Assembly (NCBI GenBank): GCA_001898145.1
Contig: MKSR01000019.1
Location: 62,001-126,000 of the forward strand
From: Dyadobacter sp. 50-39
GTDB lineage: Bacteria; Bacteroidota; Bacteroidia; Cytophagales; Spirosomataceae
Direction of reading: 5' to 3'
DNA length: 64,000 nt
How positions within the stretch are numbered: the stretch's first letter is position 1; each line of letters opens with the position of its first letter. The notes under the pieces were generated by a model, which had not been told where the DNA came from, made no database searches, and saw only the letters and a program-made list of their open reading frames with translations. Below are positions 1 to 64,000 of the stretch, one piece after another. Both the position numbers and the translations under genes were made by a program.

Positions 1-866
1 AACCCGGAGACATTCGTTTCAAAAGTCTGCGCATCATACTGCGGCACCTTCGTTACCGGGTCGAGCGTCACGCCGCAGCGTGCGAGCAGGTGCTCATCAG
101 GCAGGTAACCTACCAGCAGGAATACGAAATCCGCCGGTAACCATTCCTGTTCGCCTGTTTCGAGGTTTTCGATCAGCAACCTTCCCGGTTCTATCGCACG
201 CGTCACCGAGTTGAAACGCGTATGGATCTTTCCTTCTTTCACCCGGTTTTTCACGTCGGGAACCAGCCAGTACTTCACTTTTGTGCGAAAATCAGCTTCC
301 TTGTGCACAATCGTAACCTTTGCATCATGGCGGTAAAGTTCCAGAGCAGCTTCCACCGAGGAGTTAGAGCCGCCTACAAGCACTACGTGCGTATAGGAGT
401 ATCTGAATGGCTCATCATAGTAATGCGAAACGTGCGGCAAGCCCTCTCCCGGCACATTCAGCATCCGCGGAACATCAAAATAGCCTGTTGCCAGGATGAC
501 GTTTTTGGAATGAAACACCTGACCGTCATTCGAATAGGTCAGAAAAGTGCCGTCTTCCTGCTTCTCCGTACGATCGACATCGACAAACAACCTGAAATTC
601 AAATGGTAATACCCCGCAACCTTGCGGTAGTACTGCAAAGCCTCGTTCCGATTAGCCTTTACGTCGGAAATCGCGAACGGAATGCCGCCGATTTCGATAT
701 TTTCCGCCGTGGAGAAGAATTTCATCCTGCGCGGGTACCGGCGAATGGACTCGGTGAGGTTGCCTTTTTCAAGGATCAGGTAATCGAGACCGCTTTTCGC
801 CAGCTCGATACCCATTGCGAGGCCACAAGGGCCGCCGCCGATAATGATTGCGTCGTAAATGTGCAT
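1..866 (-). CDS. ypdA: YpdA-family FAD/NAD(P)H disulfide reductase (C-terminus cut by window edge)
   Basis: Read from the reverse strand, the protein starts MHIYDAIIIGGGPCGLAMG, an N-terminal FAD-binding Rossmann loop. Cys14 in the GGGPCG loop is the position used by YpdA (Bdr) bacillithiol-disulfide reductases. A second dinucleotide fold follows at LVGGSNSSVEAALEL, and the conserved LLVGYLPD segment near the end binds FAD in thioredoxin-reductase relatives. The family reduces oxidised bacillithiol with NADPH in the cytoplasm; that role here is inferred from family membership. The ATG at 866 is the natural start. About 288 residues are visible and the stop lies beyond base 1. It is transcribed divergently from the pab genes. 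A generic thioredoxin-reductase-like enzyme is the alternative. Confidence 0.85.
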   Translation of the reverse strand, partial: MHIYDAIIIGGGPCGLAMGIELAKSGLDYLILEKGNLTESIRRYPRRMKFFSTAENIEIGGIPFAISDVKANRNEALQYYRKVAGYYHLNFRLFVDVDRTEKQEDGTFLTYSNDGQVFHSKNVILATGYFDVPRMLNVPGEGLPHVSHYYDEPFRYSYTHVVLVGGSNSSVEAALELYRHDAKVTIVHKEADFRTKVKYWLVPDVKNRVKEGKIHTRFNSVTRAIEPGRLLIENLETGEQEWLPADFVFLLVGYLPDEHLLARCGVTLDPVTKVPQYDAQTFETNVSG

Positions 867-930
867 TGTATAGGCTGACGGCCCATTTGCTCGCGGCCGC
901 CACTGGTCTTTTAACCCCCTAATTTAGCTA

Positions 931-1998
931 TTGGTTTCTGAACTTTGTAAATTAGCTCAATGTTCAAAAGGTCTGGTAATACTACATTTTAGCTTGGAAA
1001 ACGCGGCCGGGGACTTTACGGTGAAACTGAATGAATGGGGCAAAGCGAAAACCCCGTTCTTTTTTTTGGTGGACTACCAATTCCAAAAACCACTGGCCTG
1101 GAAGCTTGAAGACGTCGATCCGGCAGAGATCCTGTTCAACCTGAACGGTTTCACCAATGACCATGGGGCTTTATCCAGTGATCTGCCGGAGCATATTCAG
1201 TTCGACAAACACCCGCTCCCGTTCGAGGCCTATCATCCCAAGTTCAAGTGTGTATTGAACCATCTGAATGCAGGTAACTCATTCCTGGTGAATCTTTCGG
1301 TGCCTACGCCGATCAATACCAATCTGACATTGGACCAGATATTCCGTCACAGCGAAGCGCCTTACCGCTTGCTGTTTCAAAACCGGTTCGTGTGTTTTTC
1401 ACCCGAAATTTTCGTGCGCATTCAGGGAAACCGTATCGCCTCATTCCCAATGAAAGGGACCATCGATGCCTCGGTACCCAATGCGGAACAGGTGATATTG
1501 TCGGACTATAAGGAGGCCGCCGAGCATGCTACCATTGTGGATTTGATCAGAAACGACATTAGTATGGTGGCAGAAAAAGTTTGGGTAGAGCGTTACCGCT
1601 ATATCGACCGCATTCAGGCTTCGGACAAAACCTTATTGCAGGTAAGCTCCGAAATAGCAGGTATACTTCCCGCGGGTTTCGATGGTCAATATGGTGATCT
1701 CTTGAAAAAACTGTTACCCGCAGGTTCCATAAGCGGTGCGCCGAAACCACGTACGCTGGAAATCATTGAAGAGGCCGAGGAATATAATCGTGGTTATTAC
1801 ACCGGCGTCATGGGTTATTTCGATGGAGTGAACTTTGAAAGCGCCGTGATGATCCGGTTTATCGAGCAGCAGGACAATGAATTGGTATTCAAAAGCGGTG
1901 GCGGTATTACGGCATTAAGCAATGCAAAAAGTGAATATCAGGAAGTAATCGATAAAGTTTATCTCCCATTTAGCCACACCCCGCATGCTGTGCTTTGA
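931..1998 (+). CDS. pabB: Aminodeoxychorismate synthase component I (PabB-like)
   Basis: This chorismate-binding enzyme joins ammonia from a PabA-type glutaminase to chorismate, giving 4-amino-4-deoxychorismate for folate. Family signatures are FPMKGTI near residue 172, the LIRNDI segment and the GSISGAPK and GYYTGVMGY motifs in the C-terminal half. The length of about 355 residues fits a stand-alone PabB lacking the N-terminal glutaminase domain. The start is uncertain: 931 is a TTG, a promoter-like GAACTTTG sits at 940-947 just after it, and the first well-placed alternative is GTG at 1021 behind a GGGGA stretch. It overlaps the next gene by 14 bases, so translation is probably coupled. Anthranilate synthase component I is the alternative, but the class IV lyase next door favours the folate branch. 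Confidence 0.88.
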   Translation: MVSELCKLAQCSKGLVILHFSLENAAGDFTVKLNEWGKAKTPFFFLVDYQFQKPLAWKLEDVDPAEILFNLNGFTNDHGALSSDLPEHIQFDKHPLPFEAYHPKFKCVLNHLNAGNSFLVNLSVPTPINTNLTLDQIFRHSEAPYRLLFQNRFVCFSPEIFVRIQGNRIASFPMKGTIDASVPNAEQVILSDYKEAAEHATIVDLIRNDISMVAEKVWVERYRYIDRIQASDKTLLQVSSEIAGILPAGFDGQYGDLLKKLLPAGSISGAPKPRTLEIIEEAEEYNRGYYTGVMGYFDGVNFESAVMIRFIEQQDNELVFKSGGGITALSNAKSEYQEVIDKVYLPFSHTPHAVL

Positions 1999-2578
1999 AA
2001 CGATCTGCGTCGAGAACCGGCAGTTTAAAAATCTCTCTTACCACGAAGCCCGGCTGAACAAAACGCGCCGCGAATTATGGGGCTACGATGATAACTGGGA
2101 TTTAGCCAGGCTACTCGAAATTCCCGACACCGTGGACGACCGCATCCATAAATGCCGTGTGGCTTACAATTTGAATATTGATAACATCAGATGGGAACCT
2201 TACGCGCATCGTGACATCCGTAAAATCCGGAGGGTTTACCATGACGAGATCGACTACCGCTATAAATACGACAATCGCGAAGGCCTGAATGCGCTTTTCG
2301 CACAGCGCGGGGATGCCGACGAGATACTGATCATCAAAAATGGGTTGGTCACCGATTCCAATTTTTGCAATGTAGCGTTCTTCAATGGCGACCGCTGGCT
2401 CACGCCGGCGAACCCGTTGCTTCCTGGGACTCAGCGTGCTTTCCTGCTCGACGAAGGCATGGTCGAACCCGCCGAGATCCGCGAAAGCGATATGACAAAG
2501 TTCAGCCGGATACGGCTTTTCAATGCCATGGTCGACTGGGCGCATGCCCCCGAGCTCGATGTTTCGTTGATTGCTTGA
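1985..2578 (+). CDS. pabC: Class IV aminotransferase, probable aminodeoxychorismate lyase
   Basis: A small (197-residue) fold-type IV PLP enzyme. The probable Schiff-base lysine lies in the YRYKYDNR stretch near residue 93, and the cofactor-binding turn LVTDSNFCNVAFF lies near residue 121. PabC releases pyruvate from aminodeoxychorismate to give 4-aminobenzoate. That substrate is inferred from the 14-base overlap with pabB; class IV enzymes are also used for branched-chain and D-amino acids. It is shorter than E. coli PabC (about 270) but typical of compact Bacteroidota versions. The ATG lies inside the end of pabB. No pabA glutaminase is seen in the window. priA follows 42 bases downstream. 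Confidence 0.8.
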   Translation: MLCFETICVENRQFKNLSYHEARLNKTRRELWGYDDNWDLARLLEIPDTVDDRIHKCRVAYNLNIDNIRWEPYAHRDIRKIRRVYHDEIDYRYKYDNREGLNALFAQRGDADEILIIKNGLVTDSNFCNVAFFNGDRWLTPANPLLPGTQRAFLLDEGMVEPAEIRESDMTKFSRIRLFNAMVDWAHAPELDVSLIA

Positions 2579-2620
2579 CCACAAATTGCGAACTTGCCGC
2601 CGAATTAAAGAATTGAACCA

Positions 2621-5116
2621 ATGACCTCCTTATTCGAGGAAGAAATCACCCTTTTTGCCGATCTGATCCTTCCGGTGCCCATCCCAAACCTGTTTACATA
2701 CCGGGTACCAAGGGAAATGGCGTCGCAGATCAAGGTAGGAGCGCGGGTAATCGTGCAGTTTGGTCAGAAAAGGGTCATAACAGCCGTAGTAGCGCAGCTG
2801 CATTCCAATCCGCCTGTGAAATACCAGGCCAAATACATTCTGGAATTGCTCGACGAGCAGCCGATCGTCACCCAAAAGCAGCTCGAACTTTTTGCCTGGG
2901 TGGCCGAGTATTACCTCTGCAACATCGGCGAGGTCATGAATGTGGCCTTGCCGGCTGGATTGAAGATTACAAGCCAGTCACGCATTCAGCTCAATCCGGA
3001 ATTTGAACACGAAGATCTGCTCACGGACCAGGAGCACCTTGTTGTTGAAGAAATCAGGAAGCACCAGACGCTCTCTTACGAAGAAGTTGAACGGCTCCTG
3101 CAAAAATCGAATATAACTTCCATTATCAAGTCGCTGGTTGGGAAACGGGCGGTGATTCTGTATGAGGAGGTGAAGGAGCGCTATAAGCCGAAAGTCGCGA
3201 AAAAAATCAGGCTGACGGCCGCTTACACAACCAGCGAGGCACTTTCCAAACTGGCCGCCGACCTCGACAAAACGCCGAAACAGCAGGAAATCCTTTTGAG
3301 ATACCTCAGTTTCATTCCCGTTTACAACAACCCGGATTTGAATTACAAAGGCCTGGATAAATCCATATTCAGCCAGGACGATACCATTTCGGATGCTTCG
3401 TTGAACACGCTTATCAAGAAAGGCATTTTCGAGCAGTTCGAAATATTTGTGTCCCGCTTTGATGACATCCCCACCGGCAATATGGGCACTATTACGCTCA
3501 CCGAAACCCAGAAGGAAGCTTCGCGGCAAATCCACGAGCTTTTTGCGGAAAAGGAAGTAGTGTTGCTGCACGGTATCACAGGCTCCGGTAAAACCGAGGT
3601 TTATATTGAACTCATCAAACAGGCGCTGGAAAGCGGCACCCAGGTCCTGTTCCTGCTGCCTGAAATTGCATTGACCACGCAAATAGTCGTGCGGCTCCGC
3701 AAAGTGTTCGGCGATGTGATGGGCATTTACCATTCCAAATTTTCCGACAATGAGCGCGTCGAGGTTTGGAAAGGCATTCTGGACGGCAAATTTCAGTTTG
3801 TAGTCGGTGTCCGATCGGCCATTTTCCTGCCGTTCGATAACCTGGGTCTAATCATTGTCGACGAGGAACATGAAACTTCCTACAAGCAGCACGACCCGGC
3901 CCCGCGCTACAATGCACGGGATGTGGCCGTGATTATGTCGTACATGCACAAGGGCAAAACGCTGCTCGGTTCGGCGACGCCATCGCTGGAAAGCTATTTC
4001 CATGCGCAAAGCGGCCGGTATGGGTTTGTGCAAATGAAACAGCGGTACGGCAATGCCGCATTGCCTCGTTTCGAGCTGATCGACACCAAGAAGGAAAAGC
4101 GTCAGAAGCAGATGAAGAACGAGTTTTCTTCGGTACTGCTTAGTCATTTGGAATACAATCTCAAAAACAAAGAGCAAACCATTCTCTTCCAGAACCGCCG
4201 GGGCTACTCGCCCTACCTGCAATGCGAGGAATGCAACTGGATTTCGGAATGCGCCAATTGCGACGTGAGCCTTACCTATCACATGAAAGCCCGCGAGCTG
4301 CGCTGCCACTACTGCGGGCACAAGGAAGAAGTGCCGCGTACCTGCCCGCACTGCGGTTCACCCAAAGTGAAAACAATGGGGTATGGAACGGAGAAGATCG
4401 AAGAGGAAATTAATGTGATGTACCCCGAAGCACGCGTGCAGCGCATGGACCTCGACACGACGCGCGCCAAAAATGCCTACCAGCAGATTATTTCGGATTT
4501 CGAAGAAGGCGGTATCGATATACTGGTAGGCACCCAGATGGTCAGCAAAGGCCTGGATTTCGATAATGTGAGCGTCGTGGGTATTTTCGATGCCGACCGC
4601 ATTATCCATTTCCCCGAATTCCGTGCTTCGGAACGCGCATTTCAGATGCTTACGCAGGTGAGCGGGCGAGCAGGGAGGCGGGCGGAAAAGCCCGGAAAGG
4701 TGCTCATCCAGACCGCCAATCCGTCGCAGCCCTTGCTGGAAAAGATCATCAATAACGACTATGAGGGCATGTATGAGGCCGAAATCGCGGAGCGTGAGAA
4801 GTTTAGCTATCCACCGTTTACCAGGCTCATTAAGGTAACCGTAAAGCATACTGATGAGGCAACCGCCCATCGCGCCGCGAAAGTATTGGCCGAAAAACTC
4901 ACCGCACATTTGGGCGCCAGCAGGGTTCTGGGCCCGCAGCCGCCGCTGGTCGAAAGAGTAAGAAATCAGTTTTTGTTCGATATTCTCATCAAACTTGAAC
5001 GAGAAAAGATTAATTTTAAGGCGGCAAAGTCATTTATACAGGAAAAAGTAATTGACACTCTGACTGACAAGACGCTAAAAAGCATCCAGGTTGTGATCGA
5101 CGTGGACTGTTTATAA
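2621..5116 (+). CDS. priA: Primosomal protein N' (replication restart helicase PriA)
   Basis: PriA recognises stalled or collapsed forks and reloads the replicative helicase. The 831-residue protein has an N-terminal DNA-binding domain (about 1-110), a superfamily 2 helicase core with Walker A GITGSGKT at 318-325 and Walker B DEEH at 414-417, and paired-cysteine zinc motifs between about 533 and 590 (CEEC, CANC, CHYC, CPHC). Helicase motifs VSKGLDFDNV and QVSGRAGR follow. It is slightly longer than the E. coli protein (732), mainly through an insert around residues 130-290 typical of Bacteroidota. The ATG at 2621 gives a full-length N-terminus. It is probably cotranscribed with pabB-pabC. Confidence 0.97.
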   Translation: MTSLFEEEITLFADLILPVPIPNLFTYRVPREMASQIKVGARVIVQFGQKRVITAVVAQLHSNPPVKYQAKYILELLDEQPIVTQKQLELFAWVAEYYLCNIGEVMNVALPAGLKITSQSRIQLNPEFEHEDLLTDQEHLVVEEIRKHQTLSYEEVERLLQKSNITSIIKSLVGKRAVILYEEVKERYKPKVAKKIRLTAAYTTSEALSKLAADLDKTPKQQEILLRYLSFIPVYNNPDLNYKGLDKSIFSQDDTISDASLNTLIKKGIFEQFEIFVSRFDDIPTGNMGTITLTETQKEASRQIHELFAEKEVVLLHGITGSGKTEVYIELIKQALESGTQVLFLLPEIALTTQIVVRLRKVFGDVMGIYHSKFSDNERVEVWKGILDGKFQFVVGVRSAIFLPFDNLGLIIVDEEHETSYKQHDPAPRYNARDVAVIMSYMHKGKTLLGSATPSLESYFHAQSGRYGFVQMKQRYGNAALPRFELIDTKKEKRQKQMKNEFSSVLLSHLEYNLKNKEQTILFQNRRGYSPYLQCEECNWISECANCDVSLTYHMKARELRCHYCGHKEEVPRTCPHCGSPKVKTMGYGTEKIEEEINVMYPEARVQRMDLDTTRAKNAYQQIISDFEEGGIDILVGTQMVSKGLDFDNVSVVGIFDADRIIHFPEFRASERAFQMLTQVSGRAGRRAEKPGKVLIQTANPSQPLLEKIINNDYEGMYEAEIAEREKFSYPPFTRLIKVTVKHTDEATAHRAAKVLAEKLTAHLGASRVLGPQPPLVERVRNQFLFDILIKLEREKINFKAAKSFIQEKVIDTLTDKTLKSIQVVIDVDCL

Positions 5117-5143
5117 AAACATCATTTACTGCACATTAACTTT

Positions 5144-6583
5144 ATGTCTTCCAAAAAAACCAGAATTGTTGCAACCGTAGGCCCCGCTTCGGAATCGAAA
5201 GAAACATTATATGCATTGGCCAAAGCAGGAGTGAACGTGTTTCGTCTCAACTTCTCCCACGGCACCCACGCCGACCACCTGCAAAGACTTACCAACATCC
5301 GTGAGATCAACGAAGAGCATGGCCTTAACCTGGCTATTCTTCAGGATTTGCAGGGACCTAAAATCCGTATCGGCCTTGTGGCTGAGAAAGATGGCGTTCT
5401 GATCGAATCCGGTAAGAAACTGATCCTCTCCAACACCGAAGTGCTGGGTACTGCCGAGAAAGTGAGCACGCCTTACGATGGAATGTACAATGATGTGAAA
5501 ATCGGCGACCGCGTGTTGATGGATGATGGCAAACTGGAAGTACTGGTTACCGGTATCGATGGTACGGACGTAATCACGGAAGTGATTTATGGCGGTTACC
5601 TGAAATCCAAAAAAGGCGTTAACCTGCCCAACACCAAGGTGTCGATGCCTTCGGTGACACAAAAAGACTGGGAAGATCTGGATTTCGGTCTCGAAAACAA
5701 TGTGGAATGGATCGCTCTGTCGTTCGTACGCACGGCCGAAGAAATCCTGAAAGTGAAAGAATATATAACCAACAAAGGCAAACTTGCCCGCGTGGTAGCG
5801 AAAATCGAGAAACCTGAGGCAATCCTCAACATCGACGAGATCATTGAAGCGACCGACGCGATCATGGTAGCGCGTGGCGACCTCGGGGTAGAACTTCCTG
5901 CGGAAGAAGTTCCGATGATTCAGAAAATGATCGTTGAAAAATGTAACCGTGCAGGCAAGCCCGTTATTGTGGCTACACAAATGCTGGAATCCATGATCGA
6001 AAGTCCACGCGCTACCCGCGCCGAGCTGAACGACGTGGCGAACTCGGTACTGGACGGCGCCGACGCGGTAATGCTTTCGGCTGAAACTGCATCCGGTAAA
6101 TACCCGATCCTGGCCGTAGAAAGCATGACCAACACGATTCTGAAGGTGGAAGCGAACAGCAAGACCATCTATTTCAAACACCACGCGGCCGTCAACGACA
6201 GCCCGGGTGCCTATAAACTGAACGACAACGTGGTGATGAGCGCCTGCCGTCTCGCACGCGATACGCAGGCTGCTGCGATCATCGGCATCACACGTTCGGG
6301 CTACACCTCTTTCCGCTTGTCGCACCACCGTCCAAAGGCGAACCTGCTGATCTTCACATCGAATAAAATGCTGATGAACCAGCTCGCGTTGTTCTGGGGT
6401 ACCAAGGTATTCTATTACGATCGCGACCAGGGCGTTTCTACCGACGACCTCATCGAGGACATCAAAAGCTTCCTCGTTGAAAAAGGAGAGTTGCAGAAGG
6501 GCGACGTGTTCATCAACACACTGAGCATGCCGGTTTCAAGACAGCGCAAGACGAACACGGTAAAATTGAGCGTGGTGGAGTAG
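5144..6583 (+). CDS. pyk: Pyruvate kinase
   Basis: Catalyses phosphoenolpyruvate plus ADP to pyruvate plus ATP, the last step of glycolysis. The 479-residue length is normal for bacterial type I or II enzymes. It starts with KTRIVATVGPASE, then VFRLNFSHG, the substrate-binding LQDLQGPKIRIG, the active-site segment ARVVAKIEKPEAI and IMVARGDLGVELP, and ends in the regulatory C-terminal domain. It begins 27 bases after priA and is followed by a strong terminator, so it closes this gene group. Codon use looks more constrained than in its neighbours, as expected for a highly expressed enzyme; I judged this by eye only. Confidence 0.98.
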   Translation: MSSKKTRIVATVGPASESKETLYALAKAGVNVFRLNFSHGTHADHLQRLTNIREINEEHGLNLAILQDLQGPKIRIGLVAEKDGVLIESGKKLILSNTEVLGTAEKVSTPYDGMYNDVKIGDRVLMDDGKLEVLVTGIDGTDVITEVIYGGYLKSKKGVNLPNTKVSMPSVTQKDWEDLDFGLENNVEWIALSFVRTAEEILKVKEYITNKGKLARVVAKIEKPEAILNIDEIIEATDAIMVARGDLGVELPAEEVPMIQKMIVEKCNRAGKPVIVATQMLESMIESPRATRAELNDVANSVLDGADAVMLSAETASGKYPILAVESMTNTILKVEANSKTIYFKHHAAVNDSPGAYKLNDNVVMSACRLARDTQAAAIIGITRSGYTSFRLSHHRPKANLLIFTSNKMLMNQLALFWGTKVFYYDRDQGVSTDDLIEDIKSFLVEKGELQKGDVFINTLSMPVSRQRKTNTVKLSVVE

Positions 6584-6601
6584 TCCATTGTAATACTCGA
6601 T

Positions 6602-6640
6602 AAAAAAGCGGCGGAAGCACATTCCGTCGCTTTTTTTGTT
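6602..6640 (+). terminator. Intrinsic terminator after pyk
   Basis: A 9-bp stem GCGGCGGAA / TTCCGTCGC with one G-T wobble and a 5-base loop is preceded by an A-run and followed by seven Ts. It lies 20 bases after the pyk stop codon and separates pyk from the BlaI promoter. Confidence 0.9.
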
Positions 6641-6653
6641 GATTTTTTGCAAT

Positions 6654-6698
6654 AACTAATAAAATAGTTTTGAAACTAATATAATAGTCATATCTTTG
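6654..6698 (+). promoter_or_regulatory. Promoter with two tandem operator-like palindromes upstream of the BlaI-type repressor gene
   Basis: The Bacteroidota promoter is clear: TTG at 6670-6672, an 18-base spacer and a perfect -7 box TATCTTTG at 6691-6698. Two near-identical 14-base palindromes, ACTAATAAAATAGT (6655-6668) and ACTAATATAATAGT (6675-6688), share the ACTA-N6-TAGT form and repeat at exactly 20 bases, about two helical turns. They flank the -33 TTG, and the second ends two bases before the -7 box. BlaI/MecI repressors bind short dyads of this kind in their own promoters. Autorepression is therefore a strong inference. Confidence 0.8.
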
Positions 6699-6739
6699 AA
6701 TCACCCATTACTTATAACCTATTTTAAAGAAGTAACATT

Positions 6740-7114
6740 ATGGAAATCCGTAACCTTACGCGGGCTGAGGAGGAAGTCATGAGAATTCTCTGGCAACTGA
6801 AAAAAGCATTTGTAAAAGATATCCTGGCCGAAATGCCGGAACCTAAACCGGCTTATAACACAGTGTCGACGATCATCCGCATTCTCGAAAAGAAAGAGGT
6901 GGTAGGCTACAATGCCTACGGAAAGACGCACGAATATTATCCCCTGATCTCGGAAGAAGAATATAAGCGCCACGAGATGAAGCAGCTGATGGTCAACTAT
7001 TTCGACAATTCGCTGCCGAACCTGGTTTCCTTTTTTGTAAAGGATAATGATCTGAACACCAAAGACCTGGACGAGATCATGAAGCTGATCAATCAACATA
7101 AAAACGAACAGTAA
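6740..7114 (+). CDS. BlaI/MecI/CopY-family winged-helix repressor
   Basis: The 124 residues match the usual BlaI length. The N-terminal winged helix is visible (LTRAEEEVMRILWQL, then PKPAYNTVSTIIRILEKKEVVGY as recognition helix and wing), followed by a C-terminal dimerisation region. In the classical system a membrane M56 protease senses a signal and triggers cleavage of the repressor. Here two such proteases follow, 13 bases downstream and then in tandem, so the three genes form one operon. The ATG at 6740 follows an AT-rich leader with no Shine-Dalgarno site. Its targets may include its own promoter. No beta-lactamase or penicillin-binding protein gene lies nearby, so antibiotic sensing cannot be claimed. 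Confidence 0.93.
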   Translation: MEIRNLTRAEEEVMRILWQLKKAFVKDILAEMPEPKPAYNTVSTIIRILEKKEVVGYNAYGKTHEYYPLISEEEYKRHEMKQLMVNYFDNSLPNLVSFFVKDNDLNTKDLDEIMKLINQHKNEQ

Positions 7115-7127
7115 ACGTCTGTTAGCC

Positions 7128-8732
7128 ATGGAAACTTTAATCTACATCGGCAAGGTTAGCCTCTACTGGGTGTTGCTGTACGGCTGTTACTGGCTGATGC
7201 TCCGGAAAAACACGTTCTTCCAATGGAACCGCTGGTACCTGATCGGCTCGCTGCTCGTCGCATTTGTATTGCCCGAGATCATCTACCCCGCTTCCGCGCC
7301 TGAACTGCCGGTGATATACGAAGTAAATGCTTCTACTTTCGCGGTGATCAAGGCGAAGCCGGAAGAACCGCAAGCCTGGACGTGGCTGCAAATCCTGACC
7401 TGCGCCTACCTGGTGGGACTGGCCGTAGCCGCCACCCAGTTGGCCCGGAACATCGCCCAGCTGGTGAAATACCTGCGGTCTGGCGAGCTTGTGGAACTGG
7501 ACGATTGCAATGTAATACTGATCGATTCCAATCAGGTAGGTTCTTTTTCATTCCTGAAATGGATCGTCATCAACCGCAACGACTATGAAAACCACTTCGA
7601 CGCCATCCTACGGCACGAAATGGTGCATACCCAGCAACGGCACAGCCTCGACATTCTTCTTATTGAAATCATACGGACCGTTTTCTGGTTCAATCCGGTG
7701 TTGCTGCTGTACAAGCGGTCGCTGCAGGAAATTCACGAGTACCTGGCCGATGCGCAAGCCCCGAACCGTGAGTATTATGCCCAATTCCTCGTCGCGTATG
7801 CGCTGAATGCGCCCGTCGCGTCGCTGACCAATCACTTTTTCAAACCATCTCAGTTAAAAAACCGTATTCAGATGATTTATAAGAATCGCACATCCAAATG
7901 GATGCTGGGCACCTACGTGGTAGCCGCAACGCTGATCGGAACCAGCGCATTGTTTGTCGCCGGCTGCGAGAGTCAGGTTTCAAAGGAAAATGATGCCCCG
8001 AAAACGGACGTCCGTACCGAAGGCTCTACGCCAATTTTCACGGTAGTGGAAGAGCAACCAGAGTTTCCCGGCGGTAATGAAGAAATGTTCAAGTTTCTGG
8101 GCCGAAAAATCAAGTACCCAACAGCCGCCTTCAAGGCTGATGTCCAGGGAAAAGTGTTCGTCAGTTTCGTGGTGAGCTCGGAGGGTGACATCAAGGATGT
8201 AACAGTTCTGAAAGGTATTGGCCACGGTTGTGACGAAGAAGCCGCCCGCGTGGTGTCAAGCTTCCCGAAATGGACTCCCGGGAAGCAGAATGGGAAAGCT
8301 GTGAACGTGAGATATACGATTCCTATCAACTTTGAGCTAGCAGAGGAAGGGGATGAGGCCACTACCCGGAAAGAGCCCACAGTTGCCGGTTTCAAAAAAT
8401 CAGTCGCCCAGACATTCAAAGCGCAGCCAGTTGCGCAACAGAGCAATAACGAGGTACCACTGCTTGCCGAAACTTTTGAGGGAAGAACCGACCTTACAGT
8501 AGGCGACCGGTCCGACAGCAAAATAGTTTTTCGCGACGCACCTGATCCAATTGCACTTGAAAATCAGCCGCTCTACATATTAGATGGCGAAATAATGGAG
8601 AGCGGCTTTGCACCAAATACCATCAAACCCAATACCATTAAGAGTGTAAGTGTGTTGAAAGGCCCGGATGCCTCGAAAATCTATGGCTCAAAAGGTGTGA
8701 ATGGTGTCGTTTCCATAGAAACCAAAAGGTAG
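7128..8732 (+). CDS. BlaR1-like M56 membrane metallopeptidase with TonB C-terminal domain and plug-like tail
   Basis: The N-terminal half is a BlaR1/MecR1 peptidase: membrane helices near 5-25, 35-55 and 85-107, zinc motif HEMVH at 163-167, the third ligand candidate in HEYLAD (Glu204), and a further helix near 258-280. The periplasmic part carries a TonB_C domain (about 302-405, PEFPGG start). The last 65 residues resemble a TonB-receptor plug segment (LYILDGE, then IKSVSVLKGPDASKIYGSKG). Such fusions are common in Bacteroidota, and their ligands are unknown. There is no penicillin-binding sensor domain. It lies between blaI and a paralogue, all same strand with short gaps, so it is the probable signal transducer for the repressor. 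Confidence 0.9.
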   Translation: METLIYIGKVSLYWVLLYGCYWLMLRKNTFFQWNRWYLIGSLLVAFVLPEIIYPASAPELPVIYEVNASTFAVIKAKPEEPQAWTWLQILTCAYLVGLAVAATQLARNIAQLVKYLRSGELVELDDCNVILIDSNQVGSFSFLKWIVINRNDYENHFDAILRHEMVHTQQRHSLDILLIEIIRTVFWFNPVLLLYKRSLQEIHEYLADAQAPNREYYAQFLVAYALNAPVASLTNHFFKPSQLKNRIQMIYKNRTSKWMLGTYVVAATLIGTSALFVAGCESQVSKENDAPKTDVRTEGSTPIFTVVEEQPEFPGGNEEMFKFLGRKIKYPTAAFKADVQGKVFVSFVVSSEGDIKDVTVLKGIGHGCDEEAARVVSSFPKWTPGKQNGKAVNVRYTIPINFELAEEGDEATTRKEPTVAGFKKSVAQTFKAQPVAQQSNNEVPLLAETFEGRTDLTVGDRSDSKIVFRDAPDPIALENQPLYILDGEIMESGFAPNTIKPNTIKSVSVLKGPDASKIYGSKGVNGVVSIETKR

Positions 8733-8756
8733 ATAACATTATATAACCTGTCCCGC

Positions 8757-10580
8757 ATGGAAACGCTCCTCTATCTGGCAAAAGTCAATGCATACTGGCT
8801 CCTTTTCTACGGTTGCTACTGGCTTTTGCTTCGAAAGCATACCTTCTTTCACTGGAACCGCATTTACCTGCTGGGGACATTGCTGATTGCGTTTGCATTG
8901 CCTGCGATCCATTTTGCCGAACCGATCAAGACTTTTTACGTGCCGGAAACGGTATACCAGAAAGCCACCATTTCGGTAGCCGTCATCGCCGGCGAGGCAC
9001 CGGAAACAGGTATGAACCCCTGGATTTGGATCGCTTGCATTTACATCCCGGTGGTACTGGCATTGAGCTGGAATTTCATTTCCGGACTCGTCAGGCTCTT
9101 CGCGATCGTTCGCCGGAGCGAAACGATAGGTATGGGCAACTACACGTTGGTGATGATGCCTCAAAATGGCCCTGGCAAAAGTGGAAGCTCGTTTTCTTTC
9201 TTCCGCTGGCTGTTTCTAAGCCCGCAGGATTACCGCCATAATCCCGACGCAATCATCCGGCACGAATATGAGCACATCCGGCAACGGCACACGGTGGATA
9301 TTCTTGTGATAGAACTTTTGAAAATCTGCTTTTGGTTTAACCCCATCCTCTGGCTGTACAAGCGCTCCATTGAAACCGTTCACGAGTACCTGGCCGACCA
9401 ACCGGTTCCTAATCGGAATGACTATGCTTCGTTTTTGGTCGCGTATGCTTTGCGCAGTCCTGATATTGCCGTTGCCAATCACTTTTTCAATGCATCATTA
9501 TTAAAAAACCGGATAGAAATGATTTACAGAAAACGCAGTTCACGGTGGCTACTGACACGCTATGCGCTGGTCCTGCCGGTTTTGGCATGCTCCATGGCCA
9601 TTTCGGCCTCGCGGTCGCCATTGCCTTCCATCAGCGGAATTGCCTCTGCACGGGATATCCTAGTGCGTGGCAATGTAACGGACGAGAACAAAGAGCCGGT
9701 TGCGGATGCGATCGTGATCATCGCCGGGACCACTCGGGGCACAACCACCGACCGGAACGGCTGGTTTGAGTTGGACAATGTTCCTGCAAATTCCAAACTG
9801 GTGGTCACGCACATTGCCTATCAGCCATTCGAAATAACCGTCGAGAGGGCCCAGACAGAGATCCTGATCGTTATGAAAAAGGCAGTAAACCAGATCACAG
9901 GACCAGTAGTGGTCGGTAAGCCGGTAAGCGCCGGAACCGTTGCGCCCATTACTTCTCCCCCAACCGGCGAAAACAGCGGAATGAAGGTCGTCGAGCAGCT
10001 GCCTGAATTTCCGGGCGGCAGGGAGGCCCTGATGCAATACCTGATGCAAAACCTGCAATACCCGGAAACCGCTCGCAAAATCAACGTGGAAGCCATCGCG
10101 CTGGTCTCTTTTACCGTGGATAAGGACGGAAAGATCCGCAATGCGAAAAGCCTGAAAAACATTGGCTACGGAATAGACAACGAAGCGCTGCGGGTGGTGA
10201 ACGAAATGCCGAAATGGAACCCGGCCGTGCAAAACGGCAAACCGGTTGAAACGGAATATACTTTGGAAGTGAATTTTAAAATTGATAAAAACGAACAGGA
10301 CAAGCGGCAGGGGTTTCTGAATTTTGGCACCAAAAACCTCCTTCCTACTCCTACCATGGAGGAAATCGGTTCATTCCTCAACGGAACGCTCAACTTGTCC
10401 AAGTCCGGAAGGATCCCGGACATTGCCTATGGTGCGTCATGGAATCTGCTTCCGAGAATACCGTCGATGAATACGACCGACGAAGAGCAGGGCAGCGAAC
10501 ACCGATACCTCAATTACAGCGATTCAAACCTGAAAATTAAAAAGGAGGCATGGAAGTATCAAAAACCAATTGAGCCCTGA
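8757..10580 (+). CDS. Second BlaR1-like M56 metallopeptidase with carboxypeptidase-like and TonB domains
   Basis: Paralogue of the preceding gene: both start METL and share the YWLLLRKHTFFHWNR first loop, the zinc motif (HEYEH at 169-173) and HEYLAD (Glu210). Here the periplasmic part has a carboxypeptidase-regulatory-like beta-sandwich (about 302-377, VRGNVTDENKEPVADA start), then a TonB_C domain (about 412-510, PEFPGG start), then a low-similarity tail to residue 607. It begins 24 bases after its neighbour and is the last gene of the blaI operon. Two sensors with one repressor suggests either two inputs or recent duplication with domain swapping in the periplasmic part. Confidence 0.9.
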   Translation: METLLYLAKVNAYWLLFYGCYWLLLRKHTFFHWNRIYLLGTLLIAFALPAIHFAEPIKTFYVPETVYQKATISVAVIAGEAPETGMNPWIWIACIYIPVVLALSWNFISGLVRLFAIVRRSETIGMGNYTLVMMPQNGPGKSGSSFSFFRWLFLSPQDYRHNPDAIIRHEYEHIRQRHTVDILVIELLKICFWFNPILWLYKRSIETVHEYLADQPVPNRNDYASFLVAYALRSPDIAVANHFFNASLLKNRIEMIYRKRSSRWLLTRYALVLPVLACSMAISASRSPLPSISGIASARDILVRGNVTDENKEPVADAIVIIAGTTRGTTTDRNGWFELDNVPANSKLVVTHIAYQPFEITVERAQTEILIVMKKAVNQITGPVVVGKPVSAGTVAPITSPPTGENSGMKVVEQLPEFPGGREALMQYLMQNLQYPETARKINVEAIALVSFTVDKDGKIRNAKSLKNIGYGIDNEALRVVNEMPKWNPAVQNGKPVETEYTLEVNFKIDKNEQDKRQGFLNFGTKNLLPTPTMEEIGSFLNGTLNLSKSGRIPDIAYGASWNLLPRIPSMNTTDEEQGSEHRYLNYSDSNLKIKKEAWKYQKPIEP

Positions 10581-10643
10581 CTTGCCTGTTTTCTTGTCCT
10601 AAATCCTGATCTTTGGAAGCATTATTAACCTATTCTTCCATTC

Positions 10644-11672
10644 ATGTCAGTACTGAGAGCCGCTATCATCGGCGGGGGGCATATCGCCGACCAGAACCAT
10701 CTTCCGGCACTAGCCAGCTTACCCGATCGCGTGAAAGCCATTTCGATATGCAGCCGCGATATTCACAAGGCCCAGGCGCTGGCCGACAAGCACGGCGTTC
10801 CATTCGCCTACGACAGCCCCGATGACATGTATCGGAGCGAAGGCAGGCCGGACATTGTTATCAACTGCACGGCCAACAATCTGCATTACCCCTTCACCAT
10901 GCAGGCACTCGAAAACGGGTGTCATGTTTTCTGCGAAAAGCCGCCGGCGATGAATGCCCGCGAAGCGCGCGAAATGGCCGATCTGGCGAAAAAGAAAGGT
11001 CTCGTACTGGCCTATAACTTTCAGCGCCGGCATGCAACGGAGTACACGACGCTGAGCAACTACCACGCGCTCGGAAACCTGGGCGATATTTACCACATTA
11101 AGGCCAATTACCTGCGCCGCCGCGGCATTCCGGGCTGGGGTACTTTCACGAACAAGACCATCCAGGGCGGTGGTGCGTTGATCGACCTCGGCGTGCACAT
11201 CCTGGATCTTGCATTAGGGCTGACGGGCTATCAGCAACCTACCCGTATTGTGGCCAACATTTACGACTTCATCGGCAAAACAGGCGGAAAGGGATTGAAA
11301 GGTGTCTGGAACCCGGCGACATTCGAAGTGGAAGATGCCTGCTTTGCCCATCTTTCATTGCCCGGCAACGTCAGCATTGCACTGTCTACCTCGTTTGCAT
11401 TGAATATGGAACAGGAAGAGACGATCAACCTGGAAGTGTTCGGTACCAAAGGCGGCGCGAAGCTGTTCCCGCTGTCGATCCACACGGAAATCGCGGGTGA
11501 GCTCGCCGATGTCCGTTTCCCGCACCTCGACGAAGTTAACTTCCAGCTGCAAAACACCACTGCATTCCTCGACCTCTGCGATGGTAAGCCCGCTAATATA
11601 TGCGATGGAGAACAGGGAGCAATCCTGCAATCCATTGTTGAACAAATCTATCAAAGCGCAGCAAACCAGTAG
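10644..11672 (+). CDS. Gfo/Idh/MocA-family NAD(P)-dependent oxidoreductase
   Basis: The 342-residue protein opens with a Rossmann fold (AAIIGGGHIADQNHLPAL) and contains the family signature CEKPPAMNAREAREM, then a C-terminal alpha/beta domain used for substrate binding and dimerisation. Members oxidise or epimerise sugars and cyclitols; the substrate cannot be read from the sequence. There is a -7-like GATCTTTG at 10608-10615, so it is probably transcribed alone. It converges with exbD at a shared bidirectional terminator. No sugar-pathway neighbours are present. Confidence 0.9.
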   Translation: MSVLRAAIIGGGHIADQNHLPALASLPDRVKAISICSRDIHKAQALADKHGVPFAYDSPDDMYRSEGRPDIVINCTANNLHYPFTMQALENGCHVFCEKPPAMNAREAREMADLAKKKGLVLAYNFQRRHATEYTTLSNYHALGNLGDIYHIKANYLRRRGIPGWGTFTNKTIQGGGALIDLGVHILDLALGLTGYQQPTRIVANIYDFIGKTGGKGLKGVWNPATFEVEDACFAHLSLPGNVSIALSTSFALNMEQEETINLEVFGTKGGAKLFPLSIHTEIAGELADVRFPHLDEVNFQLQNTTAFLDLCDGKPANICDGEQGAILQSIVEQIYQSAANQ

Positions 11673-11675
11673 AAA

Positions 11676-11720
11676 TAGAAAAAGGGTTTGAAGATCAAAA
11701 ACCTTCAAACCCTTTACCCT
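11676..11720. terminator. Bidirectional terminator between the oxidoreductase and exbD
   Basis: A perfect 13-bp stem, AAAGGGTTTGAAG (11681-11693) with CTTCAAACCCTTT (11703-11715), has a 9-base loop. The T-run is best on the reverse strand (CCCTTTTTCT), so it chiefly ends the exbB-exbD message. It also lies just 9 bases past the forward gene's stop codon. Confidence 0.9.
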
Positions 11721-11739
11721 CTTCTTTTCTCCTGAAAAT

Positions 11740-12132
11740 CTATTTAGCCGTAGCCATTACCATCTTGATATCGTTCTTAGCGCCAATTTCGAGCACGTCT
11801 ACAAGGTCCTGCACGGCAAGGTTCTTATCTACGCGTAAAACAACCGTGCGCTCTTCGACACCTGCGAAAATGCTTTGCAGCTGCGTTTCCAGGTTGTCAA
11901 AAGGAATAGGCTCCTTATCAATGAAATAGGCCTTATTCTCGTCCACTGACAATGTGATCTGCTTTTTGTACATCTGCTGGGTCGCCGAGGCTTTGGGCAG
12001 CATCAGTTTGATCACGTTCGGATTCGACATCGTCGAGATGATCAAAAAGAACAACAGCAGGAAGAACATGATATCGTTGAGCGAGTGCGTGAACACCTCC
12101 GGGGCAAACCGGCTCTTCCGACGTATTTTCAT
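11740..12132 (-). CDS. exbD: ExbD/TolR-family biopolymer transport protein
   Basis: A 130-residue inner-membrane protein with one N-terminal helix (about 19-37, DIMFFLLLFFLIIST). The Asp at the start of that helix (SLNDIMFF) is the conserved proton-path residue of ExbD/TolR. The periplasmic part ends in the family's DLVDVLEIGAKNDIKMVMATAK pattern. With ExbB it turns proton flow into force on TonB or TolA. It is encoded 56 bases downstream of exbB on the same strand. No tonB or second exbD is adjacent. TolR is the alternative assignment. Confidence 0.93.
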   Translation of the reverse strand: MKIRRKSRFAPEVFTHSLNDIMFFLLLFFLIISTMSNPNVIKLMLPKASATQQMYKKQITLSVDENKAYFIDKEPIPFDNLETQLQSIFAGVEERTVVLRVDKNLAVQDLVDVLEIGAKNDIKMVMATAK

Positions 12133-12188
12133 ATTTATAATGAGGTTTTAAACCGGGCAACTTCGAAAACCCGCCAGGTTATCGATAG

Positions 12189-12869
12189 CTATTTTGCGGC
12201 AACAGGCTTTTGAAGTACATCCAGAAAATCGGACGCCGCCATTTGCAGGCGCAGCGCGAAACGGTCGATTTTCATGTTCAGCAAGTGGTAACCCGCATAG
12301 GCGATCAGACCGATGATCAGACCGGAACCGGAAGTGATCATTTTTTCATACATACCACCTGCGATTGTACTGATATTGAAGTCGTTGGAAATTGAAATGT
12401 CGTAGAAAATACGGATGATACCGGAAATCGTACCTACGAACCCGAGCATCGGCGCGATACCCGCAATTACCCCCAGATAGGGCAGGTTACCTTCCATCCG
12501 CTGGATCTCGATCTGGCTGGCGTTTTCAATTGTTGTTTCAATGTCTTTGATCGGATAACCGATGCGGCCGATCGCTCTCTCCAAAATGCGCCCTGCGGCG
12601 TTACGCTGGTTTCTGCATAGCGACTCGGCAGATTTCAAATTTCCCTGCTGAATAAAATCTTTTACATTATCCACAAATTGCGGTTCAATCTTACCATTAG
12701 CGCCGATACCGAGGAAACGCTCGATGATCAGGAACAATGTGGCGAGGAACAACAATCCGAGTGGCAACATTACCCACCCCCCTTTGGCGAGCAGATCAAT
12801 TACAGAAAGGCCCTGCTCAGCGACGGGTGCAGCCGCAGTAGAGTCAGTAAGTGCTTGCAGAAGCATCAT
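12189..12869 (-). CDS. exbB: MotA/TolQ/ExbB proton channel protein
   Basis: The 226-residue protein shows an N-terminal periplasmic extension, a first helix near 30-55 (GGWVMLPLGLLFLATLFLIIE), a cytoplasmic loop, and two helices in the conserved C-terminal channel region (LGVIAGIAPMLGFVGTISGIIRIF and the GSGLIIGLIAYAGYHLL segment). The ending ALRLQMAASDFLDVLQKPVAAK is typical. It powers TonB-dependent uptake across the outer membrane, and this window alone encodes two TonB receptors. It starts at the ATG at 12869, with a second ATG one codon later. Confidence 0.95.
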   Translation of the reverse strand: MMLLQALTDSTAAAPVAEQGLSVIDLLAKGGWVMLPLGLLFLATLFLIIERFLGIGANGKIEPQFVDNVKDFIQQGNLKSAESLCRNQRNAAGRILERAIGRIGYPIKDIETTIENASQIEIQRMEGNLPYLGVIAGIAPMLGFVGTISGIIRIFYDISISNDFNISTIAGGMYEKMITSGSGLIIGLIAYAGYHLLNMKIDRFALRLQMAASDFLDVLQKPVAAK

Positions 12870-12975
12870 ATCAGAAATAAAAAGTGAATGGTTAAGCGAA
12901 TGAAACAGAGGTCGATTCTATTCAAAAACAATTTTGATCTTAAACGGAGTAGAAAGCCCCTTATTGTTTAAAGGG

Positions 12976-12983
12976 CAAATATA
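12976..12983 (-). promoter_or_regulatory. Probable -7 box of the exbB-exbD promoter
   Basis: TATATTTG on the reverse strand matches TAnnTTTG exactly and lies about 107 bases before the exbB start, implying a leader of roughly 100 bases. No clear TTG -33 element was found at the expected distance. Confidence 0.5.
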
Positions 12984-12989
12984 GAAAAA

Positions 12990-13610
12990 TTACTCTTTGG
13001 GTGCGGGGAAGAGGCTGCTTACATTCTCGGTGCCGTCGTAAAGATCGGTCATTTGCAGCGTAGCGCCGATAGTCTGGATGGTAATTGCTTCGCTGAGAGC
13101 GAACGCATCGTCGGCCAGGAGCCACTGATTGTCTGCCGTTCTACGAAAAACCTCTGCCGCAATGCTCATCGAGCTGATTAAAACATATTCCTTCAAACTT
13201 TCTATATCCCGATATAATCTGAATTTATTGATCCGGTCGTACTCCATCGTAGAAGGTGACGAAACCTCCACAATCACGGAAGGGTTGAGGATCGTGTTTC
13301 GGTCGAGCTCTGCGTACTTGTTAGGACCGCATACCACCACAAGGTCAGGATAGGTGTAAAGCGAGTTGTGAGGAATGTGAATACGCTGATCGCTCGAGTA
13401 GCTTCTGCACGATTTGTTCTTCTTTAAGACAATTCCGATTTCCACAGACGTATTTTCTTTGACGCGGTTATGATTCGGGGTCGCGCCGGCCATCATCACG
13501 ATCTTTCCCTGATAGAATTCGCTCCTCTCAAAGGCTTCGTTTTCCAGCCGTAGATATTCTTCTTCCGAGTACATAACAGGACGTGAGCGTGCGATCGCGA
13601 GTGTGGCCAT
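12990..13610 (-). CDS. Uma2-family (DUF820) PD-(D/E)XK nuclease-fold protein
   Basis: About 206 residues with the DUF820/Uma2 pattern: SEEEYLRLE, the EFYQGKIVMMAG region, and the catalytic-site-like TYPDLVVVCGP, then NPSVIVEVSSPST. These correspond to the acidic and Glu positions of the PD-(D/E)XK fold. Cellular targets of the family are unknown, and it is very abundant in cyanobacteria and Bacteroidota. I chose the ATG at 13610. The upstream TTG at 13628 that would add six residues is itself the end of a perfect -7 promoter box, so it should not be translated. It stands alone. Confidence 0.85.
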   Translation of the reverse strand: MATLAIARSRPVMYSEEEYLRLENEAFERSEFYQGKIVMMAGATPNHNRVKENTSVEIGIVLKKNKSCRSYSSDQRIHIPHNSLYTYPDLVVVCGPNKYAELDRNTILNPSVIVEVSSPSTMEYDRINKFRLYRDIESLKEYVLISSMSIAAEVFRRTADNQWLLADDAFALSEAITIQTIGATLQMTDLYDGTENVSSLFPAPKE

Positions 13611-13625
13611 AGTGTGTTGTTTTTT

Positions 13626-13633
13626 CAAATATA
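13626..13633 (-). promoter_or_regulatory. -7 box of the Uma2 gene, deciding its start
   Basis: TATATTTG on the reverse strand matches TAnnTTTG exactly. It ends 16 bases before the ATG at 13610, with a CTG at the -33 position. Transcription should start close to 13620, giving a very short leader and excluding the TTG at 13628 as start codon. Confidence 0.7.
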
Positions 13634-13713
13634 CTTTTAATGGTTGAAATCAGGTGCTTCTTTAAATAGCGATTATCCTGCGGCTGATGACCTGTTTTAT
13701 CACAGTTCATGAT

Positions 13714-13721
13714 TACCTTTG
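13714..13721 (+). promoter_or_regulatory. -7 box upstream of the first HCDGKC gene
   Basis: TACCTTTG matches TAnnTTTG exactly, with a CTG at 13692-13694 near the -33 position. Transcription from here would begin near 13728. This supports a translation start downstream of it rather than at the longer ORF's ATG at 13687. Confidence 0.55.
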
Positions 13722-13776
13722 CCGTCAGAACATCATTACCTCCCGTTTGTTCGTTGCTGCTATTGTGAGAAATTCT

Positions 13777-14160
13777 GTGAAACAATGGATATCCGTCAGC
13801 CTGCTTGGCCTTATACTGGTCAAAGTATGGGTGATTCCTTTGTTGTACCTGGATTTCGAGATCAGGCGCGAATACATTGTCGCGAATCTTTGCGAAAACA
13901 AAAACCGGCCGCAGATGCATTGCGACGGGAAATGCTACCTCGCCAAACGCATTGCTTCGCTAGACGAACAGGAAAAACGCCAGGCCGAAAAAACATACAT
14001 CTCGCGGCTGATCGACCAGGTCATGGACCAGCGTGCCGATTTCTCCTTTACACGGCAGGCCATCGTGGTGCAACTCCCGCCCAGGGTGGTTTTCTCGCTT
14101 ACTTCCTGCTTCACACCCCGTATCCCGGTGGACGATATTTTTCATCCTCCGCTCGTTTGA
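13777..14160 (+). CDS. Small membrane-anchored protein with a C-x11-HCDGKC motif (paralogue 1)
   Basis: I do not know a named function. The protein has one N-terminal hydrophobic helix (about 4-24), then the motif REYIVANLCENKNRP followed by HCDGKCYLAK, a charged helical stretch, and a C-terminal tail. The same motif is in the gene at 16382-16759, and aligning the two puts the start at GTG 13777 rather than ATG 13687. The three Cys and one His spaced as C-x11-H-C-x3-C suggest metal binding or redox activity; this is inference. It lies 119 bases upstream of mbnP and heads the first half of the metal-uptake locus. The Cys residues would sit outside the cytoplasm if the helix is an uncleaved signal. 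Confidence 0.7.
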   Translation: MKQWISVSLLGLILVKVWVIPLLYLDFEIRREYIVANLCENKNRPQMHCDGKCYLAKRIASLDEQEKRQAEKTYISRLIDQVMDQRADFSFTRQAIVVQLPPRVVFSLTSCFTPRIPVDDIFHPPLV

Positions 14161-14279
14161 TTTAGCATAAAATCACCCCATTTGCAGTTCTTGCATTAGT
14201 CAGGACAAATTCTGTTTGCAATTTTTGTCGGCTCTGAGGCCCTGTCACGGGGCGTGGACTCATATTTTATCCAATACAC

Positions 14280-15104
14280 ATGATGAAAAGAACATTTTCA
14301 TGGCTGTCGGCGTGGGCGCTTGCCTCGGGGTTGCTGATGGTTTCATGCTCTTTCCCGGACGAAAAAGACGATACCGATCCGATTGAAACCGGTACCATTG
14401 AGCTGCAATTCGATAATATCGTGGGCAGCCAGGATTTGCAGCTCGACAACGCCCGGTATAGCAATGCGGCCGGCGAAGATTTTACCGTCAGCAAGCTGAA
14501 CTACTACATCTCGAATATCAAACTCCTAAAAATGGACGGCAGTGCATTTACCGTCCCGCAGGATTCGAGCTATTTCATGATACGTGAGGCGCATCCCGAA
14601 TCCCAAAAGCTCACGCTCCGCAATGTGCTGACGGGCGACTACACGGGCGTGGAGTTCATGGTAGGTGTGGATAGTGTGCGCAGTGTGATGGAACCCGACC
14701 GGCGGAAGGGTATTCTCGACCAGTACAGCGGCCCTACCAACGAAGAAGGTATGTACTGGGATTGGAACCCGGGCTACATTTTTTTGATGCTGGAAGGTCA
14801 TTCCGATCTGGCCACTACGGCAAATGGCAAATACTATTATCATATCGGGGGTTTTGGCGGCAGGACTACACGGACGATCAACAATCTTAAAACCGTTAAA
14901 CTGACTTTCCCGGGGCAGAAGGCGATTGTAACCACGAGCATTGTTTCCAACGTGCTTATCCAGGCCGATATCCTGAAAATTTTCAACGGCCAGACGCAGA
15001 TGAGCATTCAAAAGAACTCCTCCCTGATGTTTGCAGACTCATCGAAGTATATCGCCGACAACTACGCCGGCATGTTCAGCGTCAAGGAAATAAAAATGAA
15101 CTAG
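14280..15104 (+). CDS. mbnP: MbnP-like periplasmic copper-binding lipoprotein
   Basis: A 274-residue protein with a lipoprotein signal (LMVSC, Cys23). The family signature GMYWDWNPGYIFLMLEG lies at about 157-173, with Trp160 and Trp162. In the methanobactin-linked MbnP/MbnH pair, the dihaem enzyme MbnH oxidises a Trp of MbnP to kynurenine and so builds a Cu(I) site; that is established for methanotroph proteins and inferred here. Further core strands include LNYYISNIKLL and YYYHIGGFGG. The mbnH-type gene follows 10 bases later, which strongly supports the pairing. No methanobactin genes are nearby, so this is a methanobactin-independent version. Confidence 0.85.
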   Translation: MMKRTFSWLSAWALASGLLMVSCSFPDEKDDTDPIETGTIELQFDNIVGSQDLQLDNARYSNAAGEDFTVSKLNYYISNIKLLKMDGSAFTVPQDSSYFMIREAHPESQKLTLRNVLTGDYTGVEFMVGVDSVRSVMEPDRRKGILDQYSGPTNEEGMYWDWNPGYIFLMLEGHSDLATTANGKYYYHIGGFGGRTTRTINNLKTVKLTFPGQKAIVTTSIVSNVLIQADILKIFNGQTQMSIQKNSSLMFADSSKYIADNYAGMFSVKEIKMN

Positions 15105-15114
15105 CGGAATTGGC

Positions 15115-16248
15115 ATGACAAAGTTTACAGGCATATTGAGCTTATTGGCGGCGCTACTGGCGTTGGCGGTGTCATGCAGGAAGAGCGGCACCGACGATCC
15201 GGACCCCAAGCCGTCGGACAATACGCCTACGCCCTTGCAATGGATGAAACCTTCGTATTTCCCGGATCCTGTCTATGATTTATCCAAAAATCCGCTGACC
15301 GTCGAAGGCGTCGAGCTCGGGAAGTTCCTGTTTTACGATGGTATCCTTTCGAGAACAGACAACATCGGCTGCGGGACGTGCCACCAGCAGCAGGCTGCAT
15401 TCACCCACCACGGCCATGACCTGAGCCACGGCGTGGATGACAAGATCGGCACAAGAAATGCGCCATCGGTACAGAATATGGCCTGGAACACGTCCTTTTT
15501 TTGGGATGGCGGCGTGCATGACCTGGACCTGGTACCGCCGGTGCCCATTCAGAATAAGGTCGAAATGGACGAGCGTGTGAGTAATGTGATTGAAAAGTTG
15601 AAGAAAACGCCGGTAGCCGGTGCTGCCAAGCAGGTGGATTATCCCAAGATGTTCAAAGCGGCATTCGGGAGCGACAGCATTACTGCCGACCGGATGATGA
15701 AGGCGCTGTCACAGTTTATGATGACAATGGTTTCGGCCACTTCAAGGTACGATTATTTCGTACGGGGGGACGCATCCGCGATGACGGCGCAGGAGAAGGA
15801 CGGTATGACGATTTTTAAACAAAAATGCGCTTCATGCCATGCAGGAGAGCTTTTTACGGACCAGAAATTCAGAAATAACGGGTTGGTACCGAACCGCATC
15901 AACGATCAGGGCAGGTATGACATTACTTTGAATGCCGACGACCGGCTGAAATTTAAAGTACCAAGCCTCCGCAACGTCGGACTCACGGCACCTTACATGC
16001 ACGACGGCCGCTTTACAACGCTGGAACAGGTCCTGGATCATTACGCGAACGACAAGCCCGGCAATAAAGACAGCATTTACGTTTCCCCGACACTGGACCC
16101 GCTGCTGAATGTTGCAGGCCAAAGACGAGGGATCAGCCTGACAAGTGCAGAAAAGCAATCGATCATTGCGTTTCTGAAAGCATTGAACGATGACGATTTT
16201 ATCAAAGACAAACGATTCTCGGATCCTGGTGTAGGGACATCGTTCTAG
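15115..16248 (+). CDS. mbnH: MbnH-like dihaem cytochrome c peroxidase/MauG family lipoprotein
   Basis: A 377-residue dihaem protein with a lipoprotein signal (LAVSC, Cys21) and two c-type haem sites: CGTCH at 86-90 and CASCH at 238-242. The domain layout and the C-terminal FKVPSLRNVGLTAPYMHDGRF segment are those of the bacterial CcP/MauG family. Members use hydrogen peroxide either to detoxify it or, in MauG and MbnH, to oxidise a Trp in a partner protein. The adjacent MbnP-like gene makes MbnH the best assignment. A plain peroxidase cannot be excluded, because the sixth-ligand residue cannot be judged by eye. It is followed by a GC-rich palindromic repeat. Confidence 0.87.
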   Translation: MTKFTGILSLLAALLALAVSCRKSGTDDPDPKPSDNTPTPLQWMKPSYFPDPVYDLSKNPLTVEGVELGKFLFYDGILSRTDNIGCGTCHQQQAAFTHHGHDLSHGVDDKIGTRNAPSVQNMAWNTSFFWDGGVHDLDLVPPVPIQNKVEMDERVSNVIEKLKKTPVAGAAKQVDYPKMFKAAFGSDSITADRMMKALSQFMMTMVSATSRYDYFVRGDASAMTAQEKDGMTIFKQKCASCHAGELFTDQKFRNNGLVPNRINDQGRYDITLNADDRLKFKVPSLRNVGLTAPYMHDGRFTTLEQVLDHYANDKPGNKDSIYVSPTLDPLLNVAGQRRGISLTSAEKQSIIAFLKALNDDDFIKDKRFSDPGVGTSF

Positions 16249-16250
16249 AG

Positions 16251-16377
16251 TACTTCGGCTGTCGGCTATCGGCAGTCGAACCTTTTGTATTAATTAAACA
16301 AACAACCGAAAGCCAAAGTAAAAAAAGCCGATTGCCGACAGCCGATTGCCGAAGTAAGGAAGCCGACAGCCGAAGTA
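16251..16377. repeat. GC-rich palindromic repeat element between mbnH and the second HCDGKC gene
   Basis: The ends form a perfect 17-bp inverted repeat: TACTTCGGCTGTCGGCT at 16251-16267 and AGCCGACAGCCGAAGTA at 16361-16377. Inside the right half the unit AGCCGATTGCCGA occurs twice (16326-16338 and 16341-16353), and the left half holds GTCGGCTATCGGC. The middle is AT-rich. A related element lies at 53494-53616. It may act as a terminator or mRNA stabiliser between the two operon halves; this is inference. Confidence 0.85.
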
Positions 16378-16381
16378 AAAT

Positions 16382-16759
16382 ATGCGCTCCATTATAGCCT
16401 ACATACTGCTTGCAGCTATTATGCTACCCACGCTCAGCCCGTGGGGAACGATCGCGTATTTCAAACTGAACCGGGAATACATCGCCAAGGTGCTGTGCGA
16501 AAACCGGAAACGGCCCGAGCTGCATTGCGACGGCAAGTGCTACCTTGCCAAGAAGCTCAAACAGCAGCAGGAAAAGCAAGACAAGGAGACTTCCGACCAG
16601 GTACACAACACGCCCGTTATCCAGCTTTTCATACCACAATCCTACACTTACAATTTTGAACCGGAATCCATCTCATTCCGCGAACCGGTTCGTTTCTTCC
16701 ACCAGTTGCTTTTCTACGCCGCGCCCGTCGGCAAACTGCTTCGGCCGCCCAGGAGCTAA
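16382..16759 (+). CDS. Small membrane-anchored protein with a C-x11-HCDGKC motif (paralogue 2)
   Basis: A 125-residue paralogue of the protein at 13777. It has an N-terminal hydrophobic helix (MRSIIAYILLAAIMLPTL), then REYIAKVLCENRKRP and HCDGKCYLAKKL, then a Gln/Lys-rich stretch and a Phe-rich tail. The conserved block is nearly identical between the two, while the C-terminal halves differ fully, so the Cys/His motif is the functional core. Function is unknown; exported metal or redox protein is inferred from the motif and from the TonB receptor 44 bases downstream. It heads the second half of the locus. Confidence 0.75.
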   Translation: MRSIIAYILLAAIMLPTLSPWGTIAYFKLNREYIAKVLCENRKRPELHCDGKCYLAKKLKQQQEKQDKETSDQVHNTPVIQLFIPQSYTYNFEPESISFREPVRFFHQLLFYAAPVGKLLRPPRS

Positions 16760-16803
16760 AATTCATGTTACCTAACTGAATTTTAATCTCTTAAAGCATT
16801 ATA

Positions 16804-19149
16804 ATGAACCTGAAAATATTTTTACAGGCACTTTTCCTGTATGTATGCGCGCACGCGGTTGCCGCGCAGGGCATCGAAGGCAGCGTGTTTGATACCCAGA
16901 CAAAAGAACCGATCCCCGGAGCGACGGTTCAGATCATTTCTGGCAACATTGGCACTACCACCGACAATAACGGCCATTTTGCATTCAGCAGCCCCATTTC
17001 CAACGCGATTCTCCGCATTTCCAGCATCGGTTTTTCTGCCAAAGAAATCCAGATCGAGAACGGGAAAAGCATTAAAGTAGGGCTCGACGCGGCTACCGAA
17101 AACCTACAATCGGTGGTAGTTACCGGCAACCGTGAGGCAACATTGCGCACTGAGAGCCCTATCGCCATTTCCAAACTGACGCCGCGGATGATCGACGAGG
17201 CCAAACCGACGGCCATGTACGAGATCGTGAATAAGGTACCGGGTGTGATGATGGTAAACCTGGGCAATGAGCAGCACTCGATGGCCATCCGCCAGCCGTT
17301 TACGACCAATGCCTATTTCCTGTACATGGAAGACGGCGTGCCGATCCGGCCGATGGGCGTTTTTAACCACAATTCCATTCTCGAATTCAACCAGTTTGCG
17401 ATCAGCTCGGTGGAAGTGGTGAAAGGGCCTGTGTCATCGATCTACGGCCCGGAAGCGGTGGGCGGCGCGATTAACTTCATCACGCAGCGGCCTACCATCC
17501 TGCCTACCGCCAAAATAGGCGTGCAGGCCGACCAATGGGGCTACAAACGCATTCAGTATGGTGCGGGCGGCATGATCGGAAAATTTGGCGTGTACGTGGG
17601 CGGCTTCGTCGCAAACCAGCGCGACGCATGGATGAAAAGCTCCGACTATGACAAGAATGCCATCAATGCACGGCTGGAATACCACTTCACGCCTTCCACG
17701 CGCCTGATTTACACCCTGGCTTACAGCAAATATGATTCACAAACGAGCGGCAGCGTGGACAGCCTTGCATTTTACTCCCGTCAATATGTAAGCACCACCG
17801 ATTTTACCTACCGCAAAGTGAGCTCGCTGCGCAGCAGGCTAACGCTAGAAAAAGACTGGAAAAATGGTTCGCAGACATTTGTGACCGCATTTGCAAGAAA
17901 AAATGAGCACGGCCAAAATCCGAATTACGGAATTAGATGGACATCCGGCCAGACTACCGCGAAAGGAGAAATCAATTCGAGCGATTTCAAAAGCCTGGGT
18001 ATACTCGCGCAGCACAGTCAACGGTTCAGTTTCCTTAATTCCAAACTGATCGCCGGTACGGTTTTCGACTTCTCGCCATCCAACTATTGGTCATACCAGG
18101 TCGATCTGGCGGCGCAGTTGCGGCCGGACAAGAAGTCGGTGGAAAAATACACGATTGTAAAGGAGCGCCCGGACATTCAAAACGCGAACTACGACGCCGA
18201 TATCAAAAATACAGCGGCCTATGCGCAGTATGATTTCGAGCCGCTGCCCAAAATGCGCGTCTCTGCCGGCCTGCGTTACGACCGGATGTCTTTTACCTAC
18301 ACCAACTTTCTCGACAACACTTCGGGCAGCAAATCGTACAGCAAAGTGACGCCGAAAATCGGTGCTACCTACGATTTGGGCAAAGGAAAAGGCATTTATG
18401 CCAATTATTCGAGGGGCTTCTCGCCTCCGGGGCTTACTTCGGTCTTCCGCAAACGGACCGTGCCTGCCGACAATGGTGATTTGTTTTACTACAACCTGAA
18501 ACCGGCTGAGTTTAACAACGCGGAAATCGGCGGCTGGGCATCTGTCCTTGACAATAAGGTATACATCGACCTGGCCTTCTACCAGATGAATGGCCGCAAC
18601 GAACTGCTGAACGTGCGGCTGCCCGATAACTCCTACGATTACCAGTCGGCCGGCAAGACCTTGCACCGGGGCGCAGAGTTTGGCGTGACCTACAAGCCGA
18701 CGAAGGAATTTTTCTTCCGGTTTGGCGGAACTACGGCCATTCACAGGTACGAAGAGTTCATCCTAAGCAACCGCGAGTCCGATGCGGTCAGGAACGTAAA
18801 TGGCAAGGATATGCCGTCTTCTCCGCGCTGGCTTTGGAATACCGAGTTCAGTTATTATCCCAAATGGTTTAAAAACTTTCGATCGTCGGTGGAATGGCAG
18901 CACGTGGCTTCCTACTATCAAAATCAGATCAATACCGTCCAATACGAGGGGTACGACATCGTGAACCTGAGGCTCGGATATAATTGGAAGGGCATTGAGC
19001 TGTTCACCAATATACTGAACCTTACCGATGTGCTCTACGCTACCAATGCCACGCGCGGCAACAATGCCACCGACCGCACCACTTACAACGCAGCGGCTCC
19101 AAGGACATTCGTTTTCGGCGTACAATACACTTTCACGGGCAAAAAATAA
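16804..19149 (+). CDS. TonB-dependent outer-membrane receptor, probable metal or metallophore importer
   Basis: A 781-residue receptor: signal peptide (about 1-21), carboxypeptidase-like domain (about 23-105, GIEGSVFDTQTKEPIPGA), plug (about 115-235, including YMEDGVPIRP and VVKGPVSSIYGPEAVGGAINF), then a 22-strand barrel ending in aromatic residues (FVFGVQYTF). It imports a ligand with energy from ExbB-ExbD-TonB. The ligand is not readable. The PepSY gene 6 bases downstream and the MbnP/MbnH genes upstream point to copper or a ferric or cupric chelate. Extracellular loops contain no obvious His or Met clusters. SusC is excluded because there is no SusD partner and the length is too short. 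Confidence 0.92.
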   Translation: MNLKIFLQALFLYVCAHAVAAQGIEGSVFDTQTKEPIPGATVQIISGNIGTTTDNNGHFAFSSPISNAILRISSIGFSAKEIQIENGKSIKVGLDAATENLQSVVVTGNREATLRTESPIAISKLTPRMIDEAKPTAMYEIVNKVPGVMMVNLGNEQHSMAIRQPFTTNAYFLYMEDGVPIRPMGVFNHNSILEFNQFAISSVEVVKGPVSSIYGPEAVGGAINFITQRPTILPTAKIGVQADQWGYKRIQYGAGGMIGKFGVYVGGFVANQRDAWMKSSDYDKNAINARLEYHFTPSTRLIYTLAYSKYDSQTSGSVDSLAFYSRQYVSTTDFTYRKVSSLRSRLTLEKDWKNGSQTFVTAFARKNEHGQNPNYGIRWTSGQTTAKGEINSSDFKSLGILAQHSQRFSFLNSKLIAGTVFDFSPSNYWSYQVDLAAQLRPDKKSVEKYTIVKERPDIQNANYDADIKNTAAYAQYDFEPLPKMRVSAGLRYDRMSFTYTNFLDNTSGSKSYSKVTPKIGATYDLGKGKGIYANYSRGFSPPGLTSVFRKRTVPADNGDLFYYNLKPAEFNNAEIGGWASVLDNKVYIDLAFYQMNGRNELLNVRLPDNSYDYQSAGKTLHRGAEFGVTYKPTKEFFFRFGGTTAIHRYEEFILSNRESDAVRNVNGKDMPSSPRWLWNTEFSYYPKWFKNFRSSVEWQHVASYYQNQINTVQYEGYDIVNLRLGYNWKGIELFTNILNLTDVLYATNATRGNNATDRTTYNAAAPRTFVFGVQYTFTGKK

Positions 19150-19155
19150 CAGGTT

Positions 19156-20691
19156 ATGATCGAGGAAATTGCCATTCAATCCAAAGAGACATTCAAGGCA
19201 AAGGCCGAAAAGACCATCCGCAGGAACATTTATCGCTGGCACCGCATATTGGGATTGCTGGCGATCGTGCCTACCATTTTCTGGACCGCATCGGGCGTCA
19301 TGCACCCGTTCATGTCGCATTGGTTCAAAACGACCATTGCACATGAATTTTACAAGGCAGAACCAGTGGCCCCCGCGGAGGTCACGATACAGCTGGGGCA
19401 GGTTTTAACCCAAAACAAAATCACCGAATTCAAGAACTTCCGGCTGATCAAGTTCGAGGGAAATGCATGGTACCAGGTGAAAGGCGTGGATGACAAGCTG
19501 CGGTATTTCAGCACTGCCACAGGCGCGGAACTACCCGACGGCGACCGCAGATATGCCGAGCAAATGGCGCGTTACATGCTCGGCGAGCCGAAATCGAAAA
19601 TCATTTCCAGCACATTACTGACCGAGTTCACCGACCAGTATAAATATGTGAACCGCTTTTTGCCTGTCTGGAAAATCAGCTTCGACGACGACCGGAAAAT
19701 GGATATCTATGTTGAAACCGGCCAAAGCCGCTTCGCCACATTCAATGATAGTGGCCGTAAAGCGTTCATATGGGTGTTCAGCACGTTTCATAATTGGGGT
19801 TTTATGGATATGATCACCAACAATACGATCCGCATCGTGGTCATGGTGACGTTCCTTAGCCTGATCATTCTTTCGGCGGCGGCCGGCTTGCTGGTGTACG
19901 GGTTGATGTGGAAGAAGTTTAAAACCGGCCGGTCGGGCAACCAGCGTGGCGCGCTGCGCAAGTACCACCGGTCAATCGGCATCTGGTGCAGCATCTTCAC
20001 ATTCACATTCGCATTCTCGGGTGCCTACCACGCCGTTCAAAAGCTCGATCCCGACCAGCGCCAGAAATATGTGTACGACCCGGTGATTAAAACCGGCGAG
20101 ATCGCCCAGGCTTCAGTGATCGACCTCAAAGGGGTGACCAACATCGGGCTGATCAAATGGGGCGAGAGTATTTTCTGGCAAACTGTCCGCAAAGATTGGG
20201 AAACAGACAAAACAGTGGTGGATTACACCGATATCCGAGATGGTAAAAAGCTGGAAGACGGTAATATCCGCTTTGCCAAATACCTGGCGCGCAAGTTCGC
20301 CGCGCAGGAGGAACGCAATGCCGAAAGCTGCTGCGACCTGATGGAAGCGCAGATTTCATCGCCCATTTCGGATGCGGAAGTCGAGAAAGCTTCGCTGGTA
20401 ACGAGTTTCGCCGGGGAATATGGCTTTGTAAACAAAAGGCTTCCCGTGGTAAAACTGGCTTATGACACGCCCGACCACACGACCTACTACATTGAAACCA
20501 CCACCAGCCGCCTGTCCACGAAAGTCGAGGACCGTAACCGCCGGGAAGGTTTCAGCTTCGCATTTCTGCACAAATACAGCGGCCTGGATTTCCTGGGCAA
20601 GAACGCACGCGACGGCGTGATGACGGCTGCGGCTGCGAGTGTTTTGGTAGTAAGTGTGCTGGGATTGCTCGTGTTTTTGAAGATTAAATAA
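19156..20691 (+). CDS. PepSY-associated transmembrane protein (putative metallo-reductase)
   Basis: The 511-residue protein has four main membrane helices: near 32-54 (ILGLLAIVPTIFWTASGVMHPF), 235-258, 276-298 and 487-509. Two large periplasmic PepSY regions lie between them, carrying the repeated YIETxxSRxS/AT pattern (YVETGQSRFATFND and YIETTTSRLSTKVED). Proteins of this family accompany siderophore receptors and in some cases reduce or release the imported metal. His residues in helices (YRWHRILG, KYHRSIGIW, LHKYSGL) could bind haem. An unusual ESCCDLME stretch lies in the second periplasmic loop. It starts 6 bases after the receptor and is probably translationally coupled to it. Confidence 0.87.
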   Translation: MIEEIAIQSKETFKAKAEKTIRRNIYRWHRILGLLAIVPTIFWTASGVMHPFMSHWFKTTIAHEFYKAEPVAPAEVTIQLGQVLTQNKITEFKNFRLIKFEGNAWYQVKGVDDKLRYFSTATGAELPDGDRRYAEQMARYMLGEPKSKIISSTLLTEFTDQYKYVNRFLPVWKISFDDDRKMDIYVETGQSRFATFNDSGRKAFIWVFSTFHNWGFMDMITNNTIRIVVMVTFLSLIILSAAAGLLVYGLMWKKFKTGRSGNQRGALRKYHRSIGIWCSIFTFTFAFSGAYHAVQKLDPDQRQKYVYDPVIKTGEIAQASVIDLKGVTNIGLIKWGESIFWQTVRKDWETDKTVVDYTDIRDGKKLEDGNIRFAKYLARKFAAQEERNAESCCDLMEAQISSPISDAEVEKASLVTSFAGEYGFVNKRLPVVKLAYDTPDHTTYYIETTTSRLSTKVEDRNRREGFSFAFLHKYSGLDFLGKNARDGVMTAAAASVLVVSVLGLLVFLKIK

Positions 20692-20802
20692 ATGGTGCGC
20701 CTTTCACGAACTCACCTATTAAACCTTCATTAAAACCAAGGATTTTTGCGATCCGCGTTGTTTCTTTGCAGGAAATTCAGTCGCAGACAATACAATAACT
20801 AT

Positions 20803-21132
20803 ATGCAAAGCGGAGAAAAGAATGCACAGCCCTGGTTGGGCAAAATGCAGGAAAAATGGGGATTGGAAACAACCAGGCAGGTTTTATTGGTACTCGCGGT
20901 GTTCAGTTTGTCGGGTTCTTCGGTAGTGTGGCTCCGCAAAGGGCTGTTTTACCTGCTCGGCTATGACGACGCTACGCCGATGTGGCTTAAAACCATTACC
21001 TACATTCTGTTCATCTTCCCGACCTACCAGAGCTTGCTGTTACTGTACGGATTTCTGCTGGGACAGTTCTCGTTTTTCTGGGAAAAGGAAAAGAAAATGT
21101 TCCGCTGGATCGCCGCCAAGTTCAAAAAGTAG
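20803..21132 (+). CDS. DUF6787-like small membrane protein
   Basis: About 109 residues from the ATG at 20803: a charged N-terminus, two hydrophobic helices (TTRQVLLVLAVFSLSGSSVVWL and TITYILFIFPTYQSLLLLYGFLLG), and a basic tail rich in aromatics (FFWEKEKKMFRWIAAKFKK). I recognise the pattern as DUF6787, a Bacteroidota family of unknown function. A longer reading from 20746 overlaps a -7-like TTTCTTTG at 20761-20768, so the downstream ATG is preferred. It is not obviously linked to either neighbouring operon. Confidence 0.75.
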   Translation: MQSGEKNAQPWLGKMQEKWGLETTRQVLLVLAVFSLSGSSVVWLRKGLFYLLGYDDATPMWLKTITYILFIFPTYQSLLLLYGFLLGQFSFFWEKEKKMFRWIAAKFKK

Positions 21133-21162
21133 CATTGTACCGGCCTTTGGCCACCTAATATC

Positions 21163-21196
21163 GAGGAGTACGGGAGGTAACCTTCCTGTACTCCTC
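21163..21196 (+). terminator. Terminator upstream of ffh
   Basis: The stem is GAGGAGTACGGGAGG with CCTTCCTGTACTCCTC, of which nine outer pairs are perfect; the loop is short and an AT-rich tail follows. It ends the DUF6787 message. Confidence 0.75.
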
Positions 21197-21206
21197 ATTT
21201 TATTTA

Positions 21207-21214
21207 TACCTTTG
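21207..21214 (+). promoter_or_regulatory. -7 box of the ffh promoter
   Basis: TACCTTTG matches TAnnTTTG exactly, 43 bases before the ffh ATG. A CTG at 21186-21188 occupies the -33 position, inside the preceding terminator stem. Confidence 0.6.
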
Positions 21215-21257
21215 TGTTTTATTTCAAATTCAGGTTCAGATTCATAGATATTATTCC

Positions 21258-22583
21258 ATGTTTGAAAACTTACAGGACAAGCTTAATAACGCCTTTCGCA
21301 CACTAAAAGGAAAGGATCGCATATCAGATATAAATGTTGCCGCTACCACCAAGGAAGTACGTAAAGCATTGGTGGACGCCGATGTGAACTTCAAGGTAGC
21401 CAAGGAAATCACCGACCGCATCCGTGAAAAGGCGATCGACCGGAAAATCCTGATTTCTGTTGAGCCAGGGCAGATGTTTGTCAAAATCGTGCAGGAAGAG
21501 CTCACCGAACTGATGGGCGGTAATGCCGAGGGGATCAATATCAAAGGCGACCCTGCTGTAATCCTGATCGCGGGTCTGCAAGGTTCCGGTAAAACTACTT
21601 TCTCGGGAAAACTTGCTTCATTACTCAAGAAACAAGGCCGCCAGGTGTTGCTTACCGCCTGCGACGTGTACCGCCCGGCGGCGATTGACCAGCTGAAAGT
21701 ACTCGGCGAGCAGATCGGCGTAGAAGTATACTCGGAGCCGGAAAATAAAAATGCCGTGAGCATTGCGCAGAATGCGGTAGCACATGCCAAAAAATCCGGC
21801 AAGAAGATCGTGATCGTCGATACGGCGGGCCGTTTGGCGGTGGATGAAGTGATGATGAAGGAGGTGGAAGACATTAAGACTTCCGTAAAACCTTCGGAAA
21901 TCCTCTTCGTGGTGGACTCCATGACCGGCCAGGACGCGGTAAATACAGCCAAAACCTTTAATGAAAGACTTGATTTCGACGGTGTCGTTCTGACCAAGCT
22001 CGACGGTGATGCCCGCGGTGGTGCGGCGCTTTCGATCCGTCAGATAGTCGACAAACCCATCAAATACATCAGCACCGGGGAAAAAATGGAGGCACTCGAC
22101 TCCTTCTACCCCGATCGTATGGCGAGCCGGATCCTAGGCATGGGTGACGTGATCTCCCTCGTTGAACGCGCCCAGCAGGCATTCGACGAAGACGAGGCGA
22201 AACGCATCAATGCCAAAATGCGTCAGAATAAATTCGATTTTGACGACTTTCTCGGCCAGTTGCAGCAGATCAAGAAGATGGGTAATGTAAAAGACCTCAT
22301 CGGAATGATTCCCGGTATGGGCTCCGCTATTAAAAACCTCGATATCGACAACGAATCGTTCAAACCGATCGAGGCGATCATCCAGTCGATGACTAAAAAA
22401 GAGCGCGAGAATCCGGATATCATCGACGGCAGCCGCAAAAAACGCATTGCTGCGGGTAGTGGCACCACCATTCTGCAAGTCAACAACCTGATCAAACAGT
22501 TTGACGAGATGCGGAAAATGATGAAGAAAATGAATACCATGCAGGCGGCAGGAAAGCTGGGAAAAGCGATGCGCCGCTCATAA
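21258..22583 (+). CDS. ffh: Signal recognition particle protein Ffh
   Basis: The SRP54 GTPase that, with 4.5S RNA and FtsY, targets nascent membrane proteins. The 441 residues contain the N-domain four-helix bundle (1-100), G-domain P-loop GLQGSGKTT (106-114), DTAGR near 191, TKLDGDARGGAAL near 246, and a Met-rich M domain from about 325 (FLGQLQQIKKMGNVKDLIGMIPGMG, and RKMMKKMNTMQAAGKLGKAMRRS at the end). Length and motif order are canonical. A short secreted-protein gene follows 10 bases downstream in the same transcript. Confidence 0.98.
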   Translation: MFENLQDKLNNAFRTLKGKDRISDINVAATTKEVRKALVDADVNFKVAKEITDRIREKAIDRKILISVEPGQMFVKIVQEELTELMGGNAEGINIKGDPAVILIAGLQGSGKTTFSGKLASLLKKQGRQVLLTACDVYRPAAIDQLKVLGEQIGVEVYSEPENKNAVSIAQNAVAHAKKSGKKIVIVDTAGRLAVDEVMMKEVEDIKTSVKPSEILFVVDSMTGQDAVNTAKTFNERLDFDGVVLTKLDGDARGGAALSIRQIVDKPIKYISTGEKMEALDSFYPDRMASRILGMGDVISLVERAQQAFDEDEAKRINAKMRQNKFDFDDFLGQLQQIKKMGNVKDLIGMIPGMGSAIKNLDIDNESFKPIEAIIQSMTKKERENPDIIDGSRKKRIAAGSGTTILQVNNLIKQFDEMRKMMKKMNTMQAAGKLGKAMRRS

Positions 22584-22593
22584 AAACTCCTCG

Positions 22594-23094
22594 ATGAAAC
22601 GTGTTCTTTTTGTATTGATGCTAATGCTCCTGCTCGGGCAGGGAAAATTGCAGGCGCAGGCGTCGGTGGGATACTACCCATGGAGCAGCCTGCTGACCGT
22701 CAGCACGAATGCAAAAAAAGTGATCTGGCTGGACACCCGGCTCCAGACCAACTCGCTGTTCAGCAGCCTTAGCATCGATCTGCTTCCGATGATCAATCTG
22801 AAAAGAGGCGAAGTGGCTCAGTGGTACATTGGAGGCGGCCTCCGGCTGAACCCCCTCTACCGCATTGCCGATGCCGACGCGGACCTGATCACCATCGACG
22901 GTTACTCGGTGAATATCGGCGTACGCATTGCCCCGCTTCCGATGAATCGCCGCATTATGCTCGCACTGGAACTGAATCCCTACGTGAAGGATAAATTCGA
23001 TAGCGGCGTGCTCAAAAGCCATTTCGGAATCGTGTATGCATTTGGCAAAAGAAAAAAAACCGATGCTGCGCCGGAACAGCCTGCAAATCCATAA
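22594..23094 (+). CDS. Secreted protein of unknown function, possibly a small outer-membrane beta-barrel
   Basis: A 166-residue protein with a clear signal peptide (MKRVLFVLMLMLLLGQGKL, cleaved near QAQA). The mature part has alternating polar/hydrophobic strands (WLDTRLQ, SLSIDLLPMINL, WYIGGGLRLNPLY, SVNIGVRIAPLPM, MLALELNPYV, SHFGIVYAFGK) compatible with an 8-stranded barrel or lipocalin-like sheet. I do not recognise a named family. It lies 10 bases after ffh and before a strong terminator, so it is cotranscribed, with no evident functional link. The C-terminal tail is Lys/Pro-rich. Confidence 0.7.
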   Translation: MKRVLFVLMLMLLLGQGKLQAQASVGYYPWSSLLTVSTNAKKVIWLDTRLQTNSLFSSLSIDLLPMINLKRGEVAQWYIGGGLRLNPLYRIADADADLITIDGYSVNIGVRIAPLPMNRRIMLALELNPYVKDKFDSGVLKSHFGIVYAFGKRKKTDAAPEQPANP

Positions 23095-23137
23095 AAAACT
23101 GTGAAGAAATTATGATTTAATAATAATTTCTTAGCGT

Positions 23138-23186
23138 AAAAATCCCTCAAATTCGGCGAAATAGCCGTTAATTTGAGGGATTTTTT
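23138..23186 (+). terminator. Strong intrinsic terminator
   Basis: The outer stem AAAATCCCTCAAATT pairs with AATTTGAGGGATTTT, with an inner GGC/GCC pair. A-runs and T-runs on both sides make it able to work in either direction. Confidence 0.92.
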
Positions 23187-23206
23187 ATTAAACAGTCATT
23201 CAATTT

Positions 23207-24451
23207 ATGAAAACCCGTTTTTCCTTTCTGTTATGGCTAATGTCGGCCACCCTCATCGCCCAAGGAGCCTTCTCCCAGGCTATTAAAACTAAAAAGGTCG
23301 TCTTTGTGATCGTGGACGGCATTTCCAGCGACAGCAAGGAAAAAATAGCGACACCTCACCTGGACGCTATCGCGAAAGTGGGCGGGTACACTCGCGCGCA
23401 TGTAGGCGGAGACAAGGGCACCTATTCGCAAACACCCACCATTTCGGCTGTGGGCTACAATAGTTTGCTCACCGGTACGTGGGTGAACAAGCACAATGTT
23501 TGGGACAATGACATCAAAGATCCGAATTACAATTACTGGACGCTCTTCCGGTTCCTGGAAGAACAACATCCCCACAAACGCACCGCCATTTTCTCGACCT
23601 GGCTCGATAACCGCACCAAACTTGTAGGTACCAATCTGCCGCAGACCGATAAACTCCAGATCGACTATTCCTACGACGGCTTCGAGCTCGATACCGTGCA
23701 TTTCAAGCACGACAAACAGAGCGAATACATTCACAAAATCGATGAAAAGGTGGTGGACGAAGCCGCTGCCTACATTTACGACAACGGACCCGACATGTCG
23801 TGGGTATACCTGGAATATACCGATGATATGGGCCACAAATATGGCGATAGCGAACAGTTTCACAAAGCCATTCAAATGATGGACGACCAGATGGGCCGCA
23901 TCTGGAAATCGATTAACTACCGTGAGAAGAAGTTCAATGAAGACTGGCTGATGGTTGTTACCACCGATCACGGCCGCGACGCCAAAACCGGCAAAGGCCA
24001 CGGCGGTCAGAGCGATCGGGAACGCAGTACGTGGATCGTCACCAATGCAAAAGGACTAAATTCCAATTTCAATGCTACGCCAGGCATCGTCGATATTTTC
24101 CCGACCGTAGCGCGGCATATGGACATTCACATCCCCAAAGAGCAGGCGTTTGAAGTGGACGGCATTCCTTTCACAGGGAGGCTTTCGGTAACAGCGCCCG
24201 TTGTCCGGAAATCCGGCGGGAAAGCTGCCATTTCGTGGAAGGCGGTTGAAAAAGAAGGGAAAGTGAAGATCTGGCTCACCACCACCAACCATTTCGAAAA
24301 AGGCGGCCGCGACCTTTACTATCTGATGGACGAGGTGGATGTTACCAATGAAAAAGCCGAAATAGATATAGCAAAATATCCTTCCGGCTTTTTCAAGATC
24401 GTTCTTGAAGGGAAATACAACAGCGTGAACCGCTGGATCGTGGAAAAATAG
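23207..24451 (+). CDS. Secreted type I phosphodiesterase / alkaline-phosphatase-superfamily protein
   Basis: 414 residues with a signal peptide (1-24). The metal-binding core is visible: VIVDGIS (Asp37), the nucleophile loop [24 protein letters not shown], and [16 protein letters not shown]. Compared with the usual PTxT nucleophile motif of NPP enzymes, the nucleophile position here is Ser80. The family cleaves phosphodiester or phosphomonoester bonds in the periplasm; the substrate is unknown. The C-terminal 90 residues form a beta-rich domain. It overlooks a convergent gene, with the two stops one base apart and no terminator between. Confidence 0.87.
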
Positions 24452-24452
24452 G

Positions 24453-25118
24453 CTAGTTGCCGCCTCGCCCGGCTTTGTAGGAATCGTATTCTTCCAGCAA
24501 ACGGATCAGGTCATCTTCCCCGGCAAAATCCAGCTGCTGCTCTTTAATGACGTAGTTCAGCTTATTTCGCTCGTCCGTAAGCAGTTTCAGGAAGCTATTG
24601 CGGTTGCTCAGCTGGACCGGATTCATTTTGCCATCTTTCAACAAATACAACTTTGCGCCGGCGTCCATTTCCCTTGTGGCGCTGGCCTTTTCCACTTTAA
24701 TGGGATTGGTATATTTTTTCAAAAGTTTGGTATTACCGTCATAAAGCACACGGTAAAAGCTCTTCTCGCTCTGGCCCGCTACCGCAGGATAACCGCTCCT
24801 GAAAGTATACAGCTCAACACCGCTCGGTATGCTGAATTCCGAAATGCCGGAAGAAACGCGATAAAGGCCCGAGCCAGCCTTATATTCCAATTCATCTTTT
24901 ACATAGTCGTACCTGAGCTGCACGCCGTCGTGCACGCGGTCGTCGCTCGTCCGGACTGCGCCCGAATACCATTCTTTTAAAAGATACGGGGACTTTTCCC
25001 CTGCTGCCAGCTGCGTTTCCTGGTAAGGCGTTCCCGCCAGTCCCGTCGAATCCTGTGCGTTTACCTGGATGCTCATGACACAGAATGCAACCGAGAAAAT
25101 TCTTAGCAGATATTTCAT
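24453..25118 (-). CDS. Secreted protein of unknown function
   Basis: 221 residues with a signal peptide (MKYLLRIFSVAFCVMSIQVNAQ). The mature part looks beta-rich (LRYDYVKDELEYK, GLYRVSSGISEFSIPSGVELYTFRSGY, SFYRVLYDGNTKLLKKY), then a charged helical tail ending RLLEEYDSYKAGRGGN. I do not recognise the family with certainty. The pattern of strands plus a late helix resembles periplasmic proteins of Bacteroidota annotated only as hypothetical. It is convergent with the phosphodiesterase gene and divergent from nuoN. Confidence 0.75.
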   Translation of the reverse strand: MKYLLRIFSVAFCVMSIQVNAQDSTGLAGTPYQETQLAAGEKSPYLLKEWYSGAVRTSDDRVHDGVQLRYDYVKDELEYKAGSGLYRVSSGISEFSIPSGVELYTFRSGYPAVAGQSEKSFYRVLYDGNTKLLKKYTNPIKVEKASATREMDAGAKLYLLKDGKMNPVQLSNRNSFLKLLTDERNKLNYVIKEQQLDFAGEDDLIRLLEEYDSYKAGRGGN

Positions 25119-25180
25119 GATTTAAGTTGGTTAATTTGATAAGTTCGAGGTTTCGAAGCCGAAAGGCTGGATTGTTTACG

Positions 25181-25188
25181 TACTTTTG
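25181..25188 (+). promoter_or_regulatory. -7 box upstream of nuoN
   Basis: TACTTTTG matches TAnnTTTG exactly. It lies 22 bases before the TTG at 25211, and it argues against the upstream GTG at 25127 as the nuoN start. No good -33 TTG is seen. Confidence 0.6.
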
Positions 25189-25210
25189 CACAAAAATTGT
25201 ACCTGCTCTC

Positions 25211-26668
25211 TTGGATATCAACGACCAGCTCATACATATACGCCAGAGCCTCGGCGGAATCATCCCTGAAATATTTCTGGCCGTATTCTTTTGCCTGTTC
25301 CTGCTTGCAGAATTGATTTTCACCAAACGTTTCGGCAAGGAAAAATCAACATCCTATTTACTGAATACAGCCCTGGCCGGCGGTGTAATAACCCTGCTAC
25401 TCGTTGTAAGCCAATGGAATACCGAGCCTTCATTCCGGTTCCAGCCCTTGCTGTTTCTGGATAGGCAGGCCGTTTTCTTCAAAATACTGATCACGCTCGC
25501 CTGGATTTTCACCTTGCTGCATGTCCGTATCCTGAAATACGATTTCCCGGCCGAGTACCACGCATTGCTGATAGCCGCTGTGGCGGGAATGCATTTGCTG
25601 ACAATGTCCACACACCTGCTGTCGATTTACCTCTCGCTGGAACTGATTTCCATTAGTTCTTACCTGCTCGTTGCATTGTCGCCGTATAAAAAAGCGGCCG
25701 AAGGCGGCATCAAATACCTGCTTTTCGGGACCGTTAGCTCCGCGGTAATGCTGTACGGCATTTCGCTTATTTATGGCCTAAGCGGCACGCTCGACATCAC
25801 CAATGACGCGATGACCGTTGCCCTAAGCAACAACCCCGACCTGGTGGTAACGGTTACCATTGTACTGACGCTCGCCGGCCTGCTTTTCAAGCTTTCGCTC
25901 GTGCCATTCCACATATGGACGCCCGATGTGTACGAAGCGGCACCCACGCCATTGGTCTCCTTCCTGTCCGTAGCGCCCAAGGCCGCGGTGATCCTCGTAC
26001 TCATGCGTCTGGCGGGCATTTTGCCCGCCCAGTATTTCCCTGTTTTGGGAGGAATCGCATTAATCAGCATGACGATCGGCAATGTGGCTGCCCTCTGGCA
26101 AAGCAATGCGCGCCGCCTGCTCGCTTATTCGTCCATTGCACAGGCCGGCTATCTGCTCGTCGGCATTGCCGCATACAGCCGTTTTGGATTTGAAGCAGCT
26201 GTTTTCTACACGGCCGCATACCTGGTCATTAATCTTGCCGCATTCTTCCTCGTAGACCTGCTGCAACCGCGCCAGGAAACTGAACTTAAAAACTTTGAGG
26301 GCCTGGGCCGCCATTATGTATGGATTTCAGGTATCCTGACGGTCGTAATGATCGCTTTGGCGGGATTGCCCCCGACCGGAGGTTTTACTTCTAAACTGCT
26401 CGTATTCTCGGCGTTGTGGGACAGCTACCACGACCAGGAGCTGACTTGGATGCTTTGGCTGCTTGTTGGCGGCATTCTCAATGCGGCTATCTCACTCGCG
26501 TACTACATGCGATTGCCGTATCTGCTGTTTTTCAAAACCGTGCGGGCCGAGGCCGTCAGCACCAATAACAGCACTTCCGGCAAGCTGGTTGCCGGCTTGT
26601 TCCTCATCGCTCTATTAATGCTGTTCTTCAACCCGGAGTGGCTGACGCAGTGGATTTCGGCGTTTTGA
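25211..26668 (+). CDS. nuoN: NADH-quinone oxidoreductase subunit N (isolated gene)
   Basis: A polytopic antiporter-like subunit of respiratory complex I. From the TTG at 25211 it is 485 residues, a usual NuoN length. Many helices are evident, and the conserved charged residues for proton transfer can be seen: the Glu in YLSLELISISSYLL, the Lys in EGGIKYLLFGTVSSAV, and the Lys in LLFKLSLVPFHIWTPDVYEAAPTP. The LAGLPPTGGFTSKLLVF block is diagnostic. The start is a non-ATG codon placed by the promoter box, so it is approximate. Unusually, no other nuo gene is beside it. Confidence 0.92.
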   Translation: MDINDQLIHIRQSLGGIIPEIFLAVFFCLFLLAELIFTKRFGKEKSTSYLLNTALAGGVITLLLVVSQWNTEPSFRFQPLLFLDRQAVFFKILITLAWIFTLLHVRILKYDFPAEYHALLIAAVAGMHLLTMSTHLLSIYLSLELISISSYLLVALSPYKKAAEGGIKYLLFGTVSSAVMLYGISLIYGLSGTLDITNDAMTVALSNNPDLVVTVTIVLTLAGLLFKLSLVPFHIWTPDVYEAAPTPLVSFLSVAPKAAVILVLMRLAGILPAQYFPVLGGIALISMTIGNVAALWQSNARRLLAYSSIAQAGYLLVGIAAYSRFGFEAAVFYTAAYLVINLAAFFLVDLLQPRQETELKNFEGLGRHYVWISGILTVVMIALAGLPPTGGFTSKLLVFSALWDSYHDQELTWMLWLLVGGILNAAISLAYYMRLPYLLFFKTVRAEAVSTNNSTSGKLVAGLFLIALLMLFFNPEWLTQWISAF

Positions 26669-26672
26669 AGAG

Positions 26673-26846
26673 CTAGTCTCGGGGCGCACGCTCACGAAGT
26701 TGTTCAATCAGATTCGTTCTTTTGACGAATTCGATGGCATCCAAACGCTTTTTTTCGAAAAATGGATGATTATTTACATCAGGGATAGAATTGTCGATCG
26801 GTATCTCGCCAATTTTATCTAACAAGATTTTACGTTTCGGCTCCAT
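26673..26846 (-). CDS. 57-residue protein encoded directly after a DUF6934 gene
   Basis: A short open frame on the reverse strand: ATG at 26846, TAG at 26673. It begins MEPKRKILLDKIGEI and ends LIEQLRERAPRD. It is highly charged, with a probable C-terminal helix, no signal peptide and no membrane segment. It begins 16 bases after the stop of the DUF6934 gene on the same strand, so it is very likely cotranscribed. I do not recognise a family. Size, charge and pairing are those of an antitoxin or a small partner protein; that is inference only. Confidence 0.65.
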   Translation of the reverse strand: MEPKRKILLDKIGEIPIDNSIPDVNNHPFFEKKRLDAIEFVKRTNLIEQLRERAPRD

Positions 26847-26862
26847 AGCGTGCAGTTTTTGC

Positions 26863-27321
26863 TTATTTCAAATTTAACTCTTTATGTTCTAACAGAAAAG
26901 CTTCATAATTGTTATTCCTCTCAAAGTGAAGCCAATCCCCGTTCAAATAGCCTTTCACGGCAAACTTGGAAGAAATTTCGACGAAGAATTTTGATATACC
27001 CATTTGATAGAGGCGCGTCCTGGAAACCGTGCTTCCTGTCGCCAGAACGGTAGCGCCCGGATGATCTGCCATAAACTGGGACGCAGCCGTCGCCACGGTA
27101 GCCAGGATAATCTGAGTGTCGCCATTATTAGAAACAGCGCGATCATCAACGAATTCTGAATCTAACGCACAATCGCCGAATGCAAGATTATACAGTTGTT
27201 TTTCATGACTAATCAACTGAAATTTAATGACTTTCCTTACAAATCCATTTGGTCCGGCACTCCAAAAACTGTACGATTTTAAATCACTGGTCTTTGCCAG
27301 AGGATAGGTGTGTAACTCCAT
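26863..27321 (-). CDS. DUF6934-family protein
   Basis: 152 residues. Signature segments that I associate with DUF6934 are the opening MELHTYPL, SAGPNGFVRKVIKF, YNLAFGD, DDRAVSNNGDTQIILATVA, HPGATVLATGSTVSRTRLYQMGI and the ending YEAFLLEHK. The family is a cytoplasmic protein of unknown function, frequent and often multicopy in Bacteroidota, commonly next to a very small gene. Here that partner is the 57-residue frame downstream. Wide scattered distribution and two-gene layout resemble toxin-antitoxin modules, with no direct evidence. Confidence 0.8.
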   Translation of the reverse strand: MELHTYPLAKTSDLKSYSFWSAGPNGFVRKVIKFQLISHEKQLYNLAFGDCALDSEFVDDRAVSNNGDTQIILATVATAASQFMADHPGATVLATGSTVSRTRLYQMGISKFFVEISSKFAVKGYLNGDWLHFERNNNYEAFLLEHKELNLK

Positions 27322-27351
27322 AAATGTGTGTATAAATCTTAATCATAACAA

Positions 27352-28212
27352 CTACTTCACCGCCCGCACCTGGAATCCTTCCTTCCTCAGCAATGCAATC
27401 ACACCCTTTTCACCTCCCAAATGTGCCGCTCCTACCGCGAAGAATGTGGGCTTCGCACTGGCGATCCTGCGTATGCGCGGTATCCATTTTTGGTTACGGG
27501 CAAAAAGCATCACCTCCTCATTTCCTTCGAGCCCGAAATCGCTTTTGAGTGTCATCCCGTACAGTTCATTGATATTTTGTGCCTTATACAATGCTACCAG
27601 TGTTTTGAATTCTTTCCGGGCCGAAGGCAGGCTGTCGATGAAAGTCAGCAGCATTTTAGCCTGATCCTTGTAGGGGATTGTGTCAAAAATGGCCATTTGC
27701 TCTTCCAGTGTCTCAATGCCGATCACTTCTGATTTCCGACTTCCTGCCAATTCCACCAATGCCATTTCATACGACTGCGGCTGGCAATCCAGCACGGCAT
27801 TGAACAGCGGCCCCATCAGCACAAATGGCTTGGCCCGCTCGAACATAGCCAGGCCCACATGCACCGAATCTTTGAAAAAGCGGTCCAGGCGCTGATATTC
27901 CTGCTCGGTAACGAGCTTCTTCAACTCGTTACCGGCAGCCATATTCATCGTTTTCATCATTCCGGCCATCATACCCGGGTCGTCCATATCAATTTCAAGC
28001 GCCACCTGCTGCGTACGCGAAAGGGTAGATTTCAATGAATCGCTAAGCGAAAAATCACTGGGGCAGATAAGGTGGATGGTCCCGAACAGGTAGGAAGGTT
28101 TTGCCAACCCGCGACCGCTGATTTCCCAAAGCAGAGAATTCTCCACCGGCACCTGCGCCCGCGAGGCGATGCCCAAAGCACAAAAAACAACCAGCAACAA
28201 AACCCGTTTCAT
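27352..28212 (-). CDS. TraB/GumN-family secreted protein
   Basis: 286 residues with a signal peptide (MKRVLLLVVFCALGIASRAQ). The TraB/GumN core is seen in LLWEISGRGLAKPSYLFGTIH (the GTIH motif near residue 42), the central region with VIGIETLEEQMAIFDTIPY, and the C-terminal ASAKPTFFAVGAAHLGGEKGVIALLRKEGFQV with the second conserved GAAHLGG motif. The fold is thought to be a metallopeptidase-like (Tiki-related) enzyme acting outside the cytoplasm; bacterial substrates are not established. It is located downstream of the M28 peptidase gene on the same strand. Confidence 0.9.
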   Translation of the reverse strand: MKRVLLLVVFCALGIASRAQVPVENSLLWEISGRGLAKPSYLFGTIHLICPSDFSLSDSLKSTLSRTQQVALEIDMDDPGMMAGMMKTMNMAAGNELKKLVTEQEYQRLDRFFKDSVHVGLAMFERAKPFVLMGPLFNAVLDCQPQSYEMALVELAGSRKSEVIGIETLEEQMAIFDTIPYKDQAKMLLTFIDSLPSARKEFKTLVALYKAQNINELYGMTLKSDFGLEGNEEVMLFARNQKWIPRIRRIASAKPTFFAVGAAHLGGEKGVIALLRKEGFQVRAVK

Positions 28213-28241
28213 ACCTCAATCATTAGTTAAAACAACCTATT

Positions 28242-28269
28242 CCCTACGCGGGCCGCCCTACGCGGGCCG
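28242..28269. repeat. Two tandem copies of a 14-bp GC-rich unit
   Basis: CCCTACGCGGGCCG occurs at 28242-28255 and again at 28256-28269, followed by a partial copy. It lies in the 96-base gap between two reverse-strand genes. Confidence 0.85.
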
Positions 28270-28308
28270 CCCTTTCCTGGCCCCCCTTTCTTGCCTGTTT
28301 CAAAGCAA

Positions 28309-29919
28309 TCACTCCTTATGACTATCCACCACAATGCGCTCATCCCGGTTCACCAGTTCCCAAGCGGTGTAAAAAACGAGTTTCACGATCTCCGATTGCT
28401 TATCGAACATGATCTTCTCTACATCATCTCCGGGGCGATGGTAATCTTCGTGGACGCCCGTAAAATAGAAAATGACCGGAACGCCCATTTTGGCGAAATT
28501 GTAATGGTCCGAACGGTAATAGAAGCGGTTGGGATCTTTCGGGTCGTTGAAGGTATAGTCAAGCTTGAAGTTGACATACTTCTTGTTAGCTTCCTCGCTG
28601 ATCTCGTGTAATTTCGAGGACAGCTTATCTGAACCGATCAAATAGACATACTTCGGATCATTCTTGTGCGCCTCATCCACCCGGCCGATCATGTCGATGT
28701 TCAGGTCGGCGATGGTATTTTTAAGGGGCAGCAACGGATTTTCAGAATAGTATTCCGAACCAAAAAGCCCTTTCTCTTCTCCTGTTACATTTAAAAACAG
28801 GATGCTCCTTCTCGGCCCTTTACCCTCCGCCTTGGCCTTGCTGAATGCTTCCGCCAGTTCCAGCAGCGACACCGTTCCCGAGCCGTCGTCGTCGGCGCCG
28901 TTATTGATTTCGCCATTTTCGGAAATACCGATATGGTCCAGATGCGCGCTGATCACGAGTACCTCATCCTTTTTATCGGTGCCTTCCATAAATGCAGCCA
29001 CATTTTCGGTATCGATCGTTTCGCTTACGCGGCCGACTTTCAGTGAAACCGTATTGGTGAAATTCTGTGCAGCAGGTTTACCCGATTTATCGATCGCCGA
29101 TTTCAGTTTCGTCAGTTTTGCAACCGAGGTTCCCAGTATTTCTGCCGCCTCCTTCTCGGAAAACACGAACGCCGCCGTTCCGGCAGGGTTCTCCTGTACC
29201 GGCTTCAATGTAGGTGCGCTGAAGCGCCGGGCCATCACGGCACGCTGACGGATCTCCTTGTCCAGGTCTTCACCGGTTTTATCCGTAATAATGAAGACAT
29301 ACTTCGCACCCTTTTCTTTCGCCAGCTTAGCCTTCACCTGCCACGAAACCGGACCGCTCCATTTGCTTTTCTCAGAATTTCCGTTGACCACGTACTTGCC
29401 CCCGGAAGTTTTTGGCTCGCCATCAAACAGCATTACAGACCGGCCTTTTACATCGATATTCGCATAGTCATTGTAATTTCCATCTTCGATTCCGTAGCCT
29501 GCCGTCACTATACCTGTGCTGACTTCTTCGGGCACATCGAGTAGCCCGTTCAGGTAAAAATCCTTGTTGAACTCATACTTCTTGCCATGCGCAGTTACAT
29601 ACACATCGCCCCAGCTGCGCTTATATAGCTTGTACTTCTGTAAAAAGCTTTTGGTTCCGTCGGTATCGGTGGCAACAGGCTGCAATCCGTACTGCTTGTA
29701 GTATTTCGTAACATATTCCGCCGCCTTTTTCTGTCCTGGGGAGCCGGTATCCCGGCCTTCCAGACTATCGGAAGCAATAATCACAAGGTGCTTTTTCAAA
29801 TCGGAGGGCGTGATGCTTGCCGCGTATTTGGCCGCATCGTCCTGTTGCAGGCGGTCTTGCGCCCATGCCAAAGTATTGATTGACAGGAACAATCCAGCCA
29901 GTAGTTTCTTATTCATCAT
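28309..29919 (-). CDS. Secreted M28-family zinc aminopeptidase with PA domain
   Basis: 536 residues with a signal peptide (MMNKKLLAGLFLSINTLAWAQ). The catalytic domain shows the two-zinc motifs in order: VISAHLDHIG, NGADDDGSGTVSLLELAEAF, the NVTGEEKGLFGSEYY pair of Glu residues, LNIDMIGRVD, and a late His in FYRSDHYNFAKMGVPVIFYFTG. A protease-associated domain is inserted near residues 120-250. The enzyme releases N-terminal amino acids from peptides in the periplasm or outside. TraB/GumN follows on the same strand after a 96-base gap. Confidence 0.93.
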   Translation of the reverse strand: MMNKKLLAGLFLSINTLAWAQDRLQQDDAAKYAASITPSDLKKHLVIIASDSLEGRDTGSPGQKKAAEYVTKYYKQYGLQPVATDTDGTKSFLQKYKLYKRSWGDVYVTAHGKKYEFNKDFYLNGLLDVPEEVSTGIVTAGYGIEDGNYNDYANIDVKGRSVMLFDGEPKTSGGKYVVNGNSEKSKWSGPVSWQVKAKLAKEKGAKYVFIITDKTGEDLDKEIRQRAVMARRFSAPTLKPVQENPAGTAAFVFSEKEAAEILGTSVAKLTKLKSAIDKSGKPAAQNFTNTVSLKVGRVSETIDTENVAAFMEGTDKKDEVLVISAHLDHIGISENGEINNGADDDGSGTVSLLELAEAFSKAKAEGKGPRRSILFLNVTGEEKGLFGSEYYSENPLLPLKNTIADLNIDMIGRVDEAHKNDPKYVYLIGSDKLSSKLHEISEEANKKYVNFKLDYTFNDPKDPNRFYYRSDHYNFAKMGVPVIFYFTGVHEDYHRPGDDVEKIMFDKQSEIVKLVFYTAWELVNRDERIVVDSHKE

Positions 29920-30001
29920 GAGGTTTAATGGTAATTCAATCCTTACAAATTAACGAAACATGCCGGCGAATGCAAAACTGCCATGGCGTCCCGATTCTTC
30001 G

Positions 30002-30009
30002 TATCTTTG
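30002..30009 (+). promoter_or_regulatory. -7 box of the DUF4160-DUF2442 pair
   Basis: TATCTTTG matches TAnnTTTG exactly and lies 24 bases before the ATG at 30034. A CTG occupies the approximate -33 position. Confidence 0.65.
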
Positions 30010-30033
30010 ATTTAACAACTTACACACTATGCC

Positions 30034-30297
30034 ATGCCTGAAATCAGCCGCTTCTTCGGTATCATTATCCGAATGTTCTTTGATGACCATAATCCACCCC
30101 ATTTTCATGTGGAATTTCAGGAGCACCGGGCCACTATCGACATCAAAAGCGTAAGGCTGCTGGACGGAAGCCTCCCCCCGAAGCAGTTAAAGCAAGTTCA
30201 GGCATGGGCTTTGCTTCACCAGCAGGAGTTGATGGAGAATTTTATTAATCTCGGAAAGGAATTTAAAAGTTATAACAAGATCGACCCGCTTCACTAG
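30034..30297 (+). CDS. DUF4160 protein, first gene of a toxin-antitoxin-like pair
   Basis: 87 residues, almost entirely the DUF4160 domain: ISRFFGIIIRMFFDDHNPPHFHVEFQEHRATIDI, with the conserved DHNPPHFHV core, then SLPPKQLKQVQAWALLHQQEL. Genes for DUF4160 and DUF2442 are very often adjacent in bacteria and have been suggested to form toxin-antitoxin modules. Here the second gene starts 2 bases after the stop. Which partner would be toxic is not established. An out-of-frame ATG lies 5 bases upstream of the chosen start. Confidence 0.9.
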   Translation: MPEISRFFGIIIRMFFDDHNPPHFHVEFQEHRATIDIKSVRLLDGSLPPKQLKQVQAWALLHQQELMENFINLGKEFKSYNKIDPLH

Positions 30298-30299
30298 CT

Positions 30300-30569
30300 A
30301 TGCTGCACTACATCAAAAACATCATACAGGTACAGGAGTACGCCGTGACATGTGAGTTCAATACGGGTGAAACCCGAACGGTAAACCTGAAAAAAATAAT
30401 TGAAAAATACCTCAGGATAAACGATGGGCTGATCAGCCAGTTAGCGGACCCGAATTATTTCAAAACAGTCAAACTCGATTCCTACGGAACGCTGACGTGG
30501 GATAATGGCGTCGACTTTGACCCGGATAACCTGTATAGTATGTCTGAAAAAGAAACCGCTTCGCTCTGA
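30300..30569 (+). CDS. DUF2442 protein, second gene of a toxin-antitoxin-like pair
   Basis: 89 residues with the DUF2442 pattern: Y-I-K-N-I positions at the start, EFNTGETRTVNLKKIIEKYLR, LADPNYFKTVKLDSYGTLTWDNGVDFDPDNLY. The last segment, TLTWDNGVDFDPDNLY, is the family's most conserved part. It is cotranscribed with the DUF4160 gene. The function is unproven; proteins of this family are usually cited as the partner that neutralises or assists DUF4160. Confidence 0.9.
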   Translation: MLHYIKNIIQVQEYAVTCEFNTGETRTVNLKKIIEKYLRINDGLISQLADPNYFKTVKLDSYGTLTWDNGVDFDPDNLYSMSEKETASL

Positions 30570-30670
30570 TATTTCCCTTCTCTTTTTGCACTTCTTTTAG
30601 TTTAAAGGCTGTTTTTCACGGGATAACAATTAATTAATTGTAAAATACTGTTATTCAGCGGAAAACTACG

Positions 30671-30678
30671 TACCTTTG
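30671..30678 (+). promoter_or_regulatory. -7 box of the typA promoter, with a structured leader
   Basis: TACCTTTG matches TAnnTTTG exactly, with a CTG at 30648-30650 near -33. The leader of about 95 bases contains complementary GTTTGGC (30685-30691) and GCCAAAC (30713-30719), so a hairpin is possible. Confidence 0.6.
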
Positions 30679-30781
30679 CACCCTGTTTGGCCAGAAATAC
30701 ATCCAAGCAAAAGCCAAACGGCCCTGACACGCAATTCAGAGCATTTCGTAGCGGTGCCGTAAACAACTGATCTATAAAACA

Positions 30782-32596
30782 ATGCAAGCCATTCGTAACA
30801 TCGCAATTATTGCGCACGTTGACCACGGTAAAACGACTTTGGTCGACAAAATCATCCACGCGTCAAAGCTGTTTCGTGACAATCAGGAATTCGACGACCT
30901 GATCCTCGATAACAACGATCTGGAACGTGAGCGTGGGATTACAATTGTTTCCAAAAACGTATCGGTGCGTTACAAAGATGTGAAAATCAATGTAATTGAC
31001 ACACCAGGTCACGCAGACTTCGGTGGTGAAGTGGAGCGCGTACTTAAAATGGCGGATGGCGTATTGTTGCTGGTCGATGCATTTGAAGGCCCGATGCCAC
31101 AAACCCGTTTCGTATTGGGAAAAGCTATCACGCTGGGTCTCAAACCGATCGTGGTTGTGAACAAAGTTGATAAAGAAAACTGCCGGCCCGAAGAAGTTCA
31201 GGAAAATGTATTTGACCTGATGTTCAACCTGGGTGCGACCGAAGACCAGCTCGATTTCGTAACTGTTTACGGTTCGTCGAAACAAGGCTGGATGGGTCCG
31301 GACTGGCAGAACCCTACCGAAGATATTACATTCCTGCTTGACACTATCATCGAGCAAATCCCTGCTCCTGCGATTGCAGAAGGTAACCTGCAAATGCAGA
31401 TCACCTCACTCGATTACAACGCATTCGTTGGCCGCATCGCCATCGGCCGCGTAAAAAGAGGAACGATCAAGGAAGGATCGACCGTAACGCTTTGCAAAGC
31501 GGGCGGAGTGATGAAGAAAGTGAAAATCAAAGAAGTACAGCTGTTCGAAGGCTTGGGTAAAACCAAAGTGAGCGAAGTAGGTGCAGGTGATATTTGTGCC
31601 GTAACAGGGATCGAAGATTTCGAAATCGGTGATACGATCGCGGATGCCGAAAACCCGGAGGCATTGCCGCGTATTGCAGTGGATGAGCCTACCATGAACA
31701 TGCTCTTCACGATCAACAACTCCCCGTTCTTCGGTAAAGAAGGTAAATTCGTTACCTCACGCCACATTCGTGACAGGTTGTTGAAAGAAACAGAGAAAAA
31801 CCTCGCATTGCGCGTGGAAAACACGGATACTGAGGACAAATTCCTCGTGTACGGCCGTGGTATCCTCCATTTGTCGGTACTGATCGAAACTATGCGTCGT
31901 GAAGGTTACGAATTGCAGGTAGGTCAGCCGCAGGTACTTTATAAAGAAGACGAAAACGGCCAGCGCCTCGAACCAATCGAAACGCTTGTGGTGGATGTAC
32001 CGGAAGAAACTGCCGGAAAAGTGATCGAATTGGCTACCCAACGCAAAGGCGAGCTGCTGATCATGGAACCGAAAGGCGATTTGCAACACCTTGAATTCGA
32101 AATCCCTTCACGTGGTTTGATCGGTCTGCGCTCTAACGTGCTTACCGCCACGCAGGGTGAAGCGGTAATGACCCACCGTTTTAAAAGCTTCGAACCATTC
32201 CGCGGACCAATCCCGGGCCGTCTGAACGGATCGATCATCTCGAAAAACACAGGTCCTGCAACCGGTTATACCCTTGATAAACTGCAAGATCGCGGACGTT
32301 TCTTCGTGGATCCGGGCGATGAAATCTACGGTGGACAGGTAGTAGGCGAGCATAACCGCCCCAACGACATCGTGGTTAACTTGCAGGAAGCGAAAAAATT
32401 GACCAACATGCGCGCTTCCGGCTCGGACGACGGTCTGCGTATCGCTCCGAAAATCAACTTCTCTCTGGAAGAATCGATGGAATACATCCAGAAAGACGAA
32501 TATCTTGAAGTGACCCCGCAAAACATGCGTATGCGGAAAATATACCTGGATGAAAACGATCGCAAGCGTTACGCATCCAAACTGGAAATGGCTTAA
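30782..32596 (+). CDS. typA: Translational GTPase TypA/BipA
   Basis: A ribosome-binding GTPase related to EF-G, important in stress, cold and ribosome assembly. The 604 residues contain the P-loop AHVDHGKTT at 11-19, the switch region [29 protein letters not shown], and [13 protein letters not shown], followed by beta-barrel, EF-G III and V-like domains and the TypA-specific C-terminal domain ([21 protein letters not shown]...). All guide motifs are canonical. It is monocistronic: own promoter upstream, strong terminator immediately downstream. Confidence 0.98.
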
Positions 32597-32620
32597 TCCA
32601 AGCCCGATATTCCAAACCCG

Positions 32621-32657
32621 AAAAGGAGGCAAAAATTTGCCTCCTTTTTTTATTTTT
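32621..32657 (+). terminator. Strong intrinsic terminator after typA
   Basis: The stem AAAAGGAGGCAAA with TTTGCCTCCTTTT has a very short loop and is followed by a long T-rich tail, 25 bases after the typA stop codon. Confidence 0.95.
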
Positions 32658-32799
32658 TCCCATTTCAATAATTCCTCCGATCGCGCCAGAAAATTTGGGT
32701 TTCACGCGAAAACCAGTGGTATAATTTTAATGTTTATCACTCCGCTAAAACAATCTACGCCGGGCTTCTTTTATTACTATTTCAAGAAAAATTGGTTTT

Positions 32800-32830
32800 T
32801 TGCTTTTATAACAACAAATAGCGTAGTTTG
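32800..32830 (+). promoter_or_regulatory. Candidate promoter of the glutamate dehydrogenase gene
   Basis: TTG at 32800-32802, a 20-base spacer and GTAGTTTG at 32823-32830 approximate the TTG / TAnnTTTG pattern with one mismatch. The rest of the 290-base gap after typA is AT-rich and shows no other recognisable element. Confidence 0.45.
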
Positions 32831-32888
32831 TACTGCTAACTCTTCTATTTAGAGTTAACTATTTTATTATCAACATTTTAAAGATCAA

Positions 32889-34166
32889 ATGATGTCGTAC
32901 ATAGAACCGGCTCCGATCAAGGATAAAGACAATCCGTTGGAGTCAATGATGCAGCGATTTGATAAAGCCGTAGACCTCCTCGGAATATCCGAAGAAATGT
33001 ATTATATCCTGAAAGTGCCCCGCAAACAGGTGACAGTCGGTCTGCCTGTGACCATGGATTCCGGTGAAATCCGGACGTTCGAAGGTTACCGCGTGATCCA
33101 CTCCACGATCCTCGGCCCCAGCAAAGGCGGTATCCGTTTTGACCCCGATGTGAACCTCGACGAAGTGCGTGCATTGGCCGCGTGGATGACCTGGAAATGC
33201 GCGGTGGTAGATATCCCTTATGGTGGTGCAAAAGGCGGTGTCGCCTGTAACCCACGCGAAATGTCCCCCGGAGAAATCGAGCGCCTCATGCGCGCGTATA
33301 CGACGGCCTTGCTGGACGTGTTCGGACCTGACCAGGACATTCCTGCGCCGGATATGGGCACCGGCCCGCGCGAGATGGCCTGGCTGATGGACGAATATTC
33401 CAAATCGAAAGGCATGACAGTCCCGGCAGTCGTTACGGGTAAACCCCTGGTACTTGGCGGCTCGCTTGGGCGTACGGAAGCGACCGGGCGCGGCGTGATG
33501 GTATCCGCATTGGCAGGTATGGAGAAATTACGCATCAATCCTTACCGCGCTACCGCTGCGGTGCAGGGCTTCGGGAATGTAGGCTCGCACGCCGCTTTGC
33601 TCCTGCGCGAACGCGGGACGGCCATCCACGCCATCAGTGACATTTCCGGTGCCTACTATAATGAAAAGGGAATCGATGTAGCGGACGCCATTGCCTACCG
33701 CGATGCAAATAATGGTTCGCTGGAAGGATATGCCAAAGCGGAACTCATTTCGGGCGACGATCTTTTCACATTGCCTGTGGATGTGCTGGTACCCGCCGCA
33801 AAGGAAGATGTGATTACCCGCAAGAATGTAGCCAGCATTCAGGCCAGGATGATTGTAGAAGGGGCAAATGGGCCGACATCCGCCAAAGCCGATGACATCA
33901 TCAATGAAAAAGGCATTATGGTGGTACCTGATATCCTCGCCAATGCAGGCGGCGTGACAGTCTCCTACTTCGAATGGGTACAGAACCGCATCGGCTACAA
34001 ATGGACGCTGGAACGCATCAATCGCCGCACCGACCGCATTATGAAGGATGCATTTGACAAAGTGTACGAAACTTCACTGAAATACAAGGTATCGCTCCGC
34101 ATTGCGGCCTACATCGTGGCGATCGACAAGGTCGCGAGTACGTACAAGTATCGCGGGGGATTTTAG
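32889..34166 (+). CDS. gdhA: Glu/Leu/Phe/Val-family (glutamate) dehydrogenase
   Basis: A 425-residue NAD(P)-dependent amino-acid dehydrogenase. Signature blocks: the substrate site STILGPSKGGIRFDPDVNLDEVRALAAWMTWKCAVVDIPYGGAKGGV with the catalytic Lys, APDMGTGPREMAWLMDEYSK, and the dinucleotide site AVQGFGNVGSHAALLL. The presence of PYGGAKGG and the length match bacterial NAD-type catabolic glutamate dehydrogenases (RocG/GudB type) better than the longer NADP-type GdhA. It interconverts glutamate and 2-oxoglutarate plus ammonia. It is monocistronic. Coenzyme choice cannot be read safely, so the symbol is only a general one. Confidence 0.93.
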   Translation: MMSYIEPAPIKDKDNPLESMMQRFDKAVDLLGISEEMYYILKVPRKQVTVGLPVTMDSGEIRTFEGYRVIHSTILGPSKGGIRFDPDVNLDEVRALAAWMTWKCAVVDIPYGGAKGGVACNPREMSPGEIERLMRAYTTALLDVFGPDQDIPAPDMGTGPREMAWLMDEYSKSKGMTVPAVVTGKPLVLGGSLGRTEATGRGVMVSALAGMEKLRINPYRATAAVQGFGNVGSHAALLLRERGTAIHAISDISGAYYNEKGIDVADAIAYRDANNGSLEGYAKAELISGDDLFTLPVDVLVPAAKEDVITRKNVASIQARMIVEGANGPTSAKADDIINEKGIMVVPDILANAGGVTVSYFEWVQNRIGYKWTLERINRRTDRIMKDAFDKVYETSLKYKVSLRIAAYIVAIDKVASTYKYRGGF

Positions 34167-34260
34167 ACTTAACAATTTCTTAACAAGCCACTTCCGGCGG
34201 GAAACCGAATCTAAACCGGTTTCAAAGTGTTAACTTTAAGGCTAAATTTTCAACAGATTC

Positions 34261-34293
34261 GCATTACGCCGGAGCAAAGCTCCGGCGTAATGC
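34261..34293. repeat. Perfect 15-bp hairpin in the leader of the histidine kinase gene
   Basis: GCATTACGCCGGAGC (34261-34275), loop AAA, GCTCCGGCGTAATGC (34279-34293). It ends 15 bases before the kinase ATG and downstream of a -7-like TAACTTTA (34231-34238). No T-run follows on either strand, so it does not look like an intrinsic terminator. Confidence 0.9.
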
Positions 34294-34308
34294 AAGCTTT
34301 AAAGTAAC

Positions 34309-35400
34309 ATGTCTTTAAGTCCCCGCTTCATTGCCGTCATTCTGGCGTTCCTGATATCCCTCATTACCACCACATTCCTGGCGTTCGTGGATGGGGTATC
34401 CAAAGGGATGCTGTTCGTCTCGGCTATTTCTTCCTTTATTTCCTCGTTTTTCCTGGTACTTTATGCGGTCGACATTCTGGTCTTCCGCGAGGTGAACAAA
34501 ATGTACCGGACCATCCACAAGCTCAAAATGCGGGATTTCAATATGGCCCCGCGCAAGAAACTGATCCGGGAATCGAACCCCTTGAAGACGATCAATGACG
34601 AAATCTTTGTTTATGTAACCAAAAAACAAAAGGAAATCGACGAGCTGAAAAAGCTGGAACTGTTCCGCAGGGAATTCCTTGCCGACGTTTCGCACGAGTT
34701 TAAAACGCCGATTTTTGCTGCCCAGGGTTTTATTCACACACTGCTCGACGGCGCCATGGACGACGAGAAGGTGCGCGAACGCTTTCTTCGCAAAGCCGCC
34801 AACAACCTTGATAGCCTCGATGTACTGGTAAAAGACCTGCTGGTGCTTTCCCAGATGGAGACCGGGGACATTAAAATGAACATCACTCCCACCGACCTCC
34901 GGAAGCTCACCCTCAGCATTTTCAGCCGCCTCGAACACATTGCCAAAAACCGTAATGTGACCCTCAAAGTGAAACCGGACGACATGCAGGAAGTGTGGAT
35001 CAAGGCCGATGCCGACCGGATGGAACAGGTCATGCTCAACCTGATCGAAAATGCGATCAAATATGGCAATGAGAACGGCAAAGTGGTGGTGCATTTCAGC
35101 GAGAGCAAAAAATACATTGAAGTGGAAGTGAAAGACAATGGTCCCGGCATTCCGCACGAGCACTTGAACCGCATTTTCGAGCGCTTTTACCGGATCGACA
35201 AGAGCCGGAGCAAAGAAATCGGCGGTACAGGTTTGGGACTTGCCATTGTTAAGCATATATTGAACGCCCACGACACCAAGATCGCCGTCATGTCGAAGCC
35301 GGAAAAGGGGACTACGTTTTCATTCAAACTCGAAAAGGCGTATCACCAGCAGCTTCCGGAAGTGAAAACGGACGATGTCGTCAATCAGTTGAATCCATAA
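34309..35400 (+). CDS. Orphan membrane sensor histidine kinase (PhoR/ResE-like)
   Basis: 363 residues: two N-terminal membrane helices (about 7-27 and 34-57) joined by a very short loop, so there is no periplasmic sensor domain, then a linker and the kinase core. H box FLADVSHEFKTP with His129, N box EQVMLNLIENAIKYGNENG, G1 DNGPGIP, and G2 GGTGLGLAIVKHIL. A cytoplasmic or intramembrane signal is therefore likely. No response regulator is adjacent; the next gene encodes a Dabb protein. A perfect hairpin sits in its leader. Confidence 0.93.
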   Translation: MSLSPRFIAVILAFLISLITTTFLAFVDGVSKGMLFVSAISSFISSFFLVLYAVDILVFREVNKMYRTIHKLKMRDFNMAPRKKLIRESNPLKTINDEIFVYVTKKQKEIDELKKLELFRREFLADVSHEFKTPIFAAQGFIHTLLDGAMDDEKVRERFLRKAANNLDSLDVLVKDLLVLSQMETGDIKMNITPTDLRKLTLSIFSRLEHIAKNRNVTLKVKPDDMQEVWIKADADRMEQVMLNLIENAIKYGNENGKVVVHFSESKKYIEVEVKDNGPGIPHEHLNRIFERFYRIDKSRSKEIGGTGLGLAIVKHILNAHDTKIAVMSKPEKGTTFSFKLEKAYHQQLPEVKTDDVVNQLNP

Positions 35401-35429
35401 TCAATTTCTAACACCATAAACCATTATCC

Positions 35430-35729
35430 ATGTTTATCCACAATGTATTCTTCTGGTTGAAGGAGAAGGACAACGAAGAAGCAAAACAAGCCCTGCTGGC
35501 CGGTATTAAGTCACTCGAAGCAATCGAATCCATCGAGTCGGCCTATATCGGCCCTCCCGCTGCTACCCGCAGACCAGTGATCGATGCCACCTACGACTTC
35601 GCGGAAATCCTTATTTTCAAGGATGAGGCTGCGCATGATGTATACCAGGTTCACCCGCTGCACAAAAAATTCGTGGAAGAATGCGCGCATCTCTGGGAGA
35701 AAGTGCTGATCTACGACGTGGAAGCATAA
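35430..35729 (+). CDS. Dabb-family (stress-responsive alpha/beta-barrel) protein
   Basis: 99 residues, one dimeric alpha/beta barrel domain. The typical start MFIHNVFFWLKE, the ESAYIGPPAATRRPVIDATYDFAEILIFKDEAAHDVYQVHPLHKKFVEE block with HPLH, and the ending YDVEA identify it. Members are small cytoplasmic proteins, some stress-induced and a few with enzymatic roles; no specific function can be assigned. It lies 29 bases after the kinase gene and is probably cotranscribed. Confidence 0.92.
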   Translation: MFIHNVFFWLKEKDNEEAKQALLAGIKSLEAIESIESAYIGPPAATRRPVIDATYDFAEILIFKDEAAHDVYQVHPLHKKFVEECAHLWEKVLIYDVEA

Positions 35730-35741
35730 TCCATAATATTT

Positions 35742-35850
35742 GTTAACAAGTTATCCACACGCGAAATGTGTATAACTTGTTAACAACTTCCAAAAACGCC
35801 CATTTTCAGCAAGTTAAGCTATATTTAAGCATTGTCCACAGTGTGGATAA
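35742..35850. other. Cluster of four DnaA-box-like sites in two inverted pairs (possible replication or DnaA-binding locus)
   Basis: TTATCCACA at 35751-35759 and TGTGTATAA at 35767-35775 lie inside an 18-bp inverted repeat with one mismatch (GTTAACAAGTTATCCACA, 35742-35759, against 35767-35784). TTGTCCACA at 35832-35840 and TGTGGATAA at 35842-35850 form a second dyad. Two sites equal the consensus TTATCCACA, one fits TTATnCACA, and one differs at a single base. AT-rich DNA lies between the pairs. This is the typical signature of an origin or DnaA-titration site; see the findings for counter-evidence. Confidence 0.65.
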
Positions 35851-35936
35851 CTTTTTGAAACAACCACCCCATCTTCTTCACGGCACTATTCGGCCATCCA
35901 ATTCGTTCTTTAAACAGTACAAAACGAACTAGAACC

Positions 35937-36236
35937 GTGAGAAAGAACAGAATTTTGCTGTCGGTCATAATAGCACTGGTCGCAGCTGTATCGATTTCCT
36001 CCTGTACCTACCGTTCTTACGACCCCGGCTACGACTATGGCTACCGGCATGGTTACAGGTATTATCACGCACCACCTCCACCACCGCGTGTAGTGGTCGT
36101 GAAACCCGCTCCAAGGCGCATTATCTACGCCGACCGGCACAATTACCGCCGGCACGACAACCGTGCCTATCGTAAACAATACCGTGGAAACGACCATTAC
36201 GGGAACAACGGACGGCATCGTGGCCCCAGACGATAA
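35937..36236 (+). CDS. Small Tyr/Arg/His-rich lipoprotein
   Basis: 99 residues from a GTG. The lipoprotein signal is clear: VIIALVAAVSISSC, with Cys24 as the lipid anchor. The mature part is low-complexity: YDPGYDYGYRHGYRYYH, a run of five Pro, VVVVKPAPRR, then a tail rich in Arg, His, Asn and Tyr. No catalytic domain. Such peptides in Bacteroidota are usually annotated hypothetical; an envelope or structural role is plausible but unproven. A strong terminator follows. Confidence 0.75.
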   Translation: MRKNRILLSVIIALVAAVSISSCTYRSYDPGYDYGYRHGYRYYHAPPPPPRVVVVKPAPRRIIYADRHNYRRHDNRAYRKQYRGNDHYGNNGRHRGPRR

Positions 36237-36256
36237 TTGAAATACCCTTTGATAAA

Positions 36257-36310
36257 AAAAGACCGGATACTGCGCATTGCACCGCACTATCTGGTCTTTT
36301 CTTTTTATTT
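36257..36310 (+). terminator. Intrinsic terminator after the lipoprotein gene, abutting the FAAL start
   Basis: A 13-bp stem AAAAGACCGGATA / TATCTGGTCTTTT with one G-T pair, an 18-base loop and a T-rich tail to 36310. It ends only 8 bases before the FAAL start codon at 36319, so the promoter of the next gene must overlap it. Confidence 0.88.
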
Positions 36311-36318
36311 TGCAGTTT

Positions 36319-37968
36319 ATGGATATACTTGATGTACTGAAAACCAATGTCGGCCTACATCCCGATAAACTTGCTTATGGCTACGTTGGCAAGGAAGGCG
36401 AATTGACCGAGCAACTTCGTTATAGTGAACTTCATCACCTTGTGCTGGCCGCGTCGCACCAATTAAGTTCCAACTTCCCCGTCAATGCGAGGGTCCTGCT
36501 ATTGCTGCCCGCCGAAGCCGCGTTCGTGTGCTCGTTCCTGGGCGCTCTCCACTCAGGTATCATTGCGGTTCCGACGCCGATCAGCTATTCGGAACCCGGC
36601 ATCAACCGCATTCTCAGCATTATGCGGGATTGCGGGGCCTCGGGGATCATCACCAATGCAAAAACCTACAAAATGCTGTTTCAACGGAAGAACGATGCAT
36701 CTTCGGCGTTACAGGAATATGATACGGAATGGGTTTTCACCGACGACCTGATGGAAGCACCACCGGCACCCGCCGCTATCCGGCGGCATAAGGAATCGGT
36801 CGAAACCGCCTATTTACAGTATACCTCCGGCTCTACCAGCCAGCCTAAGGGGGTGATGATAAGCCATATCAACCTAACGGCCAATTTGCGTGCGATCAAC
36901 AACTGCTTCGGACGCACTGCGGATGACACTTCGGTTACCTGGCTGCCGCATTACCACGACATGGGTCTCGTCGACGGCCTGCTGTCGCCACTTTTTACAG
37001 GTGGCACCGGTTTTGTGATCTCTCCGCTGCTGTTTATCACCAAGCCGCTCCTGCTGTTACAGACAATCAGCACCTACCATGCGGGCTTTTGCGGCGGCCC
37101 CGGCTTCGGGCTGGACCATTGCCTTGCACGCATTCCACAAGACCAATTACAGGAATTGGACCTTAGCTCGCTTCGGGTGCTGTATGTAGGCGCAGAGCCG
37201 ATCCGCATTTCGACCCTTGAAAGGTTTGCCTCTGCCACGCAAGCTTCCGGTTTCCGGAAAAACAGCCTGGTGCCATCGTACGGCCTTGCCGAAGCAACGT
37301 TGGCGGTCAGCCTGCATTTGAATGGCATCGATATGACTTACCGCAAATTGGGCGACAGCAAGGAAGTAGTTGCATGCGGTCCTCCGGTGGAATTTACCGA
37401 GGTACTGATCGTAAATCCATCCAGCCATGCAGTCTTGCAGGAAGGAGCAGAAGGAGAAATATGGGTAAAAAATAATGGCATCGCCGCTGGCTACTGGGAA
37501 AAACCAGAGGCTACGAAAGCGACTTTCCAGGCGTACACCAGCGATCAGCGCGGCCCTTATCTCCGGACGGGTGATTTGGGCTTCCTCGAAAATGGCCTTC
37601 TTTTTATCACAGGCCGTACTAAAGAGCTGATCATTATTCGCGGCGTGAATTATTACCCGCAGGATATTGAAGAAGTGGTGAGCGAAAGCCATCCTGACAT
37701 TCAGCCGAATGCGGCGGCGGCATTCTCCGTCGAAACAGAGCAGGGCGAAGCGCTCATGATCGTGAGCGAAGTACGCCGGGTGACGCAAACGCCGGACGAC
37801 GAAAAGGTGATCAAGAACAAAATGGCGCAGAGCGTAGGGTTGGCATTTGGCCTCATTCCCCACGAAATCGTGCTGATTCCTCCGGGAAAACTGCCCAAAA
37901 CGTCGAGTGGAAAGATCCAGCGCCTGAAAGCCCGCGAGATGTTTGGCAGAAAAAGCGTTATAGATTAA
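36319..37968 (+). CDS. Fatty-acyl-AMP ligase (FAAL)
   Basis: A 549-residue member of the adenylating ANL superfamily. ATP site: YLQYTSGSTSQPKGVM near 170; then SYGLAEATLAV, YLRTGDLGFLENGLLFITGRTKELIIIRGVNYYPQDIEE, and the C-terminal KLPKTSSGKIQRLKAREMF with the catalytic Lys. The YYPQDIEE variant and lack of a CoA-binding strategy fit FAALs, which activate fatty acids as acyl-AMP and load a carrier protein. That carrier is encoded 93 bases downstream. An upstream ATG at 36277 falls inside the preceding terminator, so 36319 is chosen. No polyketide or NRPS gene is nearby. Confidence 0.9.
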   Translation: MDILDVLKTNVGLHPDKLAYGYVGKEGELTEQLRYSELHHLVLAASHQLSSNFPVNARVLLLLPAEAAFVCSFLGALHSGIIAVPTPISYSEPGINRILSIMRDCGASGIITNAKTYKMLFQRKNDASSALQEYDTEWVFTDDLMEAPPAPAAIRRHKESVETAYLQYTSGSTSQPKGVMISHINLTANLRAINNCFGRTADDTSVTWLPHYHDMGLVDGLLSPLFTGGTGFVISPLLFITKPLLLLQTISTYHAGFCGGPGFGLDHCLARIPQDQLQELDLSSLRVLYVGAEPIRISTLERFASATQASGFRKNSLVPSYGLAEATLAVSLHLNGIDMTYRKLGDSKEVVACGPPVEFTEVLIVNPSSHAVLQEGAEGEIWVKNNGIAAGYWEKPEATKATFQAYTSDQRGPYLRTGDLGFLENGLLFITGRTKELIIIRGVNYYPQDIEEVVSESHPDIQPNAAAAFSVETEQGEALMIVSEVRRVTQTPDDEKVIKNKMAQSVGLAFGLIPHEIVLIPPGKLPKTSSGKIQRLKAREMFGRKSVID

Positions 37969-38061
37969 TATCGGTTACTTAAAATTCCCTTCACTTTTAA
38001 AAAACCTGTAAAAGTACTATTTTCACCCTGGCATTCAGTGCTTGTTACAAACTTCAATTAA

Positions 38062-38310
38062 ATGAGTAAAACATTTACCGAAATTTCCGGCTGGATAGTG
38101 GAGCGCATCGCTCACCATGCGGAAATAGATCCTTCCGAAGTAGATCTGGACGCAGAAATCATCGATTACCGATTGGATTCCCTACTCATGGTCGACATTA
38201 CAACCGAGTTGCAGGAATGGCTCGGCTTCGAGCTTAGCCCATCCATATTCTGGGAAATGGGTACCATCAACGCCACTACCCAATGGATTGTAGAAAACCA
38301 GGAATCCTGA
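38062..38310 (+). CDS. Acyl carrier protein
   Basis: 82 residues, single carrier domain. The phosphopantetheine attachment site is Ser40 in DYRLDSLLMVDITTEL, followed by LGFELSPSIFWEMGTINATTQWI, the recognition helix region. It is not the essential fatty-acid-synthesis AcpP, which has a DSLDTVE-type motif. It is the probable acceptor of the acyl group from the FAAL, and is translated with the transporter 4 bases downstream. Confidence 0.93.
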   Translation: MSKTFTEISGWIVERIAHHAEIDPSEVDLDAEIIDYRLDSLLMVDITTELQEWLGFELSPSIFWEMGTINATTQWIVENQES

Positions 38311-38314
38311 AAGC

Positions 38315-39727
38315 ATGCTGGCTTTTTCCATATTAGCCTATCTGCTCGCAAACCTGGGAATAGGCCTGTGGGCCTCTAAAAGAATCTCCACCACCCAAGA
38401 CTTCGTGCTGGCCGGCCGGCAGTTGCCGCTGATGCTGGCTGCCTCCGCCACCTTCGCCACGTGGTTCGGGTCCGAAACGATCATGGGCGCGCCCACCGAG
38501 TTCATCGAACATGGTGTGCTGGGTATCATTGAAGACCCTTTTGGCGCTTCATTGTGCCTTTTGCTGGTGGGACTGTTCTTTGCCAGGAGATTTTACAAAA
38601 TGAATATTATCACATTTTGTGATTTTTTCAGGATCCGGTACGGCCGCAACGCCGAACTCCTGTCCGCCATTCTCATTATCCCCTCCTATTTCAGCTGGAT
38701 TGCCGCTCAACTGCTCGCTATGGGCATCGTGTTGAAAGTGGTGCTGGGCTGGTCACTGCTGATGTGCATCCTGGCCAGTTCGTTCGTCGTGATCCTGTAC
38801 ACGATCTGGGGCGGCATGTGGTCGATATCAATTACCGACTTCATCCAGACGATCATGATCATTGCCGGCCTGCTCATTGTGGCGGTAGTATTGTACAAGG
38901 AAGTAGGTGGCTTTCAGCCATTGATTGACGCCGCACCAAAAGGATTTTTTCGCTTTTTTCCTGAAAACACTCTCAAAGGCCATCTCGAATATTTCGCTGC
39001 CTGGGTTACCATCGGGCTGGGGTCCATTCCACAGCAGGACGTTTTTCAAAGGGTAATGTCGGCGAAATCCGCCCGTGTGTCCGTACAATCGACGCTCATA
39101 TCATCGCTGATGTACCTCACCATCGCCCTGCTGCCATTGTTCATCGGGCTTTGCGGGCACCATTTGTATCCCGGCGAAGAAAAGGACGGACAAATGATCA
39201 TTCCGAGCATGGTCCTGAAACACATGAGCCTACCGCTTCAGATCCTGTTTTTCGGGGCATTGGTGTCGGCAATTCTCAGCACCACCAGCAGCGCCATTAT
39301 GGCTCCCGCCGTAGTGTTAGGAGAAAATATTGTCAAATTCTTCAACCCCGGCCTCAGCGACCGGCAGTTGCTGAAAATCATTCGGGTCGGCATCATCGGC
39401 ATTACGGTCGTCTGCATTTTTATGGCTGCTACACGCGAAAGCATCTTCGAACTCGTGGCAGAATCGTCGGCGTTCAGCCTGGTTTCCCTATTCGTTCCGC
39501 TGGCGGCCGGGCTCTACTGGAAATCCAGCAATACGCTGGGTTGCATACTGTCGATGTTGGTCGGTCTGGCGGTTTGGCTCGCTTGTGTTTTTATCGAAAC
39601 GGAATATCCTGCGCTCGTCTATGGGCTTCTTGCGAGTTTTCTCGGGATGCTCGCGGGATGGCTATGGGGAAAAATCAGCGGGAATCCGGCGGCACCGGCT
39701 GTTGAATCGCCCGGAATGGCGCGATAA
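38315..39727 (+). CDS. SLC5-type sodium:solute symporter family protein
   Basis: A 470-residue polytopic membrane protein with about 13 helices. Family features: LASKRISTTQDFVLAGRQLPLMLAASATFATWFGSETIMG at the start (the first broken helix), the sodium-site region further on, and WGGMWSISITDFIQTIMI. Solute unknown. The ATG lies 4 bases after the acp stop, so the three genes form an operon. An SLC5 domain with an adjacent ACP recalls CbrA-like proteins where a symporter domain is joined to signalling parts; here only transport genes and FAAL are seen. Confidence 0.88.
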   Translation: MLAFSILAYLLANLGIGLWASKRISTTQDFVLAGRQLPLMLAASATFATWFGSETIMGAPTEFIEHGVLGIIEDPFGASLCLLLVGLFFARRFYKMNIITFCDFFRIRYGRNAELLSAILIIPSYFSWIAAQLLAMGIVLKVVLGWSLLMCILASSFVVILYTIWGGMWSISITDFIQTIMIIAGLLIVAVVLYKEVGGFQPLIDAAPKGFFRFFPENTLKGHLEYFAAWVTIGLGSIPQQDVFQRVMSAKSARVSVQSTLISSLMYLTIALLPLFIGLCGHHLYPGEEKDGQMIIPSMVLKHMSLPLQILFFGALVSAILSTTSSAIMAPAVVLGENIVKFFNPGLSDRQLLKIIRVGIIGITVVCIFMAATRESIFELVAESSAFSLVSLFVPLAAGLYWKSSNTLGCILSMLVGLAVWLACVFIETEYPALVYGLLASFLGMLAGWLWGKISGNPAAPAVESPGMAR

Positions 39728-41602
39728 TCAAGCTGTTTCCGCCTCGGCCTTGCGGTCCCAGCCAGCGAGCGCATTCAAATGCACCGCCTCCCTGTCCGCC
39801 TGCATGATCACTTCCAGCTCCTCTATATGCTGACGCGCGGCATTTATGTATTCCTCATCATTGCGGATACTCGACAAATGTTTCAGCGTGCGCTCGTCGT
39901 GAATAAAGAACGTCTTCGCCATCCGTGTCGCCTCGTGCGCCCGATGCCCGAGCAGTTTCAGGGCATCCACCCCTAATCTGAGGCTCGTATCGAATGTCTC
40001 GCGGTAAATGTGCATCATACCCGCATTCATGAGGTCGTAGGCGTCATTACGATTGGTCGAGCGCACGAGCATATGCAGGTTAGGGAAATGCTTTTTGACC
40101 GTTTCAATCAACTCCAATCTCTTTTCCTCATCACTGATGGCGATAATGATCATCTGCGCACGTCCGGCACCGGCAATGTCGAGCAGCTCATAGCGAGTGG
40201 CATCGCCATAATACACTTTGAGCCCCATACGACGCAGGAAATCGACATTATCACTATCATTATCAAGTACGGTCGCCTCCACACCATTGGCCCGTAAAAA
40301 CCGTCCGACGATATTTCCGAAATGCCCGTAGCCTGCGATAATGACCGGGTTGTCTTCCTCTTCCACGTCGCTCGGGCGCTGCGCGGTTTGCAATCCCGCA
40401 CTGACCAGGCAAAAACGCGTCAGGATGAACTTCTCATTGAACATCATCGCGAGCGGCGTCATAGCCATACTGATGGCCACCACGGCAGTCATCGTATCAG
40501 AGACCTCTTTGCCCAAAACGCCCTGCTGAACCGAAAAGCTGAGCAGTACGAATGCAAATTCACCGATCTGGCTGAGCCCGATGCTGAATATGAAATTCTG
40601 CGCATTCCGTACTTCAAATATTTTACCTAAAACAAACAGGATACCCATTTTCAGCAGCATCAACCCGCCCACCAGGCCGATGATCAGCAGCGGTTTCGAC
40701 GTAACCAATGCAAAGTCGATGGAAGAGCCTACCGAAATGAAGAAAAGCCCGAGCAGCAAACCCTTGAAAGGATCAATCGAGCTTTCCAGCTCGTGCCGGT
40801 ATTCGCTGTTGGCGAGTACCACACCGGCTACAAATGCACCCAGCGCGGGACTCAGGCCCACCGAAGTCATCAGCACGGCGATACCGACAACCAGCAGCAA
40901 TGCCGTGGCGGTAAACATTTCCCGCAATGCGGTACGGGCCATCATTCGGAAGACCGGCCTCAGCAAATATTTCCCCGTCAACACAATGGCCGAAACCGAA
41001 AGCAGCACCACGATCGTCTGCTGCCAGGCCGGCAATGCGCTCACCAGCGAACCGCCGCCGCCGTGCCCGTCTGCGATGCCCGCGTGGTCGGCCAGCAGGG
41101 GAAACAACGCAAGCATGGGAATGATCGCCAGGTCCTGAAAAAGCAATACGGAAAAAGAACTTTGTCCAGCAACGGTTTTTAGCCAGCCTTTCTCGGCCAG
41201 CGTCTGCATCACGATCGCCGTGGACGACATTGCTATGATCATCCCCAGCGCGAGCGCCTCTTTCCAGCTGATACCGAACAGCATGGCAATGCCCGCTACC
41301 AGCACAGTGGTGACTCCCACCTGCAAACCGCCAAGCCCGGCAATGCTCTTGCGCATACGCCACAGACGCGACGGTTCCAGTTCAAGGCCGATCACGAAAA
41401 GCATCATGACAACACCGAATTCGGCAAAATGCATAATGTCCTGGCCTTCCATTCCAATGAACTTCAATCCCGCCGGACCGATGATCACCCCGGCTACCAG
41501 GTAACCCAGCACCGAACCCAACCCCAGCCGCTTGGCAATAGGGACCATTACCACCGCCGCAGCGAGGTATATCATCGCCTGGAAAAAGAAGGATTGCTGC
41601 AT
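39728..41602 (-). CDS. kefB: KefB-like monovalent cation:proton antiporter (CPA2) with TrkA-N domain
   Basis: 624 residues: about 12-13 helices forming the CPA2 antiporter (about 1-380), then a Rossmann TrkA-N regulatory domain starting NPVIIAGYGHFGNIVGRFLRANGVEATVLDND (about 395). In E. coli, KefB/KefC release potassium in exchange for protons when glutathione adducts of electrophiles bind, lowering internal pH and protecting the cell. The adjacent KefG/F-like gene, 13 bases upstream, supports this assignment. Whether glutathione or another thiol such as bacillithiol gates it is open; a YpdA-type gene elsewhere in the window makes bacillithiol worth testing. Confidence 0.88.
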   Translation of the reverse strand: MQQSFFFQAMIYLAAAVVMVPIAKRLGLGSVLGYLVAGVIIGPAGLKFIGMEGQDIMHFAEFGVVMMLFVIGLELEPSRLWRMRKSIAGLGGLQVGVTTVLVAGIAMLFGISWKEALALGMIIAMSSTAIVMQTLAEKGWLKTVAGQSSFSVLLFQDLAIIPMLALFPLLADHAGIADGHGGGGSLVSALPAWQQTIVVLLSVSAIVLTGKYLLRPVFRMMARTALREMFTATALLLVVGIAVLMTSVGLSPALGAFVAGVVLANSEYRHELESSIDPFKGLLLGLFFISVGSSIDFALVTSKPLLIIGLVGGLMLLKMGILFVLGKIFEVRNAQNFIFSIGLSQIGEFAFVLLSFSVQQGVLGKEVSDTMTAVVAISMAMTPLAMMFNEKFILTRFCLVSAGLQTAQRPSDVEEEDNPVIIAGYGHFGNIVGRFLRANGVEATVLDNDSDNVDFLRRMGLKVYYGDATRYELLDIAGAGRAQMIIIAISDEEKRLELIETVKKHFPNLHMLVRSTNRNDAYDLMNAGMMHIYRETFDTSLRLGVDALKLLGHRAHEATRMAKTFFIHDERTLKHLSSIRNDEEYINAARQHIEELEVIMQADREAVHLNALAGWDRKAEAETA

Positions 41603-41615
41603 GCGTGAAGTGGTT

Positions 41616-42206
41616 TTAGTGCGGAAAAAGTTCGTTCAGATATTCTACCCCGGCCAACTCAGCCGGGTCTATGCGATCATTGACCAATGCGTCCAGCAGT
41701 TCGGCGTATTGCTCGCCGCAGGCATTAAGCGTATAGTCTTCGATCGTGTATGTTTCGTGCACCACAAAAGGCGGCAGGTAATCCATCCGGCATAAATAGG
41801 CCGTTTGGTTGAATGGCAGCAGGTATTGGCCCACTGAGAAGCGGTTGTAGCCCGCGGGGGTATACGCATCGCGCCCGCCGCCGCACGACACCGCATTGAA
41901 GATCTTTTTACCTTTCAATGCATGTCCCTTCGGCCCGTAGGCCCAGTTGTATTCCAATACGAGGTCCTGCCACTGTTTGAGGATCGGCGGGCTGCTGTAC
42001 CAGTAAAACGGATGCTGGAAAATGATAATATCGTGTTTTGCCAGCAATTGCTGCTCTCTTTTGACATCTATGAAAAGATCTGGATAATGCTCATAGAGAT
42101 CGTTGAAAGTCACTCCCTTGACTTCACGTGCGTATTTTTCCAATGTCTTCTGCACGTTGGATTTGCTTAGCGTAGGATGAGCGAACTGGATAAGAACCTT
42201 GGCCAT
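41616..42206 (-). CDS. kefG: KefG/KefF-like NAD(P)H-dependent flavoprotein oxidoreductase
   Basis: 196 residues with the flavodoxin-like fold of the KefF/KefG/NQO1 family: AKVLIQFAHPTLSKSNVQKTL (FMN phosphate loop), DIIIFQHPFYWYSSPPILKQWQDLVLEYNWAYG (the conserved block of ancillary proteins), GKKIFNAVSCGGG. In E. coli these proteins bind the KefB/C antiporter and are needed for full activity, and KefF also reduces quinones. It is located between the quinone reductase (22 bases upstream) and kefB (13 bases downstream). Confidence 0.9.
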   Translation of the reverse strand: MAKVLIQFAHPTLSKSNVQKTLEKYAREVKGVTFNDLYEHYPDLFIDVKREQQLLAKHDIIIFQHPFYWYSSPPILKQWQDLVLEYNWAYGPKGHALKGKKIFNAVSCGGGRDAYTPAGYNRFSVGQYLLPFNQTAYLCRMDYLPPFVVHETYTIEDYTLNACGEQYAELLDALVNDRIDPAELAGVEYLNELFPH

Positions 42207-42228
42207 ATAATTAAATTGATGCGAAAAC

Positions 42229-43251
42229 TTAGGGTACCAAAATTACGGAACCTATCGTTTTCCGCGCTTCGAGATCGGCCTGGGCCTGAAATGCTTTGGA
42301 TAATGGGTACCGGGTAATGGCTAACTTGCCGAATATACCGCTGCTGAACGCCTCGAAGATGTCTGTCGCATAGGCTTCCAGCGTGTCGCGATCGGTAATG
42401 TAGGCGCTCAACGTGGGTGTGGCCATCACAATGGCCCTTTCACGCAGCAATGCATGGTCGATGTGCTCCGGCTGACCCGACGACGAACCGTAAAGCACGA
42501 TCTTGCCGCCTTTCCGGATCACATCCAGCGAATAACCGAATGTATCCTTTCCGACTCCGTCGAACACGACATCCACACCACGACCTTCGGTAATTTCACG
42601 TACCGAGTGCACAAATTCCCTGCATTCTGCCAGAAAAGCATAGTCGGCCCCATTGGCGAGTACCACTTCCTTTTTCTCTTCCGACCCGGTCGTGCCGATC
42701 ACTGTCGCACCCAGTGCTTTCGCCCATTTGGTCACAAGCGTCCCTACGCCTCCCGCAGCCGCATGCACCAGCACCACGTCTCCGGGCTGAATGGGATGGA
42801 TCACTTTCACGAGCATTCTCGCTGTAAAACCTTTCACCAGCATCGCTGCCGCTTCGTCGGTTGCGATGCCTTCGGGGATATGGATCAGCTGCTGGGTGGA
42901 TACGACACGGCTTTCCGCATAAGCACCCGGAATAAAGTGGTAACCCACGCGATCGCCAACATTGAATTCGGTAACCCAAGGCCCCACGGCGTCGATCACG
43001 CCGGCGGCTTCCACACCGGGAGTGTAGGGGAATGATTTGACGGGGAATTTGCCGTCGCGGTAATAAGTATCTACAAAATTCAGCCCGATGGCCTCCTGGC
43101 GCACCCTGACCTGCCCTGCGCCGGGTTCTGTAATGCTCTCTCTTTCGTAACCCAGCACCGAAGGCCCTCCTTGCTTGTAGATTTTTACTATACCAGATTT
43201 ATTTGCGATTTCTGTAACTAACCCTGACATGTCCGTAACCATTGTCATCAT
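42229..43251 (-). CDS. NADPH:quinone oxidoreductase (zinc-independent MDR family)
   Basis: A 340-residue medium-chain dehydrogenase/reductase of the quinone oxidoreductase type. GroES-like half with VRVRQEAIGLNFVDTYYRDGKFPVKSFPYTPGVEAAGVI; Rossmann half with VHAAAGGVGTLVTKWAKALGATVIGT. The structural-zinc Cys cluster of alcohol dehydrogenases is absent. It reduces quinones or other electrophiles with NADPH. The first 15-20 residues are not conserved in the family, so the true start could be one of several later ATG codons (43248, 43242, 43230). It is the second gene of the TetR operon. Confidence 0.9.
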   Translation of the reverse strand: MMTMVTDMSGLVTEIANKSGIVKIYKQGGPSVLGYERESITEPGAGQVRVRQEAIGLNFVDTYYRDGKFPVKSFPYTPGVEAAGVIDAVGPWVTEFNVGDRVGYHFIPGAYAESRVVSTQQLIHIPEGIATDEAAAMLVKGFTARMLVKVIHPIQPGDVVLVHAAAGGVGTLVTKWAKALGATVIGTTGSEEKKEVVLANGADYAFLAECREFVHSVREITEGRGVDVVFDGVGKDTFGYSLDVIRKGGKIVLYGSSSGQPEHIDHALLRERAIVMATPTLSAYITDRDTLEAYATDIFEAFSSGIFGKLAITRYPLSKAFQAQADLEARKTIGSVILVP

Positions 43252-43278
43252 GGAATGTTTGCTCCACCATTGGACAAA

Positions 43279-43857
43279 TTATTTTTTGATAGATTTTATT
43301 AAAAAGTCGGCCTGCTGCTGCACCAGCTCGCCATCACCGTACACCAGGTAAGCCTGCCAGAATCCGGTGAAATTCGAAACAATGAAATTCGCCAGCATAG
43401 CCGGGTCCCTCTTGCTGCTGACCTCCTCCGCTTTCTGGGCCTTTTTCAAAAGGTCTTTCAGCAGGGCCGTCAGATTGGTGGTATTTTGTTTCAATATGGC
43501 ATGCACTTCTTCATCTACCGAAGCCAGCTCGAATGTCGATTTTACACCGAGGCAGGTCCTTTCCTCCTCTATTGTCCTGACAGCCGCCTTCCGGATGATC
43601 TTTTCGATCGCCTTCATGGGCGACTTCGTTTCCACGGCCACTTTCCGGTAGTCTTCAAACATGCCTTCGGTATAGCTCAGCAGGCATTGTAGAAACAGGC
43701 TGTGCTTATCCCCATAGGTGTCGTATATACTTCCCCGGTTCAGGCCCATCGTATCTACGAGGTCCTGCATAGAGGTGGCGTTGTAGCCTTTCTGCCAGAA
43801 AAGGCACTTTGCCTTTTCCAGCCGCTCTTCGGGTTCGAATGCTTTGTTGCGTGCCAT
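43279..43857 (-). CDS. TetR/AcrR-family repressor heading the quinone-reductase/Kef operon
   Basis: 192 residues. N-terminal HTH: KAKCLFWQKGYNATSMQDLVDTMGLNRGSIYDTYGDKHSLFLQCL. The ligand-binding half has two Cys, one in TCLGVKSTFELASVDEEVH, which could sense electrophiles as in NemR; that is inference. It lies 27 bases upstream of the quinone reductase gene. Its own promoter and an operator-like dyad lie just upstream, so autoregulation of the whole operon is likely. Confidence 0.92.
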   Translation of the reverse strand: MARNKAFEPEERLEKAKCLFWQKGYNATSMQDLVDTMGLNRGSIYDTYGDKHSLFLQCLLSYTEGMFEDYRKVAVETKSPMKAIEKIIRKAAVRTIEEERTCLGVKSTFELASVDEEVHAILKQNTTNLTALLKDLLKKAQKAEEVSSKRDPAMLANFIVSNFTGFWQAYLVYGDGELVQQQADFLIKSIKK

Positions 43858-43874
43858 GATTACCAGACAATTAT

Positions 43875-43905
43875 TTCTGAACGAACGTTCCAGAATTCAA
43901 AGATA
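43875..43905 (-). promoter_or_regulatory. Promoter and operator-like dyad of the TetR-QOR-KefG-KefB operon
   Basis: On the reverse strand TATCTTTG (43905-43898) is a perfect -7 box with a CTG near -33. Directly downstream, covering the expected transcription start, is a dyad: TTCTG (43875-43879) with CAGAA (43891-43895), and a nested one, GAACG-AA-CGTTC (43879-43890). This is where an autoregulating TetR repressor would bind. Confidence 0.7.
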
Positions 43906-43943
43906 TTCTGTCCAACAAATTCAGGTAAAGCCAGTTACCGTCG

Positions 43944-44738
43944 TCAGATAATGAACTTGGCCACGCCGCCATCCACTTTCAGCGCCGAGCCGTTGGTTCC
44001 CGAAGAAAGCGGGCTTGCTACGTAAGTGACGAGGTTGGCGATTTCTTCTACCGACGCGAAACGCTGCAAAAGTGATGTAGGCCGCGCATTTTTAAAAAAG
44101 TCCTTCTCGGCTTGCTCGGCCGACATGTTGTTGGCTTCGCCCAGTTGCTTTACAAAATCGGCCACGCCTTCCGATTTCGTCGGGCCCGGCATTACCGTGT
44201 TCACCGTAACATTGGTGCCCTTGGTCAGCTCAGCCAAACCGCGGCTCACTGCCAGCTGAGCCGTTTTGGTGGTGCCGTAGTGGATCATTTCCTCTGGGAT
44301 ATTGACGCCCGATTCGCTGGAAATGAAAATAATCCGGCCCCAGTTTTGGGCGAGCATTTTCGGGAACAGATGCCTCGCAAGCCGCACGCCGCTCATGACA
44401 TTCACCTCAAAAAACCGGAACCACTCTTCGTCTGAAATGTCGGTAAACTGCTTCGGCTCGAAAATTCCCGCATTATTGACCAGGATATCCACGTTGGGCA
44501 GCTGTTGCAGCAATGCATTCACCTGCTCCACTTTTGAAAAATCGGCTACCAATCCGCTTGCATTCGCTCCGGGTACCGAATCTTTTAATTTCTGAACAGC
44601 CTCGGCCACTTTACTTTCCGAGCGCCCGTTGATAATGACATTCGCGCCTTCCTTTAAGAGGCTTTGTGCGATGGCAAAGCCGATACCTTGTGTAGAACCA
44701 CTAATGAACGCAGTTTTCCCATTCAATTTCAAATCCAT
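43944..44738 (-). CDS. Short-chain dehydrogenase/reductase
   Basis: About 264 residues from the ATG at 44738 (MDLKLNGKTAFISG). Classical SDR motifs are present: coenzyme loop SGSTQGIGFAIAQ, VNNAGIFEP, IIFISSESG, the catalytic YGTTK with Tyr and Lys, and VNTVMPGPTKSEGV. The substrate is not readable. The frame extends upstream to 44777 but that part is not conserved in the family. It ends 86 bases upstream of the tetR gene on the same strand and may be a target of that repressor, but the operator lies between them on the tetR side. Confidence 0.9.
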   Translation of the reverse strand: MDLKLNGKTAFISGSTQGIGFAIAQSLLKEGANVIINGRSESKVAEAVQKLKDSVPGANASGLVADFSKVEQVNALLQQLPNVDILVNNAGIFEPKQFTDISDEEWFRFFEVNVMSGVRLARHLFPKMLAQNWGRIIFISSESGVNIPEEMIHYGTTKTAQLAVSRGLAELTKGTNVTVNTVMPGPTKSEGVADFVKQLGEANNMSAEQAEKDFFKNARPTSLLQRFASVEEIANLVTYVASPLSSGTNGSALKVDGGVAKFII

Positions 44739-44816
44739 AAAACTTTGATGATAAGAGCGTGAGGAATGTTTGAACAATCGATAATTTTATAACACATCAC
44801 CTGACAAAATGATCGC

Positions 44817-45695
44817 ATGAGACACATTTATCTTTTGTTACTATTACTGTTTTCATTGGACTCTTTCGCGCAAGGTCCCCGCGTGCTGATCGTCACCGCC
44901 CACCCGGACGATGAAACGATGTTTCCGGTAACAGTTTTTAAAATTACCCGCGAGCTAAAAGGCTCCGCCGACCTTGCATTGATCACAGATGCGTCGGGTG
45001 GCTATAACGGCCTGGTCGCATCCACCTATTACGGTCTGAACCTCGTGGATTCGGCAACGGGCAGAAAGCACTTGCCTTTAATCCGTAAGAAAGAACTGAT
45101 GGCTTCCGGCGAAGTGATGGGCATCGGGAATTTCTTCTTCCTCGACCAGCTCGACGACTATTACAACCGTGACGAAAAACCGTATCTGCAAGGCAAAAAC
45201 TGGGACATTGCCTACGTGGAAAAGAAACTGGACCATATTCTGGCCCAAGGCAACTACGACTTCATATTCTGCCTTATCCCGCACGAAGGCCAGCACGCAC
45301 ACCACAAAACGGCGTCGATCAGCGCGATACGGGCCGTACAGCGGTACAAAGGGATAAAAAAACCGATTGTGCTCGGCGGGCAATCCCAAAATAAAGGCTA
45401 TACCTTCCAATTCTCAGGCCTTGCCGGGTATCCGGAAACCAATATTCTCAAAACGGCTCCCGCTTTCGAATTTGACCGTTCTTACAGCTTTGGCGAGGAT
45501 CAAAAACACAGCTATATGATCGTAGCCGACTGGGTAAAGGCCGCGCACAAATCACAAAGCGGCGATATGAACCAGGCCATGCATCGTGGCGACCTGGAAG
45601 TGTTCTGGTATTTCGCGCTGAATGGTGAAGGGGCTATTGCCCAAACAAAAGCGCTTTTTGATGCATTGAATTCTTCGGGATACTCGAAAAGGTAG
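44817..45695 (+). CDS. Secreted PIG-L/LmbE-family deacetylase
   Basis: 292 residues with a signal peptide (1-19). The zinc site is in VLIVTAHPDDETMF (AHPDDE at 28-33), with HEGQHAHHKTAS providing later His residues. The fold deacetylates N-acetylglucosaminyl or related amides; members include MshB, BshB (bacillithiol synthesis) and antibiotic enzymes. BshB is cytoplasmic, so the secretion signal argues against that role here. It is transcribed divergently from the SDR gene. Confidence 0.9.
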   Translation: MRHIYLLLLLLFSLDSFAQGPRVLIVTAHPDDETMFPVTVFKITRELKGSADLALITDASGGYNGLVASTYYGLNLVDSATGRKHLPLIRKKELMASGEVMGIGNFFFLDQLDDYYNRDEKPYLQGKNWDIAYVEKKLDHILAQGNYDFIFCLIPHEGQHAHHKTASISAIRAVQRYKGIKKPIVLGGQSQNKGYTFQFSGLAGYPETNILKTAPAFEFDRSYSFGEDQKHSYMIVADWVKAAHKSQSGDMNQAMHRGDLEVFWYFALNGEGAIAQTKALFDALNSSGYSKR

Positions 45696-45701
45696 CAGTG
45701 C

Positions 45702-46469
45702 CTACGCAGGCTGGAACGTCATAAAAAGGGAGCTGCCGAACGGGGCTTTGCCGAGAATGGCCGATTCGGCTTTGGTAATGGTTTTTAAAATCGCATTGAC
45801 AGCATCGCCCGGGTATTCCACGTCCGAATCGAGCTTTTCAATGTCGATCTTCTTCTTCCGGATCTGGTAGTTCTGCCATTGCCGCACGAGCAAAATCGGC
45901 AATGAAAGCGCAAATGGCCAGTAGGTGTTATAATCAATCCGCAGTCCCGCAGCTTTGGCGAATGCCTGAAACTGTTCGAGTTTAAAGCGCCGCGAGCTAC
46001 CTACGGCAAGGTCGTGCGTGCCTGAGAAAGCTTCAAATGCATGAATGTTGATAATAATCAGTCCGTTGCGGCTCAGGCGGCTTTTAAATGCAGCTAATGC
46101 GCGGACGATCTCCTCGTCGGTCAGGAAGTAGAGCGCGTCGTTGCAGGTGATGATATCGAAAGTTTCGCCCGCTTCAAAAGTGTCCACATTCCGCAGGTCG
46201 CCGAAGACCACATTCAGGCCCCGCTCATTCGAGAAATCGATGGCATGCTGCGAATAATCGAAGCCCCGAAGATTGGCATAACCACTCTCTTTCAAAAACG
46301 ACAGCAACCCACCCGTACCACAGGCGGCGTCGAGGATTTTGAGATCGGGACCCATCGCGCTGAAATGCTTTCTGATCTGGCTCAAAACCTTTCCGTGAAG
46401 AATCTGGTACCACCAAAGCCTGCGCTCGGTTTCATACATCCGCTGGTATTCGAGCCGGTTGTCGATCAT
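45702..46469 (-). CDS. Class I SAM-dependent methyltransferase
   Basis: 255 residues. SAM-binding motif I ILDAACGTGGLLSFLKESG, then RGFDYSQHAIDFSNERG, VVFGDLRNV and ITCNDALYFL. Starts [21 protein letters not shown], a start seen in methyltransferases of polysaccharide clusters. Its start overlaps the end of the glycosyltransferase gene by 4 bases, and it is the last gene of the sugar operon. Likely methylates a sugar or lipid-linked intermediate; the acceptor is not readable. Confidence 0.9.
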   Translation of the reverse strand: MIDNRLEYQRMYETERRLWWYQILHGKVLSQIRKHFSAMGPDLKILDAACGTGGLLSFLKESGYANLRGFDYSQHAIDFSNERGLNVVFGDLRNVDTFEAGETFDIITCNDALYFLTDEEIVRALAAFKSRLSRNGLIIINIHAFEAFSGTHDLAVGSSRRFKLEQFQAFAKAAGLRIDYNTYWPFALSLPILLVRQWQNYQIRKKKIDIEKLDSDVEYPGDAVNAILKTITKAESAILGKAPFGSSLFMTFQPA

Positions 46470-47386
46470 ACGTGCTCTGAGCTGTTATATTTGATCACGT
46501 ATTGCGGCTGCCCGCTTTGCGCCATGAAACTCTTGCCGATATATTCCCCCAAAACGCTCAAGAGCATGCATTGAATGCCGCCGATGAAAATAATGGTGGC
46601 TGTTACCACCTGCCACCCCTTCGGATCGGGACCGATAATCCATTGGATAGTCAGGAAGAGCAGAAGCAAAAACCCTAAACTGAACAAGCCCACGCCAATT
46701 GGCACGAACAAGCGGATGGGTAGCGAGGAGTAGCAGAAAAGAATATTGAGGAAAAGCGATACCAGCTTATGCAAGGTGTAGTTAGAAGCGCCTTCTTCCC
46801 GCTTCTGGTGCGCCACCTGCACTGTACCGATATTCCGCGTGATCCTGAATATCAGCCCGTCGATATACGGATAGGGCCCGTGATACTTGATGATCTCCTG
46901 CACCACTTCCTGGCGGATGAGTTTGAAGCTCGACAAATACAGGTCCTTGGGTTTGTTCAGCAGATAACTCGTCAGCCAGTTCACAAACCTGCTGCCCATA
47001 TTCCGGCCTACCGAATGCTGTTTTTTCGCATAGTAGGTGTAAACCACGTCATAATCGCCCGATTCGGCGGTTTCTACCAGCTTTAATATCTCTTCCGGCG
47101 GGTTCTGAAAATCGTCGTCGATCATCACGCAGTAGTTGCCGTACGCCCAGTTGAGGCCGCACATCACCGCATTGAACTCTCCGTAATTACGCCGCAATGA
47201 AATAAAGCGGACATTGGCATAAGCACCCGACAACTCCCGGCATACCTGCTCGGAACCATCCCGGCTGCCGTCGTTCACCATCACGATCTCAAATGATATT
47301 TCCGATAATGTAGCTTGCAGCTTTTCGATCAGCGGCCGAATGGTCTTTTCGCTGTTGTAAACCGGGATGATGACCGATAGCTTCAT
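46466..47386 (-). CDS. GT2-family glycosyltransferase with two C-terminal membrane helices (GtrB/DPM1-like)
   Basis: 306 residues. GT-A fold: [37 protein letters not shown], and the metal-site [13 protein letters not shown]. Two helices near 232-290 anchor it ([20 protein letters not shown] and [19 protein letters not shown]). Relatives transfer a sugar from a nucleotide donor to undecaprenyl phosphate on the cytoplasmic face. Overlaps both neighbours by 4 bases. Confidence 0.93.
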
Positions 47387-48477
47387 TGAAGATCGAATTG
47401 ATTGACGGTTTGGATGATATAGGCCACTTCATCGTCCGTCAGAACCGGGTTGAGCGGCAAGCTGATCACCTGCTGGTGAATCTGCTCTGTCAATGGCAAA
47501 TGTAAATCTTTAAATTCTTTGTAAGCGGATTGCTTATGAATGGGTTGCGGATAATGCACATTGGTCTGCACCCCGCGTGCATCGAGGAAAGCGATGAATT
47601 CCGCGCGCCGGGGATGGCGCACCACGAACAAGTGCCAGGCGTCCCCGGAAATCCGATCGCCGGGTGGTAATACGAGGTCCCTGCATTTCAACTCCCGCAA
47701 ATACCGGCCTGCTATCTCGCGGCGCCGGGCGTTTTCGGGGTCGAGGTAGGGCAGTTTCACGCTGAGGATGGCGGCCTGCATTTCGTCCAGGCGGCTGTTG
47801 ACGCCCTGGTATTCATTCTGGTAGCGGACTACCGAGCCGTAGTTGCGCAGGTAACGTATTTTTTCGGCAAGAGCCGCATCGTTGGTCGTAATAGCACCGG
47901 CATCTCCCAATGCACCCAGGTTTTTGGTGGGATAGAAACTGAATGCCGTCGCATGCGCCCACGAGCCCACCTTTCGGCCCGCGTGCGTGGCCCCGTGCGC
48001 CTGCGCAGCGTCCGTGACCACTTTGAGGTTGTATTTTTTAGCAAGATCCAGGATCTGCGCTATTTCGCAGCTTCGTCCGTAGAGGTCCACGGTGATAATG
48101 GCCTTCGTGCGCGGCGTAATCGCCTGTTCAATCAGCGCGGGGTCGATCAGCATCGTATCCGGGTCGGGCTCCACGAAAACCGGCGTCAGATGCAGATAGC
48201 TCACCGGGAGTACCGAAGCGATATAGGTGTTGGCCGGGACGATAATTTCACTGTCTTCGGGCAGATCCATCGCCAGCAATATGAGCGTAATCGCATCGAG
48301 GCCGTTGGCAGTCCCTACGCAATGCTCCGCTTCACAGTAATCGGCAAAATCCTTTTCAAATGTTTTCAATTCATTGCCCAGAATGTACCATCCCGAGCGG
48401 ATCACCCGCAGGGAAGCCGCTTCTATCGCTTGCAGATAAGGGGCATTTACCTGATTTAAATCCAGGAATGGGATCAT
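47383..48477 (-). CDS. DegT/DnrJ/EryC1-family sugar aminotransferase (FdtB/QdtB-like)
   Basis: 364 residues of a PLP-dependent nucleotide-sugar transaminase. Starts [20 protein letters not shown]; the PLP Lys185 lies in [27 protein letters not shown] holds the Asp that binds the pyridine nitrogen. Next to an FdtA/QdtA isomerase, it most likely aminates dTDP-3-keto-6-deoxyhexose at C3 to give a dTDP-3-amino-3,6-dideoxy-hexose (Fuc3N or Qui3N). Overlaps the isomerase gene by 4 bases. Confidence 0.93.
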
Positions 48478-48869
48478 TGAGATACAATCTGGATTAACTG
48501 GTTCAGTGGATAAGGCTCGTCGATGTAGTCGGCTTTGTCGTAATATTCATTGGACAATACCAGCAGGATCGCATCTTCTGAAAACGAATCCATGATATGC
48601 CAGTCTTTGGGTTCCAGGATGAGGCAGGAAACGGGATTATCGAGCATGAAAATCTCCTCTTTCTCGCCGTCGTTGGAGTATATACGACAACTTCCGTGAA
48701 TACATACCAGGGCATTCCACGTCTTGTGGTGCCTGTGTCCCCCTCTCTGTGTCTCACTCGCGCCGTAGATGTAAAAAACGCGTTTGATCGTACCGGGGAT
48801 GATTTTTTCAAAGACTGTGAGGTTACCCGATCCGGTGTTAAATGTGTCCAGCTGTACTAAAAGCGGCAT
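48474..48869 (-). CDS. Cupin sugar 3,4-ketoisomerase (FdtA/QdtA-like)
   Basis: 131 residues, one WxcM-like cupin. Core: [28 protein letters not shown], the catalytic His pair in GHRHH, then [35 protein letters not shown]. FdtA and QdtA isomerise dTDP-4-keto-6-deoxy-glucose to the 3-keto compound, fixing the galacto or gluco series. Which series applies cannot be judged by eye. First gene of the operon; no rmlA or rmlB nearby, so dTDP-sugar precursor must come from elsewhere. Confidence 0.92.
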
Positions 48870-48973
48870 AATGCAATTTCTAGATTGTTAGGGTGTGGCT
48901 AAACTCCTTCACATACACGATCCTGTTCCGAAGTAACCGTTTAGTAAATGTCAGCTATTTTTCCTTTAAAATA

Positions 48974-48981
48974 CAAAAATA
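48974..48981 (-). promoter_or_regulatory. -7 box of the amino-sugar operon
   Basis: TATTTTTG on the reverse strand matches TAnnTTTG exactly, about 105 bases before the FdtA/QdtA-type start codon. No clear -33 TTG. The rest of the 273-base gap (48870-49142) contains a 7-bp inverted repeat, ACCAATG / CATTGGT at 49070-49091, and otherwise nothing that I recognise. Confidence 0.5.
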
Positions 48982-49142
48982 CCTTTCACATAAAAAAATC
49001 GATTACCCTTAGGCAAGGCTTAATGATCTTTTAATGCATTATACCCGGGGTGCTGCCACTCTCGCGTTGACCAATGTTGCCAGGCATTGGTTAGGAAAGG
49101 ACGAAAATTAGCGCCGCCACCCCTAGCCGGGTGCCCCTGCCT

Positions 49143-50342
49143 CTAATTAAAAAATCCCCATTGCAGGCGGTGGTCGATCAGCATTAACACTTTAACGGGC
49201 AGCGGTTCCAGCCAGAGAATTTTATTATAACCCATATAGAAAACCTGCGGATGGGCCACACATACGATCATTGTAAAAAACAGGACGAGCCGCACGCTGG
49301 ATGTAGAAGAGGTTTCGATGAGGATGAAAACAGCGAGGAGTATAAAAGGAAAGCCATAGGACAGCGCCCTGTCGATGTCATGGACATAAATGCCCGTTGC
49401 TACCAGTATGGCGAAACCGGCCATCAGCGCAAGCAGGAGCCAATATCTCCTCGTAAGGCACAGCACGGCAAATGCGGCGATCAAAAGCAACCAAGTGCCT
49501 TCAAATGCCCCCCAAATGCTGCTACCCAACCCGTTCCGGTGCGCATTGGCGAACAATACCGGCGTCCCGATCGTAGAATAGGAATGGTGGGGAAAATAGG
49601 TGGTCTGCACGTACTCGCGGATCGTGAAATAGATCGCCCAGGCTACCCAAACAACCAGCGCTTCACCCGTAAATGCCGATTTGAGCAAACCCGGAACACC
49701 AAAATTGTTGCTGCGATAGGCCTTTGTACCCATCCACCAAAGCAGCAGGTAGCTCCCCGCTACCACTGCCCGCTCGTCGGTGAAGAACGCGATTTGAAGC
49801 GATAGAAAAATAACGAGCGGATTTTTGCTCAATAATGCGAGCAATAGGAAAAAAAAGGCAAATTCATCGCCATAGCCGTGCACATCCGCAAACGCCCACA
49901 CGCTCACGAAAATGTTGGCCATTGCCGTCACAAAGAGCGCCGTAATGATCTTATCGCCCGAAATGGAATAGATATAGCCCGCGATTTTATATAAAAACAG
50001 CACACCCAGCACAGCCTGGATAATAAGGATCAGCAGCACGTTATGGCCGGTCAGAAACGAAAGGAGCGGCAATGTCCAGCGGAAAATCATGTTCTCCCTG
50101 CGAACGTCGTAATCCATGTCCTTCGGATGCAGCAGGTCCTGCGCCTGGTTCTGGATAAATACCCATGCATCGAGGCTCACGCCATTGTTCTTCAAATGAT
50201 CGAGCAGTAGCGAATAGGGCGGAAAAGCGAGGAAAAGCGACAGCCCGACAGCAAAAAACGTAAGCTTCCACAGCCAGTTTTTCCCCGATAATTGTGCTTG
50301 AATCCAAAGCAGAGACGACCCGTAAAAGTTTTCCAAAAGCAT
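49143..50342 (-). CDS. Polytopic membrane protein of unknown function
   Basis: 399 residues with about 10 hydrophobic helices, among them WLWKLTFFAVGLSLFLAFPPY, LLILIIQAVLGVLFLYKIAGY, FAFFFLLLALLSKNPLVIFLSLQIAFF and the final VRLVLFFTMIVCVAHPQVFYM. The long first periplasmic loop (NNGVSLDAWVFIQNQAQDLLHPKDMDYD) and FADVHGYGDEFAF recall the GT-C type of glycosyltransferase, but no diagnostic motif is visible, so I make no assignment. Same strand as the sugar operon but separated from it by 273 bases. Confidence 0.7.
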   Translation of the reverse strand: MLLENFYGSSLLWIQAQLSGKNWLWKLTFFAVGLSLFLAFPPYSLLLDHLKNNGVSLDAWVFIQNQAQDLLHPKDMDYDVRRENMIFRWTLPLLSFLTGHNVLLILIIQAVLGVLFLYKIAGYIYSISGDKIITALFVTAMANIFVSVWAFADVHGYGDEFAFFFLLLALLSKNPLVIFLSLQIAFFTDERAVVAGSYLLLWWMGTKAYRSNNFGVPGLLKSAFTGEALVVWVAWAIYFTIREYVQTTYFPHHSYSTIGTPVLFANAHRNGLGSSIWGAFEGTWLLLIAAFAVLCLTRRYWLLLALMAGFAILVATGIYVHDIDRALSYGFPFILLAVFILIETSSTSSVRLVLFFTMIVCVAHPQVFYMGYNKILWLEPLPVKVLMLIDHRLQWGFFN

Positions 50343-50391
50343 AGGACGGCATGGCCAAATAGGCCCAAATATACATGATAATGTGTGATAC

Positions 50392-53300
50392 TCATTTCCA
50401 GCTCGGTATGATCCGGCTGCCTTCTTCGCTTTCGGTAATGCGCAGGTAAGTCTGGATTTCCTGTTGCAGGTCTTCGACGTGGCTGATGATCCCCACGATC
50501 CGGTTCTCTTTCCGCAATGATTTCAGGGTTTCAAAAACGGTTTGCAATGCATTTTTATCGAGTGAGCCAAAGCCCTCGTCGAGGAAGAAAAAGTTATGTT
50601 TCGACTCGTTGCGCACATGGATGTGGTCCGCGAGCGCGAGCGCAAGAGACAGAGCCGCCTGGAATTTCTGGCCCCCGGAAAGGGTCTTCAGCAGCCGCAT
50701 ATGCCCGCCATTGAGCAGGTCCCTTACCCAAAAACTGTTGCCCTCGCCCAATTCGAGATGGAGCTGCTGGTGCGTCATCTGATGGAAGCGGTGGTTGGCG
50801 GCCTGGATGAGGTTCTGGAGATAAATGCTCGACGCGTAATCCACAAATCCGCTCGAACGGAAGAGCTTGGCCAGGTCGTCCAAATGTGCCTTTCTCAGTT
50901 CCAGGCGCCCTTTTTCAGCAAGAAGCGCCGCTTTCTTGGCCAGGTCTTCAGTCAATTGTTTCAGCCGTCCGCCGATATTTCCTTCCTCCTTCCGCTGCGT
51001 ATTCAGGCTTTCCGTTAATGCATTTTTCGATGCGATAACTTCTTCGTGCTTTACCGCGTCGTACGATTCGCCGGCGTGATCTTGCAGCATATTTTTCAGC
51101 TCGGCATTCGTCGTTTCGAGCGCCATTTTGAACTCATCTATCGCCTGCCGCTCGGTGTCGATCCGGATCGGCCTTTGCAGGATTTCTGCCACCTGAGATT
51201 CTGAATCGAATGCATACGCGGCGAGCTGGCTATCGATCTTTTCCTGTACAGCCGCCAGCTCTCGCCGGCTTCCATCCAGGGCAACCAGCAATGTTGCCTG
51301 ACTTCCCGAAAGCGTATTGCGCTCTTTTTCCAGCATCTCCACCTGCCTTTCCGCCTCAGTAAATGCGGCTGAAAGCTGCTGGTAATCATCTTTCAGGGCT
51401 ATGACTTTTTCTGAAATAGCATTTTTATCAACTGTTTCAAAATCGGCCAGGTTCACCCGAGACAGCTGTTCCGAAAGTGTATGAATGGTATTTTCAAATC
51501 TTAAAATCTCATCCCTCAGCACTTGCAGCGGCTTTTCGATCTTCTCAGTTTTCTCGGTCGATGCCGCTTCGATCTGCGCTGTGAGGCCTTTCAGAATGGT
51601 TTCACCCGCCTTGATTTCGCCCTGGACCCGGCTACTTTCCGCGAAACGTCTTTCAAAACCTTCGCGGTCCGCCTTGTCAAATGCAGACCATTCAAATGCC
51701 TTGTCGTGCGATTCAAGCCTGGCCTTGGCTTCGGCAAAACGCTGCTTGATCGACGTTTTCTGCTTTTCAAGACTTTCTATCTGATTAAACACACGCTCGA
51801 TCGGAGACTGCAACCGCCTCAGCAAGCGTTCTTTTTCATCGATACCATTCAGCTGCTTTTCCATCGCCGCACTTTCCGAAGATAACGCGCCATCGGCCGT
51901 CAAAACCTCGGGATGGTGCAATGAACCGCAAAGCGGACAAGGCGCTCCGTCTTCGAGATTGCCCGCATACTGATGCAATGCAACCCGGGTATTAATGTGC
52001 AGCAATTGCCTGTTCAGCTCCTTACGATTAGCCTCACCAGCTTCCAGATAACCGGTAATGCCCTTTTGAAATAATTCCAAAGACATATCGCCGTCAAACC
52101 GAATGCCGAAATCAGCCGTAATCTCCCGCAAGCGCTGCGCCAGGCCCTCCGACAAAGTCGTGATCTCCGCCGCAAGCGCTTCCGCCTCTAGTCTGATGGC
52201 CTGACGGTTTTCGGCAAGGCCATCGGCCGTGGTGAACCAGGATTTTACCAGCCCGATTTCGAGCACGTCGCCCAGCCCTGCCTTACGATGCTCGTTGGCC
52301 GCTTCCAGCTCTTGCTTTTGCTGTTTTTGTATTTCAATCGCGTTTTCTTTCTCCTTCAACTGTTCCTCACCACGCGACAGCGCATCTTTTCTTTTGATAA
52401 CTGCCTGCGAATGCTCGATAATCCGCATGACCTTTTCGAGCTCCCCGGCGGTGGCGAGCAGTTCCTCGCGCTTTTCATACCGGGGTTTCAATAGTTGCAA
52501 TGTCTCCTGCTGCTTTCCGAGCAACGTTCCCAGTTCTGTAAGTCTGGCCTGGTTCGCCTGCGAAATGCGTTCATCACGTGCAATGGCTGCCAGCAGGTTA
52601 CTTTTCTGATCCAAAATGGATTTGAAATGCAATGAACAGGTTTCGAAAGTTTTCAGCACAGCCTCCCGCTCCTGCATGGCTGGTCGCTGCGCATCAAGCA
52701 TCGAGAGCCTGGTTTGCAGCATTTGTATCTTCTCGCCAGCCAGTTTCAGCTTTTGAAAATTGCTTTCGAGTTCGGTCTGGACTGCCAGCTCACTAGTCAC
52801 TTGCTGGATTTGCAACCGGAGTTGTTCCAGCCGCTGCTCGCCTTCGGCAACCATTTCCTGGGTCACATCGCCCAGCCCGAGCAACTGACCGTCCACATTG
52901 GACAATGCGAGGTTATTCCGGTTGCTCAGCGAGCCGACGTTGCGGCTGAGGTCATATTTTTCGAGCTGGAAAAGCTCCTTCATCATCCGCGTCCGCTCGG
53001 CGTCTTTCAGCTCGATGAACTCCTGAAAACGTCCCTGCGGTATGATGATCGTTCGCCGGAAGTTGTCGTAACTAAGGCCGATAATGTGCTCGGTAGATTC
53101 GTTTTCGGCCAGCGGTACCCAGTCGTTTTCGCGCCAGACGTAGCCTTTGCGCTCAAACGTTTTAACATCCTTGAAATTCTTGCTATTCCGCTTTCCGCGC
53201 ACGGTGAACCGGTAGCGCTCTCCGTCTTTCCCGGCAATGCATTCAAAATCGATGAGCAGATCGTCGGATCGCAGGTTCATCATATTGTAGGTGCGATCGT

Positions 53301-53490
53301 CGCCCGACTTGTTGAGCCGTTCGGTATCGCCGTACAATGCAAAGGTAATCGCTTCGAGAATGGAAGACTTCCCACTCCCCACCGCCCCGAATATCCCGAA
53401 TAAGGAAGCATCCGTCAACGGATCGAAATCAATTTCCTGCTCGGTTTGATAAGAATATAGTCCTTTGATTTTTAAGCGTTTGGGGATCAT
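50392..53490 (-). CDS. sbcC: SbcC-like exonuclease subunit (SMC/Rad50-type ATPase)
   Basis: About 1032 residues from the ATG at 53490. N-terminal ATP site FGAVGSGKSSILEAITFALYG (P-loop GAVGSGKSS), long coiled coils, a central zinc hook GAPCPLCGSLHHP, and the C-terminal half-site with LSGGQKFQAALSLALALADH and FFLDEGFGSLD. With SbcD it forms the SbcCD nuclease that opens hairpins and trims blocked DNA ends. A longer reading starts inside a palindromic repeat, so the internal ATG is preferred. Unusually, no sbcD is adjacent: the gene upstream encodes a GH3 protein. Confidence 0.93.
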   Translation of the reverse strand: MIPKRLKIKGLYSYQTEQEIDFDPLTDASLFGIFGAVGSGKSSILEAITFALYGDTERLNKSGDDRTYNMMNLRSDDLLIDFECIAGKDGERYRFTVRGKRNSKNFKDVKTFERKGYVWRENDWVPLAENESTEHIIGLSYDNFRRTIIIPQGRFQEFIELKDAERTRMMKELFQLEKYDLSRNVGSLSNRNNLALSNVDGQLLGLGDVTQEMVAEGEQRLEQLRLQIQQVTSELAVQTELESNFQKLKLAGEKIQMLQTRLSMLDAQRPAMQEREAVLKTFETCSLHFKSILDQKSNLLAAIARDERISQANQARLTELGTLLGKQQETLQLLKPRYEKREELLATAGELEKVMRIIEHSQAVIKRKDALSRGEEQLKEKENAIEIQKQQKQELEAANEHRKAGLGDVLEIGLVKSWFTTADGLAENRQAIRLEAEALAAEITTLSEGLAQRLREITADFGIRFDGDMSLELFQKGITGYLEAGEANRKELNRQLLHINTRVALHQYAGNLEDGAPCPLCGSLHHPEVLTADGALSSESAAMEKQLNGIDEKERLLRRLQSPIERVFNQIESLEKQKTSIKQRFAEAKARLESHDKAFEWSAFDKADREGFERRFAESSRVQGEIKAGETILKGLTAQIEAASTEKTEKIEKPLQVLRDEILRFENTIHTLSEQLSRVNLADFETVDKNAISEKVIALKDDYQQLSAAFTEAERQVEMLEKERNTLSGSQATLLVALDGSRRELAAVQEKIDSQLAAYAFDSESQVAEILQRPIRIDTERQAIDEFKMALETTNAELKNMLQDHAGESYDAVKHEEVIASKNALTESLNTQRKEEGNIGGRLKQLTEDLAKKAALLAEKGRLELRKAHLDDLAKLFRSSGFVDYASSIYLQNLIQAANHRFHQMTHQQLHLELGEGNSFWVRDLLNGGHMRLLKTLSGGQKFQAALSLALALADHIHVRNESKHNFFFLDEGFGSLDKNALQTVFETLKSLRKENRIVGIISHVEDLQQEIQTYLRITESEEGSRIIPSWK

Positions 53491-53493
53491 GGT

Positions 53494-53616
53494 GGCTGTC
53501 GGCATTCGGCAGTCGGCTATCGGCCGTCAGCTTTCGGCTTCCGAATACGATTTTTTAGTTCAAATGATGGCTTAGAGAAATTAAAATCCGACTGCCCGCG
53601 GCCGGCTGCCGAAGTA
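53494..53616. repeat. GC-rich palindromic repeat element, second copy
   Basis: The left part (53494-53526) holds GGCTGTCGGC and GTCGGCTATCGGC, and the right end is GCCGGCTGCCGAAGTA (53601-53616), matching the right end of the 16251-16377 element (GCCGACAGCCGAAGTA) at all but two positions. The AT-rich middle is different. It spans the gap between sbcC and the GH3 gene. Confidence 0.8.
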
Positions 53617-55131
53617 TCACAAACTCGCCAGCAAATCGTCGAGATATTCGCGTGTGTTGCTTAGCCGCGGCACTTTGTTCTGGCCGCCAAGCTTGTGCTG
53701 CTTGCCCATCCATGCGTAGAATGTTCCTGCGGGAGCAAAATGTATTTGCGGGCGTGTAAGGGCCATGTCTTTGTAACGCTTGGCATCATAGTCGGAGTTG
53801 ACTTCCCGCAAAGCGGCATCCAGCGCCATGATGAACGCTTCGCGATCTTCCGGTTCTTTGGTGAATTCGATGACCCACTCGTGGCAGCCGCGCGAACCGT
53901 CGCCCATGTACACTGGACCGGCGGTATAATTTGCTACGAGCGCGTCCGTCTGATGCGCCGCTACTTTAATGGCATAGTCAGCATTCTCGACAATCACTTC
54001 TTCCCCGAATGCATTGATGAAATGCTTCGTGCGCCCGCTCACTTTCACGCGGAAGGGGTAGGTGGAAGTAAATTTCACGGTATCACCGATCAGGTAGCGC
54101 CAGAGTCCGGCGTTGGTAGAAATCACCATAGCGTAGTTTTTCCCTACCTCGACCTCATCCAGCAACAAAGCCCTGGGATGATCCTTACCGAGTTCTTCGA
54201 TGGGTATAAATTCATAGAAAATGCCATAATCGAGCATAAGGAGCATTTCTCCAACCCGGTTAACATCATCCTGGATCGCGAAGAAGCCTTCCGACGCGCT
54301 GTACGTTTCCAGATACAGCACCTGGTCGGAAGGAAAATATTTGGTCATAAACAAATCGCGGTATGGTTCGAACGACACCGCTCCGTGCACGAAGACCTCG
54401 AAATCGGGCCATACTTCGAGCATGTTCTTCTTACCGGTACGTTCGAGAATCTGGTCCAGGAGCACGATCGTCCAGGTAGGTACACCGAGAATACTCGTCA
54501 CATTCTCCTGGGAGCAGATCGACGCCATTTTATCCAGCTTGCTTTCCCAATGGTCCATCAATGCCACTTCGAGCGGAGGCGTACGCATAAATTCTGCCCA
54601 GGAAGGCAGGTTTTGCATAATGACCGCCGAAACGTCGCCGATCTGGGTATAATCGTCAAATGGATTAGCATGCAAAGTACCGCCGATTGAAAGGCCTTTC
54701 CCGTCGAAAACCCGGGTGTCGGGCCGGTTGTTGATCAGCAGGGTCATCATATCTTTCCCGCCTTCGTAATGGCATTCCTCCAATGCTTCGGGTGATACGG
54801 GCAGGAATTTGCTCCGCGCATTGGTCGTACCCGACGATTTGGAAAACCATTCGATCTGCGACGGCCAGAGCACGTTGGGCTCGCCTTTCAGCACGCGCTC
54901 GATGTAAGGATAAAGCTGCTCGTAGGCCGAAATGGGTACCTGCTCCTGAAATTCTTTCACCGATTTGATCTGCCCGTAGTTATAGCGGCTGCCCCACTCG
55001 GTGTAGCGGGCGGTTTCAATCAACTCGGAAAATACACGCTGCTGGGTTTCAATGGGGTACTTCATAAACTGCTCGATCCGTTCGAAGCGCCGCTTCAAAA
55101 ACCAGACAGTCATATCATTTACCAGCTTCAT
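53617..55131 (-). CDS. GH3-family acyl-adenylate-forming enzyme
   Basis: About 504 residues from the ATG at 55131 (MKLVNDMTVWFLKRRFERIEQF). GH3 motifs: SKSSGTTNARSKFLPVSPE as the phosphate-binding loop, YLETYSASEGFFAIQDD, and LWRYLIGDTVKFT, then SGRTKHFINAFGEEVIVENADYAI. Plant GH3 proteins conjugate amino acids to acyl hormones; the bacterial substrate is unknown. The longer reading from 55218 begins inside a terminator, so it is rejected. Common as a lone gene in Bacteroidota. Confidence 0.92.
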   Translation of the reverse strand: MKLVNDMTVWFLKRRFERIEQFMKYPIETQQRVFSELIETARYTEWGSRYNYGQIKSVKEFQEQVPISAYEQLYPYIERVLKGEPNVLWPSQIEWFSKSSGTTNARSKFLPVSPEALEECHYEGGKDMMTLLINNRPDTRVFDGKGLSIGGTLHANPFDDYTQIGDVSAVIMQNLPSWAEFMRTPPLEVALMDHWESKLDKMASICSQENVTSILGVPTWTIVLLDQILERTGKKNMLEVWPDFEVFVHGAVSFEPYRDLFMTKYFPSDQVLYLETYSASEGFFAIQDDVNRVGEMLLMLDYGIFYEFIPIEELGKDHPRALLLDEVEVGKNYAMVISTNAGLWRYLIGDTVKFTSTYPFRVKVSGRTKHFINAFGEEVIVENADYAIKVAAHQTDALVANYTAGPVYMGDGSRGCHEWVIEFTKEPEDREAFIMALDAALREVNSDYDAKRYKDMALTRPQIHFAPAGTFYAWMGKQHKLGGQNKVPRLSNTREYLDDLLASL

Positions 55132-55174
55132 AAAAGGTCCATTAGTTAGAGAATACGCAAGTCTGTAAAAATAG

Positions 55175-55219
55175 CAAAAAAATGGTGCGAGAACATTCGG
55201 AAGCTGTTCTCGCACCATT
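55175..55219 (-). terminator. Intrinsic terminator after the S41 protease gene
   Basis: A perfect 15-bp stem AATGGTGCGAGAACA (55181-55195) / TGTTCTCGCACCATT (55205-55219) with a 9-base loop. On the reverse strand it is followed by a run of seven Ts. A second A-rich flank lies on the other side. Confidence 0.95.
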
Positions 55220-55243
55220 CAAAAAAAAATTATCGACCGGCTG

Positions 55244-56635
55244 TTATCTATCGAAGAACATATTACTGCCACCGGCTTTCCGGCTGATTGACGATGCCAT
55301 TTCGGCGCTCGCCTCTTCTACCAGCACCCGCGCCGTGCGGCCCTGGCGCATCACGTGCGTGCCTGTGATCTGAAAGAGCGCCTCGCCCAGCAGCGGGTCG
55401 CGCGGGTCGCCGTAAGGAAAAAGGATATTCCCTTCGCTCACTTTTACATCCGGCTCAAAACCAACATGGTAATCCGACTTTTTATCGCGGTTCAATGATT
55501 TGGAAACGATCGGCTGCAGGCCCACTTGAATGCCGCCTTTCTCGTCGCTGATCGTCACCGAACCCACGTTCTTACCGACCGTTTTCCCGCCTACCAATGT
55601 CACGGCCATGAAGGGCTTCAATCCATTGATCACCAGTTCGCTCGCCGAAGCCGTGCGCGACGATACCAGCACCACGAGGTGTTTCAGGTCGCCGCCTACA
55701 TTCTGGCTTTTGGACACAAACTTGTCGTAGAAATACGATTCGCCATATTTCTTAAGATTGGTTTCGGTGACCTGCTTGTTATATTCTTTATAATAAAAAA
55801 CATCGTTGGCAGTAGCCTTTCCTATGAGGCTGGCCAGATTGGTTGCCGAACTTACGTAGCCGCCCGGATTGTAGCGCAGATCGAGCACCAGCGCATTGAT
55901 ACCGCTGTTTTTAAAATCCGAAAAAATCGCGTCCAGTTTTTTGTCGTAGGCCTTGCTGGTGCTTTGGTAGGGCTCGGGAATGAATTGGTGGTAAACCACA
56001 TACCCGATTTTATTTGTACCGATCGTATAAAGCGAGTCAAAAAACACCGGATCTTCCTGCAACACGATGGGCGTCACGTCCCTGGTAGTGGTTGTTTCTT
56101 TCAATGTACCATCCTTGATATCGGCCAGCGTATAGGTTGCCTTATCCTGCGTGTTCAGCAGTTTTGCGTAGTTCGAGTCCGTCAGCTTCTGTCCATTTAC
56201 ACTACTGAAAACATCTCCCCGTACAAAACCCGCTTTCGCGGCGGGCGAATCCGGAATTACGTATAGCACAATACCCACCACATTGGTGGTATTGGCAGGG
56301 AAATACACGAGCTTGTACTCCATTCCGCTCGTTTTCGATTCGCCTCCCAGCGAAGCTTCCAGCTCCTTGGCACTTTCCTGCATCCACGAAAAGCGGTCAC
56401 CGTCCGGCCGTGCAGTTGCATCGTACTTATACAACAGGGAATTGAAAAAATCGCTGGGCGTTTCGTTATAATCCGGCGAGGCGGTGATGTGATCCGTCCA
56501 GTAATACCAATACTTCATGTTGGTATAAATCCACTGATTGGTTTCGGTATCGTTCTTGGGATCCGCGTTTTTCTCTTTACAAGAAAACGCAAGTGCGGCG
56601 AGTAAAATGACAGGCAGGAAAAGTCTCAGTTTCAT
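55244..56635 (-). CDS. S41-family lipoprotein protease with PDZ domain
   Basis: 463 residues from the ATG at 56635. Lipoprotein signal LLAALAFSC, Cys19. N-terminal helical domain, a PDZ domain ([31 protein letters not shown]), then the catalytic core: [22 protein letters not shown], and the Ser/Lys dyad in [18 protein letters not shown] and [15 protein letters not shown]. Such tail-specific-type proteases degrade or process envelope proteins. Its ATG overlaps the rocD stop codon (ATGA), so the two are translationally coupled. A metabolic link between them is not obvious. Confidence 0.92.
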
Positions 56636-57894
56636 AGATTTCCATTCATTTCTAAAAATACCTCTTCGATAATACGGCAGGCGTCGTCCATCTGCGATTG
56701 GTTGATCACCAGCGGCGGCGCAAAACGGATTTTGTTGCCGTGGGTAGGTTTGCATAACAGGCCTTTTTCCATCATTTTGTAGCAGAGGTCCATGGCTGTG
56801 CTGCTTTCCTCCGAGTCGTTGATCACGATCGCATTGAGCAATCCTCTCCCTCTAACGCTTTCGATCAGAGAACATTGCTTTTGGAGTTCTTGCATTCTCC
56901 TGCGGAAGATCCGTCCCATTTGCTCCGCATTATCCGCCAGGTTTTCATCCCGTACTACCTGCAATGCGGCAATCGTGACAGCACATGCCAGCGGGTTACC
57001 GCCATAAGTAGAACCGTGCTCGCCGGGCGCGATCGTCAGCATCACCTCATCGTCGGCAAATGCTGCCGAAACCGGCATGGTACCACCCGACAACGCTTTG
57101 CCGAGAACCAGGATATCCGGCTTCACACCTTCCCAGTCGCACGCCAGACGCTTGCCTGTACGCCCGATGCCGGTTTGCACCTCGTCGGCGATGAAAAGGA
57201 CATTGTATTTTGTGCAAAGCTCGCGGATACCTCTGAGGTAACCTTCTTCGGGCACCACTACCCCTGCCTCGCCCTGGATCGGCTCCACCATGAAGCCGGC
57301 GATGTTGGCGTCGCTTTTCAGTAGACTTTCGAGCGCGTTGAGGTCATTATACGGGATGATTTCATAACCCGGCAGGAACGGGCCATAGTCGTCGGTGGAC
57401 GATGGATCGGTAGATGAAGAAATCGCTGCCAGCGTCCTGCCCCAGAAATTACCCGCCGCATACACCGTTTTCGCCTTACCTGGCTCGATTCCCTTTACTT
57501 TATATGCCCATTTTCGGGTTAGTTTCAAAGCCGTTTCGCCGCCTTCCACGCCTGAATTCATCATCAGGACTTTATCGTAGCCGAAATATTCACAAAGAAA
57601 TTTTTCGCATTCGCCCAGGCGATCATTGTAGAATGCCCGCGAAGTCAATGTCAGCTTCTGCGCCTGACTGATCATCGCATCCACAATTTTAGGATGGCAA
57701 TGCCCCTGGCTCACCGCGCTGTATGCTGAGAGAAAATCGAAATACCGCTTACCTTCCACATCCCACAAAAAAACTCCTTCGCCCCGCCCGATCACTACCG
57801 GCATCGGCTTGTAGTTGTGCGCCCCGTAGCGGTATTCCAGGTCCATGGCGTGTTGAGAGGCGCTGATATCGGGGGTGTCTGTATAGCTTTTCAT
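56632..57894 (-). CDS. rocD: Ornithine aminotransferase
   Basis: 420 residues of class III PLP transaminase. [53 protein letters not shown] is typical of ornithine aminotransferases, and the PLP Lys lies near 267 in [30 protein letters not shown] follows the classical pattern. It converts ornithine plus 2-oxoglutarate to glutamate semialdehyde and glutamate, linking arginine and proline metabolism. It is first in a two-gene operon with the S41 protease. The arginine decarboxylase at the right edge is a separate branch of arginine use. Confidence 0.95.
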
Positions 57895-58170
57895 TGATAT
57901 TGAAATAGTTAGGAATTGCGTCTGAGATATGTAAAATTACGGAAAACACGAGGAAAATGCGGATACCGACGAAATTTGTAATGAGTTTAATTGGTTATTC
58001 GTGCCCGTCTTTCCTTTTTTGATTTTTTTCAATGTGGACGAAAAGCGGCGGATCGTTTCCATTGTCGGTGTCTTTCATTCCAGTCTGAATCCGCAAAGGT
58101 GGCAGTCATGTGAACAATAAGCTGCATTTTTTAGAATCTTCGCTTTTCAACCCTTAATTTTACAACATAA
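57895..58170. other. Gene-free stretch upstream of rocD and the TPP riboswitch
   Basis: AT-rich DNA between two divergent genes. A weak -7-like TAATTTTA lies on the reverse strand around 57940 and could serve rocD. I see no ORF, repeat or RNA gene here beyond the riboswitch that follows. Confidence 0.5.
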
Positions 58171-58248
58171 TCTCAAGGGGTGCCCTACCAAACGGGCTGA
58201 GATCATACCCATTTAACCTGATCCGGGTAATGCCGGCGTAGGGAGAGA
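58171..58248 (+). ncRNA. TPP (thi-box) riboswitch
   Basis: The conserved thi-box is read directly: CAAGGGGTGCC, then GGGCTGAGATCATACCC, AACCTGATCCGGGTAATGCC and GGCGTAGGGAGAG. The outer TCTC and GAGA segments can close stem P1. It senses thiamine pyrophosphate and normally lowers expression of downstream thiamine genes. It controls a TonB receptor gene 82 bases downstream, as in several Bacteroidota thiamine transport loci. Confidence 0.96.
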
Positions 58249-58249
58249 A

Positions 58250-58273
58250 AGCCGAACCGGCTGTTTTCTGTTA
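58250..58273 (+). terminator. Possible riboswitch expression platform
   Basis: AGCCG-AAC-CGGCT followed by GTTTTCTGTT is a short hairpin with a T-rich tail, placed right behind the aptamer. The five-pair stem is weak, so control by terminator is plausible but not certain. Confidence 0.4.
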
Positions 58274-58329
58274 ACATTTTACCGAACTTTCTGATAGGTG
58301 GCCCCTGCCTGTTGTAATTACAGATCGCA

Positions 58330-60786
58330 ATGCGAAAAATTACTACCTATCTGCTGGCGTTGCTGCTCAGCATCACCTCACTCCTCTCTTTTGCTCAAAA
58401 AGCGCAATTGACGGTTTCAGGCCGCATTACCGACGCCGAAGACGGCAAGCCGCTGCCGGGTGCGACGGTTAAAGCCGGCGAAATCCGTGGTACCAGCACC
58501 GACAAGGATGGCAACTTTACTTTAAAGAATCTCTCCGGAAATGTAGAGGCACTGGAAGTATCGTACATCGGCTACCAAACTTCCAGAATCGCCCTCGGCA
58601 GCCAGGAAAAACTCGATATCAAGCTCACCAAAAGCACTTACCAGGCGGATGAGGTGATCATCAACGCCACCCGCGTGAACGACAAAACGGGTATGGCTTA
58701 CACCAACGTAACCGCTGCGCAGATCGACAAGCAGAATATGGGACAGGACCTGCCGGTGCTCCTCAACTTCTCCCCTTCCCTCGTGAGCACGAGCGACGCG
58801 GGCGGGGGCGTGGGCTACACCGGCATACGCATACGAGGCTCCGACGCGACGCGCATTAACGTGACAGTCAATGGCATACCTTATAACGATGCGGAAAGCC
58901 AGGGTGTATTCTGGGTTAATATGCCCGATTTTGCGTCGTCGGTGAGCAGCATCCAGATCCAGCGCGGCGTGGGAACTTCCACGAATGGCGCCGGCGCTTT
59001 CGGCGCTTCGGTGAATATCAATACCAATGCATTCAGAGAAACACCCTATGCGGAACTGAACAATTCTTACGGTTCCTTCAATACATTTAAAAACACACTG
59101 AAAGTCGGCTCGGGGTTGATTAAGGATAAATTCACGTTCGATGCAAGGCTGTCGCGCGTTTCGTCCGACGGCTTCGTGGACCGCGCTTCCTCGGAATTGC
59201 ATTCGTACTATCTTTCTGGTGGCTATTTTGGCAAAAAGAGTTTTGTGAGGGTAAATGTGTTCTCGGGGAAAGAACGTACTTACCAGTCCTGGAACGGTGT
59301 GCCGGAAGCGAAGCTGCGAGGCGATCGGGAGGGCATTCTGGCCTATATCGATAGAAATTATCTAGGAGAAAAGGACGCCGAAAATCTGCTCAATTCCGAT
59401 AATCGCACTTATAATTCCTATACCTACAAAAACGAGGTGGATAACTACCGCCAGGACCACTACCAGGTCGTTTCTTCCCATAACCTGAGTAATAAACTGA
59501 CTTTCAATTTGAACGCATTTCTCGTCCGCGGACTGGGCTACTACGAACAATACCGCGCCGACGATTCTTACAGCAATTACAATTTACCGAATGTCATTAT
59601 CAATAAAGACACACTTACCGGCACCGATCTGATCCGTCGGCGCTGGCTGGATAACTACTTTTACGGGACCACATTTTCGTTCGATTACAATAGCTTCAAA
59701 AAACTCACCGCGAGCTTCGGCGGTGGCTGGAACCAGTACGACGGCGACCATTACGGACAGATTATCTGGGCGAGGAATGCGGGGAATATAGAAAACGAGC
59801 ATCAATACTATTTCAGCACCGGCAAAAAGAAAGACTTTAACCTTTACGGCAAGCTTTACTACGCATTCACCGATCAGCTGACCGCATTCGCCGATTTGCA
59901 GTACCGCCGCGTAAGCCATGCCATTCATGGAACGGATAATGATCTGGTGAACCTCGCGTTCGATGAGTCCTATTCTTTTTTCAACCCAAAAGCCGGGATT
60001 ACCTACCAATTAGCGGAACAAAGCTCTGTTTATGCTTCATACAGCGTGGGAAACCGCGAGCCGAACCGCGACGATTTCACAAACTCCACGGCCAATCTTT
60101 TCCCCAAAAGCGAGCGCTTGCAGAATGTGGAAGCCGGCTTTCGCACACAGCAGGGCAAATGGGCATTCGCAGCGAACTACTATTTAATGAGTTACAAAAA
60201 CCAGCTCGTACTCACCGGCCAGATCAACGACGTGGGCGGCTCGGTACGCGTGAATGTTCCGAAAAGCTACCGAACCGGTATCGAACTGGAAGGTGCAGTC
60301 GCTTTTAATAACCATTTGAAATGGAATGCGAATGCTACTTTCAGCCAGAACAAAATCAAAAACTTTACGGAATACATCGTCGACTATGATAACGGCGGTT
60401 ATCAAATCGTCGATCACGGCAAGTCGGATATTTCCTTTTCGCCGAATGTGATTGTGGGAAGCCAGTTTACCTACACCCTGCGCAAAAACCTGGAACTCGC
60501 GCTGCTGACCAAATATGTAGGCAAACAATACCTGGACAACACTTCCACCGAAACCCGCAAACTCGACGCCTATCTCACCAACGACATTCGCTTATCCTGG
60601 ACCATCAAACCATCCTGGGCGAATGAAATCGCATTCAATTTGCTGGTCAATAATGTGCTGGATGAAAAATATGAATCGAACGGTTATACCTACGGCTACA
60701 TCGCCGGCGGCGCGCTCACGCAGGAGAATTTCTACTTCCCGCAAGCAGGCCGAAATTTCCTGATCGGGGTGAATTTCAGGTTTTGA
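58330..60786 (+). CDS. TonB-dependent receptor, probable thiamine importer
   Basis: 818 residues: signal peptide (1-22), carboxypeptidase-like domain (about 26-110, TVSGRITDAEDGKPLPGATVKAG), plug with GIRIRGSDATRINVTVNGIPYNDAESQGVFWVNMPDFASSVSSIQIQRGVGTSTNGAGAFGASVNINT, and a barrel ending FLIGVNFRF. The TPP riboswitch in its leader is the strongest clue: outer-membrane receptors under this switch are known in Bacteroidota as thiamine transporters. No PnuT-type inner-membrane permease is next to it in this window; the following gene is hemE. Ligand is inferred. Confidence 0.9.
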   Translation: MRKITTYLLALLLSITSLLSFAQKAQLTVSGRITDAEDGKPLPGATVKAGEIRGTSTDKDGNFTLKNLSGNVEALEVSYIGYQTSRIALGSQEKLDIKLTKSTYQADEVIINATRVNDKTGMAYTNVTAAQIDKQNMGQDLPVLLNFSPSLVSTSDAGGGVGYTGIRIRGSDATRINVTVNGIPYNDAESQGVFWVNMPDFASSVSSIQIQRGVGTSTNGAGAFGASVNINTNAFRETPYAELNNSYGSFNTFKNTLKVGSGLIKDKFTFDARLSRVSSDGFVDRASSELHSYYLSGGYFGKKSFVRVNVFSGKERTYQSWNGVPEAKLRGDREGILAYIDRNYLGEKDAENLLNSDNRTYNSYTYKNEVDNYRQDHYQVVSSHNLSNKLTFNLNAFLVRGLGYYEQYRADDSYSNYNLPNVIINKDTLTGTDLIRRRWLDNYFYGTTFSFDYNSFKKLTASFGGGWNQYDGDHYGQIIWARNAGNIENEHQYYFSTGKKKDFNLYGKLYYAFTDQLTAFADLQYRRVSHAIHGTDNDLVNLAFDESYSFFNPKAGITYQLAEQSSVYASYSVGNREPNRDDFTNSTANLFPKSERLQNVEAGFRTQQGKWAFAANYYLMSYKNQLVLTGQINDVGGSVRVNVPKSYRTGIELEGAVAFNNHLKWNANATFSQNKIKNFTEYIVDYDNGGYQIVDHGKSDISFSPNVIVGSQFTYTLRKNLELALLTKYVGKQYLDNTSTETRKLDAYLTNDIRLSWTIKPSWANEIAFNLLVNNVLDEKYESNGYTYGYIAGGALTQENFYFPQAGRNFLIGVNFRF

Positions 60787-60801
60787 TAACCACTTTCTCC
60801 C

Positions 60802-60809
60802 TACCTTTG
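60802..60809 (+). promoter_or_regulatory. -7 box immediately upstream of the hemE start codon
   Basis: TACCTTTG matches TAnnTTTG exactly and ends 4 bases before the hemE ATG at 60814; TTG at 60783-60785 could serve as -33 element with a 16-base spacer. A transcript starting here would have almost no leader. Confidence 0.6.
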
Positions 60810-60813
60810 CCGC

Positions 60814-61842
60814 ATGAATCTGAAAAATGACCTTTTGCTTCGGGCGGCGCGGGGGGAGAAGACCGAACGCACGCCTGTTTGGATGATGCGCCAGGCCGGA
60901 CGCATCCTTGCAGAATACCGGGCCGTTCGCGAGAAGGCCGGAAGTTTTATCAACCTTGCTACTACGCCTGAAATGGCAGCAGAAGTGACCCTGCAACCTG
61001 TTGATTTGCTGGGCGTGGATGCTGCCATTATATTTTCCGACATTCTGGTAATCCCCGAGGCTATGGGATTGCCTTACGAAATGGTGGAACAGCGCGGACC
61101 GGTTTTCCCATCGACAGTGCATTCGTTGGAAGATCTTCAAAAACTGCACATTGCCGAGCCGGAAACGGATTTGAAATACGTACTGGATGCCATCAAAATC
61201 ACCAAGGAGGGCCTCGCAGGCCGCGTACCGCTGATCGGCTTCGCGGGTGCTCCGTTCACGATTTTCTGCTACATGACGGAAGGAAAAGGCTCCAAGACGT
61301 TCTCGGTAGCCAAAAAGCATTTGTACGCCGATCCTCAGTTTTCACATACATTATTACAACAAATCACCGACAGCACGATCGCTTACCTGAAAGCGCAGAT
61401 CGCGGCGGGTGCGGATATCGTACAGCTTTTTGACTCCTGGGCCGGCATTCTGTCGCCAGAGCAGTACCGCGTGTTTTCGCTACCTTATATTAAACAGATT
61501 TGCGATGCGATTACCGAAGTACCGGTAACCGTTTTTGCCAAAGGTGCATTCTTTGCGCGGAAGGAAATCGGGGAGCTGAGCTGCTCGGTAGTGGGCCTCG
61601 ACTGGAATATGGATATCGCCGAATCGCGTGCGCTCATCCCGGACAAAACATTGCAGGGAAACCTCGATCCATGCGTGCTGTACTCTTCCTATGATCAGAT
61701 CCGGGCGGAAGTGAAGAAAATGGTCGGCCAGTTCGGGACGCAGCGATACATTGCCAACCTCGGTCACGGCGTGTACCCAGACACCGATCCCGACAAAGTA
61801 CGGTGCTTCATCGAGGCGGTAAAAGAGTACTCTTCCCTTTAA
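60814..61842 (+). CDS. hemE: Uroporphyrinogen decarboxylase
   Basis: 342 residues, the usual length. N-terminal substrate motif [17 protein letters not shown], the [26 protein letters not shown] block, [19 protein letters not shown], and the C-terminal [15 protein letters not shown]. It removes four carboxyl groups from uroporphyrinogen III to give coproporphyrinogen III in haem synthesis. Other hem genes are not visible. It lies 27 bases after the thiamine receptor but has its own promoter box, so it may be read independently of thiamine status. Confidence 0.97.
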
Positions 61843-61844
61843 AT

Positions 61845-62366
61845 ATGGCTGCTCAAAATAAATGCGTATTCCTCGACCGTGACGGAGTACTGAACGAGGA
61901 TTGCCCCGATTATCTGTACAAGCTGGAAGAATTGGTGATTCCGGAAGGTGTAGCCGAAGCATTGCGCATACTCAAAGATGCCGGCTATCTGCTGATCGTG
62001 ATCACCAACCAGGCGGGTATCGCCAAAGGGCTGTACACCGCTGATAACGTGTACGCTATCCACGAAGCCATGCAGGAAGTTTCGGATAACGCGCTCGACG
62101 ACCTGTATTTCTCACCTTACCATCCGGCCTATTCGGGCAACTCATTGTCACGAAAACCTGGTTCACTGTTAATTGAGAAAGCAATGGCCAAATACGCTAT
62201 CGATCCCGCGCAATCGTGGATGATCGGCGACCGGGACAGGGATATGGAAGCGGGAAAGAATGTGGGTTTGAAAACGGTTCATATCATCCCGAATGCAGAA
62301 GAATCGACGGGAGATTATGCCGCTGTGAATTTGCTGGAAGCCGCCAGGCTGATATTGCAGCAGTAA
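61845..62366 (+). CDS. gmhB: D,D-heptose 1,7-bisphosphate phosphatase (HAD-IIIA)
   Basis: 173 residues from the ATG at 61845. HAD motifs: CVFLDRDGVLNEDCPDY (nucleophile and acid Asp), LIVITNQAGIAKGLY, and SWMIGDRDRDMEAGKNVG. It dephosphorylates heptose 1,7-bisphosphate in the pathway to ADP-heptose for lipopolysaccharide. The upstream ATG at 61803 would overlap hemE and adds no conserved residue. It starts 2 bases after the hemE stop, so the two are cotranscribed. Histidinol phosphatase-like relatives are the alternative. Confidence 0.93.
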   Translation: MAAQNKCVFLDRDGVLNEDCPDYLYKLEELVIPEGVAEALRILKDAGYLLIVITNQAGIAKGLYTADNVYAIHEAMQEVSDNALDDLYFSPYHPAYSGNSLSRKPGSLLIEKAMAKYAIDPAQSWMIGDRDRDMEAGKNVGLKTVHIIPNAEESTGDYAAVNLLEAARLILQQ

Positions 62367-62367
62367 A

Positions 62368-62496
62368 CTAAGCTTTTACTACCGGTGCAGGCTGGGTTTT
62401 CTGTACGGACCCGTAAGCAGGACAGGCATGTTTAGTGCAGGATGATGCCACCGCCAATGTTCCGCAAACAGCCACGAGAAGTAAGATCTTTTTCAT
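62368..62496 (-). CDS. Tiny lipoprotein (42 residues)
   Basis: A short open frame with ATG at 62496 and TAG at 62368. Sequence starts MKKILLLVAVCGTLAVASSC: a full lipoprotein signal with Cys20 as lipid site; the mature part is only about 23 residues (TKHACPAYGSV and a Pro/Gln/Lys-rich end). Comparable lipoprotein peptides with a C-P-A-Y motif occur in many Bacteroidota, with no known function. A perfect -7 box sits about 30 bases upstream on the same strand, which supports it as a real gene. The stop lies one base after the gmhB stop codon, facing it. Confidence 0.75.
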   Translation of the reverse strand: MKKILLLVAVCGTLAVASSCTKHACPAYGSVQKTQPAPVVKA

Positions 62497-62525
62497 TTTC
62501 CAGTTCGTATAAGATTTTGTCACTA

Positions 62526-62533
62526 CAAAAATA
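62526..62533 (-). promoter_or_regulatory. -7 box of the tiny lipoprotein gene
   Basis: TATTTTTG on the reverse strand matches TAnnTTTG exactly and ends 30 bases before the ATG at 62496. No good -33 element was found. Confidence 0.5.
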
Positions 62534-62607
62534 TAAAATTAAGTTCTTTGAATGAGCGTTTTAGCCTGACTAATAACGAACTCATCCAAAGAACTTTATA
62601 TACGTAA

Positions 62608-64000
62608 TCAGATTTTTGTTTCTGCCAACTCTTCCTCCGGTTCTGCCTGCGGCTTTTCAATTGCGGGCTTACCATCCTGCGCGCCGAAAGGCTCCTCTTT
62701 GAAACCCAGGATCCGCAACATCGAATCGCTGTTCTGCTCGTCGGCGAAAACCCGCGTCGTAATGCGGCCCTCTTCGTCGCGGTCCACCAGCACGTGTTTC
62801 GGTGCGGGGATCAGGCAATGCTGAATGCCCCCGTAACCGCCGAGCGATTCCTGATAAGCGCCCGTGTGGAAGAATCCGATGTATTGCGGTTCGTTATCTT
62901 CGAAAATCGGCATGTACAAGTCGGCACTGTGCATTTCCGAATTATAGAAATCCTGAGAATCGCACGTCAATCCGCCCAGGTTCACCTTTTGGTAAGGGTT
63001 ATCCCAGTTGTTGATCGGCAGCATGATGTATTTCTGGTTCATACCCCACGAATCGGGAAGCTGGGTAATGAACGACCCGTTGATCATGTACCAGAGTTCC
63101 TTGTCGTTTTGAAGCTTTTTATCGATAATTTCGTAAATCACCGCGCCGCTTTCGCCCACGGTGTAACTTCCAAATTCCGTGAAAATATGCGGAACCGGTA
63201 CATTGTTTTTATTACAAATCCACTGAATGTTTTCAATGATTTCGTCGATCATCTGCTGGTAGTCGTAACCCGATTGCAGCGACGTCTGGATCGGCAATCC
63301 GCCGCCGATATCGATTGAATCGAGATCCGGGCAGATCTTCTTCATTTCGCAGTACTTGAACATAAAGCGGGTCAGTTCGCTCCAATAGTAGGCGCTGTCC
63401 TTGATACCGGTATTAATAAAGAAGTGCAGCATTTTGAGTTTGAAACGAGGGTTCGGCTCGATCTTCTCTTTATACAGCTGCTGTACATCATTATAACGTA
63501 TACCCAGGCGCGAAGTGTAGAATGCGAAATTCGGCTCCTCGTCCGTAGCAATGCGCATCCCGAAATGCACCGAATCCGCCGTTACCTGCTGCTCGTACGA
63601 CTCGATTTCTTTGAGGTTATCCAGGATCGGAACCACGTTGAAGCCTTCGTTGATCAGCTCGCTCAGGTATTGCGTGTAGCGCGGCAGCTTGTAGCCATTC
63701 GCGAGAATGTAGGTGCTTTTGTTAACCTTGCCACGGCGGTAAAGCTCCCGGATAATGGGAATATCGAACGCAGATGACGTTTCGATATGGATATTATGCT
63801 TCAAAGCCTCTTCCAGCACAAAGCTGAAATGCGACGATTTCGTGCAATAGCAATAGGTATAGGTGCCTTTGTAGTTATGTCTCTTGAAGGCATTCCGGAA
63901 GAACATGTTTGCATTCTCGATATGTTCCCCGATTTTGGGCAGATAATTGATCTTTAACGGCGTACCATGTTCCTTGATGATATCCATCAGAGGTACATTG
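62608..64000 (-). CDS. speA: Arginine decarboxylase-like PLP enzyme (N-terminus cut by window edge)
   Basis: At least 463 residues of a fold-type III PLP decarboxylase. Catalytic Lys is in YKGTYTYCYCTKSSHF; the diagnostic DSIDIGGGLPIQTS holds the glycine-rich phosphate loop; FGMRIATDEEPNFAFYTSRLGI and LGGLTCDSQDFYN follow. The frame stays open to base 64000 (reading NVPLMDIIKEHGTPLK), and homologues have about 30 further N-terminal residues, so the ATG at 63987 is not the true start. The enzyme makes agmatine for polyamines; diaminopimelate or lysine decarboxylase is a less likely alternative. Confidence 0.85.
   Translation of the reverse strand, partial: NVPLMDIIKEHGTPLKINYLPKIGEHIENANMFFRNAFKRHNYKGTYTYCYCTKSSHFSFVLEEALKHNIHIETSSAFDIPIIRELYRRGKVNKSTYILANGYKLPRYTQYLSELINEGFNVVPILDNLKEIESYEQQVTADSVHFGMRIATDEEPNFAFYTSRLGIRYNDVQQLYKEKIEPNPRFKLKMLHFFINTGIKDSAYYWSELTRFMFKYCEMKKICPDLDSIDIGGGLPIQTSLQSGYDYQQMIDEIIENIQWICNKNNVPVPHIFTEFGSYTVGESGAVIYEIIDKKLQNDKELWYMINGSFITQLPDSWGMNQKYIMLPINNWDNPYQKVNLGGLTCDSQDFYNSEMHSADLYMPIFEDNEPQYIGFFHTGAYQESLGGYGGIQHCLIPAPKHVLVDRDEEGRITTRVFADEQNSDSMLRILGFKEEPFGAQDGKPAIEKPQAEPEEELAETKI

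Follow-up and report, generated by a model that had tools for sequence, protein, structure and literature searches.

The locus considered here raises a question: what do two paralogous small proteins, members of an unnamed family that we label HC, do in front of genes for metal uptake? In the window (the whole stretch of 64,000 nt that was analyzed) six genes follow one another on the + strand in the order given by an earlier sequence-only reading; ORF coordinates and Pfam profile matches bore out this layout. The gene identities and the copper theme of that reading are supported too. These genes probably make two adjacent copper operons, each opened by an HC gene.

13777..14160, + strand: HC1, small protein with a helix of membrane length at its N-terminus; carries the CENKNRPQMHCDGKC block, C-terminus DIFHPPLV; would be the copper-sensing leader for the MbnP/MbnH operon; start codon GTG at 13777, in-frame ATG also at 13687
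13891..13935, + strand: Cys block Cx9CxGxC of HC1; proposed as a copper-binding sensor
14140..14151, + strand: C-terminal FHPP codons of HC1; proposed arrest site; last Cys to PP, 70 residues
14280..15104, + strand: MbnP; PF20243, lipoprotein-like start, WDW; 119 nt after the HC1 end
15115..16248, + strand: MbnH-type di-haem enzyme; CCP_MauG, two CxxCH, lipoprotein-like start
16254..16280, + strand: terminator-like hairpin of 12 pairs with T-rich tail, 5 nt past the MbnH stop; dispersed GCCGACAGCCGAT-type repeat
16382..16759, + strand: HC2, paralogue of HC1, with CENRKRPELHCDGKC and C-terminus KLLRPPRS; would be the copper-sensing leader for the receptor/PepSY operon
16496..16540, + strand: Cys block Cx9CxGxC of HC2; putative sensor
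16739..16750, + strand: C-terminal LRPP codons of HC2; proposed arrest site; last Cys to PP, 68 residues
16804..19149, + strand: TonB-dependent receptor; PF00593, Plug, CarbopepD_reg_2; 44 nt after the HC2 end
19156..20691, + strand: PepSY_TM membrane protein; PF03929; proposed, by analogy with CrpH, to be a periplasmic copper reductase

The MbnP protein scored 171.4 bits against PF20243 (cut-off 27) and MbnH scored 178 bits against CCP_MauG. The haem motifs and the WDW signature that had been read from the sequence are in place: two CxxCH in MbnH, at residues 86 and 238, and WDW at residues 160-162 of MbnP; WxW was found in 105 of the 107 MbnP proteins examined. The best solved structure for MbnH was 6e1c, ‘Di-heme enzyme’; a single-sequence search of MbnP against solved structures gave no match. 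As in methanotrophs, a PF20243 lipoprotein-like protein with WxW stands beside a two-haem MauG-like enzyme (PMC3621798); unlike the methanotroph proteins, the window pair is headed by an HC gene, has one Cys only and falls below the cut-offs of equivalog TIGR04052 (MbnP, 48.6 versus 140) and of TIGR04039 (MbnH, 229.5 versus 362.85). Already in 2013 such pairs had been seen outside methanobactin operons, in some cases close to TonB receptors (PMC3621798). Copper uptake at the locus may proceed without methanobactin, as the sequence-only reading inferred. One DUF692-type protein (PF05114) is encoded in the Dyadobacter sp. 50-39 genome, away from the locus, with no obvious methanobactin precursor gene in 3.6 kb around its gene.

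The duplicated motif described in the sequence-only reading is a block that both HC proteins do share; its spacing is C-x8-HCDGKC, not C-x11. A degenerate DNA pattern of the motif had three matches in the 7.7 Mb genome, all of them in paralogous proteins, and its reversed control had none; thus, the motif is not a product of chance. The fourth paralogue of this genome carries VCEGKC at the HCDGKC position. His before the second Cys is present in 129 of 252 HC relatives and is therefore no hallmark of the family; the C-terminal PP is kept in 249 of the 252. In 99 aligned members the three Cys are invariant and four positions around the block (I34, N41, P45 and K57) are ≥90% conserved. A text search of the available papers for HCDGKC or HCNGKC found nothing; other papers or supplements could still carry the motif.

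A draw of 392 genomes from the phylum gave HC matches in 153; the figures that follow refer to the 150 places listed, from 109 genomes. In all 150 listed genes PP lies ≤9 residues from the C-terminus, and the distance from the last Cys to PP is 61–73 residues (median 66, sd 2.1). The sequence of this spacer is variable, with no column 90% conserved. The control for the constancy of its length is modest: the emptiest segments of five other families had a length sd of 2.4–5.1, in comparison with 2.1 for the HC spacer, and some better-conserved segments of these control families had an sd as low as 1.1–2.1. Among the listed genes, F occupies position −2 to PP in 115, and H or R occupies position −1 in 108; just 56 have [IV]F[HR]PP complete, thus the C-terminal motif is not uniform, and HC2 of the window departs from F[HR]PP, with LLRPP at its end. 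The AlphaFold model of HC has three helices and a coil tail, without a globular domain. Comparison of HC with solved structures and Pfam gave nothing convincing, only three single chance-level Pfam matches among 99 members.

A small exported protein with these features has counterparts among known copper leaders. The sequence-only reading held that no described system has this composition, which is just partly right: the Bordetella cruR-crtA-crpH operon consists of a leader, a TonB receptor and a PepSY_TM gene in this order, and DUF2946-headed operons with MbnPH-like genes were reported in 2022. In Bordetella pertussis the CruR-CrtA-CrpH operon is switched on when copper is low, and CruR relatives head operons with OprC-type receptors, MbnPH-like and SCO genes (PMC9426467, PMC12914433, PMC13038864); they also head TonB receptor and PepSY_TM genes. 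The second half of the window locus repeats the order of a small exported leader, receptor and PepSY_TM protein, and in both systems the leader has a Cys motif that lies at a conserved distance from a C-terminal PP (PMC9426467, PMC12914433, PMC13038864). The differences lie in the details: the HC block is Cx9CxGxC instead of CXXC, the end is most often F[HR]PP instead of RAPP/RGPP, and Cys and PP are ∼66 residues apart, not 45 as in CruR and CutF. Nor does HC match DUF2946: the PF11162 profile hit none of 99 members at E ≤ 0.01, and its search of the Dyadobacter sp. 50-39 genome retrieved none of the four HC genes; hence the kinship with CruR and CutF may be analogy.

For CutF of Rhodobacter capsulatus, periplasmic copper sensing by the nascent chain was proposed (PMC9973294). 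The traits that HC has in common with CutF and CutF-like proteins are short length, CxxxC, PP ≤15 residues from the C-terminus, an export signal and a downstream gene on the same strand. CutF turns on copper detoxification when copper is high, by way of a stem-loop, whereas the targets of HC are uptake genes and hairpins are not in excess after HC. Bacteroidota supply 19% (40% normalized) of the CutF-like list; HC may, for this reason, already be among the ‘CutF-like’ proteins of Ozturk 2023, and the HC block is not named in the available portion of the article (PMC9973294).

The sequence-only reading predicted that HC genes would be associated with both the MbnP/MbnH and the TonB–PepSY gene sets, and the survey of homologue neighbours revealed a very strong association throughout the phylum. 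A TonB receptor, MbnP/MbnH or another copper-type gene is headed or adjoined by 145 of the 150 HC genes listed, as it is by leaders of the CruR/CutF type. A TonB receptor is found ≤3 genes downstream in 80 of the listed cases and an MbnP/MbnH gene, within the same distance, in 47; neighbours of SCO1, YtkA, YHS, HMBD or CDxCGC type were seen in 18 (solely upstream in 2). In three of the remaining five, a short ORF on the opposite strand separates HC from an adjacent receptor or YHS gene. Among 641 control anchors, counted downstream only, a receptor was present in 10 and copper-type genes in 2; the anchors were chosen ≥4 kb from Mbn genes, so that their zero Mbn count arises by construction and the receptor and copper-type counts are the informative ones. 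From the other side, 44 of 125 MbnP places have HC <1 kb upstream on the same strand. HC lies <50 nt behind a same-strand gene in 28 of 149 listed cases, thus it is not always visibly first.

With moderate confidence, and by analogy with CruR and CutF, we propose that HC may sense copper as a nascent chain and in this way control copper uptake in Bacteroidota, and that the locus would comprise two adjacent HC-led copper-acquisition operons. This proposal is made because the helix, the Cys block, the near-fixed spacer and the C-terminal PP match the anatomy of CruR and CutF. From the observed anatomy and neighbourhoods we infer four steps. HC would be translated at the membrane through its N-terminal helix; by the time the ribosome is at the C-terminal PP the Cx9CxGxC block should already be outside the ribosome, since ∼66 residues separate the two, and the block would face the periplasm provided that the chain sits in the Sec channel. 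In the absence of copper the ribosome would stall at PP, and the downstream genes would be on via blocked termination or an opened next start. Copper on the Cys block would release the stall and turn the operon off; low copper as the ‘on’ state is the sign proposed for CruR and the one expected for uptake genes. The receptor would bring in copper itself or a chelate of it, the PepSY_TM protein would reduce copper in the periplasm, and MbnH would turn MbnP into a lipoprotein that binds copper with high affinity by oxidizing one of its Trp residues, possibly to kynurenine.

The sequence-only reading took the HC proteins for metal or redox partners; anatomy and operon position fit leaders of the CruR/CutF type better, and we see regulation as likelier than partnership. 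In its fullest form, the partner reading would make HC a working periplasmic copper chaperone or redox partner, anchored in the membrane, binding Cu(I) via three Cys and sometimes His, and passing copper to MbnP or SCO1 or taking it from the receptor. We find this unlikely, even if the invariant Cys together with I34, N41, P45 and K57 look like a real binding site in the 99 members and both SCO1 and MbnP are among the neighbours. The C-terminal PP is better conserved than the His; the ∼66 residues between block and PP vary in sequence yet hardly in length; the model has no globular fold. Besides, each operon has its own HC copy, repeated even within one locus, which a diffusible function does not need, and the analogous DUF2946 proteins CruR and CutF were reported to be short-lived or rapidly degraded sensors. 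On the tree, HC lineages must have switched between Mbn and receptor partners 32 times or more; such switching is as expected for a generic sensor and equally for a generic chaperone.

How a stalled leader might act on the next gene was looked for at the RNA level. Hairpins are in no excess after HC stops (85 of 194 versus 83 of 194 in controls; fold z-scores, p 0.49), and an AT-rich hairpin after HC2, a candidate attenuator, was for this reason dropped as evidence. In simulations a stalled ribosome did not clearly free the next start (mean gain 0.037 versus 0.018, p 0.59), although gains >0.1 were commoner, 18% versus 9% (160 each). HC genes have an excess of C over G that could hint at a Rho site; at fourfold-degenerate positions no such excess is seen (C higher in 104 of 239, p 0.07).

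Is copper the metal? OprC-type CxxxM-HxM receptors (PMC8610252) stand behind HC genes in other Bacteroidota: CxxxM is present in 43 of 135 HC-linked receptors, with HxM in the expected span in 43 of these 43. An HC-SCO1 pair is located elsewhere in the Dyadobacter sp. 50-39 genome. Both observations, made outside the window, point to copper. The window receptor differs from OprC/NosA (PMC8610252): it is of the PepSY-linked type, which is without CxxxM (0 of 60), and sits on a different branch. Its type has a conserved set of M150, H158, M160, H189, H404, H621, H647 and M670 in 63 aligned rows; these rows were selected by H158 and M160, so that the 100% conservation of these two is circular in part (of 76 rows, 13 were left out, and 4 of the 13 also carry NEQHxM). 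Judged by its residues, the set suggests a soft metal, and we propose that it handles copper. Orthologues of CrtA are described as lacking conserved Cys and Met and as sharing two His, whereas the window receptor has conserved Met and several His. In the PepSY_TM protein His 29, 212 and 271 are invariant (67 aligned proteins); the criterion for the CrpH/FoxB type is invariant pairs of haem-ligand His, and the window type has three invariant His.

The same two proteins could be taken to indicate uptake of another metal or of iron-siderophores, as they resemble ferrisiderophore receptors and reductases: among named proteins, siderophore and PQQ receptors come closest to the window receptor, and known PepSY_TM enzymes reduce ferrisiderophores. 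Moreover, the third HC copy of the genome adjoins a DUF4198 gene. We consider this quite improbable and rank it below the leader proposal, given that elsewhere HC precedes OprC-site receptors as well as SCO1, HMBD and YHS genes, identified by Pfam, and that the window-type receptor has its His/Met set.

The two halves could also form one integrated six-gene copper machine. The order HC-MbnP-MbnH-HC-receptor-PepSY, plus one extra gene, is seen again in L186 and L187, two genomes from a different family within the class, and in 13 of 48 congeneric genomes a second HC lies 1.0–1.8 kb past MbnP. The hairpin between MbnH and HC2 suggests that the halves are separate transcription units; it is a pattern match, in a whole scan that gave 14 terminator-like sites versus 9.9 (sd 4.1) in shuffles. 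A same-strand run that includes HC holds both Mbn and receptor genes in just 22 of the 150 listed cases, and some relatives have HC-HC-receptor without MbnP/MbnH at that place (L016, L021, L152). As each half is found without the other in many genomes, the two can act independently; a single machine is improbable and likewise ranks below two HC-led operons.

Copper import in bacteria is little understood, and for Bacteroidota our literature searches turned up no regulator of copper uptake that had been described. In 2025, RAPP/RGPP leader peptides were surveyed, and copper-related members turned up in many lineages, with Bacteroidota among the named exceptions. One could speculate, though here we are evenly balanced with a slight lean to doubt, that Bacteroidota control copper uptake via phylum-wide membrane-anchored nascent-chain sensors without recognizable kinship to DUF2946; these would have a new arrest motif at PP (most frequently F[HR]PP), a spacer long enough for periplasmic reading and at least three kinds of targets: a third candidate class of copper receptors (MxxxxxxxHxM...H), OprC-type receptors and MbnP/MbnH. 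If true, the HC family would fill the Bacteroidota gap of the survey by a different motif and would be a marker gene for copper-uptake operons across the phylum; it would also provide a candidate new arrest motif, a case in which to test whether nascent chains sense metal in the periplasm, and classes of receptors whose metal sites lend themselves to comparison.

Upstream of the locus, on the strand opposite to HC1, two further genes were found.

11740-12132, − strand: ExbD
12189-12869, − strand: ExbB

From its position, the ExbB/ExbD pair is a possible motor for the window receptor. A Uma2 gene sits between this pair and HC1.

The six genes on the forward strand of the window (HC1, MbnP, MbnH, HC2, a TonB receptor gene and a PepSY_TM gene) form a copper-type arrangement that is real, coherent and widespread. 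Gene calls and domain profiles gave all six the identities proposed in the sequence-only reading. HC1 and HC2, members of a small-protein family (HC) with a Cx9CxGxC block and a C-terminal PP, do share HCDGKC as that reading stated, but with the spacing C-x8-HCDGKC rather than C-x11. The receptor–PepSY half parallels a Bordetella system described in 2022–2026, and the MbnP/MbnH half parallels pairs known from 2013 on; HC as the common head of both halves appears to be new. By analogy with known leaders, HC probably acts as a copper-sensing leader; this role, with a C-terminal motif of another kind and a longer spacer, also appears to be new.

A contig scan returned 205 relatives; 77 loci, all Bacteroidota by name, were kept. 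Among 392 genomes drawn evenly across Bacteroidota, a profile built from 34 HC proteins matched 153 and PF20243 matched 101; HC occurred with MbnP in 72 genomes, HC only in 81, MbnP only in 29 and neither in 210 (odds ratio 6.4, p 3e-14, with related genomes counted that are not independent of one another). At 44 of 125 MbnP places (3 of them below the family cut-off) a same-strand HC gene lay <1 kb upstream.

The association of HC with MbnP/MbnH or receptor genes, expected from the window, was borne out in the 150 HC places listed (window included; neighbours assigned by profiles): 80 had a TonB receptor ≤3 genes downstream (with PepSY_TM behind it in 25), 47 had MbnP/MbnH, 18 another copper-type neighbour and five none. 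In three of the five (L183, L168, L126) a short opposite-strand ORF had ended the neighbour walk, and a same-strand YHS gene or receptor adjoins past it; the loci L121 and L239 have neither. In 22 of the 150 cases, HC stood in one same-strand run with both Mbn and receptor genes. For comparison, 641 unlabelled control genes from these regions, each ≥4 kb away, included 10 with a receptor and 2 with copper-type genes.

Genus-wide, HC and MbnP were each present in 48 of 48 genomes, with HC <1 kb upstream at 62 of 89 MbnP places; in 13 of the 48, a second HC followed MbnP by 1.0–1.8 kb, as read by distance alone. Nine named Dyadobacter loci (L007–L014 and L028) kept MbnP–MbnH followed by receptor–PepSY, with HC labelled upstream of MbnP in eight, and the first eight loci listed for HC2 were all Dyadobacter (77–94% identity). 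The window's gene order, with one extra gene, was found in two genomes of another family (L186, L187). HC–HC tandems were seen in L016, L021, L152 and L172 and in genomes G399, G407, G421 and G433; a receptor follows in the four loci read. The first HC of L021 resembles HC1, with MbnP and MbnH absent there, as though the leader had been retained after the genes behind it were lost.

The genome of the window holds four HC matches, two of them in the window; the third has a receptor and a PepSY_TM gene after it and a DUF4198 gene on its other side, and the fourth carries VCEGKC in the block, with SCO1 directly after. MbnP is present once. Haem-copper oxidase subunit I was matched three times, so copper is in demand.

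The copper case draws on more than the window alone. MbnP and MbnH of a methanotroph form a kynurenine copper site, and the best solved-structure match of our MbnH was 6e1c, a 'Di-heme enzyme' that we take to be methanotroph MbnH. SCO1, YHS and HMBD domains adjoin HC genes (Pfam-confirmed in examples), the SCO1 case of the same genome included. In the passages available from the 2013 paper PMC3621798, MbnP relatives are described with no copper data. The OprC copper site is CxxxM–HxM in the portion of PMC8610252 available; of the 135 HC-linked receptors, 43 carried CxxxM, every one of them with HxM 120–260 residues downstream, and alignment of one of these to OprC placed both halves of the site. 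In PepSY-linked receptors CxxxM, and HxM in the matching span, were each found in 0/60.

The window receptor is not of OprC type and, judged by its own conserved residues, is unlike CrtA as described in the available part of PMC12914433. In 63 relatives M150, H158, M160, H189, H404, H621, H647 and M670 are 98–100% conserved, partly circularly for H158 and M160, which helped select these rows; no further His, Met or Cys reached 80%, the start Met excepted. Structure prediction gave it an ordinary receptor fold (mean pLDDT 85), closest to PqqU/YncD, FhuA and other receptors at ∼15–20% identity, so the protein is a candidate for copper transport; its type appears to be a new, third class of candidate copper receptor. 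Three His are invariant across 67 aligned PepSY_TM proteins, as expected if these were haem-bearing reductases; a functional parallel is CrpH, from what is described in PMC13038864.

HC has the anatomy of the proteobacterial leader peptides CruR and CutF. In the passages on CruR, PMC9426467 places it at the head of a B. pertussis receptor–PepSY_TM operon, with CXXC required for copper control, RAPP for expression and 45 residues between them; its relatives stand at the head of operons that include OprC-type receptors, SCO, PCuAC and MbnPH-like genes. CutF is proposed, in the text available from PMC9973294, to sense periplasmic copper during its own export; by its authors' count (∼30 residues in the ribosome tunnel and 17 in the membrane), the Cys block of HC, which precedes PP by 66 residues, would lie ∼19 residues past the membrane. 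HC fits the CutF-like sequence rules, being short, with CxxxC, a PP close to the C-terminus and a neighbour on the same strand, and Bacteroidota make up 19% (40% normalised) of the CutF-like list in the same source; HC may therefore already be catalogued there without study. Of the leader surveys, as far as their excerpts go, that of 2025 (PMC12992588) finds TonB-related RAPP/RGPP leaders throughout Gram-negatives, with Bacteroidota an exception for copper-related genes, and that of 2024 (PMC10987492) describes leaders of Sec and YidC genes, some Bacteroidota ones with a terminal proline.

In 99 aligned HC members only C39, C49, G51, C53 and P122–P123 are invariant. In all 150, PP is ≤9 residues from the C-terminus, with F at −2 in 115 and H or R at −1 in 108 (full [IV]F[HR]PP in 56). 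The last Cys is 61–73 residues from PP (median 66, sd 2.1), with no 90%-conserved column between. The emptiest equal-length segments of five other families in these loci gave sd 5.1 (MbnP), 2.7 (MbnH), 2.4 (SCO), 2.8 (CDxCGC) and 3.6 (PepSY), and some of their segments with more conserved columns reached 1.1–2.1; spacer constancy is therefore real, but not extreme. In the AlphaFold model a membrane-length helix (2–29) is followed by helices 31–37 and 52–76, then coil (mean pLDDT 82.5, pTM 0.49). HC sequences group by partner (the receptor label changes 45 times and the Mbn label 35 times, versus shuffled means of 81 and 62); the tree, with few columns and many unresolved forks, implies at least 32 receptor–Mbn changes.

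The next same-strand gene follows HC at a median of 108 nt (119 and 44 nt in the window). A ribosome stalled on HC may act on expression of the downstream gene; RNA tests on HC genes, which looked for an attenuator, for a Rho site and for unmasking of the start site, were negative or gave no clear signal. A terminator-like hairpin, formed of dispersed repeat, starts 5 nt after MbnH, so HC2 probably heads its own transcription unit; a scan of 7.8 kb gave 14 terminator-like sites versus 9.9 (sd 4.1) in shuffles. The GCCGACAGCCGAT-type repeat (window 16255–16373) has its 12-mer four times between MbnH and HC2, once with a mismatch; its 19-base form had 23 genome matches (≤1 mismatch) versus 16 for a reversed-pattern control of largely the same units. 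MbnP and MbnH both have lipoprotein-like starts.

Features flanking the locus:
11740–12869, reverse strand: exbD and exbB, past a Uma2 gene, opposite in strand to the locus
20746–21132, same strand as PepSY_TM: DUF6787 protein, after PepSY_TM and before the hairpin
21163–21196: terminator-like hairpin of 15 pairs, 3′ of the DUF6787 gene

The exbD/exbB pair could be a dedicated motor of the receptor. These families recur ≤6 kb from HC in 9 and 10 Dyadobacter loci, respectively, and the DUF6787 family in six other Dyadobacter loci. At 7128–10580 two proteins each join a BlaR1-type M56 peptidase to a TonB C-terminal domain; one adds a receptor plug domain. The genome has one DUF692-type (PF05114) protein (G000:C40:1025087–1025701, L263), adjoined by AraC-like and peptidase-like genes; no obvious precursor peptide gene was found in 3.6 kb.

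An exported protein of ∼300 residues with a CD[AI]CGC block near its N-terminus occurs in 61 loci (62 copies: 47 after MbnH, 12 after HC); examples are:
L179, 11041–12000
L186, 9915–10880
L081, 10489–11400

One copy matches PF13557 (34 bits) and another has no match; it is possibly an outer-membrane copper protein. In L174 (10817–11740) and L074 (12604–13482) the protein encoded between HC and OprC-type receptors is a candidate copper binder: it is lipoprotein-like, contains M and H, and matches YtkA below the cut-off.
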